Assembly: GCA_033439765.1 (NCBI GenBank)
Contig: JAULSN010000009.1
Coordinates: 1,984,001 to 2,048,000, forward strand
Length of the DNA: 64,000 nucleotides
Direction: 5' to 3'
DNA from: Lasiosphaeria ovina
Taxonomy: Eukaryota; Ascomycota; Sordariomycetes; Sordariales; Lasiosphaeriaceae
The notes under the pieces were generated by a model. That model saw only the letters and a program-made list of their open reading frames with translations. It had not been told where the DNA came from and ran no database searches. A program made the position numbers and the translations under genes. Of the stretch, positions 1-64,000 are shown one piece after another (the stretch's first letter is position 1; each line of letters begins with the position of its first letter).

Positions 1-731
1 TTTGGAACCAAAGGCCTTCCGATTGCTTGCAACGCGACGAGCTAGACATCGACCAGTATTGCATTTTGCGGAATCGGCTTGCATCCTGTAGTGAATCATC
101 CTTCCCGGCATCCCATCTGAGCTCTCGTCTTCAAACCGACGCCATCGCCCAGCGCCTCAAGTGCCCCAGCGCCAAACGCAGCCGGTATAGGTCGCGGGCG
201 CTACTCGGCATCCCTTCACAGAGGGATAAGGGGGGGAAGGCACCGCGTGGCAAAACCAGCCGATCCACCACCGCACACAGAGGGCACAACGCGCGGCCGT
301 TATCAGTCTCTCGAAGGCTCCGGCGAAACTTGGCTTGTCTAGCACCATTTATGTTGTTAACAGGACCAAACTCTGTTGCCTGTTGGTCAATTTAGGTGCG
401 ACGAAGAAGAAAAAAAAGAAAAGACGAAAAGGAAGAATAGCGATCAAGGCCCACGGCTACAACCTGCAAGCACACCCGTGTCGGAACGATTGCTTATCTG
501 GTATGACGCTTGCCCAGGGCACCTAAAGGAATTCGAGCCTCCCACTAGACTTCCCGTCTTTTTACGCAGTACTACCGTACTACCGTGCCACTACTCACCA
601 CCACCACCTACCAGACCAGCGCGGAGCCCACCACCGGAGCAATCGCTACGACAACAACCACCGCCGGCTGCACGGCCAAACACAAGACGTGCATAGCTTC
701 GCATACGCGCATTCTTGCGTCGCTGCCCACG
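1..731. other. upstream spacer of the Pal1 gene
   Basis: No convincing gene was seen. Short open frames on both strands lack recognisable domains. The last 150 bases before the Pal1 start are rich in C and A (runs of accaccacc and caacaacca), as often seen in fungal 5' leaders, so this part is probably promoter and 5' UTR. Confidence 0.5.
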
Positions 732-2917
732 ATGGCGGCTACCCAACCAGAGCAAACAGGTGAGCCAGAGCCCAGTCACTCGGCGGATGATATACCCTGG
801 CGCTATCTGCCGGCCGCTCCTCTTGCCTTGCCTCCGCCCCCCCCCCCCCCCCAGTCCTGTCCCCTCGGTTGTGTGCGTGCCAGAGTGGCAGAGGGGTAGA
901 TCCTCGCACCGACGCAGACGTGCCTGGTCTCTTGTTTTCCAACTTCCCAGTTTTCCTGTTGATCGGGATCTTTTGGCGCCTGGGCATTTGTGGGCTCCCA
1001 GTTCTCTTGAGCCGGTTGTGTCATGTAAAAGAGATTGCTGTTTCATGTCCCTATCACAGTCGTCATTCACATGCACGGTGCCGATGGCCAAACCCACCGT
1101 TCCTTGTCTGATCAATTACTGACGTTTTGGGCCATTTTGCCGCGCCTTGGACATTTAGATCTACGATCTGCTGGCTTGACCCTCAACCTTTCCTCTAACA
1201 ATCCATTTCGCAACCGCGCCGTATCGCCGGCTCTCGCTGCAAGCCCCGCCTCGCCTTTCGACGACCCCCCTCCGCGCCCTTTATCGCGAAATCCATTTCT
1301 CGACCCCTCTGTCGCGGCAAGACCCAGCCTGCCGAACATCAAAGCGGCATCGGATACCATGTCGCCTCTCGACAAGAGACCGTCGTCGCCCACGGCTGAA
1401 GAGATATTTGTATGTGCTTCCATTCCCTTTCCAGCGCAGCAGTCGCAGACCGCGCACCTTGCCCTGACATTGCATCTCCTTGTCTTCAACTCGTCATAGC
1501 CCAGAACTAATAAAGTCTCCGTAGGGCTCCTTGACTCTTGACGATCAGAAGGCCCCCCCACCTTACCAGGTGTCTCCTCCGCCCGGACCGCCCAAGCCAG
1601 ATGCGGTGAGGCCGCCGCAAATGGGCCGTCGAGGTCCACCTCCTCCAGGCCGGGACGACTTGCTGTCCACCAGCCGCAGAGGACCACCGCCTAATCACCG
1701 CCCAACGCGCTCGCAAGAAGAAGCCCTACGGCGCAAGATGCAAGCAAATGGGGAAGGCTCTGCTCTGCCCGATCCTTCCCGTTCACCTCAAAGGCGGTCC
1801 GACCGCCGCCCGCGCAGGAACTCGGAGTCCTCTGCCGTGGACCGCGAGAAGCCGACCACCGAAGAAGAAAAGAAGCTGCGCGAGCTCAGGCGACGTGACC
1901 GAGAAGCCCGTCGGCAACGCGATAATAGGGATCGGGATAAGAAGCCTCCCAACCGCAAGCTCGACATCATCGACCAGCTGGATGCGACCAGCATCTACGG
2001 AACCGGAAGTATGTGTCTCGTTGCCACTGCCATTTCTGATCGTTGCTGATACGTAAATTACAGTGTTCCACCATGATGGCCCCTTTGATGCCCTCAACCC
2101 GCATCGAAACAAGCAGGGCAGCCGGCGTGCCCCTATGGAGGCGTTTCCCAAGGATTCGCTGAACAACGTGCTCGGTGGTTCTGGGCCACTGAACGTTCGT
2201 CCAGACCATGCGGCTTTCCTTGGGCAACACGACGATGAGGCATTCAAAGAGTGGTCGGCAAGCGGCAAGGACCGGTTGGAATTGGCAGACTATCCGCCCC
2301 CCAGCAAGGGTGAAGCGCGTATCTTTGACCCGCTCAGCCGCAGCAGCATCCTGCATGGCGATGAAAGCATGGGTCTTGGCACCTCTACGTTCTTGGAGGG
2401 CACCCCGGCCGCGCGTACCGCAATTCAGAAACGCCAAGAGGAAGAAGCCGACAACGAAGGACTGCAGCGAAAGAAGTCGCTCGCCCAGCGGATCCGCAGC
2501 ATCAACCGTGGCGGCCGCGACTACCAGCCATCGGGAAGGATGGCACATCCGGATGGTTACTATGCCTCTCGGAGATCGCCCTCGGACAGCTGGAACCAAA
2601 CATCTGCCAGCATGCAGACGCCGGCCAACGAGTCCAATCCCTTCTTTTCCGAATTCGAGCAGGGCAAGAAAGGGGAAGAGGCATTCAACGTGCGGAATAT
2701 GGATTCCAATGGGAACCGAGTGTCACCCGCCAGTCCCAAGGGATACAGCCTGGAGCGCAGAGTCACGACCGACGCCACTATGAGTGCCGAAGAGTCGCAA
2801 CCGAAGCCCAGTGGCATCCTAGGCCGAATGAAGAGTCTGAAGGGCGGACGCCGCGCACGGCAGAACAACCCTCCAAGCACCGATATGGGGACTAATGCTC
2901 CTGGTACCGCGGTCTAG
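732..2917 (+). CDS. Pal1-family cell morphology protein, 4 exons
   Basis: Pal1 proteins associate with the cortex and endocytic sites and help set polarised growth and cell shape in fungi (known of the family). Model: exons 732-759, 1159-1409, 1525-2008 and 2064-2917, giving 538 residues. All introns are GT..AG and the phases close exactly (exon 1 leaves one base, exon 3 leaves one base). The start ATG at 732 was chosen because its nine-codon exon joins in phase to the conserved N-terminal stretch LNLSSNNPFRNRAVSP, which lacks its own start codon in a plausible place. The Pal1 core lies around residues 235-300 (LDIIDQLDATSIYGTG, then MFHHDGPFDALNPHRNK across the last splice junction). N-terminal and central parts are Pro/Arg-rich and probably disordered; a charged segment (residues 205-235) rich in Arg and Glu precedes the core. 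The 399-base first intron is the least certain element. Confidence 0.88.
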
Positions 2918-4513
2918 AAACACGCCTGGATATTTCGACGAGGGATGCCTCGCGCGTAAGCGGCTTCACAGAGAGTCGGGAGCCAGCAACACCGAGGTCC
3001 AGCATCCTAAGCTTCACATACCCTACGAATTGACTCTACGAACAGTATGTTTTAGTTCTGCGGAGCGCAGCTAGTCCTCCCTAGCTTGGCGTCTAGGGGG
3101 CAGTTGAACCATCCACACACGAAATCAACCTTCTCTAGGTACACCCTCGCCCTTTTCGTCGACATTCTACGGGCACAGGAATAATGTCGAATGGAGAATT
3201 ATATGTACAAATTTTGTTGGTGGCTCTTCGGGAGCTGCAAACAAGAGAGGACTGTGGCGTAAACTCGGGCACGCCTGGTTATCTCGTCAGAGACGCACAA
3301 CGATGGTGTTTCCCCTCTTCAGTAGTTCCACCATACATGAGACGCGACGGGGGTGGTTGTGGACCACTGGTCTGCGGGCTTCTTCCTTTTCCTTTTCGGT
3401 TCCTTTGCCTATACGGAGAAAGTGCGTTTCAATGATGTTCAGGGGCGGGTGGAGAATGAGCGAGGTCCGGAAGGTGGAATTAACACCCGGGGATAGCATA
3501 GGGGGAGGATTGAGTACATGAAGGGTACTTGCTGCCTGCCTTGCCGACGGTAGTTTCGTTGTCGAGACGGAATGGGAGTAAGGCGGGTTTAGTACGTCGT
3601 TCGAGGAGACATGGTCCTGTTCTTACTTTTTCACTCGTCTCTTAATGTCGATACAATGAACGAACCTCGGGGCGTTTGTTTGATGTACCTACCTAGGTAC
3701 CTTGGGCATGCTGTCAGGGCTAGCAAGACTGAACGAAAGTTTTTATGGTATGCTTTTTAAACTCTGACCGTGATGCAGTCTACTAGAGAGGCGTTTGCTG
3801 AGTATCCGTTTGCTGAGTATCTGTATCAAGTGAAGGCGGGCAAGTGGGGTTCTGTGTCCAAGGCCCACATTTGGGTTGGGACGTCCCGGCCTTTCTTCCC
3901 ACCCCAATTCTGATGTCACCATCTCCCATCTGCATGCATTTGTAGTCAACAGAGAGAGCTGAACCTCACGACTCAGTCCCAAACAGCGCTACGGATACCG
4001 GGCAGATGGCAATGTTCGTTATTGCAGTTCCGGGGACGTGACAATTGTTTGCCTTGGTGCCGTGGATTGCGAGGGTCAGAAGACGCTTAACTAACTGGTG
4101 CTTGAGAATCGCGAAAGGTAAGTTCAGGTCCAGGGCGGGCGCTATTGTGTGTGCTCTTATGAGCTTGCTCATAGGCTCTCAGATTTATGGATTGTTTTGA
4201 TTTTTTTTGGGAGGGGGGCCGCTAACGGGTTGAATTATACTTTAGGTTTGGTTGTCAACAGAGATCGGCTGAATGAATGGATGGGTGGACGTTCCGTGAA
4301 TGCATGCATCCTGCTTCGACCTTTGACCATTGGACCTGAAGAGACGCCCTTTCTCGCCCTCCGTCCTGTTCACACGCTTCTGGGGATGGGGAGTTTCTTG
4401 GGAAAATGACTGCGTCTATCCACATCACCTCGAATGACATGGTTGAAGCAAATCCGCCTCAGGTTCTCTCTACTCCCCGCCCACCTCTCAAAATTTGAGG
4501 AAGTAAAGCGAAA
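2918..4513. other. intergenic spacer, 1.6 kb
   Basis: No gene was recognised. It holds the 3' UTR of the Pal1 gene and the promoter of the RecA-like gene. Two details: a tandem duplication of about 16 bases (cgtttgctgagtatc, near 3790-3823), and one copy of the recurrent palindromic motif tacctacctaggtacct at 3685-3702. Confidence 0.5.
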
Positions 4514-6069
4514 ATGCGGGCAGCTATGCACCCGGCCGAAGAAGCCCCGTTGGAGCCCATCCCGGCGTCGGTCCTCCTCAAGAAGGCCGTGGAGAGAAAG
4601 GACGGCCTCAGACGTCGCGGTAACATCTTGACTGGCTGCGGCGAGCTCGACGAGTATGTGCTGCTCGGCGGCTTTGAGCGCGGGTCGGTCGTCGGTGTGA
4701 GCGCCGAGGATGGCGAGATAGGTCTTTTGGTGCGTTTTTCTGCCTTACTGTCCATTTTTTTATGTCATTGGAGATGGCCTGGGTGTTGTCGATGAGACAG
4801 ACAGTTGGCGAGTTCATGCTCATTTCTCGTTCTGTCTAGATTGGCTTGCAAACGGTTGCGCGCTTGTTGGCCGGGACGGCGCCCGGCGCCCCTGTACCAG
4901 CTCGGCCTCGCGCCATGATCGTCACAACCTTGCCTGCACGAGTGCTGCTGCCGAAGCTGCGCGAAGTCATCGTCGGCCAGGTTGCGGCCCTGCAAGGCGG
5001 GGGGCTCGAGAATGTTCGCGACAGGGTCCAGTGGTGTCTTGAGAACATCTCTATTGCGCGAGTGTTTGATATCGAAGGCCTCTGGGAAGTCCTGTCGGAG
5101 CTGGATGCACAAGGCCAAGGCCCCTTGGAGTCGAAAGATGCTGTCCGGAGCGAGCCAACACTGCAGCGGGAGGAAACTCGCGAGCCCGATATCAGGCCCG
5201 CGCCGAAAATGGAGATCTTGGACAGCGAGGATGAAGATGACGGCTTGTCACCTCTGAACGAGTCACCTCTTGATCAAGAGACGCCCTTGAAATCCAGCGA
5301 GAAACCACCTCCTAGGTCGAGTCAGGAGACGCCTCTGAAATCCAACGAGAAAACACCTATGTCGAAGCAGGAGCCTCTGCCGGATTCCTGTCCTTCGCTG
5401 CCCCTGCCAGACATAATTCTCGTCACGCACATGTCCACCCTGCTCAGTACGCTATTTACCGGACGTGACGACAAACCAGCCGCGCACAACACCATGCTAC
5501 TCCTCTCTTCCCAGTTGCGCCACCTGACGCGCTCTCCCAGCCGCGGGGGGCCACTGATCATGCTTCTCAACTCAGCAACAATCAACTCGTTCACAGGGGG
5601 CGATGAGAGCATCCCGGCAACGGACTACAACGAACACGGCCCCCCTCCATCGACTGGGCTCGGATTTGGCACGGAGCACACCGCCACAAGGCCCTCGGAC
5701 GCCTCACTGCGCTCCATATTCAGCCCCTCCCGCCCCGGCGGATACCGCGGCATCGGCCATGTCCGCGCACTGCAGAGGCAGGCTACCAAGCCCTCGTTTG
5801 GTCTTGTCTTCTCCAAACTGCTCGACTTACACCTCCTCTGTACCCGCGTGCCGCGGACAAGGGGGGATGCCGGGGTCGTAGAAACAGGGCTGTACTTTGG
5901 GGGGAAGAGCGAGATACACTTGACATGGGTGGTTGAGGTGCTCCTGGACGAGCTGGGCGTGTACTGCGAGTCCGATGACAGGAGAACAGGTTGGAGAAGG
6001 AGCAGAGAGCAGAGATGGGCTGCCGTGGATGTGGGTGAGGGCGGGGCGAGGACTGTGGATGTAGGTTGA
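4514..6069 (+). CDS. RecA/Rad51-paralog-like protein with degenerate P-loop
   Basis: Exons 4514-4729 and 4840-6069 (intron 110 bases, phase 0) give 481 residues. The layout resembles Rad51 paralogs: a short N-terminal helix region, then LTGCGELDEYVLLGGFERGSV, which matches the stretch just before Walker A in RecA-fold recombination proteins, and a later PLIMLLNSATINSF strand in the Walker B position. Where Walker A should read GxxxxGKT the protein reads VSAEDGEIGLL, so the lysine and threonine that bind nucleotide are missing, and the Walker B aspartate is replaced by Asn. Residues 140-200 are an acidic/Pro-rich insert with repeated ETPLKS elements (three near copies). Inference: a non-catalytic recombination-mediator subunit, as for Shu-complex or other Rad51-paralog partners; the precise family is not established. 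A second in-frame ATG four codons downstream (4526) is an alternative start. Confidence 0.72.
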
Positions 6070-6394
6070 TGTTGTTGGACGGCTGTCTGACGCAGCAGGC
6101 CGCCCATGAGGTGAAGCACTGATGGTGTCTATGCAAGAGACACATCGCCCTCACGAAGACGTCAGTCGTGGGTATGCCTGACAGGACGGTGCTCTGGCCA
6201 GATTCGGTCAACCAACATTCTGCGCGTGAATTGCTACTTGCTTGTTGTCACTTTCCAATTTATCCCGTATCCAAACAGAATACTTATTTTACAGCTGAGT
6301 TGAGTTTTCCCCTTTTCCTCCCACTCCAGCATCCTGGCCATGGATCAGTCCCTTTTCACGTCGCAGGGGCCCAGAGACCTTGCCTAACACGCAC

Positions 6395-7393
6395 CTACAG
6401 ATCTTCATAGCCGCCGTCCACGCGCCCGACAGATTCATCCTCCTCCAAGTACGGCTCCAGCCGGGCCTTTAGCTCGTCAAGGCCAACGGCATCATCATCA
6501 TCCTCCTCCTTCGCGCAGGACTTGGAGCTACGGACAACGCCGTCGCCGTGGGGGTGATGGCGGTGGTGCTGCGGAATCAGGACCTTGTCAACCACGTGGA
6601 TAACGCCGTCGTGCGCGATGCCGTCCTTGACGACGACGTTGACCAAGCCGTTGACCTTGATCGACACGACATGGAACCACCGCTTGATGTCGACGCTGAT
6701 GGGCTTGCCGTGCAGCTGCGACGGCAGGTCCACGTGCCAGTAGTCCCGAGACGCCGAGTCCGTATTCTTGTCAGCATGGTCGTGGTCGTGGTCGTAGTCG
6801 GTCTTCTTCTTATAGAAGGCGTCCGAGTACAGCGTCTCGTTGGCCACGATGTGGTACTTGAGCAGCGCGCGCAGGTACTTCTTGCCGCGCTCCGAGAACA
6901 GGAACGCGTTGGTGCGCGTGCCGAGCCGGGCAAAGGCGTGGTTCGTCGGCGCGAACAGCGTGCCGCCTGTGCGGGGCGGAGCATCGTCATCATCCTCATT
7001 ATCATTCTTGGCTACAGCAAATCCCAGATCGTCCTCGCCAACCCCCGTCGTCTCGAGCGCCAGCGCCAGCGTGCTGAACGTGCCCGGCAGCAGCTGGACG
7101 ATCTTGGCCTGGCGCGGCGGCGGCACGAGGATCGCGTCGACGGCGTGCACGACACCGTTGGCCGCGACTACGTCGCCGAACACGACGCGGCTGTAGAAGT
7201 TGAGCCGCGCCGCGGGCCCGAAGAAAGGGATCGCGCTGCGGCTCACGCGCACGCGCTGCGGCCGCGAGCCCAGCGACGAAAGCGACAGGTTCGTCCCCAC
7301 CGTCTGCTGCCCCTTTAGCCGGCGCAGCGGGAACCTCCCGGGCACGATGTGGTACGCCAGCAGGGCGCGCACGAACTCGGCCGGCGGTTTTTT

Positions 7394-7424
<31 letters not shown>

Positions 7425-8155
7425 TCGCCATGTCCGTCGTGCCCATCGTGCTTGGGCAGCCGCTCAAACGCGCGGTCCGTCGGCACAAACAGCGTCACGT
7501 TCCCCGCCGACGTGTCCGAGAGCAGCGCCTTGATGTCGGTGTGGGCGTCGACCAGCTTGGCGAACCGCGTCGTGTGCTTATTCGACGAGATAAGCTCGTA
7601 GATGCTCTTGCTCGGGTCGCCGCGCTCGCGGTGGCCGTACTGGGCGAAGCGGTCGTAGTGCTGCTCAAGGTCATCGCTGCTTCGGATCTCTTTCCTTTCC
7701 GATAGGGTCTCTGCTGGCAGTCTTGCCGCCCTTTGGATGGGAGTCTTTACTATTTTCTGCTCGATGAAGTCCGTGTCGAGAACGTCGTCGATGTAGTCGG
7801 TGGTGGACTCGGAAAAGGCGGCAGCACAGCCATCGCTAGGGTTCTCGCTGCTGCTGCTACTGCTGCGGCCCTTTGTCGCGGCGGAGGCAATGATCTTCTC
7901 CAGCCAGGCGAGTGTGTCCTCGGCGGCGGTGACCTGGTTGTCCCACCAGCTCAGAATGGACGCCGACGCGCCCTCCGGTTCAGCCACCTCGGCGTACTCA
8001 TCGTGGACGGTAACACCATCCCCAACGCAGCTGGTGCAGGGTTGAATAGAGTATTGATGGAAAATCCGGGGCTGCTTTGATGTTCTGAAGCCGGGGATCG
8101 CGAAAGATGCGGCGGTAGCCGCAAACAGCGCGACTACAGTCGGTGCTTGCTTCAT
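6395..8155 (-). CDS. secreted fasciclin (FAS1) domain protein, single exon
   Basis: 586 residues without introns. Residues 1-19 form a signal peptide (hydrophobic VVALFAATAASFA). Two FAS1 domains follow, about residues 182-346 and 350-540. Each carries the family's hallmarks: VTLFVPTDRAF and LLAYHIVPG in the first, GTLFAPTNHAFARL and LLKYHIV in the second, and the closing strands NGVVHAVDAILVPP and DGVIHVVDKVLIP. FAS1 domains act in cell adhesion and cell-surface interactions (family knowledge). The first domain is interrupted between its H1 and H2 elements by an 11-Asp tract (residues 244-254) flanked by His/Gly/Asp repeats. The C-terminus is acidic with a Glu/Asp patch and no transmembrane segment or obvious GPI signal, so the protein is probably secreted or wall-bound. 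The antisense strand is open for about 250 codons, which is a composition effect. Confidence 0.92.
7394..7426 (-). repeat. (GTC)n trinucleotide tract coding poly-Asp in the fasciclin gene
   Basis: A run of gtc repeats on the plus strand codes for consecutive Asp residues on the minus strand. It sits in frame inside FAS1 domain 1, so length changes would alter only the acidic loop. Confidence 0.9.
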
Positions 8156-11100
8156 GGCGGCTGGCCTTGTGGGTATAGATGGGTTTTGTTGGTAATGTTT
8201 TGATGCTGCTTGGTTAACCTAGCTTTTTGACTAGATAGGCGCTCGAGGTTGAGTTGAGCTGATCAACTCGCTAACCCCTGAATCAACTCAACAAGTAAGA
8301 CCTTTGCATGAACAAGTTGATGTTTGCAGTGGAAATCGAAAGAATAGAGGTCTTCTCGTGTTAGCTAACAAATTCACACCTCTGTGTTAAGGCAGAAGAA
8401 GACGCATGATGGAACGGCCCCTCGCTCGCCCGACTCTTCCGGACTCTTGGTGGTGGTTGAATTACCCAATACTAGACGTCATTCTGTTGCGAGGTTGCGT
8501 ACGCACTTGTGGTTGATTGGTCGTTTCCCCTCTTTGACTTTTCGGTGGTACTGTACATACATGTTGGCCGTGGCATCAGGATTCGCCTCCCTCGCCGTTT
8601 GTTCTTGTGTTCTTTTGCTTGTAAGCTGAGTTAATGGAGCAGCTTGAATTGCTAGAACTACCTAGACCTGGTGAACAAAATAAGTATCCAAGTGCCTTTG
8701 ATATATGGTATTTGCTGTCGGGTGTTGAGTGTATTAGTTGCTGCGCTCCGTTCGCCTTGTTGCCTCCATGCCGTGTTTTAAGTTCCATGATCACCGCAAC
8801 TAGCCTCGAGAAGATTAGACAGAAGCCGCCACCAGAGATATTGAACAAGTAATTAATTAAATCTATTTGTACTTTTGCTTTGCTTCGTTTCTCATTCAAC
8901 AAATGCCGCTTGGGAATCAGCAGCTCTACCTTAGGCACCTACCTACCTTCCCTGGCTTAAGTAAGTTGGGTAAGCAAGGACTATGAGAAGTGATCAGCTT
9001 GTCGCCTGTCATTCTAAATCTACATTCTAGCAAAAAGAGGTCACCGGGGGTTGCACCAAGAGCCGGACAGCGGCACTTGGACTGGAGTCTGTTTCAGGGT
9101 TTCAGGAAGTCTTAGAAATCATGGCTCTGAATCATAGACCTAGGCTGGCATCGCGAATGCGTGCTCTTCTTAGGCAACCTTGTTCTGTCTGTCACCCCGA
9201 CACATAAGATGCACTGTGGCCATGATACCTGGGTTTGACAAAGGATATAAAGACTGAGGGGAAGCTTTGACACGGAATTTGCTGTTGACGGTGTGACTTT
9301 GGTGACTGTCTGAAAAGGAGCAAGTCGGACGTTTTGGTCTGAATCCTGGTTTGAAGGGAAGTTTGGGTTGCGACGGCTTGAGATACACCCAAAAGGGAGT
9401 GCAACGATAAAGAAGACAAACCTATGCACCAGGGAAGGTAGTTTGGCAGGCATGAGATTTTCTACAACCAAGGTAACCAGTTACTGACGAGAGAGTGACA
9501 CTGTACCGGCCTGTGCCCAAGACAGGCAGGAGGAGCCCAACAATGACATGGAAGCCCAGACAAGTTGAGAGAACACTGGACGCGCCGAATTGTCGCCATG
9601 AACCCCTTATACTGACTTGTATGTACATGTACGGGCAGTGGCATTGTCCCCCCGCAACCTAACACGAGCCAGCGGCCGATCGACAACGTTTTGTGCCAGG
9701 AGTTAATCAACAACAATACATTCAAGGGTCTATCAAAGGGCTCACACTACATGGAGGGGCATGGGAAATCCCGCAACGACTTACACGAACGAGTTAGCTG
9801 CTCGTCTGTCTCGTATACCATATTGGATGTCGGATTCTACAAGCCCTGCAAGAGTGGGGGAGGCACCGAGGTTGGAACCCTCCTTTTAGTACAACCTAAG
9901 CTGGTTATACCCTCAAAGAAGAGTGGACGCTCTGGCCTTGCCACCGCATCAGACAAAAGCGTGGGCGCCGACAACAAAGCAGAACACGCTCCATCGTCCG
10001 ACTCGATCCTGAAAGGTAGGTAGGTCGTCCACGTTCCGCCGAGGCGCCAAGGATGGGGGGACAGCCCGGAGCCCGGATCGGCACGATCGAGATGGGTTCG
10101 CACGAATCTGGACACCCGTGAACTGCCGGGGGAGGTGGGAGCCTGTCGCTGTCTCTCGATCCGTGCGGCTAGACCAGAGGCGAAGCGAAGCGCTGCACTG
10201 TAACCAAGGCAAAGAGATCTAGAATCCTTGATAGATGTGGGATGGGATGGCCGATTCCGAGCCGTCGCATTTCGCATCCGGCGATCGACGGTCGAGGCCT
10301 GCTTGCCACTGCACTGCACAGCACGGGAGGAAAAAAAGGGCGCTTTGTGTTTCGTGAATGGCCAGGGTACTCCGTAGGGGGCTATGTAATTCGTGCATAC
10401 AGTCCCGAATGGAATGCCTTACTACACACGTCGGGGACACGGGACACTACGTACAGTATGTAAGGTATGGATGGATGGATGTATTGTTTGTACAAAGGGC
10501 GTGCACATGACCATAACCCCCCTCCCCTCTTTTAGGTCCCGAAAGAATTTAGGGCGAGTGCGTCTTCGCAGAAAGATCCGCACTTATCCTCCAGCGGGCA
10601 GAGGGTGCTGCTATTTAAGGGAATGCGTGATTGCGAAAGCGACGGGAGCGACGGGAGCGAACCCAGAGCTTGTTAGGCGTTGAAGAATTATGCCTCGTTT
10701 GAGTCGCTGCCCGTTGGGATTGGAACTCGACCCTAAAAAAGCTCACCGCGCCGGGCTTAACCGCCCCCCCCCAGACGCGCGCGCGGGCCGTCTGTGCGCG
10801 CAATTGGCTGAATCCGAGTTGGGAGTTGCTAGACGCCGGGGCGTCTGCGGCGTCCAACTAATCCCATCGGCCCTTCGCCTCTCGCTCACAGTCACTGGGG
10901 GGGGGGGAGTCCTTTTGGCGACTTCCTTCTATGCTGACCGAGTTAGGTAACTGAGGGGTAATACTCTTATGGAAGTGGCGGGATGTGGTCAAAGACATGG
11001 AAATCCGGTTAACATTTGTTCTCGGTTGGGTCTACGAAGTTCTCAGGTATGGAACTTGGTGTTTGCTCTGTGCTTTAACTAGGTAGGTATGTACCTTACC

Positions 11101-13542
11101 TGCGCTGCGGTGAGCACAACAGCTGCTGCGGATAAGGAAATTGAAAATCTGGGAAATCTGGGCCTGGTTTCGTGACCCAAAAGGCTTGAACAAGGCTAAA
11201 GGCCAGGGGCCACTGCCGTCAGATCAGAGGAGTGAGTGGGAAGCGATGCGATGCTCCGTATGGAATATTGGAATACCTGTAATTTGAGATGGCAACGTGG
11301 ATCGATCCAGACCAGACCTGACCTTGCCGACGGCCATGTTGCTCACCCAGCCCGCCGGGACTGGTGGATGTCAAAGAGGATTTAAAATGTCCGCCCGTCC
11401 TAGTGGATGGTGGGTGAGGTAGTGAGGCGGCTGCGGCAATTGTGCCGATAAGTAGTGCTGATTTAGGACCGCGTGAACCATCCCGTGGTCCCAAGGAGAG
11501 GCGCAACAAGAGGGCTTAGCGACCTAACGCGGGCACCAGTCATCACCAGCGCGCCCTTTCGACGCCTGAGACCGCTGTAGTCAGGCTCCGAACGCAAACC
11601 TCACCGGATGCCCAGCGCCTGCTCATCACGGGTAGCTAGAGAGGCGTTGTTTCTGGCCGGCCCTTGTCACGTCGGGCAGGCCCCTCGCATCATCCAGGTT
11701 GGTATTCCACGAGGCACTAACGGGTGTCGTACTATGGTGTAGTATAGTGTATATTCAGATCAAAAAGCATCGAACGTCTGCCTTTCCCCCCAAGACCGGT
11801 CGGTGTCTAATAAGGTAGGGTGAGGCGTGCCAGACTCGAAATGTCTTTCCATTTTAGTAATTATGCCCTCCACCTCTGCCTGAGCTGTAACTACCCGTCA
11901 GGCTATTGAGTGCACTACCGAAGGTACCCGTTCCTTGCCCCAAGCCCGCATTAAAAATCCAACCTACGATGTAGCTCCGTGTTATGCCCCCAAGGCTGTG
12001 CGAGGCGTCGGGGGGGGGGGGGGTTTTGCAACCAGGCCAGACCCGCTGCCCCTTGGCGAGGCCGTACGTGCGGGTACAGCACAGTGTGAGCTTTACCTGC
12101 CCCACAAGTCTCTTGCGCTCTTGACTCCGAGTCCGTCCATCCATCTCCGAGCCAGCACACCAGCTCCACTGGGACCTATCCAAAGGACGGCGGGCTCTTG
12201 GATCTCAACTGTTAGCAAGCGTGCACGTATCAAGGGCGCGACCCACCGCCGCTCGACGACCTCCTTTCATCTCTGCCCAGGTGTCCCGTCCCAGACAGAG
12301 TCAACGGGTCTCAGAGCGTGAGGTAACAACTATCTGAGACTTGGCAGCGACTCGTCATCGCCTGATGATGTGCCCTGGCCCAAGCATCGTCGCTGTCGCC
12401 GGGTTTCCAACCTCAGGCTCCCTTGCGGCGGGAGGCAGGAGGCAGGAAGGGCATGCTGGCCTCGGGAAGAGCTGGTAATCTGTCGCCGTCACGCAACGCA
12501 TGTGTGCACCTTGCCGACATGTGCTTGCCTTGACGCCCTTGAAACTTTGCGTCGAACCTACTCAGTAATAAGTGCAGGTTGTCTTGAGAGTCCCGACAGC
12601 TTGGATCAAACACGGCCAGAGGGGGGGAATGTACGTGATAAGGTTGCTGCTAAGGAGGTTCTGCCTATCAGAGATTGCCCGGCTGGCCCTTCTGTAACCT
12701 GCTAGAGCGCGTAGTTGCACAATAACCTCCTTCCAACCGCCCGCCCACCTTCCAAGTTGCGGTGCGGCTGCTTTGCTTTGCTTTGCTCTACTTTGGCGCG
12801 CGAGCGGCTTTGTTAAATATCGCTGGTTGCACCGTGCAGGAAAGGCGGAAGGCGGGAGGGATAGGGCGGGGCTGAAAACAGGAAAAGTGATGAACCAGTG
12901 AATGAGCTTCTTCTGGTGCCCTGTTCGTATTGGGCCATTTCTGCCTAACTGATGAGAGACTGGTCTTGCGGCATGGTTGCCTCCCCAGAGCCTGGCCGCC
13001 CGTTCCCAGTCAATCGCTTGTTTGTCACCTGGCAGCTCGCACTGTGTAAGTTTATGCTTGGCCAGCTAGCCACGGAGTCCTGGGCGAAGGCAAGGAGGCA
13101 CTGAAGCGGACGGAAGCCGAGCCCGCCCAGCTATTCCTGACTGCAGGCCCTGGCGCCTCAAAGCTAAGTTGGGTCTGTCTCCCCAAATCCTGCTGCTGAC
13201 ACTTCCTCCCTCCTCTTGCCCCCTTCCTCGCCGCTCTTCCTCTCCTAAATAACCTCCGCCTTTCGCCTCCCCTCACGCCCCGAGCGAAAGAAAAAGCGAA
13301 GGACTCCCGCCATAACGTTTCGAGGGTAATAAACTCAAAGCCGCCTCCACGGAAGCCTTTCTCGGGCTTTGCATTCCACATCTTTTTGCTTTTCTAACAA
13401 ATTTTTTTGCAGAGCACATTCGGCCATCGGGTCAGGCGTGAAACTCGTGCTCGTCAACCACCACACCCACACTGGTCGGACGTAGGATTCTTTCCCCTCT
13501 CGCATCGACCTGACGTCCGGGGAGCCCGCCTCAACGACGATA
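8156..13542. other. large gene-poor spacer, 5.4 kb
   Basis: No open frame here shows a recognisable domain, a convincing start context or connected exons. It contains copies of the recurrent ggtaggtag/cctaggta motif (near 8930-8950, 10015-10025 and 11079-11101), homopolymer runs (poly-C near 10766, poly-G near 12010), and two TATA-like tatttaag/tataaag boxes (near 9244 and 10612) without an evident gene behind them. The last 400 bases (13160-13540) are strongly pyrimidine-rich and are probably the promoter of the casein kinase gene. A non-coding transcript could be hidden here but cannot be supported from sequence alone. Confidence 0.5.
8248..8292. promoter_or_regulatory. perfect 10-bp inverted repeat upstream of the fasciclin gene
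   Basis: gttgagttga at 8248-8257 and its exact complement tcaactcaac at 8283-8292 flank a 25-base spacer that itself contains the palindrome agctgatcaactc. It lies about 95-140 bases before the fasciclin start codon, a position suited to a dimeric regulator site or a transcript hairpin. The function is inferred from position and symmetry only. Confidence 0.4.
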
Positions 13543-13840
13543 CGTGAGTTCCCTTTTTTCGATTTGCATTCAACAAATTCCCTCTTCATTTGGCTTGGAA
13601 ATTCCGAGGTGCATTCTTCAAAGATTTGGAGGCGTGATTTAGCGAACCGAAGGGGTTTTATCCTTTGGCCTCGCATACCCTGTCCCCGCGTGTCGCTACG
13701 CCCCTTTGGCGGTTTCTAGGCCTAGCCGAACCCTCCCTCAACCGCATGCTTCGACGCTTTTCCTCCACAACGACGCTCATCAATCCAACCACGGCCATCC
13801 TCTAAAATAAAGGCTGACCCTCGATATTTCCATCTTCCAG
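13543..13840 (+). other. probable 5' UTR intron of the casein kinase gene
   Basis: gtgagt at 13543 matches a strong donor, ggctgac near 13812 matches a lariat branch site, and catcttccag ends at 13840. The gap between it and the start codon at 13913 would be a 72-base second leader exon. Inferred from splice signals only. Confidence 0.5.
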
Positions 13841-13912
13841 ATTATCGTCGAACTTATACTTCGCTCTCCCGTCGACAGCGACCGAGGAACAATCCTCGAC
13901 CTCACCGCCAAG

Positions 13913-15196
13913 ATGACGACCATGGTAAGTCTCTACCCCTCTCCACCCTTCCCCTTAATTCCGCCCAGTTCCTGTTTTCTTGGCCTGCTTTTCGTCGTAC
14001 CAAAATCGGCTTTCACCATGCTTCGCCCCCGCGGATCTCGAGCCTCGACTTGGGTCAATGACGAGGACCGAGGAGCAGTAACTCGAAGCAACAGTCCAGC
14101 TGACAGTGTTGATGGTGACATTAAGGATCTTCGCGTCGGAAACAAGTACCGAATCGGTCGCAAGATCGGTTCTGGCTCGTTCGGCGACATCTACCTCGGA
14201 ACCAACATCATTTCTGGCGAGGAGATTGCCATCAAGCTCGAGAGTGTGAAGGCCAAGCACCCGCAGCTCGAGTATGAGGCCCGCGTCTACAAGTCGCTCG
14301 CCGGCGGCGTCGGAATTCCATTTGTTCGCTGGTTTGGCACCGAGTGCGACTACAACGCCATGGTTCTTGACCTCCTCGGCCCCAGTCTCGAGGATCTGTT
14401 CAACTTCTGCAACCGCAAGTTCTCGCTCAAGACTGTCTTGCTTCTGGCCGACCAGTTGATCTCCCGCATCGAGTACATCCACGCAAAGTCGTTCATCCAC
14501 CGTGATATCAAGCCCGACAACTTTCTCATGGGTATTGGCAAGCGTGGCAACCAGGTCAACGTGATCGATTTCGGTCTCGCCAAGAAGTACCGGGATCCCA
14601 AGACCCACTTCCACATCCCGTACAGAGAGAACAAGAACTTGACAGGCACGGCCCGCTACGCCTCCATCAACACCCATCTGGGAGTTGAGCAGTCCCGCCG
14701 CGATGATATGGAGTCTCTTGGCTACGTGATGCTCTACTTCTGCCGCGGCTCTCTCCCGTGGCAGGGCCTCAAGGCTGCCACCAAGAAGCAGAAGTACGAC
14801 CGCATCATGGAGAAGAAGATGACCACTCCCACGGACGTGCTCTGCCGTGGCTTCCCCAACGAGTTTGCCATCTATCTTAACTACACGCGCTCGCTCCGCT
14901 TCGATGACAAGCCCGACTACAGCTACCTTCGCAAGATCTTCCGTGATCTCTTTGTCCGCGAGGGCTTCCAGTACGACTACGTCTTCGACTGGACCGTCTA
15001 CAAGTACCAGAAGAATGCCCAGGCCATCCAGCAGGCTGCCGGTAACCAGACCAACCAGGCCACAGCTGCTGACTCCAAGGATGCTGCGGCCGCCGCTGCT
15101 CGCAAGGACACTCAGCAGGCGCTCAACCGCGGAGCCCGCAAGCAGATTGAGACGACCGAGACCAACCGTGCCATCGGTGGAAGCGACAGGATGTGA
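13913..15196 (+). CDS. ck-1a: casein kinase 1, delta/epsilon (Hhp1/CK-1a) type
   Basis: Serine/threonine kinase of the CK1 family; fungal orthologs phosphorylate clock proteins such as FRQ and act in DNA repair and cell-cycle control (family knowledge). Exons 13913-13924 and 14126-15196 give 360 residues starting MTTM, then [20 protein letters not shown]. Visible motifs: glycine loop [11 protein letters not shown], catalytic lysine in [19 protein letters not shown], the CK1-specific [10 protein letters not shown], and [15 protein letters not shown] in place of the usual APE motif. The C-terminal tail after residue 295 is Gln/Ala-rich and ends GGSDRM. The start was chosen because MTTM joined to DLRV is the conserved N-terminus. 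The first intron (13925-14125) is 201 bases, a multiple of three, and has no in-frame stop, so an unspliced transcript would still code for a full kinase with a 67-residue N-terminal insert. Confidence 0.96.
13925..14125 (+). other. stop-free 3n intron in the casein kinase gene
   Basis: gtaagt donor at 13925 and acattaag acceptor at 14125. The 201 bases read through in frame with the kinase. The intron carries several internal ATG codons. Protein conservation argues that the spliced form is the main product. Confidence 0.85.
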
Positions 15197-17444
15197 GTTT
15201 GTCCGCCTAGCCCAACAGCATTCCTAGTAAGGAATCATTTTCCTTCGAGTTTGGTGTGCTCAAAAACGCTGGCCCGAGGTCCCATGCTGACAAGAGTGCT
15301 GACGTTCAGTTTGCGATCATAGGCTGCGCTCGGCTGCTAAAGGCCAAGGCGCTGGCTCGGGATATGCTTCGGGCACTTATCGCCCCAAATGATGGACCAG
15401 AAGGCCATCTGGATCTGAGATTCCCTTCGGGTTGTTGGAGTACTTGATGTCTCGTCGGTGGACCGGACATAGGCTGTTTGCGAAATTCGCTCGTCGCGGT
15501 GTGTTGAAGGTCTCTCGCTGGACTGGATGCTCTACCGCGGAGAGGCTGGGCCGGCATCGATAGCAGACACGACTCCAGACCCTATTGTTACGGATTGCTT
15601 TTCTTCAATTCTTCGACATCTCATCGGTTAATGGCCTTAATCATGGCTCGGATGGCTTTTCGATCGGGCAGCGTTACTGGCTTGTGTTTTTTGACTTTGG
15701 GTCAAGACCGGCTAGTATGCTGTCTGATTAGGAGCCTGACGAACGGCATGTCCGGTACCTCGAGCTTCTCGGAGTACTGTTTCGGGGACACTCTCTGTCG
15801 ACAGGAAGCGGTTGTCTTTGACGCCCCATTTGGGGGTAGCAGCCACGCGACGAGAGACGACTCGATTAAGACACCCAACTGCGGGCAAGTGGTTTTTGGG
15901 CCATACCATTTGCGAGATCAAGCACAGCATCATTTCAGCAGCAAGAAACGGCATTCTTTCTCAACCCCATTCCCCTCTCTCTTAATTCTGCATTTTTACG
16001 ATTTTTCTTTGCACTCGTCGTCGCGCCATTCTCAATCATAGGAGTTCGCTTGTGGGGAGGTAATTAGGGGACGAAGCGACAAACTTTTTCGAGGATGGGA
16101 AGGGCAATAGAGGACGTGGGCTTCTGTTATTCCAGGTGACTGTGCTTCGTGGTTCTGTTTTGGGGCCGGAAACAGTCTGCGTGACGGAGAGGCTGGTGGA
16201 TTGCGAAGACGACGGTGGAACACGGTGGTCATAATTATTGCCTTTCGCTGACCAGCGAAAGGACTTGTTTTGGCATGGAAATTCGGTCACTGTTGCTTCT
16301 GGAAGTGGAGACGAGCATCGTTCTTTACTTGGGGCAGCTTTGTATTCCAGTCAATCGTGGAGGTGCCCCAAGGACAAGAAGCCCTGACAATGTGGACGGC
16401 CAACAGCGACGGTGGTGGCAGTGAAATTTGGTCTGATCCCTGGACTCGTTTCTCTGGTGCTCGCCGGGATACCGTGAACGGAGAGGCCGTGGGTGTCCGG
16501 CAACGGTATCGGGTCTGAGACAGGCAATGATTCTCGGTGATGACCGATCTGGGGTGGCTCAGGCAATACACGGCAGGTAGTTTCCATAATTCAATTCTCG
16601 TTTTGATTTTCCTACACGGAGCTTTCCCGTCTTTGGATTCCGTGATACGGTAGCGCTGAGCGATTTTGCATTTCCGCGCGAGGTGACTGGAGCGGGGGGT
16701 GCTCAGCCTCTGTCACGTTGGCAGAGTATGCACATTTGCGCCCGCAGGTGCTTCTCAAAAGTCGGTGTCAGGAGGGCTGTACATGTCCTCGACGAGTCAG
16801 CTGCTGGCTTGCCTTGTTTGGGTTAGAGGACTCGAGTTGCATTAGGCAAGGACAGGACAAAGGCAAAGGCGTCACTGCAGGCTAGCGATTGTGAGGGAGT
16901 ACCCGAGGCAAGGTGAACGAACATATAAGACAGGGCAGCCCCGAGGTTGGGAGTAGCTGTTGGTGATATATGCTGTCTACTACCTAGTCCCGATATCTGG
17001 GAACGCATCTTACTCGACTGTGGTCTTTTAACTTGGTAATTGCATCTCCAGGCTACTCCTCCGTTTGTCAGGGCAGCAAACTTTCTTTCGAGCCTGTTTC
17101 ACCTTTTCACTGCGACGTGTGACCCACGACGTCAGGTAGTCCCAGCTTTTTGGTCGTTCGTCAGGGCGGACAAGGAAAGAACGGCTCCAAACGGTAGTTC
17201 TAGAGGGCAGCAGCGGGCAGTTGCGCGATTCCAAGTTTCTCGGGAAGCTGCGGGACTTGCCGCTTGCGCGACAGTGCCCAGCTCCGTCAGAGTGCCATTA
17301 ACAGTGCCGCCGCTGTGCCCGACGCAACCCTTGTCACCTGTCACAGTAACCTGCTAGGACGCAGGCCCAACCCAACGCTTGCAGCTGTGACGGCCCAGGA
17401 AACCAGACCTCACCCCACCAAGTTACGCACATACAGTACCAAAG
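15197..17444. other. intergenic spacer, 2.2 kb
   Basis: 3' UTR of the kinase and the promoter region of the 5-phosphatase gene. Several open frames of 60-150 codons occur on both strands but none has a domain or consistent codon bias. Nothing else was identified. Confidence 0.5.
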
Positions 17445-19229
17445 ATGGACCGGTTATTACCAGGTTCCCCGGCTCCCTCCACAACCACCACCAGCACATT
17501 ACGGGAGAAGGCGACGACAACAGCGGAAAAGACAATGGCGCCGTCAACACTCGACCTGTTTATGCTCACGTTCAACTGCGCAAAGAACCTCATCAATGTC
17601 GCCGTCTTTGCCTCGCACTTGCACAGCGCCCTGTCGCAAAACGCCACGGGCCTGCCTGACATCGTTGTCTTGTATGTTTACTTAGGAATTGCCCGTCCCT
17701 GTCTGTCCTTGTCTTGCTGACCTCCAATCGTTAGCTCGCTCCAGGAGGTAGCCCCCATCTCGTACGCATTCATCGGGTCATACTTGCTGGACCCCTTCTA
17801 CGCCCGCTACGAAGAGGCGCTCAACCTCGCCTCGGCAAGGATACTAGGGACGAGCTTGTCCGGGGAGGGGACGAGCTTCTTGTCGGGATTACATCATAGG
17901 CAGGAGGAGCTGCATGGGAATGGAGGGGCGGAGGGGGCAACGCCCCGGAAAGCGCCTTACACCCTGGTGCGCGCCAAGAACGTGGGCATGACGGCGATCC
18001 TGCTGTTCGCCCGGGACGTGGAGGCCCTCCAGCGAATCGACGAGGCCGAGTGCGGGTTTGGCGCCGCAGACATGGGGAACAAGGGCGCCGTCGGTCTGCG
18101 CGTGACGTGGGGCAGCGGCGGCAGCTCCCCGAAAACCGCCGAGCTCACCTTCGTCGCCGCCCATCTGGCCGCCATGGAGTGGAACCTCAAGAAGCGCAAC
18201 GCCAACTGGGGCAGAATCATGTCGGGGCTGCTCTTTGGCAACCCCAAGGACGCGCTGCCGGACGTTGTGTTCCCTGCCCACAAGGGCGTCCCAACCCCCG
18301 ACCTGACGGGCGACGGCGAGGGGAACATGCGCGTCTTGCCCTCGGAGGAAGCCCCAAACACCGACAACAGCGTCGATAGCAGCGAGGCCGAAGAGGATGA
18401 TTCGCAGCAACCGCTTCTTCCGTTGCCCCACCACGACGATATCCACGCCCAGTTGGCCCCTGAGCACCATGAACGGCTGCAGGACCTCTCTGTCTTCAAG
18501 CCCTCTTCGTACTTGTTCCTGGCGGGCGACCTCAACTACCGCATCAGCACCACGACTCCGCCGCCTGGCTCCACCTTCCCATCATTTGACCCAGAGTCGC
18601 CCGACTACTTCCCGGATTTCCTCCAGCGTGACCAGCTCACACAGGAGCGCCTCGCCGGCCGCGCCTTCCACGGTTTGAGCGAGACCCCGATCACCTTTGG
18701 GCCCACGTACAAGTTCAACGTGCAGGACGAGGCCGCAGGCGCCACCAACGAGGCGGCCGTCCGCGCCGGCGCCGCCCCGAACGGCGTGCCCGAGGTGCCG
18801 TGGCGCTTCGCCGCGCACCGCTGGCCCGGCTGGTGCGACCGCGTGCTGTACCTGGACGTGCCCGAGTGGGTGGCGGCGCAGGACGGCGCTGCCGAGAAAC
18901 CGGCCATCGCCGTCCGCGCCTACGGCGCCCTCCCCGTCGTGCGCTCCAGCGACCACCGCCCCGTCTTCTGGCGCGCCTCCGTTCCCCTCCTCGGTCCCGA
19001 CGCCCTGCGCCTCCCGGAGCGCGACCAGGCCAAGTACGCGGCCGATCCTCGTGCTAACCTTCCCGTCCCCATCGACGTGCACGCCTGGGAACGCCGCGCC
19101 GCCGCCCGCCGCAGGGAAGTCTTTGTCGGCTGGTCGGCCTTCGTGTGGAGCACCTCCGAGGGCGCCCTCCTCCTCGCGACGCTGCTGGCCCTGGGTGTTG
19201 GCGCCTGGTGGTGGTTTGCCAGGGGTTGA
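17445..19229 (+). CDS. tail-anchored inositol polyphosphate 5-phosphatase (Inp54-like)
   Basis: Exons 17445-17671 and 17735-19229 (intron 63 bases; codon TTC split 2+1) give 573 residues. The enzyme family removes the 5-phosphate from PtdIns(4,5)P2 and related inositides. Motifs in order: FTFNCAKN-like opening (LTFNCAKNLINV), FSLQEVAPISYAF, GNKGAVGLRVTW, FVAAHLAAMEWN, FLAGDLNYRIS (GDLNYR), PITFGPTYKF, RWPGWCDRVLYL (WCDR) and SSDHRPVFW (SDHRPV), the full catalytic set of 5-phosphatases. An acidic insert of about 70 residues (around 275-345) separates HLAA from GDLNYR. The C-terminus is one hydrophobic helix (ALLLATLLALGVGAWWWFA) followed by RG and stop, as in a tail anchor; yeast Inp54 is anchored to the ER this way. 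No Sac1 domain is present. Start codon uncertain: ATG at 17535 is also possible. Confidence 0.92.
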
Positions 19230-21456
19230 TTCTACGCCGTGCTATGCTATGCCATTATGTGGTTGCTAGTTGGCGTGCAGGCGGATGAATCAAAATTAAA
19301 AAAGTCAAAAGTTGAACTCTCACTGGGGTGGGAAAACTCTCTGGTTTGTATATACATTTTTTCCCCCTCTGGGCTCTTTTGTCATTGCAGGCGGCGGCGT
19401 ACGGAGTGGACATTTTTATACGGTTTGGCATAGAATAGACTACCTACATACCTTAGGTACATGTGTGTGTCTAGTGGGTGTGATGAAGATGGTGTTATCC
19501 CATGGGGTGGGTTGTGGAGATAAATGAGTAGAGGGGGTGACGATGGCGAAAAGGTGACGTCAAGACGGAGGGCTATATACTACTTGCTCTAATGAATCCC
19601 AAAAAGTAAAAGAAAATATATATTCCAATGTGAAGGCGCCGGTTTTCTGTCTGTTGATGATGAGGTTTGTCGGGGTGTGGTGTTGGTGAATTTCGGTGTG
19701 TGCAATGATATTAAGGTGAGTCGTGAGTGAGCAGTGAATACTGTTTGTTGTTCCATTGGGAATAAGGAGACAGTGGGACAAATAAACACGCAAACAAAAA
19801 GTGTCTTGGCTGAAATGGCTAGGCATTATTGCCGCTCGTCTTTATTTCTTTCTTATGCACTGTATGTGGATATACAGCTGCGCAGTTATGTGCAAGGTAA
19901 TGTGTTTACACTGTATTCAAGGGCGCTGTTGCGAAGCTTCAGGTACCTAGGTAGGTAGCTTTCTGTTTTTTTGTTAGTAAATAAAGAAAGGGGTTAGATT
20001 GTTTATGTTGGTGGTTTGTCGTCTTTCGTAGCTGTCGGTTGCGTTTTTCTCTTTGCTCCTTTATTCTTGCACCCCTTTCTTTTTCTACACAACCTAAGTA
20101 GGCATCTACCTCGAGAGGAGGACTCAGTTTGCTTGCTAGGCGGGTAGTCGGGTGCCAGGAACACACTATTTGCCCATGCGATAAATCTAGACGTAGAAAA
20201 GGCAAACAAACAAACGAACAAACATCTGGGTTGAAACGACAGACACAGTCGATCTATTCACAATCCTAGCAGTCTAGCCTGCGTCTCATTTCTATGTCAA
20301 TTTGCCAGACGCAAAGAGAAGGTTGAAAATGCAAACAACGAGAATGCCTCCTTGAAACGTATGTCTTTAGATTTCTTCTAGCTCAAAATACCTTAAGAAA
20401 ACCGAACCGTAAGGCACGGAGAAGAAGCTGCTTCAATACAACAGTTACAAGAGCAGTCTCATCAATACCGACGCACACAGCGCATCACAGCCTGGCGCCT
20501 AAGATATCCATCGCATTTCTCATCCATATATATTCGTTTTTTTATCAACTCAAAAGAATATCCATACATTTACGTAGTTACCTAGGTAGGTAAACATCAT
20601 CGTCATCATATATATATACCTCCCTCCGGGTCGTTCAAGTTCGGGAGTGTGGAGCGGAGCGGCCGGCATGTGATGCGCCAGTTGTAGCCGGATCCGAGAA
20701 CCTTTCGTGTTGGACTTGTGCTTCGTGCTTCCGCCGGGTATTGGTTTTTTTTTGTGACCAACTTTAATCTATAATCGCATATATATACCTCATATCACAT
20801 GCGATGCTCTCTGCCCAGGAATATCCTGTTCGGCTTTCCAATTGTCCCACCCCTTTACCAAACGCACTGATCACCCGAGCTAGGTTCCAGTACCGACTAA
20901 TAGATCCTCTTTCAATTTTTTTTTCTCGAAAGCCATCCATATACAAACAATCGCCGTTCTCCCCGGTATCCTGCTTTTTTTCTTTGTACAAAGGTAATAA
21001 AAAAATAAAAATAAAAATAAAAAAGATCATAGCGCACGTACCTAGGTGACCGAGGGCCCAACCGAGTGAAAACGCCAGCCTCTTCCCTCCCAAGATACAA
21101 CAATGTAGGCAGGCACCTAGGAAAAGAGGCAACCAAAAGAGCCGCCACACACACCACCGCCCCCGCCGCCTGAATGACTTCCATCCAAGGATATAGGCGA
21201 GTATATATAGACTACGAATGGAAAAAAGGAGGAATAAAGGTTTATGAACATGAGGAACCCACCACACTGTGCCCCCGTTCCGCAATCTGGGAACGCAGGG
21301 CGCACGGAGATGACGACGGGGACGGCGGCGAGATCGGAACATCAGTGCCGTTTTGTATATGTGTGTGTGGTTGCACTGCTGATTTTGCGCAGAGCGAAAC
21401 GCACACACAAGACGGCAAACAGAGTGCCTCCCGTTTCTTCCCCTTTTTGGTTTAAT
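19230..21456. other. intergenic spacer, 2.2 kb, between convergent genes
   Basis: This contains the 3' UTRs of the 5-phosphatase (+) and the PKA gene (-). It is AT-richer than the genes, with ataaaaataaaaataa near 21000 and several tatatata stretches (20515-20625, 20780). Four copies of the cctaggta motif occur (19942, 20579, 21037, 21114) together with a related ccttaggtac at 19450. No gene was recognised. Confidence 0.5.
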
Positions 21457-22919
21457 TCAAAAGTCCCTAAAGTAGTCGTCGTACCTCTCGGCCATTTCGT
21501 CCGTGTACTCGTCGCGCACCGCGTCCTCCTCGGGATAAATGTCGAAGCACTGGGCGTCGCCGGGGTATCGGATGGGCGGGATGATGGGGCCGCGCTGGCG
21601 CCGTTGGATCACGGCGTCCCAGTCGACGCCGTTGAAGAACGGGTGCGCCTTGACTTTGGCCGCGCCGCCGCTAATGTTGCCCAGCCGCCGGGACCGGTCA
21701 ACGGTGCACAGCTGCCTGATGATATCCTTCGCTTCTTCGCTGATGGGCGGATCGTGCGGGAAGACGACCGGCTTTTCTACGATTCTGTGTGGCACGAGGA
21801 ATGTCAGGGGGTGGGGGCACGGCTGTATTGACAGCCACTAAAACAGCACGAGAAAAAAAAAGGGGGTAGTACGCACTGCTTGTAAATCTCTATTGGATTT
21901 TGGTGCCAAAACGGCGGATAGCCCGTCAAGAATTCGTAAATCAGTATGCCTAGCGCCCACCAGTCGACGGCTGTTGTGTGGCCCTTGTTATGGATCACCT
22001 CGGGCGCCAGGTACTCGGGGGTGCCGCAGAGCGTGTATGTCTCGACGGGGTGCTCGTTCTTGTTGTTACCTAACCGCTTGGCAAACCCGAAATCGACCAG
22101 TTTGATGTGCCCCTCGGCATCAAGCAGCAGGTTCTCGGGCTTCATGTCGCGGTAGGCAATCCCCCCTTGCTGCTCGTGCAGGTACTCGAGCACGAGCACT
22201 ATCTCGGCCGCGTAGAAACGCGCCATGTCTTCGTCGAAGCGCCGGAACTTGCGCAGGTACGTGAATAGTTCGCCGCCGGGGATGTAATCTAGCAGCAGGT
22301 AGAGGAAGTCGTGATCCGAAAACGAAGCGCAAAAGTTGGTGATGAAGGGATGGCCTGACACGTTGGCCAAGATCTGCCTCTCGTGGCGCACATGGTCGAT
22401 TTGCTTGAGCTTGATGACTAGAGGTAGCAAAGTTTGATTAGAAACCCGCCTTCTGCCAATGGCCCACCAACGCCTTGTCGCCGGTATCTTGTGACCACGG
22501 CCGACTTCACGTACCTTCGGTTTTGCGCAGTATCTTCAGCGCGTACACCTTGCTGCGATCCGCTTCGCTGCCAATCGCAGGCCGCACAAGGACGACACGC
22601 GCAAACGTGCCTGGAAATAGTCGCAATTGGCAACGCGGTTATTAGCCATCCCGCCGCACCTGACACGTATATCTGGGAGTAGCGCCATACCGGTCCCTAA
22701 TGTCCGCACTCTATAGAAGTCATTGAGAGTCAGCTTCCGGTGGGCTAGATCGAGACCCCCATCGCCACTCTCCTCTTGGTGTTGTTGTTGCTGGTGTTGT
22801 TGCTGCTGCTGCTGTTTCTGCTGCTGCTGGCCGCCGCCACTGGCGCGTAGCCCCTGGGCTTGCAACGGGTGAAGCCCTCCACCCCCGAGGGGTTGGGACG
22901 TAGCGACAGTCGCCGCCAT
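21457..22919 (-). CDS. cAMP-dependent protein kinase catalytic subunit (second, PkaB-type)
   Basis: Four exons on the minus strand: 22919-22691, 22610-22515, 22417-21877 and 21784-21457, giving 397 residues. All introns are GT..AG and the phases close (1, 1, 2). It is the catalytic kinase of the cAMP pathway. Motifs: glycine loop GTGTFARV rebuilt exactly across the first splice junction, catalytic lysine in YALKILRKTE, YRDMKPENLLL (Tyr for His in HRD, usual for PKA), DFGFAKRL, activation loop TYTLCGTPEYLAPE with the target Thr, and a C-terminal AGC tail ending DYFRDF with the FxxF-type motif. The N-terminal 55 residues are Gln/His-rich low complexity. The sequence GHTTAVDWWALGILIYEFL and the short Q-rich N-terminus point to the PkaB/CPK2 class rather than the main PkaA; this subclass call is from memory of family members. 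Confidence 0.94.
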
Positions 22920-25492
22920 GGCAAAGACGGAGAGGAAGGAGAGAGGTCCTTGTCGGGGGAAGCCAAGACGTGCGCGAGGACCCGGGCTGATGGGTATTCA
23001 AGCGTCTCTATGGCGGGGTATCTTGGCCAGATTGACCAAAGTTCTGTTTCGCTCGAGGGCCCCGCACTGTGAATAGTTGTCTAGTTAAAGACGACCTGAT
23101 TGCCGGGAACGTGCGCCTCTCTCCAGGTGCAGAAAGCGGTGGTGAGAAGGCGAGGCGCGGGACGTGTGCTAAGGTAGGTAATTGCCGCCAAACAGGGGCG
23201 GTTCGCAACCTATTCGCAGCCAGCTTCAAGGAGTTGACATGATGCGGGAGATGAAAGGGGAAACCTAAGCCAGGGGCTGACGGGGAAGCTATGAGATCAG
23301 AAAAGAGGAGTCCGGCCCCGGGGGCTGCCGATGGATGTCGAGACCTCAGTGCTCAGGCTGGGCTAGTAGAATAGTCACCTAGAACTGGCTGCAGTGTCTG
23401 CGACGCTGCGCTGTGTCGTTGCGTCGCTTTGGCTTCTAGTCCCGTCGCGGGGTTTTAGTGGAGGGTCTGCGAACGGCAGGTGAAGGTGGGGGAGGGGGGG
23501 GGAAAGGTGTTGCGGGAGTGAGCGAAAGCGGGAACTGTGGCGGATGACGTTGTCTGGCTGTGTTCTGCAGCTCTTTGCGTGCATTACTCGCCAATGTCTC
23601 CTCCCTCCCCATTCAGTGGAGTGGAGGCCCTGGCTAGTGGCAGATGGAGCGAACATTGCAAATTAGGCAATGAGGTCCGGTTCTAAGCAACTCATACCTC
23701 TGCACAGCACAGCGCGGAGGCCAGAAAGAAAAGCGACAAGGCAGATCGGGATACAAGGCACCGGCGTTCCCGACAACGACCAGGCACATCAGTGGCAGCT
23801 TAGGTTGTCGGGGATTCAACTCAATGGGAGTTCATGCCATTGCTTTCGGTAACGGCCGGGTAGATTGTGCCAGAATTTGAAGTTCCTCTGGGTGGGCGTA
23901 CTGTAGGTCCCCGTCAAAAAGAACCCACCCACCTCACCTTGGTAAGTTTCCCTGGGATAGACCACTGACCTGTAAATACCTGACAGAGGGGGGCTTGAAC
24001 CACTCGCAAAGAATCCGCACCTAGGTACGGATAGATATGAAGCCATGCCCACATTGAAGGGAAAAACCGACCGAGACCCAAAAGGGCAGTGGGGACGGGA
24101 GATGGAACCAGGAGGCCTTAGCGCGACACTTCTCATGTTGCCGTTGTCCCCAGACTACCTAAGGTATCCAGCCTGTTTTCATCCATGTCACACTGAACAG
24201 GTACAAGGCAACTACCCAAGTCGGCAGATACGCAGTATTTCTGTTTGGAAATAAGGGGTTGTCTCTATTTCACGTTGGTAAGCAATACCTTAGCACAACC
24301 TTTGCGAGCTTTGTCGGCGACTTCCACGCCCCCTTAGAGACTTCTCTGGGGGCCTAGAAAGCTCAGAGAAGGTCTACAACTTCAATGATTGCTGCCCCAG
24401 GGACTTGAATTGATTATGAAGGAAGTTACCGAAAAAGCCTCTAAAGATGGTATGTGTACAATATATGAAAGCTGAGCTTGAATCAAGTGTAGGAAACCGC
24501 TGACAGATAGCTCAAGCTCGACAACCCTGCTACCTACCTAAGATAGGTACAGCACAGTACATACGAAGGTAGGTAGGCAGGCAGGCAGATATTGGATGAG
24601 TTAGGGGCTATCGCTCTCTGTCTGAGGGGCACAATTCGAGATGGCGTGAAGGCGAAGGGGGTGAGCCGCTGAAACGTGCCTCGCCACAAAATGGTATGCT
24701 CGAGCTTAGCTTGCTCAGTGCGAGTCTTGGGGTGGAGTGTGCACGCGGTATTGCTCGTAGAACTACGAGGTTAGGTTGGTATGAAAGGCGGACTGCATAC
24801 TTTCCCTTTCACACCCTACGTGGTTCGCTGCTTTTATTTCATCCCTTTGGTGAATGCCATGGTGTCCGGGATTAGGTAGGTTGGGAAGGGATAGAAACCT
24901 GGACATGATGGAGCATGCACTCTCCCGACTCACCGAGTGTGGAGGGGCGATGAGGGGCAGACGGCTGTGACCTGCTGGCGGGGGAGCTTATTTAAGGCTG
25001 GCGGCTTGAGAAGCGCCAATGGATCCACTGTTGGGTAGTAGACAACGGGGCAGACAGGGGTGTCAATGTTCCGAGCCTACCGCAAGCTGGAAGGAACTGG
25101 CAGACTAGACGATTCAGCGTGTAACAGACTCCCAAGGAGGTCTGGAGAACCTCGAGACAAACCATCGGCCATCAGCCGCGCCAGACCACATCCGTTTACG
25201 TATATCGACGTTCCATTCCTATGGATTTCTGCAACTTGTGACGGCACGCTCCGACCGAACTTTGTCTGCACGCTTGAAGGCGTCGTACTCGGTGCCATTG
25301 CCATTACCAATTCAATACCTAATCAATTCCAGCTGCACGTCACTTCAGGTGGTTACCTACCGTGCTGCTGGTGCTGGGAAATGCTATCGTCGCGTCGCCT
25401 CGCGACGTCGCCCCTAGACTTGACTTGACTTGACGACGACAACAACGATACTGCCTTGAGTCTTGCCCGCCCACATATCCAGATCGACAGCC
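22920..25492. other. divergent intergenic region, 2.6 kb
   Basis: This lies between divergently transcribed PKA (-) and TBC (+) genes, so it carries both promoters. No gene was recognised. It contains a poly-G patch near 23485-23500, cctaggta-type motifs at 24018, 24155, 24531 and 24565 and related ggtaggt copies, plus a tatttaag box near 24989. The last bases before the TBC gene hold short repeats (gacttgacttgac, cgacgacaacaacga). Confidence 0.5.
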
Positions 25493-28400
25493 ATGTTGAA
25501 CCTCGCGAGCTTCGTCCAGCGTGCGCAGCAGCTGCTCGACCCGACCCAGGGCTTGAATCTCACCGACTCGGACCGCAACCCGTCCAAGGCGTCGCTGTTC
25601 CAGAGTCAGTTCCGCCTGCCAGCGTCGCAGCACCCTCTCTACGAGATCACAGCCGAGCTCACCATTCCCCCCGCCCACGTCACCCAGGGCGACAAGGACC
25701 GCGGCACGGGCTTCCAGTATGCCGGCAAGCTGCATCTCTCCGAGGCCTACATGTGCTTCTCCACCACGCCCTCGAGCTTCCTGCAATCGGCTAGCACCTC
25801 GACCTCGTCGGCCTTTACCGGCCAGACCCATGGCGGCGGTCCCGGGGGCAACGGCTTCACCTTCCCCCTCTGTGCCATCCGCCGTGTTGAGCGCCTCCAT
25901 AGCCAAACTTTCCAGGTAAGGCCGCTTCTTCCCAGTCTTGATGCAGCCTCAGCCTCAGCCCCGGCCTTGCCCTTGATCTTGCCCTTGATCTTGCCCTGTT
26001 CTGTTGGCTGACTCGATGCACGCTCGCGCTCTCTTGCCTGTAGTTCGCCCTCGCTATCACCACGTGGAACGGCATTGCACAAGATGCCCCCAAGGACAAG
26101 AAGGATGTTCGGGAGCAACGGATCACGATACAGCTGGCCGGCACCCGTGTCGCCTGCGAGCGCTTCTGTGACGGCCTCAAGAAGGGCCTGCGTGCAGGTG
26201 TCGGCAATGTGGGCAGGCTGAAAAAGGTGGTGTCCGAGTGCTATTCGGAGTACCTACTCCGTACCGAGGACAAGAAGAATGACACGCCTCCCGATGCAGG
26301 GCTCGGCATGCTCTTCAGATACCCTGGCGACCCCAAGAAGCTCCGCGACCGTGCCAAGATGCGTCTGTGGGCCGAATACCTCCGTGACAATGGCCGCAAC
26401 ATTACTCTACTTCGCCAACCCACATTTCACAAGCTGATACGCGTTGGCCTGCCCAATAGGTTACGGGGCGAGATCTGGGAGCTGACGTCGGGCTCTATCT
26501 ACCTGCGCCTCGAGCACCCAACCCTCTACGCCGAGACGCTGGCCAAATTCTCGGGCCAGGAGTCGCTGGCAATTGACGAGATCGAGAAGGACCTGAACCG
26601 CAGCCTTCCCGAATACCCGGGCTTTCAGAGCGAAGAGGGCATCGGGCGCCTACGCCGCGTCCTTACGGCCTACAGCTGGGTCGACGCCGACGTTGGATAC
26701 TGCCAGGCAATGAACATTGTCGTCGCCGCCCTGCTTATATATATGTCCGAGGCCCAGGCCTTCTTTCTCCTCTCGGCCCTTTGCGACCGACTGGTCCCCG
26801 GATACTACTCGACTACCATGTACGGCACTCTGTTGGATCAAAAGGTTTTCGAGTCCCTTGTGGAGCGAACGATGCCCATTCTTTGGGAACATCTTGTCAA
26901 GAGCGATGTGCAACTCTCGGTTGTTTCGCTCCCGTGGTTTCTTTCATTGTATATCAATTCGATGCCTCTCGTCTTTGCCTTTAGGGTGTTAGATGTGTTT
27001 TTTGTCGAGGGACCTAAAGTGCTGTTCCAGGTTGGCCTGGCCATATTGCGCATCAACGGCGAGGAGCTTTTGGATGCGACCGATGACGGTGCCTTTATCT
27101 CTGTACTCAAGTCGTACTTTGCGCGCTTGGACGAGTCGGCCCACCCAAAGTCGGAGAACCCCAAGCTACGCGCCGTTACTCGGTTCCAAGAGCTCATGGT
27201 GGTCGCCTTCAAAGAGTTCTCGGGTATCACACACAGCAGCATCGCCGAGCTTCGGCTCAAAAACAAGGACGCGGTGCTGAACAATATCGAGAGTTTCGCG
27301 AAAAGGACTGCCATAAGAAACCTAGGCCCGGACAGCAAGATGCTGAGCACAGAGGAGCTCGGCTCGCTGTACGATAGGTTCTATGGGGTCCTGTATGAGA
27401 GACAACAGCGGGATCATCTCCTGCAGCAAGACCAGGCGAGGCGCGCCAAGAGCAGCCGACCCAAGGTGGCCGACGCCGCAAATAGCCACGACGACCCCGA
27501 CGTGGAAAGAGGCCGGGTCGGCTTGGGCCCGAGCACGAGCCTGATGGACTACGATGCATTCCGAGAATTCCTCGCAGGCATGGCAAAATGGGCCATTTCG
27601 GACACGCCTCCGACGCCACGCCGCGACACGTTTGCGGAAAAGGACAAGGGCTTCTACGGCAGCTTCAGGAAAAGCGACGTGAATTTGTCCCCGTGGGGCG
27701 GGGGCCCCGAGCCGGCAGACCACGAGTTTCTCCAGAGGCTGTTCAGGAAATGGGACGAGGGGTCAACCTCTGCTCTGACTCTGCAGAATGTGGTCACTGG
27801 CCTGGCCCGCATCAAGGGGAAGCGGGACATTATGGGGACAATCACATACTTTTTCGAGCTGCACGACGACGACGGGGACGGCTGTGTCGATCGGGAAGGC
27901 ATATTGCGCATGTCCGAAGCGCTTCTCTTCCTGTCTCGCCGGGGGCTGGAAGGGACCCTGAACCCATCCAGCATGACACCAGCTCTCAATGGGCTGGCAG
28001 ACGGTCCGGGAACACCTAATAACGAAGTGCCGGGCCAGACCGTCAACGAGAGGTTTCTCGGCAGCGTCAGCGCCTTCATCAGGAGATGCTTCGAGTACGC
28101 AGACCCAGACCATCTCAAGAACCAGAGTGCCGACGCACAGGAGCGCGAGTGGGAGCGCGAGCGGGAGCGGAAGATGGAGCGGAAGGAAGAAGCGGCTGGC
28201 GATCAGCTCGCAAGTCCAGACGCATTCGCCATCGGCGACGACGAAGACGAGGACCAAGACGACCTATTAACTATGGATTCGCCACCCGGCAGCCCCAGAG
28301 CTGCCAAACGATCCGAGACGCCGACAAGCGGCCAACGGCCCCCATCGATCCGGCTCAACTCGCTCTCAGCTCCGTCGGTCGATGGCGATATGTCGGACCG

Positions 28401-29112
28401 ACGCCGAGTTTCTAAGGCGCAGTCGGAAAAGGCCAATGTGGCACTCGACCCTTCTAACCCCCTTCACATTACGCTCCCAACCTTCCGCATGGTAGTTCTG
28501 GCCGACGAGCTCTTGGAGCAGTTTTTCGAGTCGTCTTTCCCTGCCTCTTTCCATATTAACGACAGCCTGGGGTCAGCATCCACGTCGGTTCCCGCATCAC
28601 CTTTGACTACCTTCTCAAGCCTCGGTATTGGTGCCGGCCGGGCAGTTGGGGCGGCTCTCGGCGGGGCGTCGGGAATACCTGCAGGCGGCCGAGGCCTACG
28701 CGGCGTGCTGGACAATATTGTCACGGATGGCATGCGCGTGGCGGCCGAGGTTAGGCGTCGCATGGAGGAGGCACAGAAAGAGCTCGAAAAGAACGCGGTT
28801 CCGGGGCAGCGGAACGACGAAGAAGACGACGAGGACGAAGAGGACGTCGGGTTCGAGCGTGGATCCGAGGCAGGCAAGAGTGCTGCGTACCGCGGGGACG
28901 ATGAACGTCGCAGTGTGCGCAGCTCAGACAGGGACCTGCTTGCCGGTGCAGATGCCGAGGCCAGTGATACCAACGCGGCCGCGACCGCGACCGCGACCGC
29001 GTCTGTAACAGGGCGCACGAGTGTGAACTCAGACACCAGAGGAGGGAATGGAGGCGGTATTGGCGGTGGCAGAGTGGCTGGGAAGGTTGTGGGGGTCGAA
29101 TTCGACGGCTAG
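25493..29112 (+). CDS. GRAM-TBC-EF-hand Rab GTPase-activating protein (Mdr1/Gyp2-like)
   Basis: Exons 25493-25915 and 26044-29112 (128-base intron, phase 0) give 1163 residues. TBC proteins stimulate GTP hydrolysis by Rab/Ypt GTPases; the yeast relative Gyp2 acts on Ypt6 at the Golgi/endosome. Domains in order: GRAM-like membrane-binding region about 45-185 (KLHLSEAYMCFSTTP, FPLCAIRRVERL); TBC domain about 270-490 with the arginine finger in IEKDLNRSLPE (near residue 327) and the glutamine finger in DVGYCQAMN (near 360); coiled segment with KMLSTEELGSLYDRFY about 575-640; EF-hand-like loop DDDGDGCVDREG near 750; then a long acidic, Ser/Pro-rich C-terminal half with Glu/Asp runs and an Ala/Thr repeat (ATATATASVTG). 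Start chosen at MLNLASFVQRAQQ, with ccATGtt context and conserved family N-terminus. Antisense open frames are composition shadows. Confidence 0.94.
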
Positions 29113-30157
29113 GCGGCGTTGGACGGCCTCTCATGAATCGGCCAATGGGGATGAAGTTACTGTTCGAATCCTTTCCAGCATCTTGGTTACGGTCAAATAT
29201 ATTTGCGGAGTCTTTGCCTTATTATCTGCAATGCCTCGATGGGCAGGACGGGGCTCGCGAAAGCCGCGGTTCAGGAGCCAAGCGAATACTACAGCTGATT
29301 TATGCGCGGATATTGCGGCAAACCCGAGTCCCCAACGGGCCTGCTGAATGCATCTACTCGATTCGCCGTGCTACCCTTTTCGAAATCCCGATCAAAAGTT
29401 ATCATCATTCGTTGTGTACGCTAACTCGGGTCTCTGTGAAGTCGAGTTTCCAAAGTTGAGTCCACAGAAACAAAATGTGAAGATTCTCGATTCCTTGTGC
29501 CTTCTTGCCATTCATTCATTCATTCACTGGGCATTCCTTTCTGTTTACTGCATTCTCCTAGAATTACACCGAGACTGGCTCCCTTTCTCTTGCTGGCCGA
29601 TGGGCAAAGGATTTCGATTCTTTTCTTTCACCTTGATCATCTCCAGCTAGTTCCCATCCCTTGCAGCCACCATCTGCCAAAGTGTGATGGAGATAGTCCG
29701 TAACCCCTTCGCTGGCCTGGTCCCAAGTGAGACCGTCGACGGCGAGGAATGCCCACCACCAGCGGCAACGCGAAGTGTCTTGGGCTTTCATTTCGTCTAT
29801 CTCTCTGCGCCGACATGGACATTCCATTTCTCGCCGCGAAGATGTCTAGACACGGCCCGCCTAGATAGGACGGTGAGGCGCGAAGGGCACGGCAAGGTCA
29901 CGTCGCGACGCGGGTATCGCGTCGATTCGCCCTCAAATATACCACCCGTCCCGCTTGTGAGAGCTACGCCTCTCCTAACGGGGCTGTTGCTGTCTTTCGT
30001 TTTGCATTCAGCTTGTTATCCGCCTCTCCAAGAACTGCCAGCTAACAGCAGCTGGCTCATCTGTTAAGCCCCTTTCCCCCAGGCCGTGTAAACAACTGAC
30101 TATCTAGATATCATATCCACCCCGTTGAGCAGAGACCACAAGGGCCGGTGCGCGAGG
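29113..30157. other. intergenic spacer, 1.0 kb
   Basis: 3' UTR of the TBC gene and promoter of the WSC gene. A (ttca)n run (cattcattcattcattc) lies at 29509-29526. No gene was seen. Confidence 0.5.
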
Positions 30158-33100
30158 ATGGGATGGCCGAACCGGACAGGCCGGGCCCTCGTGGCCTTGG
30201 CCGGGCTCTTGGGCGCGGTCAACGCCCAGGGCTACTTTGGCACAGTGCAGAACGAGATCGCAAGTTGTGGAAGTGACAACTTCATCTATCTAGGATGCTA
30301 TGCAGACTTTCTCAACCAAGCAGGAACAAACTTCTTTCGGTTCAACCCGCAGGCGTACAATTCTGGCGATCCTTCGAGGAGTTTCCCAGACTGGGATCCC
30401 GGCAGCAATTACAACAACACCATGTCACCTGTCGGCTGCGCCCGGGTCTGCAGGGGATTTGGGTTCAAGTATGCGGCAGTCAGGGACAACAACTGCAACT
30501 GCGGTCTCCAGCTGCCAGCGGCTCTCGTGCCGGGCCTTGACACTTTTTGCAACGTGCCCTGCGCCGGCAACTCCCTCCTGACTTGTGGCGGCGGCAACTA
30601 TGCCCAAGTTTATGTCGACCCGACGTTTGCCAGCCCCCTCTATACGCCCATCACAACTCTGAACGCGACTTTGTCCAACTATTACAAGTATCTTGGCTGC
30701 TACTCAATCTCGAATGGCTTCCCAACCCAAGATACTCGAGCCCAGCAGACTTTTACCAGCATTGACGACTGCTTCTCAACCTGCGCCGCCCTGGGATATC
30801 CGCTGGTTTTTGGCTCACCTCAGGGGTTCGTGATGCAGTCCGCCGCCCCTGGTGCTGACCTCGTCTAGTTAGCTAACTCGACGTGATTATCAGCACGAAC
30901 TCGGTCAAGTGTACTTGCGGTACATCGTTTGGCTATCCCTCATATCGAGTGCATCCTGAGCTGCTACCCACCCCGGGAGACTGCACCAATGTTTGCAATA
31001 CTCCCAGCGGGTGAGATCTTGCTCCTAGTCCCTCCCGGTGAGGCCGAAGAAGACAATGACCATTGCTAACATGATGACAGAGCCGGAGGGGATTGCGACC
31101 CAACTACGACACGATGCTGCGGGACGTCTAACTACTATCCCGTCTACATCAACCCGGAGCTTCAAGGCTGCTACACGCCCCAGATCCCCGGCTACAAGAG
31201 CACCAGCACACAGGTATTATACGAATGCGATGATATCGACAGCAGCTATTTTGGACCGCCACACAGTCTGCCCCTCGGAGTGTACTCCTTGAGCCAAACC
31301 ATCAACGCCGTGCCAGCCCTGGTCCACCCTCTCCATGTAGTGGGCGGCGCAAGAGATTACTACATATATGGTTGCTATCCCCAGCAGGCTCTGAACCAAG
31401 ACGGAGCCACGGGAGTCTTCGCCCCTGCTCTATCAGTCCAAGTCCCAGGCTTTACCCCGGCGACGCTCGAGAACTGTGCAGCGCAATGCAACACGAGGAA
31501 CTATGACGCTTTCGGCATGATCAATGGCGTGTGAGTATCTATATCACCCCGTCACGGGCAGCGCGTTTTGCTTACAATGTCGGTGAAGTGACTGCTATTG
31601 CTCCAACCAAATCGTTACCACGACAAACCCCGATTCCATGTCGACATGCCGGATCAGATGCGTGGATAGCCCAGGAACCGCATGTGGCTCAGCAACCGGC
31701 CCAGTTGTCTACGCCGTAAACAAGCTGGGAGTGTACCCATCGTATACAAACACCTTTGCTGTGCCATACCCGACTTATTCGTGCATCAGAAAATGTGAGT
31801 ACTCTTGTTACCCCCCCCCCCCCCCGAGCTCCAGGAGGACAGGAGTGACTATTCGCTATTGAAACTAAAAGCTTCGTATAGCCACATCAACCAGCACGAC
31901 CACTACGACCACCACGACCACTTCCACATCCAGAACCACAACTGCCACTACAAGTACTACAACCTCTACAAGTAGTACTACCACTACTGGGACTGCCACA
32001 ACAAGCACAACAACCACGGGCACCTCAACCAGTAGTACCACAACTACAGGAACTGCAACAACTAGTACGACGACTACCGGCACGTCCACGACTAGCACGA
32101 CAACTACAGGCACCTCAACGAGCAGTACCACGACAACTGGGACCGACACGACAAGCGTTACAACTACCGGCACTTCAACGAGTAGCACTACAACTACCGG
32201 CACCTCAACGAGTAGCACTACAACAACTGGGACTTCGACAACCAGCACTACAACTACTGGCACGTCTACAACTAGTACTACGACTACAGGCACCTCAACC
32301 AGCAGCACCACAACCACTGGGACTTCAACAACGAGTACCACAACGAGCACTACGACTACTGGGACCGAGACGACAAGCACTACAACTACAGGCACCTCAA
32401 CATCAAGTACGACGACTACCGGGACCTCAACAACGAGTACCACCACCACTGGAACTTCCACAACTAGCACAACAACCACTGGCACCTCAACAAGCAGCAC
32501 TACAACTACAGGCACCTCAACCAGCAGTACCACAACAACTGGCACGTCAACAACCAGTACAACAACTACTGGTACTTCAACGAGCAGCACAACTACTACA
32601 ACCACTAGCACCTCGACGAGTAGCACTACAACCACGGGAACTTCAACAACTAGTACAACGACTACCGGAACCTCTACAACAAGCACTACGACCACAGGGA
32701 CTTCAAGAAGCAGCACAACAACTACTGACACATCAACGACGAGCACCACAACCACAGAGACTTCAACAAGCAGCACTACAACGACGGGAACTTCTACAAC
32801 TAGTACCACGACTAGCACTACTACGAGCACCACAACTACTGGGACGTCCACTAGTAGCACTACAACAACTGGGACGGAAACAACTAGCACTACTACTACG
32901 GGGACGTCCACAACGAGTACCACAACTAGCACCACAACCACGGGGACTTCAACAAGCAGCACTACAACAACTGGCACGGAAACAACTAGTACTACCACCA
33001 CCGGGACCTCCACTACAAGCACCACGACCACCGGGACATCTACATCAAGTACTACAACTACTGGGACGTCCACAACGAGTACCACAACGAGTACCACAAC

Positions 33101-34628
33101 TAGCACTACAAGTACGTCTACAACAAGCACCACAACCACTGGGACGTCTACTAGTAGTACTACAACAACTGGGACGTCCACAACTAGCACGACAACCACC
33201 GGGACATCCACATCAAGCACAACAACAACTGGGACTGCAACGACAAGCACTACTACTACCGGGACCCAGACTACTAGCACGACAACTACCACTTCTGGCA
33301 CACAAACCACCAGCACCACAACTACAACGACTGGGACTCAGACAACGAGTACGACAACTACCGGAACCCAGACCACCAGCACCACAACTACCACTTCTAG
33401 CACACAAACCACCAGTACCACAGCCACAACGACTGGAACTCAGACTACGAGTACAACAACTACTGGCACTCAGACTACTAGCACCACAACCACGACTTCC
33501 GGCACGGAGACTACTAGCACCACGACGACTGGGACCAAGACTACTAGTACCACAACGAGCACCACAACTACCGGGACCTCAACCACGAGCACCACGACTA
33601 GCACCACGACTACCGGGACCTCAAGCACTACCACTACCGGGACCTCAACGACGAGTACCACAACTACTGGGACTAGGACCACTAGTACCACGACGAGTAC
33701 TACGACAACTGGGACCCAGACTACTAGTACAACAACTACCGGGACTTCGACGACGAGCACAACGACTACCGGAACCTCAAGTACCACCACAACCGGGACC
33801 CAGACAACGAGTACCACTACGACCGCGACCTCAACTACAAGCACCACAACAACTGGAACCCAGACAACGAGCACAACGACTACCGGGACTTCAACTACTA
33901 GCACCACCACAACCGGGACCTCAAGCACCACCACAACTGGGACTTCAACGACGACGACGACAACAACTAGCACTTCCCTGACCGCCACCACCTCGACATC
34001 GCGGACGACAACAACGTCCACAAGCAGTACTACCACAACGGGAACATCCACGACAAGTACCACAACCACCGGGACCTCGAGGACGACGACGACGTCCACA
34101 AGCACTAGTCTGACCACTACCACGTCCACAACCTCCACCACGTCTACAACAAGCGACATCACCACCACGTACTCGACCATCATCGACGATGAAACGAGCA
34201 CACGGTACCACTACCTCGACATCACATCGACGACGACAGACATTGAGACGCGCACCAAGCACACGCGGCCGCCTTACAGCACGGGCAGCCATCACCCGCA
34301 CCACCCGCACCACCCGCCACACCACGGCGGCGGGGGCGGCGGGCACGGCGCGCGCACGCTCCGCCTCCCGCCCGACGTGTACCCGTTCCCCGCGACGACG
34401 CCCGCCGGCGAGCTGTGCGTGACCGTGTCTGCGGCGTGGATCCCTGGAGAGACGACACTGGCTTCGCGGCCGCGGCACGGCGACGACGGCGGCGAGTGGG
34501 GATCGCCTCTGCACCACGATGGCGGTGATGGTGGACACGGGATCTGGTGGTGGAAGCGATGGACTGTCAGTGGGGAAAAGAGCGGCAAGGAAAAGGAGAA
34601 CAACACCAACAACGACTACAAGACGTGA
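30158..34628 (+). CDS. secreted three-WSC-domain protein with giant Thr-rich stalk
   Basis: Five exons: 30158-30825, 30894-31010, 31081-31530, 31589-31794, 31882-34628, giving 1395 residues; phases close (2, 2, 2, 1). A signal peptide (ALVALAGLLGAVNAQG) precedes three Cys-rich WSC domains, about residues 40-160 (NFIYLGCYADF, CGLQLPAAL, CGGGNYAQVY), 180-295 (YYKYLGCYSI, CTCGTSFGYP, CNTPSG) and 355-475 (YYIYGCYPQQ, DCYCSNQIV, CVDSPGTACG). WSC domains bind wall glycans or act as wall-stress sensors. Residues 482-1243 are an uninterrupted Thr/Ser/Gly stalk of TTTTGTSTTS-type repeats, open in one frame from 31884; it is surely heavily O-mannosylated. The tail carries HHPHHPHHPPHH, a Gly/His stretch, and GIWWWKRW, then ends KEKENNTNNDYKT with no membrane helix or GPI signal. 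The first intron (donor gttcgt at 30826) is the weakest boundary. The opposite strand is also open for 484 and 243 Val-rich codons, a shadow of the repeat. Confidence 0.88.
31884..34170 (+). repeat. 2.3-kb degenerate ACN/AGN tandem repeat coding the Thr-rich stalk
   Basis: Thr (acn), Ser (agy, tcn) and Gly (ggn) codons follow a loose period of about ten codons (four Thr, Gly, Thr, Ser/Asp/Ala/Gln/Glu, two Thr, Ser). Synonymous codons are well mixed, so the array is old or kept at protein level rather than freshly expanded. Residue seven varies between Ser, Ala, Asp, Glu, Gln, Arg and Lys along the array; Gln predominates at about 33260-33480. Confidence 0.92.
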
Positions 34629-35716
34629 TACTCCAAAAACCGAGAGTGACTACGCACATACGTACGTATATGGTTGATGATGACAAGAAAAGAAAGACCA
34701 TGATATGAAAGTATGGGAACGGGCGACCAGAGAGATGATCACGACAATGACTAAAGCACGCGAAGATCACGAAGAGATAGATGTATGATTTACCATATGC
34801 TTTAAGGGGAGGGGGGTGGCTTTTCTATTTTCTTCTTTCTTTTTCAACAGCGGAGGAGCTTGGCGAAAAGGCATTTCATGGATGGGTGAATGGGCGAATG
34901 GGGGCGTGACAGGAGCGGAGCGGAGCGGAGCAGAGATGGCAGTTCAGGGACGGTTGGCATTTTCTGTTTGGAAAAGGGGGGGAGGGGTAATAAACGAGGG
35001 CTGATTTCTTTTTTTTTTTTGCTCTACTCTATAATCTTCATTGTTTGGAAGGAATGAGAGGGAAGGGGAGGAGGGGCGGGTTGGGGGGGTAATGGTATCT
35101 GTTGTGGGTTGGAAATAGTCAGTTGGGGTTTCTCGGGGGACTTCCTTTTTTCAGCTTCCTTCGGATTGTAATGACAGGCGACGGTATACGAAAGAGACGG
35201 GATGGAGAGTATGAATTCCGTGGGAAACGGCAAGGGTTTTTCTATTTTAGGACTTCCTTTTTTGCAGCTTGTGGATGGATAGCTCTGACTATTCTTCCAC
35301 CGCTGCAACCTTTTTTTCGCTTCTATATCTACCTACCTATTGCTAATGCTTTATTTATTTTATTCGTTGGGAGGGCTGCCTCTACCGTAGTCGGGACATC
35401 TCCAATCTTGAGTGTATTCTCTTCCCTGGGCGGATTGCTGCTGTGTCACTGAGATGTGACGATACCTTGTGTGCGTTTTCACTTCCGCCCGAGCTGTCTG
35501 CCCGTGGGTACATACTTCGGACGACAAGCAGGAACACAGTGTAGCGGCAGCATGGGCCTCTACACTACCTTGACTAGTGCGAGTTTACATCCTCCAGAGC
35601 CTAAAACAACGGCCTACACGTGGACACGCCGTGAGACAATTCAAAGGCTTTATTCCAAGCATCTATCGGCCCATTTATATATGCGTATATAGAACATGCG
35701 CGACAGAACCCCCGTT
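34629..35716. other. convergent intergenic spacer, 1.1 kb
   Basis: 3' UTRs of the WSC gene (+) and 2-methylcitrate dehydratase (-). It has G-rich and T-rich runs (34805-34820, 35007-35020) and a short tandem ggagcggagcggagcggagca at 34914-34934. No gene was seen. Confidence 0.5.
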
Positions 35717-37556
35717 TTACACAAACTCGCTACGCTCAACAACATATAGATCTACATACTCGTCCACAGACATAGCCTCGAGCTTCTTGGGCTCCTGGCT
35801 CAGCGCCACCAGCTGCTTCACCTTGTCGGCGGGATAGTGGGGCTCTAGATGGCGCTTGTATTTGGCGAGGATTTCGGGCTTGGCCTCGTCGCGGCGCAGA
35901 CGGTGGCCGAGAGGCGCCTCGACGACCACCTCGGGGAGGATGGTGCCGTCGTTGAGCTCGACCGTCAGGCCGTTGCTGATGGTGCGGAGCGAGGGGGCGT
36001 GGTAGTCGGTGGTGAACTTGGGGTCCTCGACGCACTTGATCTTCTGGCGCAGCGACTCGACGAGGGGTGACGTGGCGGCCTCGGAGCCGTCCGTGTAGTC
36101 GCCAGCCGTCAGGCGGCCAAAGACGAGCATGACGGAGCACATGTACTGGATGCAGTGGTCGCGGTCGGCAAAGTTGTCCATGGGCCTGAACTGCTTGTCG
36201 ATGATGCGGATGCAGGCCTCGTGGGTCCGGCATGTGACGCCCTTGATGTCGGCAGCCGATTTGCCCATCGACTTGAGCTGGTTGTGGATCTTCTGCGAAG
36301 CCTCGACGGCCGTCTGCGAGTGGAACTCGGCTGCAGGGTGCGTTAGAAGGGCGACAGACAACTGAGGACGGCGAGGAACATACCAGGATAAGACACCTTG
36401 AAGAGCACGTTCTCCATGACGTAGCTGCCATAGGGGCGCTGGAACTCGAACTTCTTGCCCTTGAACAGGACGTCATAGAAGCCCCAGACAGGGGCCGATA
36501 GCACCGTGGGGATGCCGGGCTCGCCCTTGGCAACCTTGAGGACCAGGTTGACGGCGCGCTGACAGGCATCGCCGGCGGCCCACGACTTGCGCGACATGGT
36601 GTTGGGGGTGTGACGGTAGGTGCGCAGGCTCTGGCCGTCGACCCAGGCCTGGGTGACGGCGTCGGCCGTCTGCTTCTCCGACAGCCCGAGCATCTTGCTG
36701 ACGACGGCGGCGCTGGCGACCTTGACGAGCACGACGTGGTCGAGGCCGACCTTGTTGAACGAGTTGAGGAGGGCGAGGCAGCCCTGGATCTCGTGGGCCT
36801 TGATCATGGCCTCGAGCACGTCGCGGACGGTGAAGATCTTGCCGCCAAAGATGTTGCCGCCGGCCTTGTTGGTGCGGGTGACCCAGTCGGCGACGGCGAG
36901 GATGGCACCGAGGTTGTCACTGGGGTGTCCCCACTCGGCAGCCAGCCAACAGTCGTTGTAGTCGAGCCAGCGGATCATGGCGCCGATGTTGAAGGCGCCG
37001 TTGACGGGGTCGAGCTGGAAGGGGGTGCCGGGGACCCTGGTGCCGTTGGGCACGACGGTGCCGTCGACGATGGGGCCGAGCAGCTTGGTGCACTCCTTGA
37101 AGCGCAGGCCCTCGAGGCCGCAGCCGAGCGTGTCGATGAAGACCCATCGCGCCGTGTCGAACTGTTTGGAAGCAGTCAGCAGTCAGTCAGTCAATCGGTC
37201 AGTCAGTCGGAAGCGAGGAAGCGAGGAGCACGCACGGCAAGGTCTGAGTCAATCTTCTTGTTGTGGACATAGTCGGCAATGTCCTTGACCTCGGCGTCGT
37301 AGCCGTGGTGCGAGGCGGGCGAGGGCGCGGCGGCGGCAGCAGACTGGAGCGAAGCCATTGTGGAAAAAGCCGACAAGTTGCGCGGTGTTGCGAGAGCGGG
37401 GGTCGCAGCGGTTCTGCTGCTGCTGCTGCAGGTGCTGCTGGCTATCAACGGCCGCAACACTCCTGCTGCTGATGATGGCTGGCCGAGGCGTTGCTGGGTC
37501 TGGGGCAGGCGCAATGTTCTCGAGGCCTGTCGTAGTCCGCGATTGACAGCAGACAT
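35717..37556 (-). CDS. prpD: 2-methylcitrate dehydratase, mitochondrial
   Basis: Converts 2-methylcitrate to methylaconitate in the propionyl-CoA-degrading methylcitrate cycle. Exons 37556-37236, 37161-36384 and 36330-35717 give 570 residues with consistent phases (0, 1). Residues 1-65 are rich in Arg, Ser and Ala without acids, fitting a mitochondrial presequence. The MmgE/PrpD fold follows: [58 protein letters not shown] (the conserved D-x-N-D-x(n)-H-P-S-DN active-site region), [19 protein letters not shown] and the C-terminal [15 protein letters not shown] motif rebuilt across the second splice junction. Length fits the fungal enzyme. Intron 1 (37162-37235) contains a tcag/gtca tandem repeat. 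An in-frame ATG at residue 67 (TMASLQSAA) could give a non-mitochondrial form. Confidence 0.95.
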
Positions 37557-39218
37557 GGTGTAGGTTGACTTGTCGTGCTGCAGCTCTGCAGTTTCGCTGT
37601 CGCCCGTAACGAGTCAATTGAGTCAATTGGGTCAACAGCAACCTGGAACCTATTGGCGGCAGGGAATGATCTGGCGAATTCCCCAGGTCTAGGTATTTAT
37701 TCTCCCTCTGACCAAGAAGAAGCTGGACCCTGGCCCCTGCCCTACCTGCTCGGTGCTGGTGGGGTGGGGAGTTGGGAGCTTGGCCGCTCAAGCGGAGGGA
37801 GGGGCAACAATCGTATTGCCGCGGCGTGCCGAAGCCAATCCCCCCCCCCCCCTGTTCGCTGTAGAGCCTGTAATTGGCAATTAAGGTTACTCAACAAGTT
37901 AACCTCGGTGCTTTCCCCGTGCCAGTTCCTTTTGCCCTTGGCAGTATTTTTTATCCGAGCTTTTCCTCCGTGAACATCGTGAGACATTGGAGCTCGACTT
38001 TGCTTTCGTCTCTTTCCGTGGTTGTTATTTTTCTCCTTTCTTATTTCATCTAACTCAAGGCATCATGGCCCGTGATCCAATGACCCCGTTACCTCGATGT
38101 AATTGCCTACGGTACTACTTACATGCTGTATAAGACGCGTAGTAAGCGGAGCCGAATTCCTCACCCCAAAAATACCTACCGAGTTCGGAGCCGACTCCCG
38201 AGCCCCGTGAGCGAACAATGACATAGGGAAAGTTGGCGGCCGGGGCAGGAAATAGCTAAATTACCTTACTTACCTCCCAGTCAGTCAATGGCACAGACTT
38301 TAAGTACCTCACGTGTTTACACACAGAGCAAGAAGAACAACCGAAGCATCGATTAGCTCTGTGAAGCGAAGCAGCCATGTTGCACATCTTTTCCGATGCT
38401 TCTTCCCTTCCTCCCTTCCTCCTCTCTAACCATGCTCCATGTTTGCTGTGAAATCTTGGTCCGGCCAGGGCTGCATGCTTCCCCGACCCGACACCAGTCC
38501 CGAGCGAAGAGCAAGATTTCCCCTTTTTCAGAGGAGCCAAGGAGGAAACCCCAGACAAGCTTTCGCACAGTAGAGCTGAGTGCCTTTAGTCCGACATGTC
38601 CGGCCAGCTTGCTGCTGCCCGTGGAAAGGTGAGACCCGGCAGCCATCTAGTCGCTTGTGGTAAGGAGTACGGCAGCTACCTAGGTACCTAGATAGGGTAG
38701 GGTAGGGTAGGGTAGGGTAGGGGAGGTATCTAGTTAGGTACTTATGCATGAATATAATAGGTAAGGTAGGTTTCGAATCCCGCATGCATCCGCATGTGTG
38801 ACCCCCCCGACTGACTATTGTCAACACCACCGCGTCCTCCAGTCCCTCGAAACACAGGCTCTGAAACTGGCCCCCGTACCGTGCCGGGAGTCTGCCGGGG
38901 CGACGGGCGACAGCTAGGTACCGGGGCCTTCTTGCCTTTTCGTTGCCGAGGCCGGTGCGGCATATGTGTCGGGTGGGCCCACTTTACCCCCTGCTGCTGC
39001 GCTCGGCGCCGTAGTGCCTTTTCGGGCTATCTATCCATGTTACCTACCGGGATACATAGCCCTACAGCAGCAGCCTATACACAGTAGCGATGTGCTCTGG
39101 TCCGGTTCCCCGCAATCTCGCCCGTCTATCGCCGCCAAGACAATGCGAATTGAATGTGCGTGTACTTGTGTGCGCCATGGCGTAGTGTGCCTGCCAGGAA
39201 GACAATGAAGAATGGCCG
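37557..39218. other. intergenic spacer, 1.7 kb
   Basis: Promoter of the 2-methylcitrate dehydratase gene on the left side, 3' side of the acidic protein gene on the right. It contains a poly-C run near 37842-37851, the palindrome agctacctaggtacctaga at 38675-38692 directly followed by a (taggg)n array, and no recognisable gene. Confidence 0.5.
38692..38722 (+). repeat. (TAGGG)n pentanucleotide microsatellite
   Basis: Five to six copies of taggg with period five. The period differs from the six-base fungal telomere repeat TTAGGG, so it is read as an ordinary microsatellite. Confidence 0.85.
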
Positions 39219-39693
39219 TCATTTCCTTGCGCCGACCGGCGAGCGAGTAGGTGCGCGAGTAGGTTTCTTCTGGTTTGGGCGAGCAGCCGAGCGCACAGCT
39301 TTGCTAGGAGGGGCAAGGGCCGGCGGTTTCGGTTCGGCCGAGCGAGCAGTCAGGCGAGCCGACCGTCGCGGTTCGGGGCGAGCAGCCAGACGAGCCGATC
39401 GCCGCGGCCCGGCCACAGCGACGGCCCGCTGACTTGGCTCTAGAGTGGTGGCGGCGGTGATGGCGGCAGTGGTGTTGCGAATCTTGGCGGGCCGCTCTTG
39501 TTCCTCCTCGTCGTCGGCGCTGGGATCCCGGTCGCGTTTCCTGCTCGCCGGGGGTTTGGGCGCACGAATGTCCGACGACGGGGACGGCGTTGGCGTCATG
39601 TGCGCTTGTTGATGTTGTTGTCCCGATGGGGTCGGGTCCACCGTGTCCCACGGGCTCCACTTACCATCGTCTTCGTCGTCGTCGTCGTCGTCT

Positions 39694-39747
<54 letters not shown>

Positions 39748-40138
39748 GTTTGGTTGACCATGTCGATCCACTCCTGCAACTTCCTCTCACGTTCAGCCCA
39801 CACCTCCTGCGGCACATGGCCGATTCGATATTTGCTAACAACTTCCTCGCCCAGCATCTTTATATGTACCTCCCTTATTTCAATAGCACGTTCCAGTTTT
39901 TTGACGAGATGTTGGATGAATTGGGCATGGTCTCTTCTTTCGTGGAGCGTGGACGGCGGTCCAGTGACAGGGCCTGGGGTTTTGAAGTCCCACGAGAACT
40001 GCACCAAGCCAAGGCTTCATGTCAATGACGTGCCATGTAATAAGCCAACAATGATTGTTTTGGTAAGGAAAGGCTTACATTTTGGTTCGGGTTGGAAATG
40101 GGTACAACAGGGGCCGGCGCGGGAGCTGAGGCATCCAT
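39219..40138 (-). CDS. acidic coiled-coil protein with RSARLAAR-type basic repeats, unknown function
   Basis: Exons 40138-40079 and 39998-39219 (80-base intron, phase 0) give 279 residues. The start was set at the ATG at 40138 because the main frame has no own ATG and the 20-codon exon MDASAPAP.. joins in phase through gtaagc and ggtgcag. Residues 38-100 are a charged helical segment (HAQFIQHLVKKLERAIEIR, PQEVWAERERKLQEWIDMV). Residues 105-131 are 25 Asp and 2 Glu. The last 90 residues are basic, with repeated PRRSARLAAR and EPRRSARLTARS and further Arg/Lys/Pro, reminiscent of DNA- or chromatin-binding tails. No catalytic domain was recognised. It lies 353 bases downstream of a kinase gene on the same strand. 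Confidence 0.7.
39669..39748 (-). repeat. (GTC)n trinucleotide tract coding poly-Asp/Glu
   Basis: Near-perfect gtc repeat with two ttc interruptions (Glu) in the coding exon of the acidic protein; the reading frame keeps it as Asp/Glu. Confidence 0.92.
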
Positions 40139-40491
40139 TGTCACGTACGCAGCCAAGGTGAACTGCCCGAACCTCTGAATCAAAACAGCAGCTGCACCTT
40201 GAACGGATACTTTCGCGTGGAATGCACCATGGCGTGGGGCAAACCTGACCTGGAGGCGTCTTCACGTGATGTGATTTCAATCTTGTGGAACGATACTTCA
40301 TTTCACGTATTCCATACAGATTCTGCACTGTGCGTGCATTTAAAACAAAGTGCCCGTCTTGCGCACGAAATCTCTGAGCAAAACGAGTGTTTTTTGAGTG
40401 TATGACAGATGCGAAATAAGCGCGAAACGAAACTAGATACAAGGTACGGATAACTTGATGTTCAAAATCGGCAAGGTCGTAGTGTATACCG
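40139..40491. other. short spacer between same-strand genes
   Basis: 353 bases, taken as the promoter of the acidic coiled-coil protein and the 3' UTR of the kinase gene. Nothing else is visible. Confidence 0.5.
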
Positions 40492-42396
40492 CTAAATACC
40501 CCGTACATACAGTGGGCGGGGGCCCCCCTTTTCCCTTCCATTGTTAATGTATTCGAGCCGCACCCTTATGGCTTCCGCGCGAGATACGTCCGGTAACTCT
40601 CCCAACTCTCTCCAGTTTGGATCAGAGAGAACCTCGTCGATATTGATGCGAGTCTCATTATTGTCCTTTGCCCACTGGTACCTCAGCATCTTTTTAAGAA
40701 GAGCTCCAACTAGGAGCGGGAAACCCGTGTTAGTTGCGTCGCTCGAGTCTCGGCCTGTCATGACAGCATGAACAATAACTCACGGTGTATGTAACCTGGG
40801 ACCGGAGAGTTGCACGCCTGATAGTAGTCACCGGCCAGTGTCGCCATGGATTCCTCGTATTTCTCGGCAAACAGTCGTCGCTCATACTCGTACTGGCGCC
40901 TGTCAAACCGCCACGGGTTCTGAGAAAACTTCACGAATGGGTACTTCCCATACATCATCCCGTACCCGATTACCCCCATAGCCCATATGTCGACCGAGTA
41001 GTTGTAAGGCTCCATTTCGCGCTCTGGTGCAAGATAGGGGATCGTGCCTCCGCATGCCGGCATCGGCCTCAGAAAACCCCCGGGCTCTCCGATGAAGCCG
41101 GCTGTACCGTTGTCGAGGAGAACCGATCGTTGGGGCGTCCCTATTAGGCCAATATTCGCTGGCTTCAAGTCCCGGTGCACCCAGCCTGCGTGGTGTAAGA
41201 TCTGGACACCCAGGAGTGCATCACGGAACACGCGAGCTGCCTCCATCGACATGCCTCTGTCGTTCCTTCTGTATCGAGTGATGCATTAGCCGCGCTCCGT
41301 GCGCAAAAGTATGTAGAAATACTAACTCGCTGCTTTGAGGTATCAGACTGCAGAAGGTCGAGCCCACGACCGGCTTGTGGACAGACACAACTTCACTGTT
41401 GCTATAAATCACCTCCACTTGCCGTAGAATTCGGCCGGCAGTGTCTTTCTCTTGGGCGAGATTCGTCAACATCTCGTTTATTGATACTTCGCGTAGAACG
41501 AGACCCTCTTCATCATCAGTTGTTGGTTGTACTATTTTCAGCGCCACCGCTTCGTTGTCTGAATTAGAACCAAAGAAGACTCTGCCTTGGCCGCCTCTGC
41601 CTAGGGGCTTTCCCACGGTCCACGGACCAATCGTCCTTGTGACTTGGAGCGGAGTTCTCATATCAACATCGACATGTTCCGGAGCTCCAGCCTCCTCCAG
41701 CCTCTTGTTGCGAAGCTGATAGAAGGTATTGTCTTTGCCTGAAGCGAACGGCGTGTACTCGAGCTCGTAGTCGAGCTGACCACCGAACGAAATCACCGAC
41801 TTGTGCTTGTTCAAGCTGTGGAGCTTGCCCTTGACAGGTGTGCCGTCGACCGTGAGGCGGGCTGACGCTCTGCCGCGAACTAGAGAAATGCAAAGCCCCC
41901 TAGTATCAGGGGCAAAGTTGAATCGCGCATTGAAAATCCGCATGCCGATGTGATGCTGTTTCGCGAACGAAGTCCTGCAAAGGCTTAGATCGGGACTCGG
42001 AGCGTCGCTATCAGGCGAGCGTCTTCCTACGGTCCACCCAAGCTGCGGATCGATAATAGATGTGTTGAAGTCCAGGAAAAAGTGGCCCGCCCACACCATG
42101 CCATCCTCGCTAGACGCACCCTCGGCCTCGGATTCAGACTCGGGGAAACTCTCGCTTGCGTAGCCTGTGTTGGAATCCCCTTCCAGAGACCCGCGTCGCG
42201 TTATTTCGCGTCTCAGCCGAAATACCTCGCTGTCGTACTTCATCGCCAGTTCGACAGCCATGTTCTTCAAGAGCGGAGCATCGTCTGCCTGGTACTTGTT
42301 CTGTCGACCGTTGATGTGGGTCTCAACGATGTCGCTCAGTGCCAGTTTGGCGAGGGCGCTGACAGGTGTAAGAGTGACAAAGGTGGTGTCCTCCAT
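40492..42396 (-). CDS. FHA-like plus protein-kinase protein with DNG in place of DFG
   Basis: Exons 42396-41327, 41268-40784 and 40709-40492 give 590 residues with closing phases (2, 1). Residues 1-90 are helical and charged. Residues about 145-235 look like an FHA fold (IFNARFNFAPDTRGLCISL, LHSLNKHKSVISFGG, LDYELEYTPF). A kinase domain follows at about 260-560: glycine loop GRGGQGRVFFG, lysine in VALKIVQ, HRDLKPANIGL, then LLDNGTAGF where DFG is expected, GTIPYLAPEREME for the APE region, and DIWAMGVIGYGMM. The metal-binding Asp is kept but Phe is replaced by Asn. The first donor is gttagt, a less common but usable form. The family is fungal and not closely recognised; FHA-like domains suggest binding of phosphothreonine, and signalling or self-recognition roles are only guesses. 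Confidence 0.82.
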
Positions 42397-44268
42397 TTCA
42401 GCAACTCTCTGGTCGTGATAGTTTCAGTGTAGGTCGGGGTGAGCGTAAACCAGGTAACTATACTATTATGTGGATGAGAGGGGAATAAAGAAGAAATAGG
42501 GAGAGATGGAGGAAAAGAGAAGGAAATCGAGAAAAATATGCTTGCGAGATACCCATTCTTATTCATTCTGCCTGGTTTTCGACATCTTTTGTCACCCAAC
42601 ACCACACACGGACATAGCCTCGCCCGGTCTATATGGGCAGGCCCAAACTGGGTGTTTAAAAAGGATACGGTACGGATAGAAAGCAGATGGGTACCGGCGA
42701 GGTTCAGCCTCAGATTTCAAGCCATTGGCCAGGCGTTGACGGACGGCGACGTAGTAGCCTAGCCATCGCTCCCATGCCACATCTCGGGCTTGAAGCCGTG
42801 ACAAGAAACGCACAGTCGGGCGCAACGATGTGTCCCTTGGCGGCAGGCAGATGCTGGCGGTTGAAATAGTGAGGCTTTCGCTCGCTCATGATAGCGAATT
42901 ACCCTATCGTGTCTCCAAGGGCGACATTCTCTGGATCATCTGGCGGCAATCGGTTTGCTCTGATCCTTCTGGCGGCTCTTTGTGGCGTAAGGGTCTGGGC
43001 GTCATGAAACGATACCTGGCCGAGTAGCACAGGGAGTTTGGGGAGCCTTGCTAAAAAAGCAAACTTTCCACTGAGGCTCATCCCTCCCTCCATCTAAGCA
43101 GCCAAAGTGGTGGGGACGGATCCGGATTTGCTCAAGCCCTGGCGGTGGCGGGGAGAAGCTGGGCAGGCAAGACATTATGGGCAAACTATTTTGGTCGTTT
43201 CCTTTCCGATTGTGTGATTTCAGGTGGAATCACGGTCTGTGGGTTAGGAATGTCTTGCACCGGAAGGAGCTTTCCACTCGCCGCAGCTTGGCAACCTGGA
43301 ACTTGAACTTAAAGTCTCGACACTACTGGTTCCTTCCTCCCCCCCGGGAGAGATACCTCAGGCAAATATGCGGGAAAACATACCCATTTTGCCGACATTG
43401 GTCTCTCTAAGGTCGAGTAAGGGGTAAGGGTCTTAGGTCTTTTAGAGTTATTTGAAGTGAGGCGCCACAGCAGTATCCTATATCGAGGCCGGGTTACGAA
43501 CGAGCTGCCCGATCATCCATTAACCTGGTCTTTAGAATTAATCTCTTTCAGAAGATCTTTATCTTTATTGTCGAATGACGGCCTTGTTATTTAATCGACT
43601 TGGTCATCGTGACTGACCCCCTATTTCTGGAAGGAAAGGACCAGAGTTCCTGCTTTAACTGCGGCACAATAAGGTTTGGCTTCCTTCCTACTTAAATTCC
43701 AATGGATCCACAACTTGAAATTACCTAAGGTAGATAGTTCAATCGGTTTTGCTTTGCTTAGCCTGTGAAATGCTGTTCAAATGGCGGTTGTGCCTCTGAA
43801 AGAAATACCTTGTGTAAGTGCCCAGCGTGCAAGTAGGCTGGCCTATATATACCCCTAACCCTGCAAAATGCGATTGAGTCGCCTCTTCATCGTGACCTTG
43901 CCGTAGCCGTAATTTTGGCTTGACATCGTGCTAGCGGCCTTCATAGTGTTGAGCGGACACTTATTTCGTCCATACATAGAAAGGTGGGCGGAGGTGTTCG
44001 TTCGTCCCCTCTCCATAGCCTGCTTTTGGCGTCGGGCCTAAGGCCGGCCCAAAGAATGGGATCAAAGTCGGGGCTCCCAGCCAAATGATGTCGTCATAGC
44101 CGTCACGAGCAAGTTTGGCGCTGTACGTGTACATACTCGGTATAAAACAACAAAATTCGACCGCCAAGCCAACCAAAAGGGAAACAGCGATTAAACATCA
44201 CTTCCGCGATAACTCTCGTGTGCTGTGCTGCACCCAATTAGTTAACCCTTTTTTTGACAACCGCAATC
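42397..44268. other. divergent intergenic region, 1.9 kb
   Basis: Promoters of the kinase (-) and glutamate decarboxylase (+) genes. No gene was recognised; nearby open frames reach only 60-90 codons. The part 43400-43760 is AT-richer and holds ttacctaaggtag at 43721. Confidence 0.5.
44141..44147 (+). promoter_or_regulatory. TATA box of the glutamate decarboxylase gene
   Basis: tataaaa lies 122 bases before the start codon, and a pyrimidine/ACA-rich leader follows it. Position and sequence fit a TATA element; unproven. Confidence 0.5.
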
Positions 44269-46120
44269 ATGGTTCTCTCACGACATGTAAGTTGATTTGG
44301 AAATAGTGGATGGATGCGCACCGAACTCCCCACTCTGACAAGCCCTTTTTCCTTTTCCTTTTCCAGGTCGATCCCGAGGAGGTGGTCAGCCACCTTCAGG
44401 GTGCTCGCACCTCCAACAACAAGACAAAGCTTTCCCACCTTACGCCCTACGACACGGCCTACGCCAGCCAGGTGGAGATCCCAAAGTATCGCCTCCCCGA
44501 CGACGGCGCTCCCGCTGACGCCGTCTATGCCATGATCAGGGATGAGCTGGACCTCGATGGCAGGCCCAATCTGAACTTGGCCAGGTAAGAAGCTCGCAGA
44601 AAAACCGCCACATATGAGCCGCAATCTGACCGCACTCTGACAGCTTCGTCAACACCTATGTCGACGACAACTCGCAGAAGATCATGGCCGAGAACGTGGC
44701 CAAGAACCTCGCCGACAATGACGAGTACCCGGCCATGCTCGCCATGAGCCAGCGGTGCGTGAGCATCCTGGCCAACCTGTGGCGAGTCAACAAGGGCGAG
44801 AAGGCCATCGGCTCGCCCACGGTGGGGTCGTCCGAAGCCATCCACCTCGGCGGCCTCGCCATGAAGCGCCGCTGGCAGGAGCGCCGCTGGGCCGAGGGCA
44901 AAGACGCCTACAAGCCCAACATCCTCATGGGCAGCAACGCCCAGGTGGCTCTCGAGAAGTTTGCCCGCTACTTTGACGTCGAGGCCCGCATCCTGCCCGT
45001 CTCGGCCAAGAGCAACTTCTGCCTCGACCCGGACCTAGTGCGCCAGAACATCGACGAGAACACCATCGGCGTCTTTGTCATCCTCGGCAGCACCTACACG
45101 GGCCACTACGAGCCCGTCGAGGAGATCGCGCGCATCCTCGACGAGTTCCAGAACATGACGGGCATCGACATCCCCATCCACGTGGACGCGGCGTCGGGCG
45201 GCTTCGTCGCGCCGTTCACACACGCCGGGGCGGGCCAGCGATGGAACTTTGAGCTGCCGCGCGTCAAGTCGATCAACACATCGGGCCACAAGTTCGGGCT
45301 CTCGTGCGCCGGCGTCGGCTGGATCATCTGGCGAGACGAGTCGTACCTGCCCCAGCACCTGATCTTCAAGCTGCACTACCTCGGCGGCACCGAGGAGTCG
45401 TACACGCTCAACTTCTCGCGCCCCGGCGCCCAGGTCATTGTGCAGTACTACAACTTGATCCATCTCGGCTTCTCCGGATACCGCGAGATCATGGAGAACT
45501 GCCTGGCCAACGCCCGCCTCCTGTCCAACAGTCTCGAGGCGACCAAGTGGTACACGTGCGTCAGCGCCATCCACCGCCCCACCAAGACAGTACCGACAGG
45601 CGTGGCCCAAAAGGTGAAGAACACAGTCGAGTCCGCCGTAAGCGGCGGCGGCAAGGAGCAGCAGCAGCAGGACGGCAGCGGGGAGACGTCGGCCGCCTAC
45701 GTTGCCGGGCTGCCAGTTGTATCGTTCCGGCTGACGGACGAGTTCAAGCGTGAGTTTGTGCACATCAAGCAGGAGACGGTGTCGCTGCTGCTGCGGGCGC
45801 GCGGCTGGATCATCCCCAACTACGCGCTGCCTCCGAGCGAGGACGGCACCGAGATCCTGCGTGTGGTTGTGCGGGAGAGCATGAGCTTCGATCTGCTCGA
45901 CCGCCTCGTGACCGACATCGTGCAGGTCACCGAGAAGCTGATCGACAACGACGAGGTCGACCTCTCCATCCTGCACAAGCAGCGCAAGGAGCCCGCGGCC
46001 AAGACGGACAGCAGCAAGAAGTCACAGGGTGGTGTGGCCAAGGACACTGAGCAGCGTGCTCTGAACGTGGGCAAAAATGCGAGCCGCATGGCCGAGGGTA
46101 TTCACAGGTCGGTGTGCTGA
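44269..46120 (+). CDS. gad: glutamate decarboxylase (PLP-dependent)
   Basis: Converts glutamate to GABA and CO2, the entry to the GABA shunt. Exons 44269-44286, 44367-44584 and 44644-46120 give 570 residues; exon 1 holds only six codons (MVLSRH) and joins in phase to [11 protein letters not shown]. Group II decarboxylase motifs: [28 protein letters not shown] with the PLP-stacking region, and the PLP lysine in [10 protein letters not shown] (K295). [16 protein letters not shown] and the C-terminal [11 protein letters not shown] are typical of eukaryotic and E. coli-type GADs. A Gly/Gln insert ([15 protein letters not shown], near residues 416-430) and a Lys/Ser-rich C-terminal tail are lineage additions. 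No calmodulin-binding site was evident. Confidence 0.96.
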
Positions 46121-46399
46121 GTGAGCTCGGGGACAGGGGTATCTGAGTGAGCCACAAAGGAAGGGAGATAAGAAACCATAGCTCTGTCTAGTTTTACCGT
46201 AGCTGGGCGTTTATTCTATTGATTCAGCCTAACCCGGAGTATCTCCTATCTTGAAAGTGCTCTTTGCGGTATCTACAACGGCTATTATACCACAATTCAA
46301 GAACATCCCTTCTCAGTGCGAGCGAGCAAGACCTCCACCTACCGCAAGCAAATGCCCACAAGGTAACCAACCCGCCCCTGAGAAGTGCGTCAAGTCCCG

Positions 46400-47531
46400 C
46401 TAAGAAGCGCCCGAGAACTGCAGATCCTCGTTCCCAACAACAGACGTCAGCACCGTCGGCGCGTTGATGCCCTCGACAGCACCATCACCGCCCTGCATGA
46501 TGCTCGCAAAGTTATCCGCGATCAGCTGAATGCCACTCGAAAAACCTTGCTCATCGAACTCGCAATGGCCGCCGTCGGGGGTATTATCGACCGTCTGCAA
46601 CAGACCGATCTGCGCATCACTCAACCCCGCGGCACGCGCCTCGGCCTCGTACGCCGCGATGGCCGCCGGAATAGCCGGCTGCAGCAGCGCGAGCTCCTGC
46701 TGGGTACTCTGGAAGTGGATCCTCGAGGTCCCTGCAAAGGCGCTCGCGTTGACGACGTCGACCTGCGGCTCGAGCGCGCCGCACATGAGCAACACGCCCG
46801 TCCCCGGGGCGGCGAACTGCGCCAGCTGCGCAGGGATGAAAAAGCCGCTCAGCGTCAGCGAGCCGCCGGAGACGCCCGTGAAGAAGAGCTGCGCGGGGTC
46901 GAAGGCGACGAGCTGCGGGAGGACTGTCGAGACCAGGTCTGCGACGGCCTGCGCGTCCGCGACGCCGTCCACGCGGCTCAGTCCCGCCGGGGGGCCGGCG
47001 TGCTGGCCCCAGAGGAGTTGCTCCGATGGTGCGAGCACGACGACGCCCATGAGCCCGTTCTGGACTGCTTGGTTCGGGAAGTCGAAGAAGCTCTGCCCGC
47101 CGTCGCCGTGCAGCAGGATGTTCAGACCTAGCGTGCCGGCTGCGCGCGCCCGCGCTTTGCTGCCGGCTACGCCGGAGGCGGTGGTGAAGGCGGACGCCGG
47201 GCCGCTGATCTTGAAGCGCAGGTTTAGGCCGCTTTGGTCGAAGCCGTTCGTGTCAGCGCGGTCAGGGGGAGAAGGGTAAGGAACCCGGGGGGGGGGGGGA
47301 TATATGTAGATGGAGGGGGGATATTCACTTGACCGTCGCGTTGGTGTCGAGGATGGTGGACCCGTCCGTGGCCTGCGAGATGCCCTGCGGGATGGCGGCG
47401 GCCTGCTGCTGCGGTGTCTGCTGCTGTTGTGACGAGGCAGCACCGTTGCCTTTGCCTTTCTTCGGGCTCGGCACGGCCAAGCCCAGCGCGCTCAACGCGA
47501 GCAGAGCCGCGAGGGAGGAAATGGCCCGCAT
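46400..47531 (-). CDS. secreted alpha/beta-hydrolase-fold protein
   Basis: Exons 47531-47329 and 47231-46400 give 344 residues; the codon AAC is split 2+1. The intron contains no AG between donor and acceptor, which makes the acceptor caaag at 47232 unambiguous. Start MRAISSLAALLALSALGLAVPS is a clear signal peptide with an Ala-rich core; a Gln-rich low-complexity linker follows. The hydrolase shows LLHGDGGQSFFDFPNQAV (oxyanion/His-Gly region), the nucleophile elbow GVSGG, and a late His in DGGHCEFDEQGF that could complete the triad. Similar fungal secreted proteins are often labelled cyclin-like F-box in databases, a misnomer as far as the sequence shows. The substrate is unknown. It is convergent with the glutamate decarboxylase gene, 279 bases apart. 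Confidence 0.85.
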
Positions 47532-49077
47532 TTTGATGTCGGTGGTGGTGGTGTTCGTCACCTCTCTGCCTTTCCCAGGTACCAAAAGGAAGGTAGGTAG
47601 GTAGGTAGGCGATTTGGTATTATTTCAAGAAATAAAATAGAAACAAAACACACGCGGAGAGAAACCAGCCCTCCTGTCGTGCGTGGCAGAGTGGAAAGAA
47701 GCGAAAGGGAAGAAAGGGGTAGCCAGGTAGGCACGTAGGCACGTAGGCCAAGGTATAGATAGCAAGTGTCCGGAGGCGGCCTGCTTATCCGGGAGAACAG
47801 CGACAAACACAGAAAGGGGGGAGATCCAGCTCCCGAGATCTGTTGTCAAACAGACTGGAAGGGGAAGAATCGGGACAGAGAAGGAAACAAAAGAGGCTTA
47901 CGAGGGCAGACGATCCCAGTCGTACAGTCCCAGTTCAGCCCCTAAATGGGGCGAATTGTCGCCCCATCTATTTCATTCATTCCATGGCCATGGATGGCAA
48001 TTGATTCCCACGATCCATCCCCGCAGAAGCAAGCAGCAGAAGCAGCACGAACCAGTGGTTTTGCCTTGTGTAAGAGAAACCCGCGCGGCGGGGGCGTAGG
48101 TGTGTAGTGTAGCATCTACAGCGGTGGATCTGTTTCGGGGACGTGGTCCCGGCGATCGCTTTTCTTTCCTTCTTTCTTGGCAGCGGGTGTTTGAGATGGG
48201 TGGGTATATATACCGCTCGAGTAAAGAAAGGGGGTGATTTCAAAACACAAAACACGACGTGCAGCGTAACAGGGCCAACCTTCTTTTTGATCTTCTGCAA
48301 TTCTTCCGCTTGGCTTTTTTGTTGCACGAATGAACGACCCCAGCCCTCGGGTCACCAACACGTCACTGCGCAACCCCCACGGAATTAATCCTCTTCCCCG
48401 TGCGTAGTGCAAATGCGTAGTGGCAGGTCGGAACGAATAATGGCAAGAATTACTGGGGAGACAGATATGGAGATATACACAAACCATTGTTGGTAGAGTG
48501 TGCTACAGGGGGGGGGGGGGGCTAGGAACCCCGGAGGATTGCATTGCATTGTGTTGCACTGCGTTGCGGTTGTCGGCTAAACCTGCTCTGCGCGCTCTCT
48601 CGATGGCTTCGCTCGGTCGTCGGATCGTGCACGGCCTGTGGATCCCTTGGTGCGTTTGAACTAGGCAGGGTAGGGTACCAGGTAGGACAGCATAGGTAGT
48701 AACACGTATGACAGGATAGGGGTTGAAACCTCTTCGTAGCTAGTTGTTGATGTTGCGCGGCCGCTGTTTGGGGATAGTCGCTTCCAGAACAAAAATGAAA
48801 AAGTACCCGAAAAAGGGGGAATTGACACCAGTTCCCGGTTGCACTGGCATTGGGAAAAAGTAGGTACAGGTCCATCAATAACTCAGTTTGATGATATAAT
48901 ACTACCAAAAGGGGGGAAATGGCATATAAAAATACCATTGAGAAGACTTACTCAATAGATGATCAGGTAGCTGGCCGCTGGATATCAAGCACAGCACACC
49001 CTCTTTGACCCAAAGCCCTGCGCCATCAACTATATAGTCGCCTAAAAGAACCTTCCCTCCACAACCGAACCGGCCCG
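47532..49077. other. intergenic spacer, 1.5 kb
   Basis: Promoter of the secreted hydrolase gene and 3' UTR of the CoA ligase gene. It has a (ggta)n run aggtaggtaggtaggtagg at 47591-47609, tandem gtaggcacgtaggcacgtaggc near 47725-47750, a poly-G run at 48509-48521 and gcattgcattgtgttgcactgcgttgcg at 48540-48567. No gene was seen. Confidence 0.5.
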
Positions 49078-51252
49078 TCATATCTTCGACGCCTTCGCGC
49101 GGCGGGCCTCGCGCTCGCGGTCGCGGAGCAGGCGCCTCAGGATCTTGCCGCTGGGGCTCTTGGGGATGACGTCGATGAACTCGACGCCGCCCTTGAGCCA
49201 CTTGTAGTGGGCCTTGTGGTCCTGGACGAACTTGAGGATCTCGGCGGCAATGTCGTCGTCCTTGCGCGACGACACCTCGGCCGACGTCACAACAAAGGCC
49301 TTGGGCACCTCGCCGTCGCGGTCGTCGGGCACGGAAATCACGGCGCAGTCGTCGACGGCCGGGTGCGAGAGCAGGTGGGCCTCGAGCTCGGCCGGCGCGA
49401 CTTGGTGTCCCTGTTGACCCCAGGAAAATGACACGGTTAGCGACATCTGTTGCAAGTGAGGTCCGCCCCAAATAAGGAACAAATTGGCCCGAACCTTGAC
49501 TTTGATGAGCTCCTTTAGGCGGTCGACAATGGTGAGATGCTCGTTTCCTGAAGCAGACTTGGTGACCATGACCTCGTCGCCTGTGCGCAGCCACCGCCCG
49601 TCCTCATCAAAGATAAAGGCCTCGCTCGTGGCTTTCTCGTTGTTCAAGTAGCCCAGCACGACCGAAGGACCCTGCACGAGGAGCTCGCCGGGGGTGTTGT
49701 AGGCGGTGATCTCCTGTCCGTCCGGGCTGACGAGTTTGGCTCTCGTGCTGGGGAGAAGAGATCCCGACGTCCCCTGTTCGATGTCGAGCTCGCTCGTCGA
49801 GCAGACCACGGTCGACGTCTCGGTCAGGCCTGGGTACCGTGTCAGCAGATCGCAATCTCATGCTACTCACGGTTATCTATCTATGATGGCACGTACCATA
49901 GCCCTGGCCGAGATTCCAGTTTGGAAAGAGGCGGAGAAGTCCTTCAACGGTTTCTTTCCCTGTAGGTGCTGCCCCGACGAAAATGAACCTGACGCTGCTC
50001 AGGTCGTACTTTTTACATATCTCCCAGCTGCTCAACAAGCGAACGATGATGGGAGGGACCTAACGTTTTGTTAGGGAGACGTGGGCGAAGAGAACTACGG
50101 GCTGGCAACTCACGAGAGGAAGATGATTGATCTTGAATTTCTCAATAGCTTGGAGAAACTGGTTGAGCTCGAATCTTGGCAGGACAATAATTTCGTCACC
50201 ACGCCATGTTGCGGAAACAGCGACAACGACGAGTCCGTAGATGTGGCTGAAGGGGAGGATGCCAAGCTCGACCTGAGTGTCGATGCCCAGCTTCTTTCTG
50301 TGCACCGATTCGAACACGCAGTACTGCATCGCGTTTGCGATGACGTTTCGGTGCGAGATCATGACGGCTTTCTACGCCCAAGGCACATCAGCGCGAGAGC
50401 CCTTGCGGTATGGGACCGACCCTTTGATGGCTTACAGGCAGGCCAGAGGTGCCGCTCGAGTAGCATAGAAAGGCAACCTGTCGGGCACCCTGGCCCTTGC
50501 TCCACCTCAGGGGCTCGAGGTCGGGCAAGGAGCGGCCCTCTTGGATCAGATCGTCGACCGTCTCGAAGTGCGGCTTCGGGGCATGATGCGGCAAGTCCAT
50601 GAGGAAGATCTTATCCTCGGGGATGCCGGCGCCCTTAGCGGCCGCAAGCGCGGTCTCGAGGACGGGCACGCAGGTGAAGAGGATCTTGGCTCCCGAGGAC
50701 TTGAGCTGGTGCTCGAGCTCGCTGGCCGAACACGCCACGTTGGCAGGACTGGCAATGCCCGAGAGACGGTGGACGGCAAACATTACCGATAAATAATCGA
50801 TCTGTTTTATTTGTTTGCAAGGGTGAGACGTGGTAAGCAAGCAAGCCAGTCCTCTAATCTTTCCGTTGCCCGATAAGTTGCTCACAGCTTACAGTGTTGA
50901 AGGAGAAGACGCCAATGACCTTGTCCCATGGCGAGTCGGCATTGGGCTCCCAGCCCATGGTCTTGGACAGGGCCTTTGCGAGGAGATCGACCCGTTTAAA
51001 GGACTCGGCTGTGGTGTAAGTCTTGCCCGTGATGCCGCATGTGAAGGGATTCCGGCTCTTGGCAATGGGATGGCGGCCAGTTTCCTCACTGCGCATAAAA
51101 TCGCCTATGGTGATGGAGTCGGGCGGGTCTTTTCACGCGGCGGCAGCAGCAGCTCAGCAATTGACAACGTGCGCCATCCAAACTCTGAAGAGGCAATTGG
51201 AAGACGTACCGAAGGGGAGTTTCGGGACCCATGCTGGAGGATAGAAGACCAT
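49078..51252 (-). CDS. 4-coumarate-CoA-ligase-like acyl/aryl-CoA synthetase, peroxisomal
   Basis: ANL-superfamily ligase that adenylates a carboxylic acid and transfers it to CoA. Seven exons: 51252-51210, 51128-50893, 50801-50436, 50371-50114, 50059-49897, 49829-49495, 49410-49078, giving 577 residues; all phases close. The start ATG at 51252 opens [15 protein letters not shown] with the Asp split by intron 1. Motifs: AMP-binding loop SSGTSGLPK, split exactly by intron 3; [30 protein letters not shown] across intron 5; and [20 protein letters not shown] across intron 6, then [14 protein letters not shown] with the catalytic lysine. Ends RAKASKI, a PTS1-type signal, so import into peroxisomes is likely. 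Intron 6 uses gttcgg as donor; the codons of that intron are open in frame. Substrate (phenylpropanoid, fatty or benzoic acid) cannot be told from sequence. Confidence 0.92.
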
Positions 51253-51797
51253 ATCTTTTTCTTTTCTTTTGCTTTTTTCTCGCGAATTAACTAGGTAGGT
51301 AGGGTGCGGAGGTAATTGTCGCCGAATACACAGTCACAGGCCGTCGGGTGCACGCTAGCCTTTCTATCAGGCAGTTACCAGGTCGCTGACGATCGTCGTT
51401 ACCTTAGCTGGGTGGAGCCGCAAGCAATGTGAATAGGTAACATAAGTAAGGCGAGTTAAGGGATGGAAGTGAAGCAGCGTCATGAGACGAATGATAAGCA
51501 ACGAGACGGGCACTGCGGCTAACGCCTATATAAGGTAGTGCCCGTACCTTAGGTAGGCATCCTCCCCGGACCCATGGCGAAATCCCCGACGCGCACTAGC
51601 TTCCCGTATCACTTTACTACTAATGGCTGCCCGCACTCTACACGTGTACACTAAATCGCGGTGGGTGTGGAGGGGTGAATCAACAGTAAAGTCAGCTGCG
51701 ATGGACTCCCCAAACGACTGAAATCGGAAAGGTGGGGCTTCAAAGTAACCGGCCGGAAACTTTCCATCTCACGGTGGCCGGCTACTTTTCCTTAATT
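51253..51797. other. spacer upstream of the CoA ligase, with hairpin
   Basis: This is the promoter of the CoA ligase gene. It has cctaggta-type copies at 51288-51303 and 51544-51558. An imperfect inverted repeat (caaagtaaccggcc at 51741-51754 and ggccggctacttttc at 51775-51790) borders a 20-base loop directly before the dispersed repeat that starts at 51798. Confidence 0.5.
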
Positions 51798-52036
51798 TAC
51801 CTTCCATATCCGTGAAAGGTAAGAACATGGAGGTCACAACCGCGCCAATGTCCCGTTGCTTGTCCAAACCCACCTTCCCCAGCAGGGACCCGTTTCCCCA
51901 ATCGAGATGCCCCCTTTCCCCACGGCCAGCTGTGGGGCATCCCAAGGCCTCGGCAAACGGCGCTTGCAGGGAAATGGTGCAAAAGCCGGACCTAGCCGAG
52001 CGTTTTCTCCAGTCTGACTACTGCATCCCAATTTAC
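51798..52036 (+). repeat. dispersed repeat R, copy 1
   Basis: Matches the segment 60803-61229 in the same orientation: taccttccatatccgtgaaaggtaagaa, then aatgtcccgtt, tccccaatcgagat, ccccacggccagctgtgggg, ggcaaacggcgcttgc, ggggaaatggtgcaaaagcc and actgcatcccaatttaca are shared with few changes. Copy 1 carries about 42 extra bases between two cccgtt direct repeats (51852-51896) that copy 2 lacks. No coding capacity; origin (decayed transposon, solo LTR or duplicated non-coding gene) is not clear. Confidence 0.85.
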
Positions 52037-52218
52037 ACTACCAAATACCAACCGCAAGCAATCTTCACCCGCGCATCAGGCCCTCCCGGGAGGCTCCGAT
52101 GGCAAACATCGCAACTAAAGGCGTAAGCCGACCGACAAAGCCCAAAAGAGAGCGCGCGACGTCTGATAACCCTGAATTATCTTTAAGCTGGTTCGCTCTT
52201 CGCTGGCGATCAACTTAT

Positions 52219-52530
52219 TCATGCCTGTAGGTTAACTGTTGGAATATCCACTGGTTTCTGCGTTTTAACAAAAAGATCGCAGGGAGAGATAGCTCTAACA
52301 GGCGATTGGGAAGAGGTCCCATATCCGATGGCAATTTCAGTTGGCACAGCGAGCACTGTTGAATGGCGGGGATGCAAATCACCTGTTCCATGCTTCAAAA
52401 TGGTATTAGGGAAACCAGCCACTTTGTGGACAGAAAGGGATGCTGAAGGTAGTAACCCAGTTCCAGCGGAACTTTCAGTATATATTCTCGACGGGTGGCT
52501 CAAAATACATATAACATGATAGAAAAGAGT
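52219..52530 (-). other. unrecognised open frame, low-GC3
   Basis: About 100 codons end at 52219; the frame is open upstream to about 52530 with no clear ATG. No domain was recognised. It follows 52569-52937 on the same strand, and a splice acceptor ttcttcag just after that frame's stop could join them, which is not proven. Codon use is unlike the GC3-rich genes of the first 51 kb. Confidence 0.25.
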
Positions 52531-52568
52531 TAAAGATGATAGTTTATTTTGATTGCCTGAAGAAATTA

Positions 52569-52937
52569 TCAGGGAGCATAATTCAGTTCTAAACGAACAT
52601 CACTACTTATATAGCAACAGGTCTTAATGATGGCACATTTGGTGATTCTCTCTCCTTTACTTTCCTCGTCGCTCCAGCAGTTACTAGTCCTGAATGCTTC
52701 ACCAAGGCCCGGACTAAACATCGTAAGTATATGATCGCGTTCGGGTATAAAAGTGTGTAGAACTCCGTCTTGGGAGTCCACCCCGAATGTTGAGTATTTT
52801 ATTAGATCTAACGCCTCTTGAAACCCAAACCAAATTTGGAGAGAGACGTCTCTAGGTAAGTGGGGTATGTTAACTAGCCGTATTAGTGGTACTTTGCGAA
52901 ATTCCGGTCGAAAAATGAACTCGACAGGCCCAATCAC
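52569..52937 (-). other. unrecognised protein-like open frame, low-GC3
   Basis: About 122 codons, opening at GTG rather than ATG, so either the 5' part is in an upstream exon or the frame is a relic. The composition is well-mixed and globular-looking (RLVNIPHLPRDVSLQIWFGF, TFIPERDHILTMFSPG), unlike random shadow frames, but no family was recognised. Codons ata, cta, tta, aga and aaa are frequent, in contrast to the surrounding host genes. An orphan gene, a decayed mobile element or an old virus-derived insertion are all possible. Confidence 0.35.
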
Positions 52938-53150
52938 CTAACCTAGCATTGAAACTTGATTGGTGTCAATATTCGCGGAGAACCTGACGCGTTTGTCGAC
53001 ATATGAATACAGAGCGTTCATCTTGTCCTTGTTCATGGCCGTCAGGCGCTTTTGATAGTGTTTACTTCCTTATCCGAAATCAACTTGCGCCCCTCTATTA
53101 TCTTCCACCGCCCATGCCGAACGGCCTTATTACGATGGTACTACCTTGTC

Positions 53151-54170
53151 TCACCTTATCTCAGCGCCTTCACCTGTGAGTTCCTCCAGCCCCAAGACGT
53201 AGCAATCCCCTAAAAACATTATGGAACCGTCCTCTCGCCTTCGGAGTGCAGCCGCGTTCGAGCAACCGGCCAGGATATACACAAGGCCCCCCTCCTCGGT
53301 AAAATCAGGTGCTAGCACAAGCCGTCCATCTTGTAGCAGCCCCAGCGTCTTCGAAGCTACGATATAATCTACTGCAGTGGCCAGCTCCTCGACTTCGGCG
53401 AAGCGCCTCTCCTCAGCTACCTGGGGCCAATCTTCCACTGTCCAATCACATGGTTCATTCGGGAGCCAGGGCCTCGTCTTGGGGAACCGGAGCCTCCAGG
53501 CAACGGCACAGAGCCATGCGTCGAGGAACCGTTTCCACAGAGAGTCGTGGCTGGGGATCCGCCTGAGGAGTGGTTCCAGAAGCATTGCCACCTCGGCACC
53601 TCGACGAAACTCCAACCACTGGCGGCCGCGGAACGGCGGCGTCGTGTTGGGTGACGGGCGACACAGCTTTGTCTTGTCTTCGCCACTGTATGGACGTCCT
53701 AGCTCAAGGAGGTGGTCGATCTCCAGGGCGACCACTTCCAAGGACCCCAGCGGGTAGCCTTTGATGGTAAGCTCGAGTTTTGAGGGAGAGAATTCGTAGT
53801 GAGGCGTCTCAGGTTGGCCAACGCAGCCTACGAACTTGTCCCACGGCTGTGATTGCAGAATGATGTCCAAGCATCCACCTGTAGCACGGGCGTAGTTTTC
53901 GACCGTAGAGCAATAAAGCCCCTCGACGCTGTCATTGTAAACCGGGCGGATTTGAGCGCTGAACTCGAGACTGCTTCTTGGCGGTTCCGCGGAAGCTCTC
54001 CCTGATGAGTTAACAATCGCCTGCTTCCAAAAAGCACTTATCTATAACTAACCTGCATCCTTGTCTGCAACAACGTCCAACAGCTTCGATTATACGGCCT
54101 TGGATGGTGTCGCACGAGATCGGCGGGTCCGTGCCTCGAAACCTCTACCGCCGTGTAGGGCAGAGAATGC
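53151..54170 (-). pseudogene. HET-6-like heterokaryon-incompatibility protein, C-terminal remnant
   Basis: The long frame (about 250 codons, 53990-53151) shows the usual C-terminal half of fungal HET-6-type proteins: AFWKQAIVNSSG, a variable middle with tryptophan-rich segments, then DGRLVLAPDFTEEGGLVYIL, LAGCSNAAALRR and SIMFLGDCYVLGLEELTGEG, the family's closing strands. There is no ATG at the beginning of this frame. Further upstream the fragment ISCDTIQGRIIEAVG (near 54060-54110) also resembles the family but lies in another frame, with possible splice sites between. The N-terminal HET domain (the part that triggers cell death) is absent from the window. This is most likely a truncated gene, less likely the tail of a gene with unresolved short introns. 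Confidence 0.6.
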
Positions 54171-54841
54171 AATGACGCGTGCAGGAAAGATGAGTCTTTT
54201 ATCGGCGCTCGGGGCTGGCCAACAATCTGTAGGACCCCTGCAAAGCGTAGACACAGCATTTCACAGTAGGGTGCCGAGGAAAGCAGCGGGCTTGGAAAAT
54301 GTCAAGGAGCCGATCCCTCGCGCCACCACCTACCTTGGGCAGGCCAACCACACACAAATAAGAGCAAAGGACCGCTTTCTACTCCCCTCTATGTTGTCTC
54401 CAGTCCCGAGTTTGACATAGCGTCTTCACGAATGACTATAACGCATCTACGCTACCCGTTCGTACTGTCGCGAGGTACTCGGTCAACAGCCTCTCCCCCA
54501 GCCATGCCCCAGGTCTAATCCCCCCAATATAATGCACTCCCCGGCTGTTCCTAAATATATCTTACCAGCTATAAACGAAAATAGCGCTTACTCTCAAAGT
54601 GTGACATGGCATAACTCTTAAAGAACCCTCCAGTCCAACCTTAAACAACTAGCTAATTTTAGCGTGTAGCAAAGGGCTTCAAATTAAGGTTTGTCATCCA
54701 CCAGCTAATTATTCAGCCTTTTACAGGAAAACAAGGAGATTCTCAAGCCTTTTATAAGAGATATTTCGCCACAAGGAAAACTATATAAGCAAAGCTTAGG
54801 CATAGGTGGTGGGTGGGGTGGAGGCTAGCATTTTAAGCAGA
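54171..54841. other. AT-richer spacer 3' of the NLR gene
   Basis: No gene was recognised. From 54420 to 54800 the base composition shifts to A+T with many taa/tta steps, compatible with old repeat DNA or mild RIP-type decay, but no repeat copy was found in this window to test it. Confidence 0.4.
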
Positions 54842-57800
54842 TTAGGAAGGATGTGATCTAAGCAGCCGCGCAACGGCCTCGTGCCCGTTCGCAGCCGCCC
54901 TCGACAGCGGCGTCTGCCCATCTCTATCCTCGGCGTCGACGGCGGCGCCCTTCTCGAGGAGCAGCCGCGCAACGGCCTCGTGCCCTTTCGTAGCCGCCAA
55001 CAACAGCGGCGTCCGCCTATCTATGTCCTCGGCGTCGACGGCGGCGCCCTTCTCGAGGAGCAGCCGCGTAACGGCCTCGTGCCCGTTCGCAGCCGCCCAC
55101 CATAGCGGCGTCCGCCTACTACTATCCTCGGCGTCGACGGCGGCGCCCTTCTCGAGGAGCAGCCGCGCAACGGCCTCGTGCCCTTTCGTAGCCGCCAACA
55201 ACAGCGGCGTCCGCCTATCTATGTCCTCGGCGTCGACGGCGGCGCCCTTCTCGAGGAGCAGCCGCGTAACGGCCTCGTGCCCGTTCGCAGCCGCCCACCA
55301 TAGCGGCGTCCGCCTACCACTATCCTCGGCGTCGACGGCGGCGCCCTTCTCGAGGAGCAGCCGCGTAACGGCCTCGTGTCCGTTCGTAGCCGCCCACGAC
55401 AGTGGCGTCCGCCTACTAATACTACCCTCGGCGTCGGCGGCGGCGCCCTTCTCGAGGAGCAGCCGCGTAACGGCCTCGTGTCCGTTCGTAGCCGCCCTCG
55501 ACAGCGGCGTCTGCCCATCGCTACCCTCGGCGTCGACGGCGGCGCCCTTCTCGAGGAGCAGCCGCGCAACGGCCTCATGCCCGTCCGCAGCCGCCCACCA
55601 TAGCGGCGTCCGCCTACTACTATCCTCGGCGTCGACGGCGGCGCCCTTCTCGAGGAGCAGCCGCGCAACGGCCTCATGCCCGTTCGCAGCCGCCCACCAT
55701 AGCGGCGTCCGCCTACTACTATCCTCGGCGTCGACGGCGGCGCCCTTCTCGAGGAGCAGCCGCGCAACGGCCTCGTGCCCTTTCGTAGCCGCCAACAACA
55801 GCGGCGTCCGCCTATATCTGTCCTCGGCGTCGACGGCGGCGCCCTTCTCGAGGAGCAGCCGCGTAACGGCCTCGTGCCCGTTCGCAGCCGCCCACGACAG
55901 TGGCGTCCGCCTACCACTATCCTCGGCGTCGACGGCGGCGCCCTTCTCGAGGAGCAGCCGCGTAACGGCCTCGTGTCCGTTCGTAGCCGCCCTCGACAGT
56001 GGCGTCTGCTTACTAATACTATCCTCGGCGTCGGCGGCGGCGCCCTTCTCGAGGAGCAGCCGCGTAACGGCCTCGTGTCCGTTCGTAGCCGCCCTCGACA
56101 GCGGCGTCTGCCCATCGCTACCCTCGGCGTCGACGGCGGCGCCCTTCTCGAGGAGCAGCCGCGCAACGGCCTCATGCCCGTCCGCAGCCGCCCACCATAG
56201 CGGCGTCCGCCTACTACTATCCTCGGCGTCGACGGCGGCGCCTTTCTCGAGGAGCAGCCGCGTAACGGCCTCGTGCCCGTTCGCAGCCGCCCTCGACAGT
56301 GGCGTCCGCCTACCACTATCCTCGGCGTCGACGGCGGCGCCCTTCTCGAGGAGCAGCCGCGTAACGGCCTCGTGCCCGTGAGCAGCCGCCCTCGACAGCG
56401 GCGTCTGTTTATCTATGTCCTCGGCGTCGACGGCGGCGCCCTTCTCGAGGAGCAGCCGCGTAACGGCCTCGTGCCCGTTCGTAGCCGCCCTCGACAGTGG
56501 CGTCTTACTAATACTATCCTCGGCGTCGGCGGCGGCGCCCTTCTCGAGGAGCAGCCGCGTAACGGCCTCGTGTCCGTTCGTAGCCGCCCTCGACAGCGGC
56601 GTCTGCCCATCGCTACCCTCGGCGTCGACGGCGGCGCCCTTCTCGAGGAGCAGCCGCGCAACGGCCTCATGCCCGTTCGCAGCCGCCCACCATAGCGGCG
56701 TCCGCCTACTACTATCCTCGGCGTCGACGGCGGCGCCCTTCTCGAGGAGCAGCCGCGCAACGGCCTCGTGCCCGTTCGTAGCCGCCAACGACAGCGGCGT
56801 CCGCCTATATCTGGCCTCGGCGTCGAAGGCGGCGCCCTTCTCGAGGAGCAGCCGCGCAACGGCCTCGTGCCCGTTCGCAGCCGCCCACCATAGCGGCGTC
56901 CGCCTACCACTATCCTCGGCGTCGACGGCGGCGCCCTTCTCGAGGAGCAGCCGCGTAACGGCCTCGTGCCCCTTTTCGGCGGCCCACCATAGCGGCGTCC
57001 GGCCATCCTTATCCTTTAAGTCAATATTGGATAAGGCTGAAGGGGGCAGGAGGGCTACCAATGTTTCGTCCCCTTGCTCCACGATGTAAGAAAGAATATC
57101 TCTTCGTCGAGGATAAATAAATTCACGCCCGAGCTTGATCCGTTTATTCTTGTCTTCACAATAGCTCTTGAATGTGCGATGAAGCGGAGATACTGAAGGC
57201 TGGATTCCCATCAGGGCCATTAGAAGTGCCCGCACTGTTTCATCACTGTCGGTGGCCACTGCTGCAAAAAATGGTGGCCCATACCGCTCCTCTCCTACCT
57301 CTAAGCAGGTTAGGTTGGAGGGATAGCTTGTGATTAGGTTTCCCACGTTATGCTCTGCCAGTATGTATAAAAGGCTCGCATTTGAGGTGTGTCGACGTAT
57401 GTTGTGTTTTTCGAATAGGTTATCGAGATCGATCCACACGGGGAGCTGAAAGTCTCGGAGAAACTCCTTCTGGTTGATGCCGCTCCCCGCTGCTACATCT
57501 GCGTGAAATAGGACATTCCTGACAGCATACTCGAGAAAGGGAAACTTCTGAACTGCCGACCGGCAGAGCTCCACGGCCTCCTGCGATGACGCTTTGGGGA
57601 GAGGATTGGTGAGATTCAGAGAAGCAACAGCCTTGGCGTTAATGTGCGCGAAGCAACACTGTTTCAGTCGTTCATGACTTTCGCCACGGAAGTCTTTAAA
57701 TTCTGGCCAGATCCCCTTCAGTCCATCTCCTTTCAGGAGAAAATCCCTCACGGACTCGTGGATAAATTGCACAGTCGGATGTTTGGACTTGGTAATTTCG

Positions 57801-59990
57801 GCAAGCCCTTTGGAGGCGTTGAGGATGAATCTTCTGATAACAATTGCTGTGATCTCCTCGGGATCCCACTCAAATAGGGCCCCAGGTTCGATGCTGGAGA
57901 GGACGGCAAAATACAACTCTTCTGGCTTTAGTGGCTGTCGTGCGAAGAAAACCCACTGAATACACAGAAGCAGCTCGCCTTTGTTGTGCTGGTCACGCGT
58001 CAAAATTTCGCGGAATAGCTCGTGTAGGTCTCTAGGGATGTCCCGGAGTCTTTTCTGGAGCGCATGAATGCGGCCGCCGTCATACTCTTTGTTCAGAATC
58101 TCCACTACCAGAACAACCCACATGAACACCCCAGCTGCCTTTTCTCGAAGATCATGACGAATCGCTTCTGCGAGCTTGCTGTGTCCAATATTCAGCTCGC
58201 TGTCCAGATAGTCGATTATGTCCTTCACATGCTCTTCTTGCCCTTCGAGGGCAAATTCCAGGCCTTTCGCAATAGTAATGTGCGGGTAGTGGCGGCTCGA
58301 AAACAAGACTTGAAATCGAATCCCAGCTTGCACGGCCATTTCGCCAACATGCTCAAAAAACGATAGCATATCTCGAATCTGATGCTCGTCGCACTCATCT
58401 AGAGCGTCAATAAAGCACGCTAACGATGACTTTCCAAGGCCTAGCACAGCTTGTTCAAAGAGCGCCTTAAGCGATTCGACGGTCCATTTGAGGCGTTCAC
58501 CATTCCACGATACCAGCCCGAGAGTGTCAAACACATCCTGAAGCGCTGGATACCGCTCAAGGAGCTGTAGTAGCAGTGATCGGTACATCCCAGTCGTAGA
58601 CTTCTCCAGCTCGTCGCCTCGTGCGTTGAAGAAGAAGGAGATGATGGTCGTTTCCTTCATCTTTCTCCGCGCACTAGCCACGGCGAACTTCATCAGTGTT
58701 GACTTCCCTGCCCCAGGTTTCCCCTTGATCCACAAAAAGCCGTGGTGCTCGCCGAGCTTGGTGGGGTCGAGCCAGTCGAGGTACTCGGACTTTTGTAGTA
58801 GCCATGTGCATGTCTTGAGGTGTGCTTTCTTGATGGTCAATTGGCGAGCGTCGATCTGGTCAAATCTCAAAGATTCCAACAAAGTGCGTTTCTGACTTTC
58901 AACCAACATCAACGTCTTCCCTTCCGTCGATTGCTTTACCGCCGTGGTTGCTATCCTGCGCAGAGCAGCAGCAACCTTTCTGTACTCGACATCATCGAGT
59001 CCCGCAAAGCGACACATTTCCATGTGGTCCCGCCCAATATGCTCCATTGTCTCGGCTGCAATGTTGAGGCAGGATGAGGTATCATGAACAACCTGTGAAG
59101 CATGATTAGCAAAGTGTGGGAAATATACCTTGTCGCAGATAAAATACCTTTTGTCCAGAGAGGAGCCCAACACCAACCTCTTCTTGAAAGGAGTGTATTA
59201 TCCAATTCTGGCCTTGAGCCATGGGGCCGAATCTATCCCTTAACTCTTTGAGGATATCGGAAGACGGCAATAGAGCCTGAACGATTTGCTCGTTCGCAGA
59301 GACGCCAACGGCATTGGCTAGCCGTTCAACAATGTGATGGCGAAAGCCGCGGGGATCGGCACCAGCGTGCGGCGTGCCAAAGAATATTATGCCGGTCGTG
59401 GACTCGAATATACGACCAAGATGAGCCTGGTGACAATCCCTCGACAGCAGAAGCATCTTTTTGACAATGATCCCTCCAAGGCTGTGCGCCACAAACAACA
59501 ACGGCCTCGTAGACTCGGTCCGACGTTCAGACTCCAGGGCAACTAAAAAATCCTGAGCGATACCTGAGACGGTGTTGCTAAGCACAGGAGGCCCACCCGG
59601 ATATCCGATATGCGTGTTGTAGCCGTATGTGAAGATTCGTGCGTAAGGGACCGTTGTTGGGACCAAATCGCGTGGCCAGTAGACACCTCTATCGTGACGG
59701 GACGCAGGAAATAGGCCGAGTCTCCGATATTTGGAAGGGGGTTCGGAGGATTCGTCAGCAGCCGAGCTGTCGCTGTAGCGTCCGGCATTTGCCTTCTTGG
59801 AAGTCCATGTGCGTTCGGGATGGCCGGTAAATCCGTGTATGAAGACAATGCTTCTCGGTCAGTAGGCTGACTTGAAGCACTAGTGAGACCAAGAAGCCTA
59901 CTCAAGATGCGGCTCGTGTGGTTCGAAAAGAACCGTCATCGCGGTCGGGGGGACATGCCTCGGCAAAGGTTGTGCCGCCGTCTCAGCCAT
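54842..59990 (-). CDS. fungal NLR-like protein: alpha/beta hydrolase - NACHT - 22 ankyrin repeats
   Basis: Exons 59990-59902, 59850-59148 and 59092-54842 give 1680 residues; intron 2 (55 bases) has a gctaat branch site. The start ATG at 59990 joins in phase to DIVFIHGFTGHPERTWT. Domain 1 (30-265) is a SesB/PGAP1-like hydrolase: IVFIHGFTGHP, the nucleophile elbow VAHSLGGIIVKK, IIFFGTPHAGAD. A linker with MEHIGRDHMEMCRF is usual before NACHT in fungal NLRs. NACHT: Walker A GKPGAGKST (388-396), Walker B CFIDALDECD (about 490-499), and a winged-helix region to about 950. Residues 958-1680 are 21 full and one partial ankyrin repeats of 33-34 residues, nearly identical (core TPLxxAAxxGHEAVxRLLLE). 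Such STAND proteins work in fungal allorecognition and innate immunity by ligand-driven oligomerisation; here the hydrolase would be the effector. Walker motifs are intact and no frameshift is visible. Confidence 0.93.
54845..57013 (-). repeat. 99-bp ankyrin-coding tandem array with higher-order structure
   Basis: 2169 bases: 19 units of 99, two units of 102 and a final partial unit. Blocks of about 60 bases are identical or nearly so between units; differences cluster in the codons just before and after TPL. A three-unit block (SSRR-WWAA, SDGQ-SRAA, SIS-TPL) appears three times (units 4-6, 9-11, 15-17), showing segmental duplication. The antisense strand is open over more than 450 codons only because the unit length is a multiple of three. 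Confidence 0.95.
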
Positions 59991-60571
59991 CCTGTCGAAC
60001 AAAGATGAATGCACCGAACTCTATTTTGCAGTTTGAAGTACGACGCCTGACCTTTCAGGAGGATGCGGCTAAGGCTCGTCGCAATGGCCTCGGTTTGTGT
60101 CGTGGTGGAATTCAATAATGACTCGCTCGTCGTCGGCCGCAAATCGCTGCGACGTAAAGCGCTCAGGGCCGCCTCAACAAGAGAGAGAAGATCTGTCTGT
60201 CTGAACTGAACCGGAGGGGAAGCAATTTCAGGACAAAACGGCGGAGAAGGAAGGTACCGCCAGCCTCACGAGCTTTGATTGGGCACCGGACACATTACAG
60301 ACTCCAGCACAGCCTCGCCCCCGCCCACACGATCAAGCCCTCACAGCAGCGGTCATGTTAGGCTTGCAATGAGCCGCCGCAGTCTAGACATGTCCAAGGT
60401 AAAGAGGGTTAGGTATTCTGACAGACAAAAACTTTATACATATAATATATAAAACTGTCACCAGCTGAGCGAAGTTAAAACAAGGGTAAAAAGGGAATGC
60501 GGTCCAAAGCGGAGGCGGGGCGGCGGGGCGGCGGGGCAGGTACTTAAGTGTACACCTACTCCAGGGTAATA

Positions 60572-60743
60572 CAACTCTCCCGGGGTTTAAAACCTTAGCA
60601 GAGTGACTTTTAGTAATGAATTTGCAGGGGATATAAGCCATAAACGCAGGGGATTGGAAGTCACTTTTCTAGCAGGTTCACACCAAAAAGTCACGTGGTG
60701 GCTTGGTTGTATCGCACTAAGGTTTTAAACCTCGGGGGATGTG
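60572..60743 (+). mobile_element. MITE copy A (TA-flanked, 172 bp)
   Basis: Terminal inverted repeats: left caactctcccggggtttaaa at 60572, right complement of cacatcccccgaggtttaaa ending at 60743. TA dinucleotides stand on both sides (60570-60571, 60744-60745), the target duplication of Tc1/mariner-type elements. It has no coding capacity. The inner part (aggggatataagcc, aagtcacttttctagcaggtt, accaaaaagtcacgtggtgg) matches copy B in reverse orientation. Confidence 0.85.
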
Positions 60744-60802
60744 TAGAAGGGCCAGGTGGGGGAGGGAGTCTTTCCCGGAGCGTGGAGCACCGTGTTCTCG
60801 AT

Positions 60803-61229
60803 TACCTTCCATATCCGCGAAAGGTAAGAATAAGACTGGAACTTGGAAGTACACCTCCGCCATGGTTTGAAAGCTTAGTGCGATACATTCAAGCCACCAC
60901 GTGACTTTTTGGTGAGAACCTGCTAGAAAAGTGACTTCAAATCTCCTGTATTTCAGGCTTATATCCCCTGTTAAAATCCCCTGCCAAAGTCACCGCACTA
61001 AGCTTTCAAACCCCGGCGGAGGTGTAGTGTAGTGTATAAAGGAATGCTGTGGACTTCGACCTGGAAGTCATAAGCGCTAATGTCCCGTTTCCCCAATCGA
61101 GATACCCCGTTTCCCCACGGCCAGCTGTGGGGTTTCCAAGGCCCGGCAAACGGCGCTTGCGGGGAAATGGTGCAAAAGCCGGACCTTGCCGAGCGGTTTC
61201 TAGGCCTGACTGCTGCATCCCAATTTACA
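60803..61229 (+). repeat. dispersed repeat R, copy 2, interrupted by MITE B
   Basis: Starts taccttccatatccgcgaaaggtaagaa at 60803-60830 and resumes after the MITE with cgacctggaagtcat and aatgtcccgtttcccc through to ctgcatcccaatttaca at 61212-61229. The interruption proves that the repeat was in place before the MITE arrived. Confidence 0.85.
60852..61024 (-). mobile_element. MITE copy B (TA-flanked, 173 bp), reverse orientation to copy A
   Basis: TIRs: cacctccgccatggtttgaa.. at the left and the complement of cacctccgccggggtttgaa.. at the right, continuing through agcttagtgcg; about 31 bases with two mismatches. Flanked by TA at 60850-60851 and 61025-61026. The reverse complement aligns along its whole length to copy A, with the same inner blocks. 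No transposase is encoded, so movement would depend on an enzyme from elsewhere in the genome. Confidence 0.88.
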
Positions 61230-62453
61230 ATTAAACCTCCAAATGAAACCTCATACCAGGTGACGCAGCTCGCCTGTCCCCTCGAATAAGCTTGCAGATG
61301 TACTGCACTAGATCCGACGTGAAGCAATCCTATTTTAGACCGAGGGCCTCAAACCCTCGGACAAACAGATTGCTCTGCAAGGAGCAAACCACATCTTTGC
61401 CATGATCCACTAAAGTAATGTCCTCGTCCCGCACGAGTGGGAAACAGAGAGTTTACAATAGTGTCTGTCTTGAGTGTCAACATTTCCAGACGTTTATTTC
61501 CGTCATTGCAATATATCTCGTTGGAATCCGAATTCGCAACTGAAAGCACGAGTCTTCAACACTGGCAAGGCCTCGGCTTCTGTCGGCCATTTCACTGCAT
61601 ATCGAGACTGTTAAAACAAAAGCTGCCACTAAGAATCCGCCATTGGCTCAGGCTTCCTGCATGGCCGTGATATTACCTAAGCTGCACGTGATGCAGCACG
61701 TGCACCCCTGATACACACCCGCTGACCGTTTGGAGCGTTTCCAGAGTTTAATGGGCAGAGCGAAGCATGTTGTTGCAATTAAGTTTGTTCGCCTCGCAAG
61801 TCTTGTCAAATTCTCGGTGTTGTGCATGGCGTGGTCCCAAGGCAAGTTGGTTCCACTCAGCGGTGCTCCCACGATATCTTCACTTATACGAAAAAGCACG
61901 GGCCATAAACCACAGCCCCTGAGGACATACTCACCCTTCCTCACTTCCCACTCGCAGTACTCACAACTTAAAGTAACAGAAAAATTGCTTACTCGAACCC
62001 GTGTCCTCTCGGGTTATTCTCGTCCTATTGTGCGCTTTTCCAGGCAGAATGACGGCGGTACCGCAATCGCCCCATGCCTCCCCTATTGTCCCAGCGCTCA
62101 TTCCTATTGTTAGCACCGCACAAGCGAGCGAGCTCAAGAATTTCAGCCGCCGACCGCACACTCGCTAGCCTTCTTATAAAAGTATTATTCAACTTCAAAT
62201 TCTTTTCGCTCACTTCGATCGTCGTCATCATACAGCGCATGTTTCTCTCGACAGTCCAAATTTACTGCAGTTGTATGCCACTACTGCGCCCGCGAATTGA
62301 AAATTCTGAGGATATGAAGTGAGTAATTCTCACTTTCAGTTTTTACCTCCTCCAGCCACTTGTACTTCATTCGCTGCCTAGCAGAGTATTTCCTGCCACT
62401 CCGACGAGCGTCGCTGACCAAGACCGCAGAGCTGTATCGCACGTCTAGCCAAC

Positions 62454-64000
62454 ATGTATTCATCTGCAGATAGGGCCCTTCTGGAGGTCCCGGAATCCCC
62501 CCTGAGCCCGCCTCCGTCGTGGTTCAACGACGACGATCTGGAATGCCCCTTTGAGAAAATCCCGAAGCGTGGTTTTGGCCAACTCGATGATGGCAACCAG
62601 AAACCGGCCAAGCGTATTCGCATTCGCCTTGTTAACCGTGTCAGTCCAGCCGATGAGCTGGCGCCTACTACTACAAGCGCGGCTTCCCCGCCAATTTCAC
62701 CGCTTAGTCCGCCTCCCTCGTGGTTCAACAGCGACGACCTTGAATGCCCATTTCCAGATGATGCCCACGAGACTCTCCAGACTGTCAAGCGTGAGCCAGG
62801 TACGCCTCTCTATTTCCTGGGCGCGGCCGACGATGATTCGGATATCACGCCTCCGGACCTTACCCCATCGAGCACCAGAACTCGCGTCGCCTTGACGCCT
62901 GATACCGAACTCAGCGACGAAAAGCCGGAGCCCTTTTTTCCCCCATCTGTTTGGTCCAAGTGGCGCGGAAGCCTTTGCGAAGCCCTCCCATACTTCAAGG
63001 CGTATAAGGGCAGCCTTCACACGAACGGATTGGTTGCCACCGGCTTTCTCATGGACAAGCACGCCGACCCACGAGATGTGTTTGAAGGACAAGTCATAAT
63101 CTCGTCTGTGTAAGTCTATTACCATTACCTCTTGACCATGTTCCTCTCATGCTGACCTGTATTTGAAGTGGCGGCGGTCGCGAGAGAGACCCCAACGGAA
63201 CGGGTACCATGGTTCGGCTCAGGGATGCCTCCGACAGCAGTCCGAATATTAAGGCCTTTCGGAATGCGCAAAAGAACCGGACACTCATCGCAGTGATTGC
63301 AGGTAGGAAACAATTGGTTTTCGTTATTTTCTTGGTGCGTGTGCTAACTTTATACTCGCAGGAGAGGATCATCCTCTCTACCCCTGTCAGCCACCATACC
63401 CCTACGCCGTTCTCGACTACTTTGTTGTCTCGGATGTTTGGGCAGAGAAGCGGAATGGAATCCGTGTATTCCGCGTTCGCTACGAAAAGGCAGATCTCCA
63501 GAAACCTTCATGGTGGACCGCCCATCGCGACGCGTATGGCCCCGCTCCCTCATCGCTCCATGCTATCAAGACCACATGGAAAACTTGCTCTGAGTGCGGC
63601 AAGAGTAGCAAGTTGATATACACTATTGGCTGGACCTGTCTGAACCACGACTGTGCTTGTTTCTTCAAGCGTCCAGCTATCAAGACAGAGGACATTATCA
63701 AGATAGAGGACGGTGACACCGAGATGAGAAGCGACGAGGACATGCCTGAGGATCTGGAGTACAACGAGGCGTTTCTATGTGAGCGCGCCCCCTTTATCGG
63801 CCCCATTCCGCCCCTCCGACCCCCGATGGCCGAAACCGAAGGACGCCACGGCACGGAGTTGGCCTTGCGCCGTGGATTCGTCTGCCCCGACTGCGGATGC
63901 TGCAACCGTCGGGTGTACTGGAACCGCTGGCTCTGCGAGAACTGCAACCGCACTTGGGATGCTCCTATGGCGCACTATCCTCTGAGCCTGCTCGAGAAAG
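62454..64000 (+). CDS. zinc-ribbon protein of unknown function, 3' end outside the window
   Basis: Exons 62454-63109, 63169-63302 and 63362-64000+, phases 2 and 1; at least 476 residues, running off the right edge. The N-terminus carries an internal duplication, PLSPPPSWFNDDDLECPF at residues 16-33 and again with one change at 83-100. A basic patch PAKRIRIRL could be a nuclear signal. Residues about 165-340 form a folded region (WSKWRGSLCEALPYFKAYKG, GGGRERDPNGTG, YAVLDYFVVSDVW, VFRVRYEKADLQKPSWW). Two zinc-ribbon-like modules follow: CSECG..CLNHDC and CPDCGCC..CENCN. From memory, fungal AlkB-like 2-oxoglutarate dioxygenases have a similar N-terminal half, but their catalytic part would lie beyond 64000, so the function is left open. 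Confidence 0.7.

What the first reader, a model, noticed from the sequence alone, without database searches (positions are those of the whole stretch)
54842..59990. NLR-type protein with hydrolase effector and almost identical ankyrin repeats
The gene codes for an alpha/beta hydrolase (SesB-like), a NACHT ATPase with intact Walker A and B, and 22 ankyrin repeats that barely differ. Very high repeat identity is known for fungal NLRs such as Podospora HET-E/HET-D (WD40 repeats), where it drives rapid change of recognition specificity. Here the sensor is ankyrin and the effector a predicted lipase/esterase. The whole frame is open, so it is probably a live allorecognition or innate-immunity receptor.
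Basis: partly seen in the sequence, partly recalled or inferred. Interest (0 to 1): 0.88.

Follow-up and report, generated by a model that had tools for sequence, protein, structure and literature searches.

The report
Fungal immune-type receptor with ankyrin array
This fungal gene encodes a predicted intracellular alarm protein, made of a lipase-like end, an ATP-driven switch and 22 very similar ankyrin repeats that differ mainly where they could touch a target; it is a well-built example of a receptor class already described in fungi, not a new kind of system.

Summary
The gene is real and as described: minus strand, exons 59990-59902, 59850-59148 and 59092-54842, 1680 aa. It has an alpha/beta-hydrolase with a candidate Ser-Glu-His set, a NACHT-type ATPase with intact Walker motifs and 22 ankyrin units. 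A Lasiosphaeria miniovina ortholog (91%) aligns without gaps over 942 residues, across both introns. The genome is probably Lasiosphaeria ovina, reported to carry 162 NLRs. The repeats are similar rather than almost identical: mean 82% protein identity, 16 distinct of 21 full units. They differ mainly in the hairpin and inner helix, as do five other arrays of this genome and 30 arrays of other proteins. SesB-like/NACHT/ankyrin NLRs, highly conserved ankyrin repeats, repeat-number change and selection on the concave face were published in 2014. Most likely it is an intracellular non-self or danger sensor whose array diversifies by intragenic exchange and whose hydrolase triggers cell death. Expression, ligand, enzyme activity and strain variation are untested. 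New member of a known kind, with the longest and most homogeneous array among the 128 hydrolase-bearing proteins examined.

The parts
59902..59990 (-). Exon 1, start codon at 59990
   Evidence: gapless match to P0001 from residue 1
59851..59901 (-). Intron 1 (51 nt). The acceptor AG could also lie 3 nt earlier (48 nt), giving HLES instead of HLD
   Evidence: One search lists both acceptors; P0001 has HLD, which favours 51 nt
59148..59850 (-). Exon 2, most of the alpha/beta-hydrolase domain
59093..59147 (-). Intron 2 (55 nt, GT..AG)
   Evidence: gapless match of P0001 across the junction
54842..59092 (-). Exon 3: end of the hydrolase, NACHT-type ATPase, linker, ankyrin array, stop codon
58925..59933 (-). 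Alpha/beta-hydrolase (SesB-like) domain, residues about 20-320, interrupted by introns 1 and 2
59481..59483 (-). Candidate nucleophile Ser153 (AHSLGG), at the turn between a strand and a helix
   Evidence: S in 55 of 55 rows of A2 and in the window's protein; model strand 147-152, helix 154-168
59181..59183 (-). Candidate acid Glu253 (Asp268 is the alternative)
   Evidence: E253 in 55 of 55 rows, D268 in 53 of 55; end of model strand 247-253
59024..59026 (-). Candidate catalytic His287
   Evidence: H in 55 of 55 rows and in the window's protein; after model strand 278-283
58205..58867 (-). NACHT-type (NPHP3_N) ATPase, residues about 340-560; Walker A at 58700-58723, Walker B at 58391-58417
54845..57013 (-). 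22-unit ankyrin array: 99-bp units, two followed by 3 extra bases, last unit 28 residues
60570..61027 (.). MITE-like inverted-repeat element about 0.6 kb upstream of the start codon; neighbour, not part of the gene
   Evidence: 121-nt arms 88% complementary plus shorter pairs

Best explanation
A cytosolic fungal NLR (STAND) receptor. The 22-repeat ankyrin solenoid binds a protein ligand on its concave face (inferred). Binding releases the NACHT ATPase to exchange nucleotide and oligomerise (inferred from the class), and the clustered N-terminal hydrolases then cleave a lipid or ester and cause local cell death or a stress response (inferred). Specificity lies in a handful of variable residues per unit: hairpin 1-5, inner helix 9, 10, 13 and turn 14. 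The array grows, shrinks and reshuffles by exchange among its own units while the scaffold stays homogeneous (intragenic homogenisation and face-concentrated replacement changes are shown; strain-to-strain turnover is inferred).
Against: No expression, ligand or enzyme data. The five face columns are partly post hoc for this array: of seven DARPin randomised positions as I recall them (2, 3, 5, 13, 14, 26, 33), the last two are invariant here and I dropped them; with all seven dN/dS is 1.34 and the variability test gives p 0.007. Counts of replacement against silent changes, face versus rest, are not significant by Fisher test in the window array (p 0.14) or in any of the five others (p 0.08-0.77); L010 has face pN/pS of 0.51, and in L011 the rest of the unit has a ratio as high as the face (1.69 vs 1.76). 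Foldseek ranks ORC and Cdc6 ATPases alongside CED-4, so it shows an AAA-type ATPase rather than an NLR in particular. No strain comparison was possible. The hydrolase misses every Pfam cut-off.
Confidence: 0.72

Rival explanations
1. The gene is specifically a het (vegetative incompatibility) gene: allelic arrays recognise variants of a polymorphic partner protein in conspecific fusion cells.
For: High internal repeat conservation marks HET-D and HET-E, and a gene of the same architecture is up-regulated during incompatibility in Podospora.
Against: [quoted passage not shown] No polymorphic partner was sought here.
Confidence: 0.12
2. The array is a decaying or neutrally expanding tandem repeat in a gene that is no longer under recognition selection; repeat identity simply reflects recent slippage or amplification.
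For: Silent variation is also present (pS 0.11 over all columns, overall dN/dS 0.87). Fisher tests on change counts are not significant. Among the closest long matches elsewhere in the genome (C23, 68%), several frames are broken by TAG.
Against: No stop or frameshift in 22 units, replacement changes concentrated on one face in 6 of 6 arrays by permutation (p 0.0001-0.033), and NACHT and hydrolase residues intact.
Confidence: 0.1
3. The hydrolase end is a catalytically dead scaffold or signalling adaptor, not an enzyme.
For: Sequence is far from any characterised enzyme: no Pfam model over cut-off, and the 60 rows shown of 102 PDB sequence matches are EGFR or erbB-2 kinases, best E 3.6e-4, which I take as chance.
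Against: Ser153, Glu253 and His287 are invariant in 55 of 55 relatives and Ser153 sits at a nucleophile-elbow position in the model.
Confidence: 0.1

Closest known systems
SesB-like/NACHT/ANK fungal NLRs (2014 survey PMC4986451; Podospora Pa_7_10370 in PMC3689799)
   Same: Same three-part architecture; for fungal NLRs the survey describes ankyrin repeats with high internal conservation, repeat-number change and variable sites on the concave face
   Different: The ankyrin examples it analysed in detail have PNP_UDP effectors (Pa_2_8180, Pa_3_8560, and Chaetomium globosum gi116208038 with 21 repeats); here the effector is a hydrolase and there are 22 repeats
L. miniovina B0T26DRAFT_848594 (P0001)
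   Same: 91% identical over 942 residues, same splice pattern implied
   Different: Its record is marked partial and stops just before the array, so the arrays cannot be compared
Podospora HNWD receptors HET-D, HET-E, HET-R
   Same: NACHT receptor, very similar repeats with a few hypervariable codons, concerted evolution
   Different: WD40 repeats and a HET effector; phylogeny shows exchange between paralogs as well as within genes, whereas here all nearest units are within the gene among nine arrays compared
PLP-1 of Neurospora crassa (patatin/NB-ARC/TPR)
   Same: NLR with a lipid-hydrolase effector; cell death depends on the patatin domain and on the ATP-binding motif (PMC12881547, passage)
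   Different: Patatin, NB-ARC and TPR, so unrelated parts in each position

Membership tests
Fungal NLR (tripartite STAND receptor) | Effector, NACHT or NB-ARC ATPase, superstructure-forming repeats, in this order | tested here: met
   PF24883 strong, PF05729 below its cut-off on the piece scanned and just over it with neighbours
Fungal NLR (tripartite STAND receptor) | Ligand-triggered oligomerisation and signalling | not testable with these tools
   Needs biochemistry
SesB-like effector domain | Alpha/beta-hydrolase fold with Ser-acid-His | tested here: met
SesB-like effector domain | Match to a published SesB profile or to Nectria SesB | not tested
   No such profile was used; the nearest Pfam, DUF676, is below cut-off
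NLR with high internal conservation (HIC) repeats, 2014 definition | Over 85% internal identity over at least 100 residues | tested here: met
   Mean identity to the consensus 86.4% over 21 units, about 690 residues; but the pairwise mean is 81.6%, and T-reks, the program of that definition, was not run
NLR with HIC repeats | Repeat-number polymorphism among strains | not testable with these tools
   One genome only; the ortholog's record ends before the array
NLR with HIC repeats | Diversifying selection at concave-face codons | tested here: inconclusive
   pN/pS 2.0 on the face and permutation p 0.0001, but columns partly post hoc and Fisher p 0.14; no likelihood test run
HNWD (HET-D/E/R) family | HET effector and WD40 repeats | tested here: not met
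   Hydrolase effector and ankyrin repeats
het (vegetative incompatibility) gene | Allelic differences cause incompatibility | not testable with these tools
   Needs fusion tests

The most novel reading that the evidence does not exclude
The 99-bp unit is split in two by function at the DNA level: a nearly invariant 51-bp half (47 of 51 columns fixed, silent sites included) that serves as the tract for intragenic crossing-over, and a 48-bp half (22 of 48 fixed) that carries recognition residues together with linked silent variation. The gene would then be a self-contained natural DARPin-like library that shuffles whole paratope modules and seems to take no units from paralogs. The half-and-half silent pattern is strong here (6 of 7 against 1 of 15 amino-acid-invariant codons, p 6e-4) but is not a general rule: the five other arrays of the genome over 80% identical total 13 of 80 against 20 of 85 columns, and a sixth, L009, has 2 of 16 against 4 of 17 (summed, which counts columns slightly differently).
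Probability: 0.13. Interest if true: 0.55.

Novelty: new member of a known kind. Interest (0 to 1): 0.35.

Why it matters
The class is known; its ligands and the biochemistry of SesB-like effectors mostly are not (from recall, beyond the passages cited). This locus is a good test object: a long homogeneous ankyrin array with an apparently intact hydrolase, in what is probably the species reported to hold the most NLRs of 82 Sordariales taxa (162 in L. ovina; PMC12258605, passage). It would let one ask directly whether ankyrin NLRs change specificity by reshuffling units within a gene, and whether a SesB-like hydrolase kills.

Tried and rejected
Searching PDB by sequence with the hydrolase: 102 matches at E up to 10; the 60 shown are all EGFR or erbB-2 kinases (best E 3.6e-4), which I treat as chance. 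Pfam gave no hydrolase family over cut-off. RIP as the source of unit variation: the dinucleotide indices look RIP-like in the array (TpA/ApT 1.86, (CpA+TpG)/(ApC+GpT) 0.64), but the array is 70% GC and repeats one unit, so they say little; hydrolase and NACHT are not RIP-like. GC-biased conversion: the array has 85% GC at fourfold sites (measured on 15 units in L001) against 56% upstream, but of five arrays compared, this one included, only three show a clear rise, so I do not claim it. A general split of silent variation between unit halves was rejected, since the other arrays do not show it. Linked partner gene: the frame 53151-53870 has no Pfam match; no other search for a partner was made.

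Limits. Structure was predicted for the ortholog P0001 (942 aa, 55 rows; mean pLDDT 80.4, pTM 0.54), because the spliced window protein is not readable from one frame. The array model was made without an alignment, is of low confidence (mean pLDDT 68.6) and was used only for the helix pattern. No coordinates were available, so triad geometry and surface exposure were not measured. The script stopped with an error at its seventh array (L009); six arrays are reported, and the planned site-by-site list was not printed. Two array detectors gave different counts for hydrolase-bearing proteins with arrays of at least 75% identity, the window's included: 2 (stricter) and 3. The protein sets are the best 120 rows each of 2235, 237 and 2200 hits, 315 different proteins in all plus the window's, so ranks are not population estimates, and the 30 arrays are not all independent. 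Several arrays of the own genome are cut by the ends of the loci held, so their unit counts are lower bounds.
Full report
WHAT IS THERE. The gene lies on the minus strand, window 54842-59990. Splicing a 51-nt and a 55-nt intron joins exons of 89, 703 and 4251 nt into one frame of 1680 aa. An alternative acceptor 3 nt earlier at intron 1 is equally open, but L. miniovina P0001 has the sequence that the 51-nt intron predicts. P0001 aligns without a gap over 942 of 942 residues at 91%, across both junctions, which supports the three-exon model better than any open frame does. Its record is marked partial and ends just before the array; an assembly break at near-identical repeats is a likely reason (inferred; short-read assemblies of such repeats are reported as unreliable in PMC12222747, passages).

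WHERE IT COMES FROM. Contig C1 of the window's genome (9,163,860 bases) has the same length as the longest contig listed for a Lasiosphaeria ovina protein (P0137), and a paralog at 54% identity lies on it. I therefore take the genome to be L. ovina. A study of 82 Sordariales taxa reports 10 to 162 NLRs per genome, with 162 in L. ovina, and lists sesB-like first among N-terminal domains, T-NACHT as the commonest ATPase type and ankyrin first among repeats (PMC12258605, passages).

THE ARRAY. 22 units; 21 are full 33-mers, and units 10 and 16 are followed by one extra residue. Pairwise identity is 81.6% aa (70-100%) and 89.8% nt; 16 of 21 are distinct. Numbering the T of TPL as position 6, columns with high variability are 1-5, 9, 10, 13, 14 and 20; of the other columns only 30 varies at the protein level. 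In the low-confidence array model, helix 1 covers unit positions 7-13 and helix 2 positions 17-25, so most variable residues lie in the hairpin loop, the first helix and the turn after it. That is the region mapped for Pa_3_8560 in the 2014 survey (inner helices and hairpin loop of the concave surface; PMC4986451, section 17 read in full). The 21 units hold 14 distinct combinations at positions 2, 3, 5, 9, 10, 13 and 14.

HOW IT EVOLVES. On columns 2, 3, 5, 13, 14 pN/pS is 2.0, against 0.53 elsewhere, and their mean pN exceeds nearly all random sets of five columns (p 0.0001). These are DARPin randomised positions as I recall them, less 26 and 33, which I dropped after seeing that they are invariant here; with all seven, dN/dS is 1.34 and the variability test gives p 0.007. 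In five other arrays of the same genome, where the set was fixed beforehand, the permutation p runs from 0.0003 to 0.033. Four of these five have face pN/pS above 1; L010 has 0.51, L011 has nearly the same ratio off the face, and Fisher tests of change counts are not significant in any of the six. Column variability correlates with the mean of 30 other arrays (Spearman 0.74, p 9e-7) and shares 9 of the 10 most variable columns. Over nine arrays of the genome, 82 of 88 units, and 21 of 21 here, have their nearest neighbour in the same gene. Similarity peaks at lag 6 (p 0.0018; 0.031 after allowing for eleven lags) and 19 of 66 site pairs show all four combinations, which suggests block duplication plus exchange within units, or recurrent mutation. 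The closest paralog (L002, 64% over residues 312-949) has units only 42% alike, so the homogeneous state is not fixed in the family.

HOW UNUSUAL. Among 316 proteins (315 hits plus the window's), 128 carry a hydrolase motif in the first 400 residues; of these, 19 have an array of six or more units and 3 reach 75% mean identity: this one (81.6%, 21 units), P0005 (79%, 9) and P0006 (77%, 16). The set is a truncated hit list, and assemblies may collapse such arrays. Without the hydrolase condition, more homogeneous arrays exist (P0065, 89%, 14 units) and a longer one too (P0002, 25 units). Within its own genome it is not the most homogeneous (L013 83.8%, L011 83.6%), but it has the most units of those I could read, some of which are cut by locus ends.

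TWO LOCAL ODDITIES. First, codons 17-33 of the unit are almost frozen at silent sites too: among amino-acid-invariant codons, 6 of 7 in the first half vary silently but 1 of 15 in the second (p 6e-4). The other arrays do not share this. Second, the array is 70% GC against 50% in the NACHT part. Both fit recent amplification from one GC-rich founder with selection keeping old diversity in the recognition half; neither proves it.

MECHANISM. Shown: intact architecture, conserved putative active site, intragenic homogenisation, face-biased replacement variation. Inferred from the class: nucleotide-dependent oligomerisation and ligand sensing. Inferred from fold and precedent: lipid or ester hydrolysis leading to cell death, as for the patatin NLR PLP-1 (PMC12881547, passage). 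A 2022 study says that a cell-death role for the SesB-like domain is reported 'more indirectly' (PMC9815663, passage). A Podospora NLR of the same architecture, Pa_7_10370, rises about threefold during incompatibility (PMC3689799, passage).

VERDICT. The class, the repeat behaviour and the selection on the concave face were in print by 2014 (PMC4986451, abstract, passages and section 17). I found no paper on this individual gene in the searches, which cover open-licence PMC papers only; only named Lasiosphaeria. It is a new member of a known kind.

Noticed in passing
window 60570-61027: MITE-like element: 121-nt inverted arms 88% complementary, with further shorter inverted pairs at its ends.
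   Followed up: no
window 54861-57015: Array GC 70% (fourfold sites 85%, on 15 units) against about 50% (56%) just upstream in the same gene; other arrays show it only in part.
   Followed up: partly
window 54861-57015, codons 17-33 of each unit: Second half of the 99-bp unit nearly free of silent variation, first half rich in it; not seen in the other arrays.
   Followed up: partly
window 31938-33948: Long imperfect repeat (periods 15, 30, 90) with AT skew 0.5 that would read Thr/Ser-rich, mucin-like, on the plus strand (by eye); of frames of 300 aa or more with a start codon, one search lists only a minus-strand one there (31865-33319).
   Followed up: no
window 39667-39747: (TCG)27, read on the minus strand as a poly-Asp run inside the frame 39219-40007.
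   Followed up: no
window 53151-53870, minus strand: 239-aa frame that by eye resembles the C-terminal half of HET-domain proteins (recalled); no Pfam match.
   Followed up: partly
G000:C23:5144487-5152704: Ankyrin units among the closest to this array (up to 68%); several of the matches contain TAG codons, so perhaps a decayed array.
   Followed up: no
G000:C12:546272-546871 and G000:C19:17666-18265; G000:C10:39990-41000 and G000:C23:5550693-5551703: NLR and ankyrin matches that appear twice on different contigs with the same scores, so perhaps duplicated contigs or recent copies.
   Followed up: no
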